From contig JAADJD010000007.1 in assembly GCA_013150955.1 (NCBI GenBank), forward strand, positions 1 through 22,348: DNA of 22,348 nucleotides, in the 5' to 3' direction. Shown piece by piece: positions 1 to 22,348 of this stretch. The notes under the pieces were generated by a model. It did no database searches and was not told the origin of the DNA. It saw nothing but the letters and a program-made list of their open reading frames with translations. The position numbers and the translations under genes were made by a program. The stretch is from Calditrichota bacterium (lineage in GTDB: Bacteria > Calditrichota > Calditrichia > RBG-13-44-9 > J042). Within the stretch, counting starts at the first letter, position 1. The number at the start of each line of letters is the position of its first letter.

Positions 1-97
1 GGCGATGAATTGCGTTTTATGAAATAATTTTGTCCAAAAATTTTTTGGTAAATTCTCAATTCGACAATACAAGCATTTTATCAAAGGTTTCTTGTAT

Positions 98-197
98 TAA
101 ATTCGGATGAAAATTTGTTCCGTGATTGCTTAGCTATTTTGTTGATATTTTTTAGGTTAATTCGCGAGATTCGTGGTTTCATGCACTATCTGGGATT
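98..197 (+). repeat. Right half of the dispersed ~165-bp palindromic repeat
   Basis: This stretch matches the right half of the repeat seen complete at 1401-1565: an internal GGATGAAAATTTGTTC block, a T-rich GCTATTTTGTTGATATTTTTT block, then the right terminus with TTCGTGGTTTCATGCA and CTATCTGGGATTA. The left terminus is missing, so it is a solo half or a truncated copy. The short open frame that can be read through it (115-321) is treated as non-coding. Confidence 0.7.
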
Positions 198-516
198 AAA
201 ACAAGTAATAGGGGAATATTGGGAGTCGATTTTGGGGACATCACCGCCAAACAACAAAAGGTCTCTGAAGCGCTTCTCTGGTAATCGAAATCATATCGGT
301 TTACCGGGTACCAGTGTTTAATTGCAATGGAATGATCATTGAAAATTTGGGGCCGATTGTGGAATTTGGGTTGAATATTGTTGAAAGCATATTAAATTTA
401 GTCAAGTCAGCGTGGGATTATAAGGATCCGATAAAAGCAGGGAAGCATGTTCCAGCAGGTGGTTCATTGAGAAACGCTAAACAGGTAACCCTCGGTATGT
501 AGTTAAAGGAGGATCT
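198..516 (+). other. Gene-poor leader upstream of the FecR gene, with a doubtful small ORF
   Basis: No recognisable gene lies here. One open frame could begin at GTG 314 or ATG 332 and stops at TAG 500-502, giving 62 or 56 residues. The 56-residue version has a hydrophobic, helix-like first half (IENLGPIVEFGLNIVESILN) and a basic tail. It has no ribosome binding site at either start and no family I recognise. Its stop is 14 bases before the FecR start codon, so if translated it would be coupled to that gene. I consider it more likely non-coding or a gene remnant. Confidence 0.3.
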
Positions 517-1284
517 ATGTGGAGAAGAATCCGTCATCTTTTTATCATCCCCATGTTTATTGTGTTGATGTCTTTCATGCAGGTGGCGCGAGAACCCATT
601 GGAAAAATCACGTTTCCCCTGAACCGGGTTTTTGTCATTCGGGCGGGCACGTCCCAGTTGCTGATGGCCCATTTTAACATGGAAGTGTATCCCGGTGACA
701 AAATTGAGACCAAGAAGGAAAGCCGTTGCGAAATTACCCTGAAGAATGGGGATGTGGTTCGCATTGATGAAAATTCGATTTACACGCTGGAGGATGTGAA
801 AATTAGTGAAAAGGAAGTGAAGGCGGAGTCGTTTCTGAGCGTGGGGCGCCTGTGGTCCAATATTCGCAAGATTTTTTCCAAAGATGATTATTTTAAAGTC
901 AAATCGCCATCGGCCGTCATTGCGGTGCGAGGAACCATATATCGGGTCAATGCCAATCCCGATACCACCACCCAGGTGTTTGTTTACGATGGCGAGGTCC
1001 AGGTGAGTCCGTATTCTCCGGGCATGGGAAAAGCCGTGCAACCGGGGCAGCAGGCGCCTCAGCAGCCGCGATCGTTAAAACCCACCTACGTGCCACCGCC
1101 TACTTATGTGGCACCGCCCCAGGAGGTCAGCCTGGAAACCTGGATTGAGATTGTGAGGGCACAACAGCAAATCGTGATCAAGCCAGATGGAACCTACGAA
1201 AAGGCTGAATTTGATCCGGTAAAAGATGCCCAGCTGGAATGGGTGCAATGGAACAAACGACGGGATGAAATGCTGCAACGGTAA
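517..1284 (+). CDS. FecR-domain exported protein
   Basis: The product has 255 residues. Residues 1-22 form a basic-then-hydrophobic N-terminus, a signal peptide or membrane anchor, so the rest should lie in the periplasm. The FecR domain covers roughly residues 35-165: 'VYPGDKIET', 'LKNGDVVRIDENS', then the hallmark 'SPSAVIAVRGTIYRV' and 'VFVYDGEVQVS'. A Pro/Gln-rich linker (about 175-205) and a charged, helix-like tail follow. In the classic FecR the domain relays signals to an ECF sigma factor, but stand-alone FecR-domain proteins of this kind, with no sigma factor beside them, are common in the FCB group and their role is unknown. No TonB receptor or sigma gene is nearby. The start is well set by AAAGGAGG seven bases upstream. 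The gene is probably monocistronic, because an intrinsic terminator follows within 60 bases. Confidence 0.85.
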   Translation: MWRRIRHLFIIPMFIVLMSFMQVAREPIGKITFPLNRVFVIRAGTSQLLMAHFNMEVYPGDKIETKKESRCEITLKNGDVVRIDENSIYTLEDVKISEKEVKAESFLSVGRLWSNIRKIFSKDDYFKVKSPSAVIAVRGTIYRVNANPDTTTQVFVYDGEVQVSPYSPGMGKAVQPGQQAPQQPRSLKPTYVPPPTYVAPPQEVSLETWIEIVRAQQQIVIKPDGTYEKAEFDPVKDAQLEWVQWNKRRDEMLQR

Positions 1285-1314
1285 TCGAATAACGGGGTGG
1301 GATTTTTAATTTCA

Positions 1315-1341
1315 GGCGTGGAGCCATCCACGCCTTTTTTT
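1315..1341 (+). terminator. Intrinsic terminator after the FecR gene
   Basis: A perfect 8-bp stem (GGCGTGGA / TCCACGCC) with a GCCA tetraloop is followed directly by seven T. It starts 30 bases after the FecR stop codon. Confidence 0.92.
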
Positions 1342-1354
1342 ATCCCAATTGCTG

Positions 1355-1565
1355 TCTTAGCCGACGAATGACACGAATGAACACAAATGAAAATAAAAAA
1401 CCCAGATGATGCATTAGAACCACGAATGACATGAATGAATACAAATAAAATAATAAAATCCATTGGACTATATCTGGACGAAAATTTGTTTCTGAGTTTA
1501 TTTGTTATCTGGTGGATATTTTTTAATTCATACGCGTGATTCACGGTTTCATGCATTATTGGGGT
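1355..1565 (+). repeat. Dispersed palindromic repeat: complete copy plus a partial left end
   Basis: The complete copy is 1401-1565. It opens with CCCAGATGATGCATTAGA, continues CCACGAATGACATGAATGAA, and closes with TTCATACGCGTGATTCACGG then TTTCATGCATTATTGGGG, which is the near-complement of the opening. The terminal inverted repeats are about 38 bp, with an AT-rich asymmetric centre of about 90 bp. Directly in front (1355-1400) is a second left-end fragment carrying the same ACGAATGACACGAATGAACA motif, so this locus has accumulated two insertions or a partial duplication. No coding capacity is visible. Confidence 0.85.
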
Positions 1566-1744
1566 TGAAGCCTAATTCGGATCGAACTTACAGAAGGCAT
1601 GGCACCTGAGTTCATGCGAGTTGGGAACTGATTGTCCCTCGAGTATGTTTCATTAAACTGAGAGAAAAAGACCATCCCCCGGAACATTTCGCGACCCTTC
1701 TAAATTATTAACCTTTAGAAATTCGAGCAATTTGCCATTAAATT

Positions 1745-1762
1745 TTGTATTCAACGATACAA
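1745..1762 (+). promoter_or_regulatory. Inverted repeat just upstream of der
   Basis: TTGTAT-TCAACG-ATACAA is a perfect 6-bp inverted repeat with a six-base centre, ending 11 bases before the der start codon in a leader with no Shine-Dalgarno sequence. It could be an operator or a small 5'UTR hairpin. The function is a guess. Apart from it, the 1566-1773 gap holds nothing I can identify. Confidence 0.3.
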
Positions 1763-1773
1763 AGTGATGATTT

Positions 1774-3093
1774 ATGACCATGAGACAACCAATTGTTGCC
1801 ATTGTTGGACGCCCGAACGTGGGAAAATCCACCTTGTTTAATCGCATTCTGAAAAAGCGAGAAGCAATCGTCGATGACATCCCCGGTGTCACACGGGATC
1901 GGCATTACGCGCAGACGGATTGGAGCGGAAAATCGTTCATTTTAATCGATACCGGAGGTTATTTGCCGAAGGCAACCGATTTAATGGAACGAGCCATTCG
2001 AGAACAGGTGGAAATTGCCATTGAAGAAGCCGATGTGTTGCTGTTTGTGGTGGATCTGGCCACCGGGGTCACTGATGTGGATCAGCAAATTGCCGAAAAA
2101 CTCAAGCGCACGGAAAAACCGGTTTTGCTGCTGGTGAACAAGGTGGATAACGACAGGATGGAAGCCGAGGCCTATCAGTTTTATGGCCTGGGAATCGGGG
2201 ATCCAATTTTCATTTCGGCCTTACAGGGACGGGGCATTGGAGACATGCTGGACGTGCTTCACCAGCGGCTCGATTCCCAACTGCTGGATGAAGAACCGGA
2301 CAACCGGATTAAGGTCGCCATTATCGGGAAAGAAAATGTCGGCAAATCCTCTTTTGTGAATACATTGTTGGGCGAAGAACGCATCATCGTAACTCCCATA
2401 CCCGGCACCACACGCGATCCCATCGACACACCGCTGAAATATAAGAAGCGCGAATTCCTGCTCATCGATACGGCCGGGCTCAAGCGCAGAACCCGAATTA
2501 AAGAGAACATTCTGTTCTACAGCCAGTTGCGCACGATGCGCAGCATGGATCGCGCCGATGTGGTAGTGTATTTTATCGATGCCACGATGGGACTGACGCG
2601 TCAGGATCTGCACACGCTGGCGGATGCCATCGAGGCCAGGAAAGCGGTGGTGCTGGTGGTAAACAAATGGGATCTCATTCCCAAAGATGCCAACACCCTG
2701 CAGGAATGGGAAACACATATCCGCGAACGGCTGGGAACCATGAATTACATCCCAATCATTTTCACATCGGTCTTGCAAAAGAAGCGCCTGTACAAGTTAA
2801 TGGATCTGGTAATGGAGGTGTTCGATGAGTACCATAAGAAGATCAAGACCAGTGAGCTGAATCGGGTACTGTTGCCCATCATCGAAACCAACAGTCCTCC
2901 TGCCGTGCGGGGAAAAGAGGTGAAAATCAACTACATCACCCAGGTGGAAACTGCACCGCCCCGGTTCCTGTTCTTTGGAAACCATCCCGATTTAATCCCC
3001 ACCAACTACCGACGCTTTCTGGAAAAGAAAATTCGAGAGCACTGGGGATTTAAGGGCGTACCCATTTCGCTGGTGTTTCGCTCCAAACATTAA
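1774..3093 (+). CDS. der: Ribosome-assembly GTPase Der (EngA)
   Basis: Der is a tandem GTPase that helps mature the 50S ribosomal subunit in the cytoplasm. Both G domains are complete in this 439-residue protein. The first has GRPNVGKST (12-20), DTGG (59-62) and NKVD (122-125). The second has GKENVGKSS (185-193), DTAG (232-235) and NKWD (297-300). A C-terminal KH-like domain ends in 'GVPISLVFRSK', typical of the family, and the length is normal. ATG 1774 is taken as the start, but ATG 1780 (MRQPIVAIVG) is equally possible, since neither has a Shine-Dalgarno sequence. The gene stands alone between two copies of the dispersed repeat. Confidence 0.97.
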   Translation: MTMRQPIVAIVGRPNVGKSTLFNRILKKREAIVDDIPGVTRDRHYAQTDWSGKSFILIDTGGYLPKATDLMERAIREQVEIAIEEADVLLFVVDLATGVTDVDQQIAEKLKRTEKPVLLLVNKVDNDRMEAEAYQFYGLGIGDPIFISALQGRGIGDMLDVLHQRLDSQLLDEEPDNRIKVAIIGKENVGKSSFVNTLLGEERIIVTPIPGTTRDPIDTPLKYKKREFLLIDTAGLKRRTRIKENILFYSQLRTMRSMDRADVVVYFIDATMGLTRQDLHTLADAIEARKAVVLVVNKWDLIPKDANTLQEWETHIRERLGTMNYIPIIFTSVLQKKRLYKLMDLVMEVFDEYHKKIKTSELNRVLLPIIETNSPPAVRGKEVKINYITQVETAPPRFLFFGNHPDLIPTNYRRFLEKKIREHWGFKGVPISLVFRSKH

Positions 3094-3155
3094 CCGGATT
3101 TGGTTTTTCACCGGGAATGGTGTGGATGATCAGGGATAAATTGCATGCAACTTTA

Positions 3156-3345
3156 GACTGTGAATAGCATGAATGAACCCAGATGATGCATTAGATCACG
3201 AATGACCGGAATGAACACAAATAAAAATGATAAATCCACTGGATTATATCCGGATGAAAATTGGATTCCGGGGGTTATTTCCTATTTTTGTGGATATTTC
3301 TGGATGAATTCATGTGACTCGCGATATAATGCATCATTTAGGTTT
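3156..3345 (+). repeat. Dispersed palindromic repeat: complete copy plus a left-end fragment
   Basis: The complete copy spans about 3178-3345: CCCAGATGATGCATTAGATC, then CACGAATGACCGGAATGAAC at the left end, and ATTCATGTGACTCGCGATAT then AATGCATCATTTAGGTTT at the right. A 22-base fragment of another left end (GTGAATAGCATGAATGAA) abuts it, the same double arrangement as at 1355-1565. Confidence 0.8.
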
Positions 3346-3407
3346 CATAGCGGGAATGGAATTCGGATGATGTATCCAGACTGACAATTTTTATCGGTGA
3401 ACATTTC

Positions 3408-5111
3408 ATGCGAATGATATTTTTGTTTTTGGTGTTCATTAGCCTGATGCCAACCGCGCTGCTGGCTGAAAGCTGGCAGATGTTGCGGCAGCGACTGGAT
3501 CAGTTGCAGATCCTGGCGACTCCCCCGGTGGATAAATGCGGTTTCCCGGCTGTGCTGGCAGCGTTTTTTTCCGGACAATCGGAGATTCGACATCGGCTAC
3601 AGGCATTTTCCAGCCAGGTGACCCTGCAGACCTATCGCACCTTCCGCAGCCCATCCGGGCATTTCGAAATCTATTATCAGACTGAAGGGATCGATGCCAT
3701 CCCAACCTACAATCTGGATGGGGACACCATTCCGGATTATCTGGAGTTTGTAGCCGGGGCTCTCGATCGCGCCTGGGCCATTCAGGTGGATAGCCTGGGT
3801 TTTCGCCCACCCCCAGCCGCGGATGGTTCGCCCCGCCAGGTGTACCCGGTTTATTGTCAGAATCTGGCCGGCTCCCGGACGTATGGGATGACCTTAATTG
3901 ATCAGGAGATTCCTGCATTGCCGGGAGAAAACTATACCTCCCACATCATCATCTCCACGGACTTTTCGTTCGTGCGTTTTCCTGCGGATGGGGGAGATCC
4001 CATTGTGCGTGACAGTCTCGCCATTGCAGTGACTGCGGCACATGAGTTTACGCATGCCCTTCAACTGGGATATCACATCTGGAACTATGGCGATGGCTTT
4101 AATAATGCTGTACTGCCCGATTTCTGGTTTATCGAGAGTTCTGCCACTTACATGGAAGAGGTGATCGCCGATACGGTGAACGATTATTACCAGTATTTGC
4201 CCTACTATCTTCAGAGTCTGGATATTAGCCTGTTTAAAATTCCAGCAAGTAACCTGGAATGGATTCGGGTATACGGCGAGGTTTTATTCCCCATGATGCT
4301 GGGATACGTGTATGGCCCGGAGATTGTGCGGGAGGTATGGGAGAATATTCTGGATGCAGAGGCAGTTGTGGCACTGGATCGGGTGTTGCAGGAGCGGGGA
4401 TCTTCGTTAAGCCAGGAATGGTTCCGTTTTGCCAGCTGGTTGTATTTCACCGGTTCGCGGGCGCAACCCGACCGCTTTTTTCCAGAGGCCAGCCAGTATC
4501 CCGAACCCGATTTGATCCAGACAGTGGCTCTGGATTCCGTGCAGAACGATCGGGATGCCTTTTTCCAGAGCACGCTACCTCCGCTGGCCTACCAGTTTTT
4601 ATCTGTTCTGGTGCAAATCCCCGGCACTTATTTTCTGACGATCCAATTCGCTCAAAAAAGTGAAGCGCTGGGTGGAGTGCTGTTTTTACCGGAACATCGC
4701 ATTGTAGAAAATTTTGAATACGTGGATTATCCCTTCATCACTGAGGGGGAATTCCAGCTGGCTGCGGTAGGTGGGCCCTGGTCATTTACCATGCCAGATT
4801 CCCAGCTGGCGTTCGAATTGTTTGGCGGCTGGGTACCGCGGGATGAACCGAATGCGGTTCGGATCTACCCGGCAAAATGGACGCCGGATCATCCCGGCAG
4901 GGGCATTACCTTTCTGAATTTACCGCGGGATGCACGAATTGAGATTTTTACCGCGGCTGGCATCCGCATCCGAACCATTCACACCATGACCCCGGTGTAT
5001 TTCTGGGTGCCGCAGACCGATTCCGGGTCTCCGCTGGCCAGTGGGGTATATATTTTTCGGGTGACTGCAGGCAATTTTCAGCAACTGGGCAAATTTCTGA
5101 TCGTTCGGTAA
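3408..5111 (+). CDS. Secreted zinc metalloprotease with C-terminal sorting-like domain
   Basis: The product has 567 residues. Residues 1-20 are a signal peptide ending 'ALLA'. A calcium-loop-like 'NLDGDTIPDYLE' lies at 102-113. The catalytic centre is 'AAHEFTHALQ' (HExxH, residues 212-216), followed by 'WFIESSATYMEE' (240-251), whose Glu is the probable third zinc ligand or catalytic neighbour. This arrangement matches the MXAN_6640-type putative metalloproteases. The last ~80 residues form a beta-rich domain ('RIEIFTAAGIRIRTI', 'LASGVYIFRVTAG', 'GKFLIVR') like the T9SS/Por C-terminal sorting domain, but without the usual 'QNYPNPFN' entry motif. The protein is therefore inferred to be exported to the cell surface or medium. 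No Shine-Dalgarno sequence precedes ATG 3408, and ATG 3414 is a possible alternative. The substrate is unknown. Confidence 0.85.
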   Translation: MRMIFLFLVFISLMPTALLAESWQMLRQRLDQLQILATPPVDKCGFPAVLAAFFSGQSEIRHRLQAFSSQVTLQTYRTFRSPSGHFEIYYQTEGIDAIPTYNLDGDTIPDYLEFVAGALDRAWAIQVDSLGFRPPPAADGSPRQVYPVYCQNLAGSRTYGMTLIDQEIPALPGENYTSHIIISTDFSFVRFPADGGDPIVRDSLAIAVTAAHEFTHALQLGYHIWNYGDGFNNAVLPDFWFIESSATYMEEVIADTVNDYYQYLPYYLQSLDISLFKIPASNLEWIRVYGEVLFPMMLGYVYGPEIVREVWENILDAEAVVALDRVLQERGSSLSQEWFRFASWLYFTGSRAQPDRFFPEASQYPEPDLIQTVALDSVQNDRDAFFQSTLPPLAYQFLSVLVQIPGTYFLTIQFAQKSEALGGVLFLPEHRIVENFEYVDYPFITEGEFQLAAVGGPWSFTMPDSQLAFELFGGWVPRDEPNAVRIYPAKWTPDHPGRGITFLNLPRDARIEIFTAAGIRIRTIHTMTPVYFWVPQTDSGSPLASGVYIFRVTAGNFQQLGKFLIVR

Positions 5112-5192
5112 CCGGGAATCATCCCCACACAGATCCGCTGAGTGGCAACTTTCATCGGCTGAGGGGGCACCCGGATCCGCAATTTTTTCCTT

Positions 5193-5221
5193 TTGACATT
5201 CCCGCAGGTAAACAATAAATT
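5193..5221 (+). promoter_or_regulatory. Sigma-70-like promoter of the PTS operon
   Basis: A perfect -35 TTGACA (5193-5198) is separated by 17 bases from TAAATT (5216-5221), a 4/6 match to the -10 consensus. The start codon of the first PTS gene is 27 bases beyond the -10, so the leader would be only about 20 bases and carries no Shine-Dalgarno sequence. Confidence 0.55.
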
Positions 5222-5248
5222 GCATCTCCAGAAAAATAGAAAACAATT

Positions 5249-5890
5249 ATGTCCTATCTGACAACGTCGCTGCTCATTGGGTTTTTATCTCTGGACACCA
5301 CCATTGCATTTCAGGTTTTATTATCCCAGCCACTATTTGCCTGTCCGCTAATTGGCTGGGCACTGGGGAATCCCCAGCTGGGTTTTGAAATTGGGGTCAT
5401 TTTGCAATTGTTGTGGATTAGCATTATTCCCGTGGGTGCTATCAGCTTTCCGGAAGGCAACATCGCGTCCATGATTGTGGCCGCCATTGTTATCTACTTC
5501 GATCATCTGGGATATCCCAACATCATTTTCACCCTGGCCATTTTAATGGGCATCCTGGCCAGTTATGTGGGAGATCGGTTGACGGTTCTGGATCGGAAGT
5601 TCAACGGCTATCTGCTGGAAGTGGCACTCAGTGCTGCAGAAGCCGCCAATTTGCGAAAGATTGTGCTGGTGGATTTCCTGAGCATCGCCTTTTATTTCTT
5701 TCTGATGTTTGGTTTTACTTTTGTCATGCTCAATGTGGCCGATTTTTGTATTCAGGCACTGATGCCCGTTTTTAACGACATGCTGGATCAAAAATTGCAA
5801 TTTGTAAAACCGGCAGTTTTTGGAATTGGGTTTGCCTTTACAGGTAAATTATTTTACCAGATTCTGGTAAAGAAATCCACGCATCGTTAA
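5249..5890 (+). CDS. PTS mannose-family transporter subunit IIC
   Basis: This is an integral membrane subunit of a mannose-family (IIC-Man) phosphotransferase permease, which with IID forms the sugar channel. The 213-residue protein is almost entirely hydrophobic, with about six membrane segments. It shows the family features 'GFLSLDTTIAFQVLLSQPL' near the N-terminus, 'QLGFEIGVILQLLWI' (about 43-58) and 'GAISFPEGNIAS' (63-74). It is shorter than the usual ~250-270 residues, mainly at the C-terminus, where the reading frame simply ends. It is the first gene of the IIC-IID-HPr-EI cluster, 12 bases ahead of IID. No Shine-Dalgarno sequence is visible. The substrate cannot be told from sequence; mannose, glucose, fructose or N-acetylated hexosamines are all transported by this family. 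Confidence 0.9.
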   Translation: MSYLTTSLLIGFLSLDTTIAFQVLLSQPLFACPLIGWALGNPQLGFEIGVILQLLWISIIPVGAISFPEGNIASMIVAAIVIYFDHLGYPNIIFTLAILMGILASYVGDRLTVLDRKFNGYLLEVALSAAEAANLRKIVLVDFLSIAFYFFLMFGFTFVMLNVADFCIQALMPVFNDMLDQKLQFVKPAVFGIGFAFTGKLFYQILVKKSTHR

Positions 5891-5902
5891 GCGAGACGAA
5901 CC

Positions 5903-6706
5903 ATGGCTCGTCCGGATTCGGTAAAAGAAGGGGAAACACTGGCACCGCGTAAAATTCGAAAATGGGATCTATTCCGGGTGTTTCTGCGCAGCTTTTTTGT
6001 TCAATCGGTCTGGAACTACCGCAGCCTCATTTCCATTGGGTTCGGCATTTGTTTGTTTCCCATTCTCAAGCGATTGTATCCGGATACGCGTTCCCGAAAG
6101 GAATTCCTGTTGCGCCATCTGAAATTTTTCAACGCACACCCCTACATGGTTTCCTATGCTCTGGGAGTATCCATTCGATTGGAAGAAGAATACGCCTCCG
6201 GGAATCTGCAAAACACGGATCGGCTGGATCGGATGAAGGATCTGCTGATCAGCATTCTGGGATCGCTGGGAGATCAAATTTTCTGGCTCACGCTGCGGCC
6301 GGTCTCGCTGCTGGTGGGGGCGTTCGGGGTGTTTGTGGCCAGCACCGTGGAACAGCGGGTTGCCGTGTTGATCCTTACCTTCCTGTTGTATAACATTCCC
6401 CACCTGTACCTGCGTTATGTGGGGATCCTGGAAGGGTATCGCTATGGGATGGAAATTTATCGCTGTTTTCGCGAGGGGCGATTCGAAAAACTGAAGAAAG
6501 GGTATTTGTATCTGGGGGTGGCCATCTTTTTCTTATTTTTAGGGGTTTTGTTGGTTAAATTTAAGGTTGAGCAATTTGCCTGGATTCCCGTGATTGGCGG
6601 AGCGGCAATCTATGCGTCCATTTTTTATAAATTTAGTAAAAATTTTTATTTTACCTGCCTGTTTACCATATTATTTTTTGTTATCGTCGGGTTCATTTTT
6701 CTATGA
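5903..6706 (+). CDS. PTS mannose-family transporter subunit IID
   Basis: IID is the partner membrane subunit of IIC. The 267 residues match the family in length and order. There is a cytoplasmic N-terminus with 'FLRSFFVQSVWNYRSLISIGF' near 30-50, then 'RHLKFFNAHPYMVSYALGVSIRLEEE', which is the typical 'hxxFFNTHPxxxxxIxGxxxxxEE' block. 'ILGSLGDQIFWLTLRPV' is the characteristic 'GPLAGIGDSIFW' region. Several hydrophobic segments follow at the C-terminus. It starts 12 bases after IIC, and its stop codon overlaps an ATG at 6703 (ATGA), so HPr translation is likely coupled to it. Confidence 0.93.
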   Translation: MARPDSVKEGETLAPRKIRKWDLFRVFLRSFFVQSVWNYRSLISIGFGICLFPILKRLYPDTRSRKEFLLRHLKFFNAHPYMVSYALGVSIRLEEEYASGNLQNTDRLDRMKDLLISILGSLGDQIFWLTLRPVSLLVGAFGVFVASTVEQRVAVLILTFLLYNIPHLYLRYVGILEGYRYGMEIYRCFREGRFEKLKKGYLYLGVAIFFLFLGVLLVKFKVEQFAWIPVIGGAAIYASIFYKFSKNFYFTCLFTILFFVIVGFIFL

Positions 6707-6720
6707 CGAATCAGGGGGAT

Positions 6721-6987
6721 ATGATTAAGAAGATATTCAAAATCAATAATAAATATGGATTGCATGCCCGGCCGGCGGCTCTGTTGGTCAAAACAGCGGG
6801 TCGTTTTAAGTCCGATATTAAGGTAGCGAAAGATGGTTATGTGGTGAACGGCAAGAGTTTGATGGGTGTGATGACGCTTGCGGCAGAACCGGGCAGCGAG
6901 ATTGAAGTGACCATCGAAGGGGAAGATGAACAACAAGCGATGGAGGCGATTGAGGAATTGATCACCAAAAACTTTTTTGAGGAATAA
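6721..6987 (+). CDS. ptsH: Phosphocarrier protein HPr
   Basis: HPr carries phosphate from Enzyme I to the sugar-specific IIA/IIB proteins. I chose ATG 6721 over the upstream in-frame ATG 6703. It gives 88 residues, the normal length, puts the active-site histidine of 'GLHARPA' exactly at position 15, and has a purine-rich GGGGG directly ahead. The longer form would add six residues (MTNQGD) and begin in the IID stop codon. Ser46 in 'NGKSLMGVMTL' is conserved, the residue that HPr kinase phosphorylates in organisms that have it, so this HPr may serve regulation as well as transport. It sits between IID and Enzyme I in the operon. Confidence 0.94.
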   Translation: MIKKIFKINNKYGLHARPAALLVKTAGRFKSDIKVAKDGYVVNGKSLMGVMTLAAEPGSEIEVTIEGEDEQQAMEAIEELITKNFFEE

Positions 6988-7019
6988 GGGGTAATTCGAT
7001 CGTTAAAATTCAGTTAACT

Positions 7020-8777
7020 ATGGCCGACCCGAAAAAAGATATTGTGTTGGAGGGGATACCTGCTTCGCCGGGCATTGTCATCGGGCCATGTTTTTTGTAT
7101 CAATATCGTCGAATGGAACCAGAGCCCCGGCGAATTCCAGATAAGCACATCAAAAAAGAATTGCGAAACTTCCGCCAGTCCATCGAAAATGCCAGAAATT
7201 ATATCCAGGAATCCTATGAAAAAGCGCGTCTTCAATATGGGGGAGAAATTCCCCGCATTCTGGAAATCCAGCTGGAAATTTTAAACGATCGTGTCTTTCT
7301 GGATGAAATCGAACAGCTGATTCAAACCGAAAAGTTTAACGCCGCTTATGCCACCTTCCTGGTGTTCTCCAGTAAAAAGGAACAATTGCTGAAGGTGCCG
7401 GATGATTACATGCGAGAACGGGCGCTGGACGTGGCCAATCTAAAATGGCTGGTTCTGGAAAATCTGATGGGTGGGCGTCAGCCCATCGTCTTAAACAAAC
7501 CCGCCATCGTGGTGGCGGATGATCTCAGTCCCGCCGATACGGTGAATCTGCATCAGCAAAAGGTTCTTGGAATTGCCACCAACAAGGGGGGGATCAATTC
7601 CCATACGGTCATTATTGCGCGGGCACTTTCAGTGCCGGCGGTGGTGGGATTGGAACGGATTACCGATTTTGTGCAGCCGGGCCACAAGCTGGTGCTGGAC
7701 GGTTCCCACGGCACGGTGATTGTGAATCCTTCGAGCAAAACGGTTCAGAAATATCAGAAGCGGCGCAACCTCTTTCTTTCTTTAGAAGAAGCGCTAATCA
7801 AGGAGAGCACCAAGGAATCGCGCACGCGCGATGGGCGCCGTATCTTCATTCTGGCCAATATTGAATTCGAAAACGAGATCAAGCAGGTGAAGAAAGTGGG
7901 GGCGGATGGCATCGGCCTGTTCCGTACGGAGGGGATTTACATCAATCGGCACATTCTGCCTTCCGAAGAAGAGCAAACCCAGATTTATCTGAAAGTGGCC
8001 CGGGAAATGTACCCCAAGCCCGTTACCATTCGCACCATCGACATCGGTGGCGATAAGATTTTTCCCCACATCTTTGTGGGGCAGGAACCCAATCCGTTTC
8101 TGGGGTATCGGGCCATTCGTTTTTGTCTGGATCATGCGGACTGCTTTATTTCTCAGTTGCGGGCCATGTTGCGGGCCAATGTAAAGGGGAACGTCCAGGT
8201 CATGATCCCCATGGTCAGCAGTCTGGAAGAGGTGTATCAGGTTAAGGAATTGTTTGAGAAGGCCAAGGCAGAGCTCCGTCAGGAAGGCATCCCTTTTGGC
8301 GAAAACACCCCGCTGGGCATCATGGTGGAAATCCCCTCGGTGGTGACCATGGCGGATGAATTTGCCCGTGAGGTGGATTTCTTTAGCATTGGTACCAACG
8401 ATCTGGTGCAATACACGCTGGCGGTGGATCGCAGCAACGAGCACGTGGCCTATCTCTACTCCCATTTTCATCCGGCCGTGCTGCGGTTGATTAAGGATGC
8501 GGTGGACGCGGCACGGGCCGCAAACATACCGGTGAGCATGTGCGGGGAAATGGCCGGAGATCCGGTGGCAGTTCCGGTGCTCATTGCCATGGGATTGGAT
8601 ACGCTGAGTGCGGCGCATGTGATGATTCCCGAAATGAAGAAAGTGGTGCGCCAGCTGACCGTGGCCGAGTGCGAGGCCATTTACGAGGAAATTCGGCATC
8701 TGAAAACCACGAAAGAGATTAAACGAACGCTGGAGACATTCTTTTCGGAAAAGTTCAAGGATGTGTTTTTTGAGTAG
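7020..8777 (+). CDS. ptsI: PTS Enzyme I (phosphoenolpyruvate-protein phosphotransferase)
   Basis: Enzyme I takes phosphate from phosphoenolpyruvate and passes it to HPr in the cytoplasm. The 585-residue protein is full length. It has an N-terminal HPr-binding helical region, the swivelling phosphohistidine domain with 'GGINSHTVIIARALSVPAVV' (phospho-accepting His195), and the PEP-binding barrel with 'GIGLFRTE' (about 295-305), 'MIPMVSSLEE', 'GIMVEIPS' and 'FFSIGTNDLVQYTLAVDR'. The 'MCGEMAGDP' catalytic cysteine is residue 508. It begins 32 bases after HPr. No Shine-Dalgarno sequence is adjacent (CAGTTAACT precedes ATG), so it may depend on read-through from HPr. It is the last PTS gene, and no clear terminator follows. 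Confidence 0.97.
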   Translation: MADPKKDIVLEGIPASPGIVIGPCFLYQYRRMEPEPRRIPDKHIKKELRNFRQSIENARNYIQESYEKARLQYGGEIPRILEIQLEILNDRVFLDEIEQLIQTEKFNAAYATFLVFSSKKEQLLKVPDDYMRERALDVANLKWLVLENLMGGRQPIVLNKPAIVVADDLSPADTVNLHQQKVLGIATNKGGINSHTVIIARALSVPAVVGLERITDFVQPGHKLVLDGSHGTVIVNPSSKTVQKYQKRRNLFLSLEEALIKESTKESRTRDGRRIFILANIEFENEIKQVKKVGADGIGLFRTEGIYINRHILPSEEEQTQIYLKVAREMYPKPVTIRTIDIGGDKIFPHIFVGQEPNPFLGYRAIRFCLDHADCFISQLRAMLRANVKGNVQVMIPMVSSLEEVYQVKELFEKAKAELRQEGIPFGENTPLGIMVEIPSVVTMADEFAREVDFFSIGTNDLVQYTLAVDRSNEHVAYLYSHFHPAVLRLIKDAVDAARAANIPVSMCGEMAGDPVAVPVLIAMGLDTLSAAHVMIPEMKKVVRQLTVAECEAIYEEIRHLKTTKEIKRTLETFFSEKFKDVFFE

Positions 8778-8921
8778 TGCCGGAGTGTGCGGAGGCCTGC
8801 CATGCCGATCGGACGGAGCGCAAATAAGCTCTTTGAAGGCATACAAAATCGATGGGATTAGAAGAGCAGGCGCTGAACGACGACAAATGAAAGAACATAA
8901 AAATAAGAAAGGAACCGACAC

Positions 8922-9962
8922 ATGCTTGATTACGATCGTTCCAATTTTCTCCGGTTTTTAAACGATTTTCCCCAGCAGCTGACCCATGCCCAAAAACTGG
9001 TTGCCGAAGTGCAACCCCGGTTGGATACCGGACGCATTCGCAATCTGGTGTTTGCCGGGATGGGCGGATCGGCCATTTCTGGCGATCTGTTCATTGCGTA
9101 TGCACTGGACGAGCTGGCGTATCCTGCCCAGGTGAACCGCGAATATTCCCTGCCGGCTTTTGTGGGGGAAGATACCCTCTTTTTTGCCACCAGTTACTCC
9201 GGCAACACCGAAGAAACCCTGACGGCCACGGAAGAAGCGTTCAAACGGGGGGCGCAGATTGTTTGTATTTCTTCGGGTGGGGAGCTGGAAGCGTTTAGCC
9301 AATCCAAAGGCCTGCTTCATATGAAAATTCCGGGGGGATTGCCCCCACGGCAGGCGCTGGGCTACCTCTTTTTCCCGGTACTGTTTTTGTGCGAAAAGCT
9401 GGGACTGATTCGCCCGCGCGAGGAGGAAGTGGATGAAACCCTGAAAATTTTAAATGAATTGCAACGGCGGTTCAATCCCAACGCCAGCCAGGGCCATAAC
9501 TTGCCCAACCACATTGCCCAGTCGCTGTATCACACCATCCCGGTTATTTACACGGCGGTGCCCTACCTGTATCCCATTCCGGTACGCTGGCGCAATCAAT
9601 TTAATGAAAATTCCAAAATCATGGCCTTCAGCAATGTGTTCCCGGAACTCAATCACAACGAGATTATGGGATGGGAAGGCCCTCAGAAGGTGAACCAATT
9701 TTTCCGGGTGGTTCTATTGCGCGATCCGGAAGAGACCCCTCGCAACAAGCAGCGGGTGGAGATCACCAAGGGGATTTTGAAAGACAAGGGCATCCCCATA
9801 CTGGAGGTATTTGCCGAGGGGAAAAGCCGGCTGGCCCGCATGTTTTCTTTAATTTACATTGGGGACTGGGCCAGTTATTACCTGGCCATGATCAACGCCA
9901 AAGATCCCATCAAAATCGATAGCATCACCTTGCTAAAGAAGAAGCTGGCAGAGTTAAAATAA
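8922..9962 (+). CDS. Bifunctional phosphoglucose/phosphomannose isomerase
   Basis: The enzyme interconverts glucose-6-P or mannose-6-P with fructose-6-P. The 346 residues carry an N-terminal SIS domain with 'FAGMGGSAISGDLF' (about 42-55) and 'ATSYSGNTEETLTA' (about 88-101). The C-terminal half has 'NSKIMAFSNVFPELNHNEI', which is diagnostic of the bacterial/archaeal bifunctional PGI/PMI family rather than classical PGI. The start is ATG 8922, with AAAGGAA about ten bases upstream. The 144-base gap from Enzyme I contains nothing I recognise. Its position directly after a mannose-family PTS fits a role in channelling the imported hexose-6-phosphate into glycolysis. Confidence 0.92.
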   Translation: MLDYDRSNFLRFLNDFPQQLTHAQKLVAEVQPRLDTGRIRNLVFAGMGGSAISGDLFIAYALDELAYPAQVNREYSLPAFVGEDTLFFATSYSGNTEETLTATEEAFKRGAQIVCISSGGELEAFSQSKGLLHMKIPGGLPPRQALGYLFFPVLFLCEKLGLIRPREEEVDETLKILNELQRRFNPNASQGHNLPNHIAQSLYHTIPVIYTAVPYLYPIPVRWRNQFNENSKIMAFSNVFPELNHNEIMGWEGPQKVNQFFRVVLLRDPEETPRNKQRVEITKGILKDKGIPILEVFAEGKSRLARMFSLIYIGDWASYYLAMINAKDPIKIDSITLLKKKLAELK

Positions 9963-10075
9963 TTTTGCCGGATTCAATCCCGAAAAAAATGGAAATGGAA
10001 TCGCGGTTTGCGATCCGATGAGGATCGCCGGCCGCGAATTCCCAAAATAACGAACCCCAAAATTCAGGGAGCAAC

Positions 10076-11065
10076 ATGAAGGCAGTCATCCCGGTAGCCG
10101 GTCACGGGCGACGGTTACGTCCCCACACGCTGGTGCGTCCCAAGGTTCTATTACCCCTGGCGGGAAAACCCATCCTAGGATACATTATCGAAAAATTGCT
10201 GGCTGATGGCATCGACGAGCTGGTGTTTATTGTGGGGCACCTGAGGGAGCAGATCCAGGATTACGTTCGCCAGACGTTTCAGGTGAAGGCCCACTTTATC
10301 CATCAGGAAGAAAAGCTGGGATTGGCCCACGCGGTGTTCATGGCCCGCGAGGTGATTCAACCTGAGGAATCGTTTGTGATTGTGTTGGGGGATACCATTT
10401 ATGATGTGGATCTGCGTTCCATCTTCGAAAGCGAATTTACGGCGCTGGGCGTGAAGGAAGTGGACGATCCCCGCCGATTTGGTGTGGCGGTGCTGGATGA
10501 GTTTGGGTTCGTGAAAAAAGTGGTGGAAAAGCCCCAGCGGCTGATCTCGAAACTGGCACTGGTGGGCATCTATTTTATCCGGAAGGCCGAACGGCTGTTC
10601 CTTGCCCTGCAGCAGGTGATGGATCGACACATCATGCTCAATGAAGAATATCAGCTGGCCGATGGATTGCAGTTGATGATTGATCAGGGGGAAAAGATCA
10701 TCGTTTTTAACGTGGAGGGCTGGTACGACTGCGGCGAGAAGAAAACCCTGCTGGAGACGCACCGAACCATTCTGGAAAAGAATCACCCCCGCGCGGAAGG
10801 GGAATTTGCCCACAGCAGCATCATCGAGCCGGTATTCATCCATCCAGACGCAACGGTTGAATATTCGGTCATTGGCCCCTACGTTAGCATCGACAAACAC
10901 TGCCATATCCGCAATGCCGTCATTCGGGACACCATCATCGATCACGATACCGAAATTCAAAATATTGTGCTTTCCCATTCCATTATCGGGCACCACGTGC
11001 GGCTTTGTGGAACGGCGCAAAATATCAACGTGTCCGATCATTCAGAGATCGAAAATATCAAATAA
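10076..11065 (+). CDS. Sugar-1-phosphate nucleotidyltransferase with left-handed beta-helix tail
   Basis: This enzyme joins NTP and a sugar-1-phosphate to make an activated sugar. The N-terminal Rossmann domain has 'PVAGHGRRLRPHTLVRPK' (6-23), a variant of GxGxRxxPxTxxxPK, then 'IVLGDTIYDVDL' near 102-114 with the metal-binding Asp. 'GWYDCGEKKTLLET' is the usual sugar-binding stretch. The last ~80 residues ('HPDATVEYSVIGPYVSIDKH', 'NAVIRDTIID', 'VLSHSIIGHHV') are hexapeptide repeats. The 329-residue length and architecture suit the glucose-1-P thymidylyl- or uridylyltransferase-like group; the precise substrate cannot be assigned. GGGAG lies four bases ahead of ATG. The gene follows the isomerase by 113 bases on the same strand and may draw on the same hexose-phosphate pool. 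Confidence 0.88.
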   Translation: MKAVIPVAGHGRRLRPHTLVRPKVLLPLAGKPILGYIIEKLLADGIDELVFIVGHLREQIQDYVRQTFQVKAHFIHQEEKLGLAHAVFMAREVIQPEESFVIVLGDTIYDVDLRSIFESEFTALGVKEVDDPRRFGVAVLDEFGFVKKVVEKPQRLISKLALVGIYFIRKAERLFLALQQVMDRHIMLNEEYQLADGLQLMIDQGEKIIVFNVEGWYDCGEKKTLLETHRTILEKNHPRAEGEFAHSSIIEPVFIHPDATVEYSVIGPYVSIDKHCHIRNAVIRDTIIDHDTEIQNIVLSHSIIGHHVRLCGTAQNINVSDHSEIENIK

Positions 11066-11079
11066 AAACGTTTATCCCA

Positions 11080-11108
11080 TTGAGAAGAAGTGGGTTTGGA
11101 TGTAATTT
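11080..11108 (+). promoter_or_regulatory. Possible promoter ahead of metK
   Basis: TTGAGA (11080-11085) and TAATTT (11103-11108) are spaced by 17 bases, an ideal gap but a weak -10. They lie 86 bases upstream of the metK start. No SAM riboswitch fold could be recognised in the leader. Confidence 0.25.
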
Positions 11109-11193
11109 ATATTCCCTGGTGGAGAGTGGAGGGAAAACAGATTGTCCGCTATTGGAATAAGAGATCGGTGATGACAGATAACGAGGAGAACCC

Positions 11194-12333
11194 ATGAAAA
11201 CGTACTTATTTTCGTCCGAATCGGTAACCGAGGGGCATCCGGATAAAATTGCGGATCAAATTTCCGATGCGGTACTGGATGCCATTTTGCAGAAAGATCA
11301 GTTTGGTCGGGTAGCCTGCGAGACCTTTGTGACCAACGGTCTGGTAATGATTGGTGGTGAAATCACCACCGAATGTTATGTGGATATTCCGCAGGTGGTT
11401 CGGGATGTGATTCGCGACATCGGGTACACTGATCCTCACTATGGATTTGATTATGAGAGTTGTGCCATTTTAACCAGCATCAATCAACAATCTCCAGACA
11501 TTGCCATTGGTGTGGATCGGGCCGGTGCAGGCGATCAGGGCATGATGTTTGGATACGCTACCAACGAGACGCCAGAACTCATGCCCATGCCCATTCTGCT
11601 GGCCCATCGATTGACCCAGCGCCTGGCTCAGGTGCGTAAGGAAGGGATTGTCCCCTTCTTGCGTCCCGATGGAAAGGCCCAGGTCACCATCAAATACGAA
11701 GATGGCCGACCCGTTTCTGTGAAGAAGGTGGTGGTGTCCACCCAGCATGATGAGGATGTCACCCGGGAGCAGGTGCAGGAGGCCATCGTGGAGGAGGTGG
11801 TCAAGAAGGTTATTCCCAGAGAATTGCGGGCGGAGAAAATTAAGTACTTCATTAATCCCACCGGACGGTTCGTCATCGGTGGCCCCAAGGCCGATACTGG
11901 TTTAACCGGCCGGAAGGTGATTGTGGATACGTACGGTGGGGCGTATTATCACGGGGGCGGATGTTTCAGCGGTAAAGATCCCACAAAAGTGGATCGCTCG
12001 GCTTCCTACTTTGCCCGTTATGTGGCAAAAAACATCGTGGCGGCGGGGTTGGCCGAGCGTTGTGGCATTCAGGTGGCTTACGCCATTGGGGTGGCCGAAC
12101 CGGTCTCCCTGATGATCGAAACCTTTGGTACCAGCAAAGTGCCAGAGGATAAACTGTACCGTGCTGTGGAAAAAGTATTTGATTTTACCCCGAAAGGGAT
12201 GATCACCACCCTGGAGCTGCTGCGTCCCATTTACCGAAAAACAGCGGTGTACGGGCATTTTGGTCGTCAGGATCCGGATTTCACCTGGGAGCGCACAGAC
12301 CGGATTAACGAGCTGCGCAAATTATTGTCCTGA
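11194..12333 (+). CDS. metK: S-adenosylmethionine synthetase
   Basis: MetK makes S-adenosylmethionine from methionine and ATP. All signatures are present in the 379 residues: '[20 protein letters not shown]' (10-29), the ATP-binding hexapeptide GAGDQG (111-116), and the P-loop-like '[17 protein letters not shown]' starting at 254. The usual GGGAFSGKD has Ala at the fourth position; here it is Cys257, a mild and probably tolerated change. The length is normal. A strong GAGGAG lies five bases before ATG. The stop is only ten bases ahead of a tRNA-Sec gene, so the two are probably co-transcribed. Confidence 0.97.
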
Positions 12334-12343
12334 AGAACCGATT

Positions 12344-12437
12344 GGAGGTGGATGGGGACTGGTGTCCCTCCCGGCCTTCAAAGCCGCGTGTCCCTGCGAA
12401 ACCGCGGGGAGGTGGGTTCGATTCCCACGCACCTCCG
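12344..12437 (+). tRNA. selC: tRNA-Sec (anticodon TCA)
   Basis: The 94-base sequence folds as a selenocysteine tRNA. The acceptor strand GGAGGTGG pairs with GCACCTCC; seven pairs are good and the eighth is G-G. The D stem has six pairs, GGGGAC/GTCCCT, with a four-base TGGT loop, both hallmarks of tRNA-Sec. The anticodon loop CTTCAAA (12376-12382) carries TCA at 12378-12380, and its stem has four good pairs plus an outer C-C mismatch. A long variable arm, CCCTGCG/CGCGGGG, has an AAAC loop (12392-12409). The T arm is GTGGG-TTCGATT-CCCAC. The discriminator is G and CCA is not encoded. It reads UGA and implies SelA, SelB and SelD elsewhere. No selenoprotein gene is visible in this window. Confidence 0.93.
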
Positions 12438-12450
12438 CTAAAATGATTAA

Positions 12451-12612
12451 CCCAGATCATGCATTAGCCTACGAATTACACGAATTAACACAAATAAAAA
12501 AATGCACTTAATTCTATCTGGATGGAAAATGTTTTCCCGGATATATTCGCTATTTTGTTGATTTTTTCGAATGCATTCGCGTGATTTGTGGTTTAACGCT
12601 TTATTTGGGATT
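12451..12612 (+). repeat. Dispersed palindromic repeat, complete copy
   Basis: The left end is CCCAGATCATGCATTAGCC then TACGAATTACACGAATTAAC; the right end is GAATGCATTCGCGTGATTTG then TGGTTTAACGCTTTATTTGGGAT split around the centre. The orientation is the same as the copies at 1401 and 3178. It begins 13 bases after the tRNA-Sec. Confidence 0.85.
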
Positions 12613-12856
12613 ATTAAGTTTTAACACGGTAAATATTTGTTAAAAATCACGATGACGTATGATTCGATAATCGTATTTTAGGCGGTGAAATTGGTAGCCA
12701 TCCTGAAAATGGATGGAAGACATAACTTTGGTATCACACCTTGCAACATTTTCTGTGTGTGAATCTTGATCCAAAGTAAAAATTATAGGAATCATTTTTG
12801 TGCCATCTTGGCAACCATTTGATCAAATGACCTTGTAAGCGATCTCATCATCATAA
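12613..12856. other. Unique gene-poor stretch between repeats, with a tiny minus-strand ORF pair
   Basis: This 244-base stretch is not part of the repeat. On the minus strand a 51-residue frame runs from ATG at 12795 to TAA at 12640-12642. It ends in a basic, aromatic-rich segment ('HFQDGYQFHRLKYDYRIIRH'). A 20-residue minus-strand frame starting MMMRSLTRSFDQ at about 12853 ends in a TGA that overlaps the ATG at 12795. The ATGA overlap looks like translational coupling, and the C-terminal 'YDYRII' faintly recalls RelE-type toxins, but neither frame has a good ribosome binding site and I recognise no family. It may be a degraded gene remnant or chance. Confidence 0.2.
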
Positions 12857-13207
12857 ACCCGAATCATGCAATAAACTGCGAATCATGAGAGTGAAGCCCA
12901 GAAATATCAATAAAATCGCGAATAAACCTCGAGGCCCATTTTCATCCAGAAATAATCCAATTTATTTTATCCCAGATAATGCATTAAACCGCGAATCACG
13001 CGAATGAACACAAAAAATATCAATAAAATCGCGAATAAACCTCGAAGCGAATTTTCATACAGATCTAAATCAATGGATTTTATTGTTTTTATTTGTGTTA
13101 ATTCGTGCAATTCGTGGTCTAATTTGTGTTAATTCGTGCAATTCGTGGTCTAAAGCACAATTTGGGTTTATATGTTCATTCGTGGTCTTATGCATCATCT
13201 GAGATAA
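12857..13207 (-). repeat. Composite of two or more dispersed repeats in reverse orientation
   Basis: A partial copy (about 12857-12967) and a longer copy (12971-13177) both read as the reverse of the 1401-1565 element: CCCAGATAATGCATTAAACC, then GCGAATCACGCGAATGAACA, then AAAAAATATCAATAAAATCG, and at the far end TTAATTCGTGCAATTCGTGG. An extra terminus (ATTCGTGGTCTTATGCATCA then TCTGAGATA, 13178-13207) closes the block. The internal AATATCAATAAAATCGCGAATAAACCTCGA segment occurs twice, showing that two elements are stacked in the same orientation. Confidence 0.8.
13091..13152 (-). repeat. Perfect 31-bp tandem duplication inside the composite repeat
   Basis: Two identical 31-base units run 13091-13121 and 13122-13152, each beginning ATTTGTGTTAATTCGTGC and ending AATTCGTGGTCTA. 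They duplicate one terminus of the dispersed repeat. Exact identity indicates a recent slip or conversion event. Confidence 0.9.
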
Positions 13208-13266
13208 ACTCGCCAGTTGCGAGTCAACCCAGATGAAAAGGCGAAATTCGAAAACGAAAGGGGGTA

Positions 13267-14991
13267 ATGATGTCCCATAAAATCCAGAGTTTTATTCTCA
13301 CGATCGCCATATTCCTCTTCAATCATCTGTTTGCCCAGAAACCCGTTGATATCCCCGCCCACCATCCGAATCGGATTATCGTAAAGTTCAAGTCCGATAA
13401 CGTGGTGGATTTGAATCGCGGCCGGTTATCTCCGGCAGCCACAGGCAATTCCGTATTAAATCAATTGAACCGCGAATTCAAATGTATCGCTATGGAGAGG
13501 GTGTTGCCGGATTGTAAAGACAAGTTATTTAAGGAATTGAACCTTGACGCGATTTATGTTTTCAGGTTCGAAGAAGTCCGGGATATGGCCACACTGATCC
13601 GTCGATATGCGGATACCGGAATGTTTGAATATGTGGAGCCAGACTATACGGGCTATGGGGCTGGAATGGCGGCGCTTTCCCCAAACGATGCCTTTTTCTT
13701 CCGTCAATGGGCCTTGAAGAACACGGGAATGTTTCCATCCTGGCAAAAAGGGAAACCGGATGCCGATATCGATATGGACGAGGCCTGGAGTGTTGAAACA
13801 GGGGATAGTTCGATCATCATTTCGATTTTAGATACGGGAGTTCGCCTTTCCCATCCCGAGATTGAATCCCGGCTCTGGATGAATCCCGATGAAATTCCAT
13901 CCAATGGAACAGATGATGACAACAATAATTACGTGGACGACATTTACGGTTGGGATTTTGCCAATTCAGACAATGATCCCACGGATGATCATGGACATGG
14001 CACCAATGTGACGGGCATCCTGGGTGCCATTGGGAATAACAGTATCGGCTATGCAGGTGTCGATTGGCATGCGCGCCTGATGATCCACAAAATTTTAAAC
14101 GCAGACAATTGGGGCTATTACTCGTGGTGGGCTTCGGCGATTGTGTATTCGGTCGATAAAGGGGCACGGGTCATCAACATGTCCGTTGGGGGTGAAAGTT
14201 TTTCCCAGTTGTTGAAAGATGCTGTGGATTATGCCTATCAGAACAATGTCACCATCGTTGTGAGCATGATGAACGCGAATAACGATGTGCCCTATTATCC
14301 GGCAGCCTATTCAAATACAATTGCGGTGGGGGCAACCGATACGGATGATACCCGCGCCAATCCTTTTTTCTGGGGTGGTGGGAGTAACTATGGCGCCCAT
14401 ATAGATGTGGTGGCCCCGGGAAACATCATTTATGGTTTAAATCATGAGTCAGATACGGATTATGATTGGTATTGGGGTGGAACATCACAGGCGGCGCCCC
14501 ATGTTGCCGGATTGGCGTCGCTGTTATTGGCACAGGATAATTCCCGAACGCCAGATGATATACGGGCGATCATTCGCAACACGGCTGAAGACCAGGTGGG
14601 GGATTCCCTGGAGGACACTCCGGGTTGGGATCCGTACTATGGCTATGGCCGAATCAATGCCTATAATGCATTAACTTATGCATATACTGCCATTAACGAG
14701 AGCGAAGACTTACCATCTGTTGCGTCAATTCTTACCCTTCAACAGAATTATCCAAATCCCTTTAACGCGTCCACGACGATTCAGTACACCCTTTATCGAT
14801 CGACGCGCATCTTGGTATCGGTATATGACGTCCTGGGTCGGCGAATCCGGGAAATTGTGAATGATTACCAGTCACCCGGGGAATACCGGATTGACTTTGA
14901 TGCAAAAGATTTAAGTGGAGGAATTTACTATCTTGTTGTGGAGGCAGATAAACGGGAGAAACACGCGATTAAAATGTTCTTTGTAAAATAA
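13267..14991 (+). CDS. Exported subtilisin-family (S8) protease with T9SS-type sorting domain
   Basis: The product has 574 residues. A signal peptide ends near residue 23 (FLFNHLFAQ). An inhibitor-like propeptide (about 35-125) contains 'RIIVKFKSD' and 'FEYVEPDY'. The S8 domain has Asp189 in 'ISILDTGVRLSHPEI', His244 in 'DHGHGTNVTGI' and Ser407 in 'GGTSQAAPHVAGLASLL', where Gln replaces the common Met after Ser. The oxyanion region 'VSMMNANNDVPYYPAAY' is atypical; an Asn at 336 or 338 may serve. 'NGTDDDNNNYVDDIYGWDF' is the usual FCB-type calcium-loop insert. The C-terminus (487-574) is a sorting domain opening 'LTLQQNYPNPFNASTTIQY' and ending 'HAIKMFFVK', so secretion by a Por/T9SS-like route is inferred. 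GGGGG lies two bases before ATG 13267 and five before ATG 13270; the second fits better. The gene is flanked by repeats on both sides. Confidence 0.94.
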   Translation: MMSHKIQSFILTIAIFLFNHLFAQKPVDIPAHHPNRIIVKFKSDNVVDLNRGRLSPAATGNSVLNQLNREFKCIAMERVLPDCKDKLFKELNLDAIYVFRFEEVRDMATLIRRYADTGMFEYVEPDYTGYGAGMAALSPNDAFFFRQWALKNTGMFPSWQKGKPDADIDMDEAWSVETGDSSIIISILDTGVRLSHPEIESRLWMNPDEIPSNGTDDDNNNYVDDIYGWDFANSDNDPTDDHGHGTNVTGILGAIGNNSIGYAGVDWHARLMIHKILNADNWGYYSWWASAIVYSVDKGARVINMSVGGESFSQLLKDAVDYAYQNNVTIVVSMMNANNDVPYYPAAYSNTIAVGATDTDDTRANPFFWGGGSNYGAHIDVVAPGNIIYGLNHESDTDYDWYWGGTSQAAPHVAGLASLLLAQDNSRTPDDIRAIIRNTAEDQVGDSLEDTPGWDPYYGYGRINAYNALTYAYTAINESEDLPSVASILTLQQNYPNPFNASTTIQYTLYRSTRILVSVYDVLGRRIREIVNDYQSPGEYRIDFDAKDLSGGIYYLVVEADKREKHAIKMFFVK

Positions 14992-15118
14992 ATGATCCAA
15001 GGAATGTTAACCCTTTAAATCCATTTCCCGGGATGTGTTGAATAAAAACTGCACCGATGGGCAGATTGGAGATTCCCACTGCCCTGGAAAATGATATTAT
15101 TCTTCGTCGAATGGTTTA

Positions 15119-15457
15119 TCCTAAATCATGCACGAAACCACGAATCACTCGAATTCATTCAAAAAATATCAACAAATAGTTGTACCCAAATTATGCAATA
15201 AACCGCGAATAACGCGAATGAAACCAAGAAATATCTACAAAATCGCTAATAAACCCTGGAACTCATTTTCATCCAGACACAATCCTTCTATTGGTGTTAA
15301 TTCGTGTAATTCGTAGGCTATTGATTAATCTGGGTTGAATATACTCGGGAACACATTTCATTCAGACATAATCAAATAGATTTTATTGTTTTTTTGTGTT
15401 AATTCGTGTCATTCGTAGGTTAAAGCATAATCTGGGTTTAAAGCACAATTTGGGATA
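15119..15457 (-). repeat. Composite of dispersed repeats in reverse orientation
   Basis: Stacked, more degenerate copies: left termini at about 15119 (TCCTAAATCATGCACGAAAC) and about 15183 (CCCAAATTATGCAATAAACC then GCGAATAACGCGAATGAA), and right termini at about 15295-15345 (TTAATTCGTGTAATTCGTAG) and 15395-15457 (TTAATTCGTGTCATTCGTAG, then GCATAATCTGGGTTTAAAGC). The two right ends mirror the two left ends, as expected for one element inserted into another. The short open frame at 15128-15316 lies inside it and is not a gene. The flanks 14992-15118 and 15458-15591 hold nothing I recognise. Confidence 0.78.
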
Positions 15458-15591
15458 AATCCACATCGGATGCCATTCATCCCATCTTTCCAACCATTTA
15501 CTCCCCCAATTTGACCGTTTGTCGGGAAAAAGTTTGAGAAATGCTGGAATCGGTTATCTTTTCTCCCGGACACTAAAAAAGGAGCTGAACC

Positions 15592-16707
15592 ATGAGAGGG
15601 CTGTTTTTAACAATGTTAAGCATCTGGATAACGGCATATTCCCTGCTGGCGCTGGATGTCCAGGGTGGGCACGCCTACACTTTAGCTGCCGGGGATTCTG
15701 TAACGGACGATTTACTGTATTTCGGTCGTTCCCTGGAAGTGAACGGCTGGGTAAAAAGCGATGTCTACTTTTTTGGCGAAACCATCCAGGTAAACGGACA
15801 GATTGGAGATGATCTGCTTATCTTCAGCCGACGGGCTCGCATTCTCGGAGAAGTCCGGGGCAATGTGTTTTTCTTTGGGCAGGAATTGCAGGTGGAAGGC
15901 ACCGTACACGGTTCGATTCGCTCCATGGGAGAACGCATTCAATTATTACCCGGTGCTGTGGTGCACGGCAGTGTTTTTAGCGGGAGCAAGGCTTTTGTCC
16001 TGGATGGAGCCCGGGTGGATGGTGACGTGCAGGGCGGCGCTGACAACATCATCTTAAATGGTATTGTGAATGGAAACATCCGATTTGAGATCAATGAGGT
16101 TACCTTTGGCGAACAGTTTAAGAGTTCCCGATCCGTCGAGATCACGTTTTACAGGGAAAAACCCGCTTCCATTCCCAACGCCCCACCGAACCTGATCGTT
16201 CACGTGAAGCCGACAAAACCATTTTACCGCCATCCAGTAAAAATCTGGCTTGGACTTTCTGGCTTACTGATTGGCCTGCTTTTCATTAGCATCTTTCCGG
16301 GAGTCAATCGCGAAATGGCCCAGATTGCCTGGCAACATCCACTGAAGGTAGGAGGGGTGGGAGGTTTGTTCTTAATCATCATGCCCGTGGTGACCCTGCT
16401 TTCGGTTATCGTCTTGCCGCTGATGTTTATTCTGGGAGGCATTTATCTTATGGTACTCTATCTGAGTAAATTGCTGGGCGCTTCCATTCTGGGACAGTGG
16501 CTCATGCAGCAATTTTTAAAACAGGAAAATCCCGGTAAATATCTGGCATTTCTGGTGGGATTTTTCATTCTCAAAGCCGTGACCTGGATTCCCTATCTGG
16601 GAACGCTGGCGTATTTGGCGCTGGCATTTTTAGGAACCGGCGCGTTGTTGCGGGTCGCGTGGCGCCAGTATCGCGGAACCGAAGAAGGAATAGGCATGAA
16701 CGGTTAA
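15592..16707 (+). CDS. Bactofilin-like polymer-forming protein fused to a membrane domain
   Basis: The product has 371 residues. Residues 1-20 are a signal peptide or anchor. Residues about 35-175 are a run of short beta-strand repeats with hydrophobic-Gly turns ('SLEVNGWVKSDVYFFGETI', 'QVNGQIGDDLLIF', 'ILGEVRGNVFFFG', 'VEGTVHGSIRSMG', 'VVHGSVFSG', 'VDGDVQGGADNI'), the pattern of bactofilin/polymer-forming beta-helices. Residues 218-236, 254-292 and 316-356 add about five membrane segments. Because the beta-helix follows a signal peptide it is inferred to be outside the cytoplasm, unlike true bactofilins. GGAG lies seven bases before ATG 15592. It leads a four-gene same-strand run (CPBP protease, LytS kinase, LytTR regulator) with only 17 bases to the next gene. 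The function is unknown; an envelope role is a guess. Confidence 0.8.
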   Translation: MRGLFLTMLSIWITAYSLLALDVQGGHAYTLAAGDSVTDDLLYFGRSLEVNGWVKSDVYFFGETIQVNGQIGDDLLIFSRRARILGEVRGNVFFFGQELQVEGTVHGSIRSMGERIQLLPGAVVHGSVFSGSKAFVLDGARVDGDVQGGADNIILNGIVNGNIRFEINEVTFGEQFKSSRSVEITFYREKPASIPNAPPNLIVHVKPTKPFYRHPVKIWLGLSGLLIGLLFISIFPGVNREMAQIAWQHPLKVGGVGGLFLIIMPVVTLLSVIVLPLMFILGGIYLMVLYLSKLLGASILGQWLMQQFLKQENPGKYLAFLVGFFILKAVTWIPYLGTLAYLALAFLGTGALLRVAWRQYRGTEEGIGMNG

Positions 16708-16724
16708 AAACGGAGGAGACCTTC

Positions 16725-17369
16725 ATGTTCATTCTTTTTATTCCGGCAATATTGAATTGGGGAATTGGATGGAGCATCTGGTACTGGCAATTCCAGAAAC
16801 TCGGTGACTACAATCAGGCCACCGTCGCATTGCAGGATTACCTGGCGGTGTACGTTCCTTTACTGCTACTGGCAATGTTCCCATTTTACTGGAAACGACT
16901 GCGTCAGGCGAACCCAACGCCATTGGATTTGTTCCACCCATCCGAAAAGGGCATCTGGCAGGATATATTTACGGCCTTACTCGGGGCAGGCCTGGTGGTA
17001 CTGAGTGCCCTGGTCTGGTGGAAAATTATCCCGGTGGACATCGAATGGTTTGAAATGAGCCGTGTGCATGTGTATGCCCTTCATTTTGTGAGCATGGTGT
17101 TCGTTGCTCCGGTCGTGGAAGAGATCATCTTTCGAGGCGTGGGGATGCAAATCGCCGAAAAACGAGGGTGGTCGCCTGTGAAAGGCGCTGTGGTTACCAG
17201 CATTGCGTTCGCCCTATGGCATGGCAACTGGTATCTGATGATCCCGGCATGGATTTTTGGAATGATCGTTTATTATCTCTACGCCCGTTACCGGACGCTA
17301 ATCATCCCCATCCTGACCCATGCCATTGCCAACGGGGCCATGTTTTTTCTAATGTATCGATTGGGGTAA
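16725..17369 (+). CDS. CPBP-family intramembrane metalloprotease
   Basis: The product has 214 residues with about six hydrophobic segments. All three CPBP (Abi/CAAX protease) motifs are present: 'EEIIFRG' (132-138, ExxxR with paired Glu), 'AFALWHGNWY' (161-170, catalytic His166) and 'LTHAIANGAMFF' (197-208, HxxxN). Relatives process prenylated or membrane proteins or serve in bacteriocin immunity; the substrate here is unknown. ATG 16725 is chosen because GGAGGAG lies seven bases upstream. The frame stays open to an ATG at 16659, but that would overlap the previous gene and lacks a binding site. It is probably co-transcribed with the bactofilin-like gene. Confidence 0.88.
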   Translation: MFILFIPAILNWGIGWSIWYWQFQKLGDYNQATVALQDYLAVYVPLLLLAMFPFYWKRLRQANPTPLDLFHPSEKGIWQDIFTALLGAGLVVLSALVWWKIIPVDIEWFEMSRVHVYALHFVSMVFVAPVVEEIIFRGVGMQIAEKRGWSPVKGAVVTSIAFALWHGNWYLMIPAWIFGMIVYYLYARYRTLIIPILTHAIANGAMFFLMYRLG

Positions 17370-17415
17370 CCGGCAGGGAAGAATGATTTTTCGCACAGTA
17401 TTATGGTAGCATTCC

Positions 17416-18702
17416 GTGGGAATACAGTCGACAACGTTCAAAATGAATGAAAAAGAGAATGATGATATTGGAAAAAGACGTTATTTTATGGATCGTCCAC
17501 TCTTTGTGGAAAGCATGAAGGTCGATTTTGGACATGATGCCATTGACCGGGATTCACAAAGACAGGGATCTTTCATGTTTACGGACAAAGAAACTGTGCC
17601 ACCACCGATTGTGGGGTTGACGGTTTATGGGGCAATCTGGGGCATCTTTTATTTACTGCTTGTGCCTGTGGAAAACTTGCCCTATCCAACGCTGATTGTG
17701 AGCTGGTTGTATGCCACCCTGTTCGTCGGCGTACTTCTGGGCATCAATCGGTTAACGTATCCCATCATTCATCAGGTGAATGCTTCATTTTATGTGCTTC
17801 TGCGCAGCTTGTTTTATTTAACGGGCATTGTGTATGCAATTGTTCTTATTGGATTATTTCACTTTCTGATCATCCTGCCCCCTGCGGATGTGCTTCAGGA
17901 CATCCTCAATCGCATCATCTCGGTGGTGGCTACGGTTTTAAGTGCCCTTTCTGTGGGGAAGCGCCCGGATTTCCTGACCGTGGAGTGGGTCATGCGCGAG
18001 CTGTCACCCATCATTGCTCTGCTGGCCATGGGGATTTTACTGGCGCTTTTTCTGGCGTTGTTGATCAGCTACGTCGAAATGTTAAATAAACATCGCCAGT
18101 TGCAGGAGGCCCAATTGCGATTATTGCAAAGGCAAATGGAACCCCACTTTCTGTTTAACGCCCTGAACACCATTGCAGCCGAAATTAAGGATCATCCCCG
18201 GCTGGCAGAGGAATTGGTCATTGCTCTGGCCGATTTTTATCGAACCACCTTCCAGATTAGTCATCGAGAAACGGTGACGTTGGCGCAGGAGGTGGCCCTG
18301 GCCCGGCGCTATCTGGACATTCAAAAAGCTCGCTTTGGAGAACGATTGGGCTATCGGTTTCTGATTGCAGAAGAATGTCAGACCCTGCAGGTGCCGCCGC
18401 TGATTATTCAGCCCCTGGTGGAAAATGCCATCCAGCACGGCTGGTGCGATCGCCAGCAACCCCTCCAAATCGAAGTCAGTTGCGAGAAAATGGATGATCA
18501 CCTGTTAATCCGCGTGCGGGATACGGGTGGGGGTTTTCAGAAAAAAATCAATCCCATATTGCAAGAAAAGCATTCGCTGGCCAATATTCACCAGCGATTA
18601 AAGATGCGTTTTGGAAGACAGGCGGGGATAATCATTCAATCGGATCCCGGAAAGGGAAGTGTGGTATCCCTGAAAATTCCCGTAAGAAAAGGAGGCCCAT
18701 GA
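17416..18702 (+). CDS. LytS/YehU-type membrane sensor histidine kinase
   Basis: The product has up to 428 residues. There are four membrane segments (about 66-84, 93-110, 127-152 and 197-220). A coiled 'HRQLQEAQLRLLQRQ' leads into the His_kinase domain 'MEPHFLFNALNTI', with phospho-acceptor His244. The HATPase_c domain has 'LIIQPLVENAIQHGW' (N box), 'IRVRDTGGGF' (G1) and 'GKGSVVSLKIP' (G2). It autophosphorylates and passes phosphate to the regulator encoded next. The start is uncertain. The frame opens at GTG 17416 and ATG 17443 with no binding site. ATG 17575 (MFTDKETVPP), with AGGG seven bases upstream, gives a protein starting just before the first membrane segment and may be the real start. 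No sensory domain beyond the membrane region is visible. Confidence 0.9.
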   Translation: MGIQSTTFKMNEKENDDIGKRRYFMDRPLFVESMKVDFGHDAIDRDSQRQGSFMFTDKETVPPPIVGLTVYGAIWGIFYLLLVPVENLPYPTLIVSWLYATLFVGVLLGINRLTYPIIHQVNASFYVLLRSLFYLTGIVYAIVLIGLFHFLIILPPADVLQDILNRIISVVATVLSALSVGKRPDFLTVEWVMRELSPIIALLAMGILLALFLALLISYVEMLNKHRQLQEAQLRLLQRQMEPHFLFNALNTIAAEIKDHPRLAEELVIALADFYRTTFQISHRETVTLAQEVALARRYLDIQKARFGERLGYRFLIAEECQTLQVPPLIIQPLVENAIQHGWCDRQQPLQIEVSCEKMDDHLLIRVRDTGGGFQKKINPILQEKHSLANIHQRLKMRFGRQAGIIIQSDPGKGSVVSLKIPVRKGGP

Positions 18703-19442
18703 AACCCATAACGGTATATATCGTCGAAGATGAGCCACCGGCACGGGAACGGCTGCTGGCATTTGTCGATGCGCACCCGCAATTGAAATCGGTAGGGTGG
18801 AGCGAAACCGGTAAAAAAGCGCTGGAAGAAATCCCTCGGATTCTGCCGGATGTGGTCTTGCTGGACATCCATTTGCCGGACATTTCCGGACTGGATGTAT
18901 TAAAATTGTTGCCCGAAAAGCCACAGGTAATTTTCAGTACCGCATATGATCAGTATGCCCTGCAGGCGTTTGAGCTGAACGCCGTCGATTATCTGTTGAA
19001 ACCCTATTCGTATGAACGATTTGAACGTGCCATTGAGAAATTGAAGACCCGGACATTAACACCGCCTGATTTAACGGATGCAACCCGTGGCGTTCGCCTG
19101 CAGCAAACGTTGCAGCGCATTCCAGCCAGAGTGGGGGAGCGGATTTATATACTGGCGGTGGATGATATTGTCTATTTTGCCAGCGAAGACAAAGTGGTCC
19201 TGGCGCATCTGGTGGATAAGGCCTACATCATCAATTATACCCTGGAGGAGCTGGAGCAGCGCCTGGATCCCGAGCAGTTTTTCCGCATTCATCGTTCTAC
19301 CATTGTGAACTTAAATTTTGTGCATATCATCGAGCCGTATTTTGGAGGCAGTTACATTATGGAGGTGAAGGACAACAGGCGCACCCAATTGCCCATCAGC
19401 CGCAACGCCGCCCGCCGATTGCGGAAAAAGCTGGGGTGGTGA
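18699..19442 (+). CDS. LytTR-family response regulator
   Basis: The product has 247 residues. A receiver domain (about 5-115) has acidic Glu10/Asp11 in 'VEDEPPARERL', phospho-acceptor Asp56 in 'VVLLDIHLPDISG', Thr81 in 'FSTAYDQYALQAF' and Lys101 in 'DYLLKPYS'. A C-terminal LytTR DNA-binding domain (about 140-245) has 'VGERIYILAVDDIVYFASED', 'FFRIHRSTIVNLNFVHIIEP' and 'QLPISRNAARRLRKKLGW'. The ATG overlaps the kinase stop (ATGA) and GGAGG is placed within the kinase coding end, so translation is coupled. The upstream bactofilin-like and CPBP genes are plausible but unproven targets. The gene ends the plus-strand block. Confidence 0.95.
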   Translation: MKPITVYIVEDEPPARERLLAFVDAHPQLKSVGWSETGKKALEEIPRILPDVVLLDIHLPDISGLDVLKLLPEKPQVIFSTAYDQYALQAFELNAVDYLLKPYSYERFERAIEKLKTRTLTPPDLTDATRGVRLQQTLQRIPARVGERIYILAVDDIVYFASEDKVVLAHLVDKAYIINYTLEELEQRLDPEQFFRIHRSTIVNLNFVHIIEPYFGGSYIMEVKDNRRTQLPISRNAARRLRKKLGW

Positions 19443-19501
19443 GGGGGGGATATTGGTGTTGGGTGACGCGGAATCTTCGCGTACGAATTATCACGGATAA
19501 A

Positions 19502-19723
19502 CCCGGATTATGTAATAGCCTACGAATTACACGAATGAAAGCAAATAAAAATAACATAATCCATTGAATTATATCTGGATAAAAATGTACTCCAGGGTTT
19601 ATTGGCGATTTTGTGTTTCATTCGCGTGATTCATATTTTAATGAATTATTTAGGATTAACTATTTTGTTACTATTTTTCGAATAAATTCGCGGGATTTGC
19701 GGTTTAATGTACTATTTTTGAAT
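19502..19723 (+). repeat. Dispersed palindromic repeat: complete copy plus an extra right half
   Basis: The complete copy is about 19502-19657 (CCCGGATTATGTAATAGCC then TACGAATTACACGAATGAAA; right end TTCATTCGCGTGATTCATAT then TTTAATGAATTATTTAGGAT). A second right half follows directly (19658-19723: AACTATTTTGTTACTATTTT, then AAATTCGCGGGATTTGCGG and TTTAATGTACTATTTTTG). It fills the gap between the convergent ends of the regulator gene and the CRISPR-associated gene. Confidence 0.82.
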
Positions 19724-19746
19724 AAGGATTTTTTTAAACATGAGGC

Positions 19747-21666
19747 TCATTTATCAAGTGGATTAGGAAATGGTTTCCCTTTTAAATTGCGATAGAATTC
19801 AAATCCTTTTTCGGTAGGATACTTCCGTGAAGTATTCCCCTCATTAATGTCTAAAATTTTACTCAAAACTTCTACATTGTTCAAATTAAGAAATTCTTTT
19901 CCTGTTTTTTCCTTTATCCAGACTAAAAAGGAATTTAAATATTCAAATTTATTAAAAATATTTTTGGTAGATCCTCCATTTTTGTTTTTCATTTGTTCAA
20001 AAGCTATATACTTTGATGTTAAATCATTTTCTACTTGCGCTTCTATTATTTCAATTCTGATGCTCCCAAATCCAATAGGTTTTCCCATACCCAATTTATG
20101 GTGTAAATTTCCATGAAGTTCTAATCCCCAAATAAGCATACCCAATTCTTCTTGAGCAAGATTTTGGAAATCAATTCGAAATTCAAAAACATTACCGTCA
20201 AGAACTGGTCGCACTTGACTGCGCATTTCTTCTTGTTCTCTATAATTGGTGGGAACACAGTAATATAATTTATTTTGATTCGGATGGTGGAAATAAAACT
20301 TGCGTCCTCGAATTTCAACCGGGCCCTTCCATTTTATATTCTTCGTTCCATCTTTATTTTTTGGATCTTCTGGATTGCCTTTGTTATCCAATTTAATTCC
20401 ATCGTAGTTACGCACAACGTCTTTATCTGTCGGATCTTTTAAATAGATATTACAAGAAGTAGGGTGAGGTGTGCCTAATAGCTTAATTGCCCAATAATCT
20501 TTTTCAGGGCCAGCGCCTTCCGTATGGATGGCATCCGAAATTTGAATGCGAGAACGCAAAGCCTGTTTTTCACCTGTAAAGCCAAACAACCGGCATACCG
20601 GACAGAGAAATTCTAAAGTTTCGCACTTTTGCAAACCCATTTCTTTGATTAAATCTCCGCGACTGGTATCGTAGTAAACTCGGGGTACTTCCACATAAGA
20701 AATCTTGTGAGCCCATTTATCGCCATTATCATCAGTTTTACCTTCTTGAAAATAAATTAGCATGCCTTTTTTGAGTGGCTTGCGTGGCGGGCTTTTCATG
20801 AAATTTCGATTTCTGTTTTGAGGGAACTCTAATTGTTCTTCAACGATTCGTTGATAGTCCTCTACCTCTTTTTTAGTAAAATAATAAATTTCTTTGCTGT
20901 CCAATGGAAAAAACACCCGTTCTCGTTTTTTCATCGGTATGGTTTTACCGGTTATTTTTAATTTGCCCTCGTACCAACCAGAAGCTGAAATTGAAGAAGT
21001 CGCATAATTTTTGACTAAGTAGAAAGGACCTATGATTGGTGCTTTTCTCGAGGTTTTATATTTTTCAATTTCTTCGATTTCAGTCCAGATAATATCGCCA
21101 TTTTGCTTACCAGAAGGTATAAATTTGATGGTATGCATTTTATTATTGTTTTTATTTATAATTTCTAAAACCTGCTCTCCTCCCTCCCCAGGTATCGCGA
21201 TCCAGGCCCTTTTCATTGCCCGGATTTTCCCAGGTTTAGCGTCTGTTGGGAGCTCTAATATTTCACCTGCTATCACTTTTGCTTTGATATCGCGATAGTG
21301 TAAAGGCGATTCATCAAAAACCGAAAAGCATGAACCAGTAGCCGCTTCCAGAACGGAACGTAACATACCACGGATTGAGCTGCCCGGAATAGCGGGTTTC
21401 CCATTGATTTCAAAGAAGTCGATTTTCTTAGGGGCTTCTCCTTCGTGGCGTTTCCCACCGATAAACAGTGGGGTTAATGTTGTGATCTCACAAACAAGAT
21501 ATCCTGACAGTCCAGAAAATTTTGCCAAAGAAGGGGCTTCTGATTTAAGTTCAGAACAGTTTTTGTCATGGGGAACGAATTGGTAGGGATTGTTTTCAAA
21601 ACCCCATTGATTTGTATTGTTTGATGATCGATGTCTTTTGGATTTATTCTTTTCTCTCTTCGCCAT
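19747..21666 (-). CDS. CRISPR-associated RAMP protein, TIGR03986 type
   Basis: The product has 639 residues. An N-terminal basic, Asn-rich tail (1-20) is followed by a RAMP (Cas7-like, RRM-fold) region: 'GYLVCEITTLTPLFIGG' (55-71) and 'AIPGSSIRGMLRSVLEA' (92-108). A large central region contains 'EFLCPVCRLFGFTGEKQALR' (352-371), with a CxxC pair that may bind zinc. The C-terminal glycine-rich RAMP loop is 'LHHKLGMGKPIGFGSIRIEI' (521-540), followed by a helical tail to 639. The order and the unusual size match the TIGR03986 family found with type III systems; ordinary Csm3/Cmr4 backbone proteins are about half as long. It would act in a crRNA-guided effector complex; whether it cuts RNA cannot be told. 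AGGGAG lies five bases upstream of ATG. The start is 11 bases after the stop of the membrane-protein gene, so the two form an operon. Base composition is much more AT-rich than the other genes here, suggesting horizontal transfer. Confidence 0.85.
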   Translation of the reverse strand: MAKREKNKSKRHRSSNNTNQWGFENNPYQFVPHDKNCSELKSEAPSLAKFSGLSGYLVCEITTLTPLFIGGKRHEGEAPKKIDFFEINGKPAIPGSSIRGMLRSVLEAATGSCFSVFDESPLHYRDIKAKVIAGEILELPTDAKPGKIRAMKRAWIAIPGEGGEQVLEIINKNNNKMHTIKFIPSGKQNGDIIWTEIEEIEKYKTSRKAPIIGPFYLVKNYATSSISASGWYEGKLKITGKTIPMKKRERVFFPLDSKEIYYFTKKEVEDYQRIVEEQLEFPQNRNRNFMKSPPRKPLKKGMLIYFQEGKTDDNGDKWAHKISYVEVPRVYYDTSRGDLIKEMGLQKCETLEFLCPVCRLFGFTGEKQALRSRIQISDAIHTEGAGPEKDYWAIKLLGTPHPTSCNIYLKDPTDKDVVRNYDGIKLDNKGNPEDPKNKDGTKNIKWKGPVEIRGRKFYFHHPNQNKLYYCVPTNYREQEEMRSQVRPVLDGNVFEFRIDFQNLAQEELGMLIWGLELHGNLHHKLGMGKPIGFGSIRIEIIEAQVENDLTSKYIAFEQMKNKNGGSTKNIFNKFEYLNSFLVWIKEKTGKEFLNLNNVEVLSKILDINEGNTSRKYPTEKGFEFYRNLKGKPFPNPLDK

Positions 21667-21677
21667 AATATCTCCCT

Positions 21678-22348
21678 TTAAATAGGGTGGGTAATAGGTT
21701 TTTCTTCCCAGAAGATCTGGAGGAAGATGCCAATGCTGAGTGCAATCGGGAAATAAGCTAGCAACCGAATGGGGTCGTAAAACCCAAAAAGACCTTCGAC
21801 TATGATAACTTGGTTCAGTTGTATTTCTGGATCCAAAACAAATATAAAACTGAAAAGGTCGAATAATAATAGGCCAATAATGAGGGAATAAATTAATCCC
21901 AAAAACAAAATCACGAGTGATCGGACAGCGGCCTGCTGGATGTTGTCTAAATTATTGTAAACCTCCAGGAATAAATACAGGTAACTGAAACAAAAGGAAA
22001 AAAAAGATAATCCAATAAGTACTTTGTACTCAAATTCAAAAAGCCATTCCCATATTTCTTGTGTCATAAATAAAGGTATATAACCTATGATGATTCCACC
22101 TATTAATCTGGGTAAAAACAATTTATAACCTAAAAACTCTTTTTTAAGGCAACTTTTATACAAAGCAAAAATTAAAAAAAGAAAAAAGCTGAATATTGAC
22201 AGTAATTCAATGATATTAACAATAGGTATATAGCAGAAAAGATTTGAAATTTTTTGTTTAAAAATTTCATTCATATCAAAAAAAATTGAACGAAAAGGTA
22301 GTGAGATAACAAATCCCCAGTCGCCATGTATAATTATGGGAATAATTA
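21678..22348 (-). CDS. Multi-spanning membrane protein next to the RAMP gene, 5' end outside the window
   Basis: I recognise no family. The first in-frame ATG is at 22274 (198 residues from there), but the same frame stays open for a further 24 codons to the window edge ('IIPIIIHGDWGFVISLPFRS...'). No ribosome binding site precedes ATG 22274 (it follows a run of eight T), so the gene most likely begins beyond the window and is partial here. Counting from ATG 22274, hydrophobic segments lie at about 19-41, 54-73, 84-106, 118-150 and 172-190. The cytoplasmic or periplasmic loops are short, and the tail is 'IFWEEKPITHPI'. No CARF, nuclease or HEPN motif is visible. It is AT-rich like the RAMP gene and ends 11 bases before it, so the two are co-transcribed. 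Membrane proteins are known partners of type III CRISPR loci; a channel-like or membrane-anchoring role is only an inference. Confidence 0.65.
   Translation of the reverse strand, partial: IIPIIIHGDWGFVISLPFRSIFFDMNEIFKQKISNLFCYIPIVNIIELLSIFSFFLFLIFALYKSCLKKEFLGYKLFLPRLIGGIIIGYIPLFMTQEIWEWLFEFEYKVLIGLSFFSFCFSYLYLFLEVYNNLDNIQQAAVRSLVILFLGLIYSLIIGLLLFDLFSFIFVLDPEIQLNQVIIVEGLFGFYDPIRLLAYFPIALSIGIFLQIFWEEKPITHPI

Follow-up and report, generated by a model that had tools for sequence, protein, structure and literature searches.

In most type III CRISPR effectors described to date, a single polypeptide carries both the sensor and the output. Among those acting at the membrane, Cam1 (CARF-TM) and Cap1 are single polypeptides with few transmembrane (TM) helices in which a CARF or CARF-like domain mediates gating by cA4, Csx23 joins N-terminal TM segments to a C-terminal cA4-binding domain within one protein, and the CorA-type SAM-AMP effector is a membrane effector of types III-B and III-D. 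A further membrane protein, Cam3 (CRISPR-associated membrane protein 3), has been described from type III-B only, always encoded behind the CARF-RelE protein Cami1, and it was suggested to be an accessory protein because of Cami1 (Hoikkala et al., 2024, PMC11229360). Our literature search retrieved Cam3 together with type III CRISPR in a single publication only, and no mention of Mem_01, the PADLOC family to which the protein analyzed here belongs and whose catalog entry gives neither a mechanism nor a partner.

The gene of interest lies at the edge of an assembly contig. The window, i.e., the whole stretch of 22,348 bases that was analyzed, is an entire contig (G000:C57) of a 4.07 Mb assembly of 66 contigs. 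On its reverse strand, an open reading frame (ORF) at 21678..22346 retains 222 codons; its 5′ end is open, with no visible start, since the contig breaks off inside the gene. This protein, hereafter Mem, matches the PADLOC model Mem_01 (PDLC01155; E=6e-8, profile positions 328-430 of 440), described as a "membrane protein (6TM) with a globular domain at N-terminus". The first-pass annotation had considered it an unrecognized protein without any known motif. This holds for Pfam and NCBIfam, where nothing scored above the cut-off, but not for PADLOC; moreover, the Mem_01 family closely resembles the published Cam3 (PMC11229360). Mem also had no match among PDB sequences. Pfam DUF2391 was rejected as an identity, the match (E=0.0047) being below the cut-off and seen in just 2 of 11 members. 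The gene is best assigned to the type III CRISPR-associated six-TM family Mem_01; its locus is III-D-like and its genome of the Calditrichota type.

The first visible residues of the window copy, IIPIIIHGDW, align with the end of TM1 in full-length relatives (LLPVLLGHDL in L036). Therefore, the window copy lacks most of TM1 and the soluble N-terminal domain, which measures about 125-200 aa in the relatives, and the ATG at 22274 is probably an internal codon. Five hydrophobic segments can be recognized on the reverse strand (Kyte-Doolittle hydropathy 1.8-2.9), in agreement with the minimum of five given by the first-pass annotation. In family numbering, these are TM2 (IVNIIELLSIFSFFLFLIF, 22167..22223, hydropathy 2.49); TM3 (22065..22121, 1.84), with a near-invariant PR[LM] at 22104-22112 whose P and R are conserved in at least 90%; TM4 (21966..22022, 2.04), with the invariant Tyr of YLxxEV; TM5 (21861..21917, 2.91), with an invariant Ser that is part of YS in most members; and TM6 (21708..21764, 1.93), with the conserved A..xG...Q..W. 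The protein ends with the tail WEEKPITHPI (21681..21710, reverse strand), the family signature at the stop codon. Full-length members consist of a soluble N-terminal part followed usually by six TM segments (L088, L036, L024 and L035), although L089 has only the last four, which departs from the 6TM description of Mem_01. All of them end 9-11 residues past the last TM segment, and the signature [WF]E[DE]KP[IVM]T[EHDQ]P[LI] lies at most two residues from the stop codon in every member, full or partial. The conserved positions (PR[LM], Y, R, S, A..xG, Q, W, E, K, T and P) are located in the last four TM segments and the tail; the N-terminal domain is poorly conserved across the family. Loops rich in K and R alternate in a positive-inside pattern, which predicts a cytosolic location for the N-terminal domain, the loops TM2-TM3 and TM4-TM5, and the C-terminal tail. 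The AlphaFold2 models are all-helical, with confidence restricted to the TM core (mean pLDDT of 61 for full-length L036 and 69 for the window fragment), and fold searches with these two modest models against the PDB and viral structures gave no significant match, which at such confidence is no evidence of a new fold.

Relatives were collected by the C-terminal signature WE[DE]KP[IV]T.P at the stop codon and by the Mem_01 profile, regardless of genomic context. The first one, from a genome of the same order (G015), is encoded within a cmr operon. A DNA pattern (TKBGARGANAARCCNRTNACNSANCC) derived from the C-terminal motif common to three divergent members was then searched in 84,980 species genomes and the translations checked, yielding 12 stretches that encode [WF]E[DE]KP[IVM]T[EHDQ]P[LI] at a stop codon, two of which were the members already known from G015 and G023. 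The Mem_01 profile re-found eight of the ten genomes first reached by the DNA pattern, and it added two members (G608 and G534) from one other phylum (395 genomes) and one true member (G836) from another (82 genomes), a match in G824 being a false positive. The motif before the stop codon in 12 genomes, together with the independent Mem_01 matches to most of them, makes the family more than a chance assembly. Two further candidates were discarded, L038 for a match of only 17 aa and L101 for a weak, unsupported match in the middle of the profile, and viral contigs and plasmids had no homologs. The family thus comprises 16 members, i.e., 15 homologs and the window copy, and its tree is weakly resolved, so that the CARF clade accompanying the window copy cannot be read from it.

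Thirteen of these 16 members, the window copy included, are encoded in type III CRISPR loci (III-A, III-B or III-D) of several phyla, which bears out the link to type III immunity proposed by the first-pass annotation and runs against the contrary outcome named there, homologs located mostly outside CRISPR loci. Two loci belong to III-A (L024 and L027) and five to III-B (L030, L032, L035, L089 and L100). Six are III-D-like, with a TIGR03986 gene downstream of Mem, assigned by profile in the window, L026, L034 and L039 (the same as L091), by PADLOC Cas7-type matches in L036, and by similarity to the window protein in L088. In the III-A locus L027 (3941-5847), Mem is directly followed by two unrecognized genes; their products, of 383 and 252 aa, are a coiled membrane protein and a lipoprotein-like protein, respectively, neither of which has a PADLOC match. 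The TIGR03986 protein encoded in L034 (576-2876), from Bacillus sp. 165, has a cold-shock domain at its N-terminus.

The other three members (L028:5024-6928, L033:2499-7584 and L040:1-483) have no CRISPR genes nearby, their upstream side being cut off in L028 and L040. Together with the DUF2391 match under the cut-off, they are what could suggest a transporter or permease-like protein whose CRISPR link is incidental. We consider this highly improbable, given the share of members in type III loci across phyla and three subtypes despite a context-blind collection, and given that no permease family was matched in Pfam, NCBIfam or PDB sequences and that structure searches, on modest models, gave nothing significant. 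Furthermore, the non-CRISPR members, which carry a long insertion between TM5 and TM6, form a separate sister clade that perhaps provides the same membrane output in another signaling system. The L033 gene adjoins an NtrC-type response regulator and a 584-aa protein of unknown function.

Downstream of Mem in the window lies a type III CRISPR RAMP gene of the Cas7-like family TIGR03986 (19747..21666, reverse strand; NCBIfam E=7.2e-101, above the cut-off). The coupling of both genes, pointed out by the first-pass annotation, is supported by their organization: they share a strand, and the gap between the Mem stop codon (21678-21680) and the RAMP ATG at 21666 is 11 nt, with a Shine-Dalgarno-like AGGGAG at 21672..21677. 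The emphasis placed on this gene as the partner to follow was, in contrast, misplaced. Among 385 genomes, TIGR03986 was present in 27, and the window was the only one with Mem within about 1.5 kb; the 26 other TIGR03986 loci of relatives lacking Mem within that distance led us to reject it as an obligate partner, and Mem occurs without an adjoining TIGR03986 in III-A and III-B. TIGR03986 is therefore not generally tied to Mem, whose constant neighbor is instead an upstream CARF gene. Nevertheless, the window TIGR03986 protein is closest to those adjoining Mem elsewhere (407-159 bits, vs. no more than 109 for the remaining proteins of the comparison), so that CARF-Mem-TIGR03986 appears to be an arrangement inherited within one III-D variant. 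The RAMP protein, a subunit of the same CRISPR complex, is probably not a direct partner of Mem.

Several Mem relatives are located in metagenome-assembled contigs ending close to the gene. In all nine type III loci in which the upstream side is visible, a CARF gene immediately precedes Mem, with a spacing from -8 to +21 nt, i.e., overlapping or at most 21 nt apart. These CARF proteins are small (241-265 aa) and have no effector domain. Two CARF clades are paired with one membrane family, CARF7 in III-B and III-D and CARF1 in III-A, where the partners in both loci are of the CARF1 (Csx1) type and lack HEPN. The CARF7/APE2256-type partners match just the CARF half of the CARF-RelE profiles, RelE being absent; the same profiles match end to end the full-length Cami1-type controls, which come from plasmids of Allochromatium (380 aa) and Allocoleopsis (373 aa). 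No CARF match was found within any full-length Mem protein, and the visible Cas10 proteins of Mem loci all keep the cyclase motif GGD[DE]. That the CARF partners carry no enzyme points to Mem as the output. In the III-D locus L088 (4282-5981), CARF_m1 and a PIN domain are encoded by adjoining separate ORFs, for which PADLOC knows a CARF-PIN fusion, and this pair is a parallel precedent for a sensor and an effector split between two genes.

The closest PDB sequence to the CARF7 partners is 8phb (E=2e-13), a longer APE2256-family protein that we take to be Cami1, matched over its CARF part only, and behind it come the 7pq2-type APE2256 proteins of 275 aa (E=1.6e-6), presumably Crn1-type ring nucleases. 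Because CARF7 also contains ring nucleases, Crn1 being itself a stand-alone CARF protein of this clade (PMC12409355), the partner could instead be a Crn1-like off-switch of the signal, with Mem as an effector sensing the messenger directly via its own N-terminal domain. This explanation seems unlikely to us: the best PDB match of the CARF partner is the longer 8phb, over its CARF part only, the Mem N-terminal domain is poorly conserved, unlike a ligand-binding domain, the III-A partner belongs to the CARF1 sensor clade, and ring nucleases do not need to be coupled to one particular effector.

With the CARF gene directly upstream and a poorly conserved soluble domain, Mem shares the layout of Cam3, and the Mem_01 family is probably the family published as Cam3, the two being likened by their published descriptions. 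Unlike Cam3 as reported, Mem is found in III-A, III-B and III-D, and behind CARF proteins without RelE, so that the position directly behind Cami1 is recovered in the relatives for the CARF part alone; in the window, that side is beyond the contig end. If Mem were an accessory protein, as suggested in print for Cam3 (PMC11229360), it could anchor or localize the CARF protein or the CRISPR complex at the membrane, or modulate another effector, without damaging the membrane itself, and its proximity to RAMP or Cmr subunit genes in many loci would fit such a role. However, with neither RelE nor any other effector domain in the CARF partner of nine loci, the gene pair would offer an accessory protein no effector to assist, and the conserved part of Mem is the TM core and the tail rather than the soluble domain. 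We regard the accessory role as unlikely. Compared with the other type III membrane effectors, Mem differs in architecture from Cam1, Csx23 and the CorA-type effectors. In Cam1 and Cap1, sensor and membrane parts are one polypeptide, whereas here the CARF sensor has a gene of its own, and about six TM segments form the membrane part; unlike in Csx23, the soluble domain of Mem is N-terminal; and the CorA-type effector belongs to a different family, no CorA family being among the Pfam matches of the window and family members and no sensor domain being recognized in Mem.

The genome of the window contains two Cas10 genes, each near a contig end. The end of contig C5 (L047:4896-13396) encodes a reverse transcriptase, cas1, cas2, CRISPR arrays, a small cas10 (565 aa, GGDD, without HD), a Csm3-like RAMP and a Csx10 (TIGR02674) running off the contig. 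This gene order is that of the first half of the complete operons of L088, L090 and L091, to which the sequences are also closest, so the window end is probably the far end of the C5 locus. We infer that a segment of several kb between C5 and the window contig is unassembled, which in the relatives holds cas11, two RAMP genes, csx19, another RAMP gene, the CARF gene and the start of Mem. Searches of this assembly with the CARF7 (PF09651) and CARF1 (PDLC01818) profiles recovered no CARF partner, implying that the missing segment is unassembled or carries another CARF type. A second type III system is located at the end of contig C17 (L046:2068-11705), with cas6, cmr1, cas10 (1012 aa, GGDD) and cmr3-6, followed by an ORF (MTTYFIAIATGQNVANIPP...) of which the initial 68 aa precede the contig end and which possibly encodes a CARF nuclease. 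The intergenic gaps of the window also contain, on both strands, a family of imperfect repeats of 45-60 bp (AATTCGTG.AATTCGTAG type), a REP/MITE-like element (109-198, 1338-1568, 3172-3346, 12445-13170, 15114-15440 and 19496-19724).

Taken together, the CARF protein and Mem may constitute a split, cyclic oligoadenylate-gated membrane effector, in which the sensor and the membrane part are separate proteins, an explanation to which we assign a probability of roughly 0.5. Cas10, whose GGD[DE] motif is intact, would detect target RNA and synthesize a cyclic oligoadenylate, and the small CARF protein encoded just upstream would bind this messenger, as expected from its family. The CARF protein would then engage the cytosolic N-terminal domain of Mem, its invariant C-terminal tail, or both, a contact proposed from the translational coupling of the genes and the predicted topology. 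Finally, the membrane domain of Mem would open a pore or otherwise disrupt the membrane, causing depolarization and growth arrest. Analogy with Cam1, Csx23 and the CorA-type effectors, on which this last step is modeled, suggests that virus detection may lead to membrane damage or depolarization by Mem. The possible off-switch role of the CARF partner, the location of the CARF partner and the N-terminal domain of the window copy out of view, the published suggestion that Cam3 is an accessory protein, the sister clade without CRISPR genes and the modest confidence of the AlphaFold2 models count against this split-effector explanation.

More tentatively, the CARF-Mem pair might be a two-protein, messenger-gated module moving between III-A, III-B and III-D and swapping CARF clades, where CARF would act through Mem and the invariant cytosolic C-terminal tail would be part of the gate. 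The Cam3/Mem_01 protein would then be an effector rather than an accessory protein, and the non-CRISPR sister clade would represent the same output under another sensor. If true, this would show that sensing of the messenger and killing at the membrane can be separate modules in type III immunity, as exemplified by three subtypes and two CARF clades, and the Mem_01/Cam3 family would gain a directly testable role in a minimal two-gene system.
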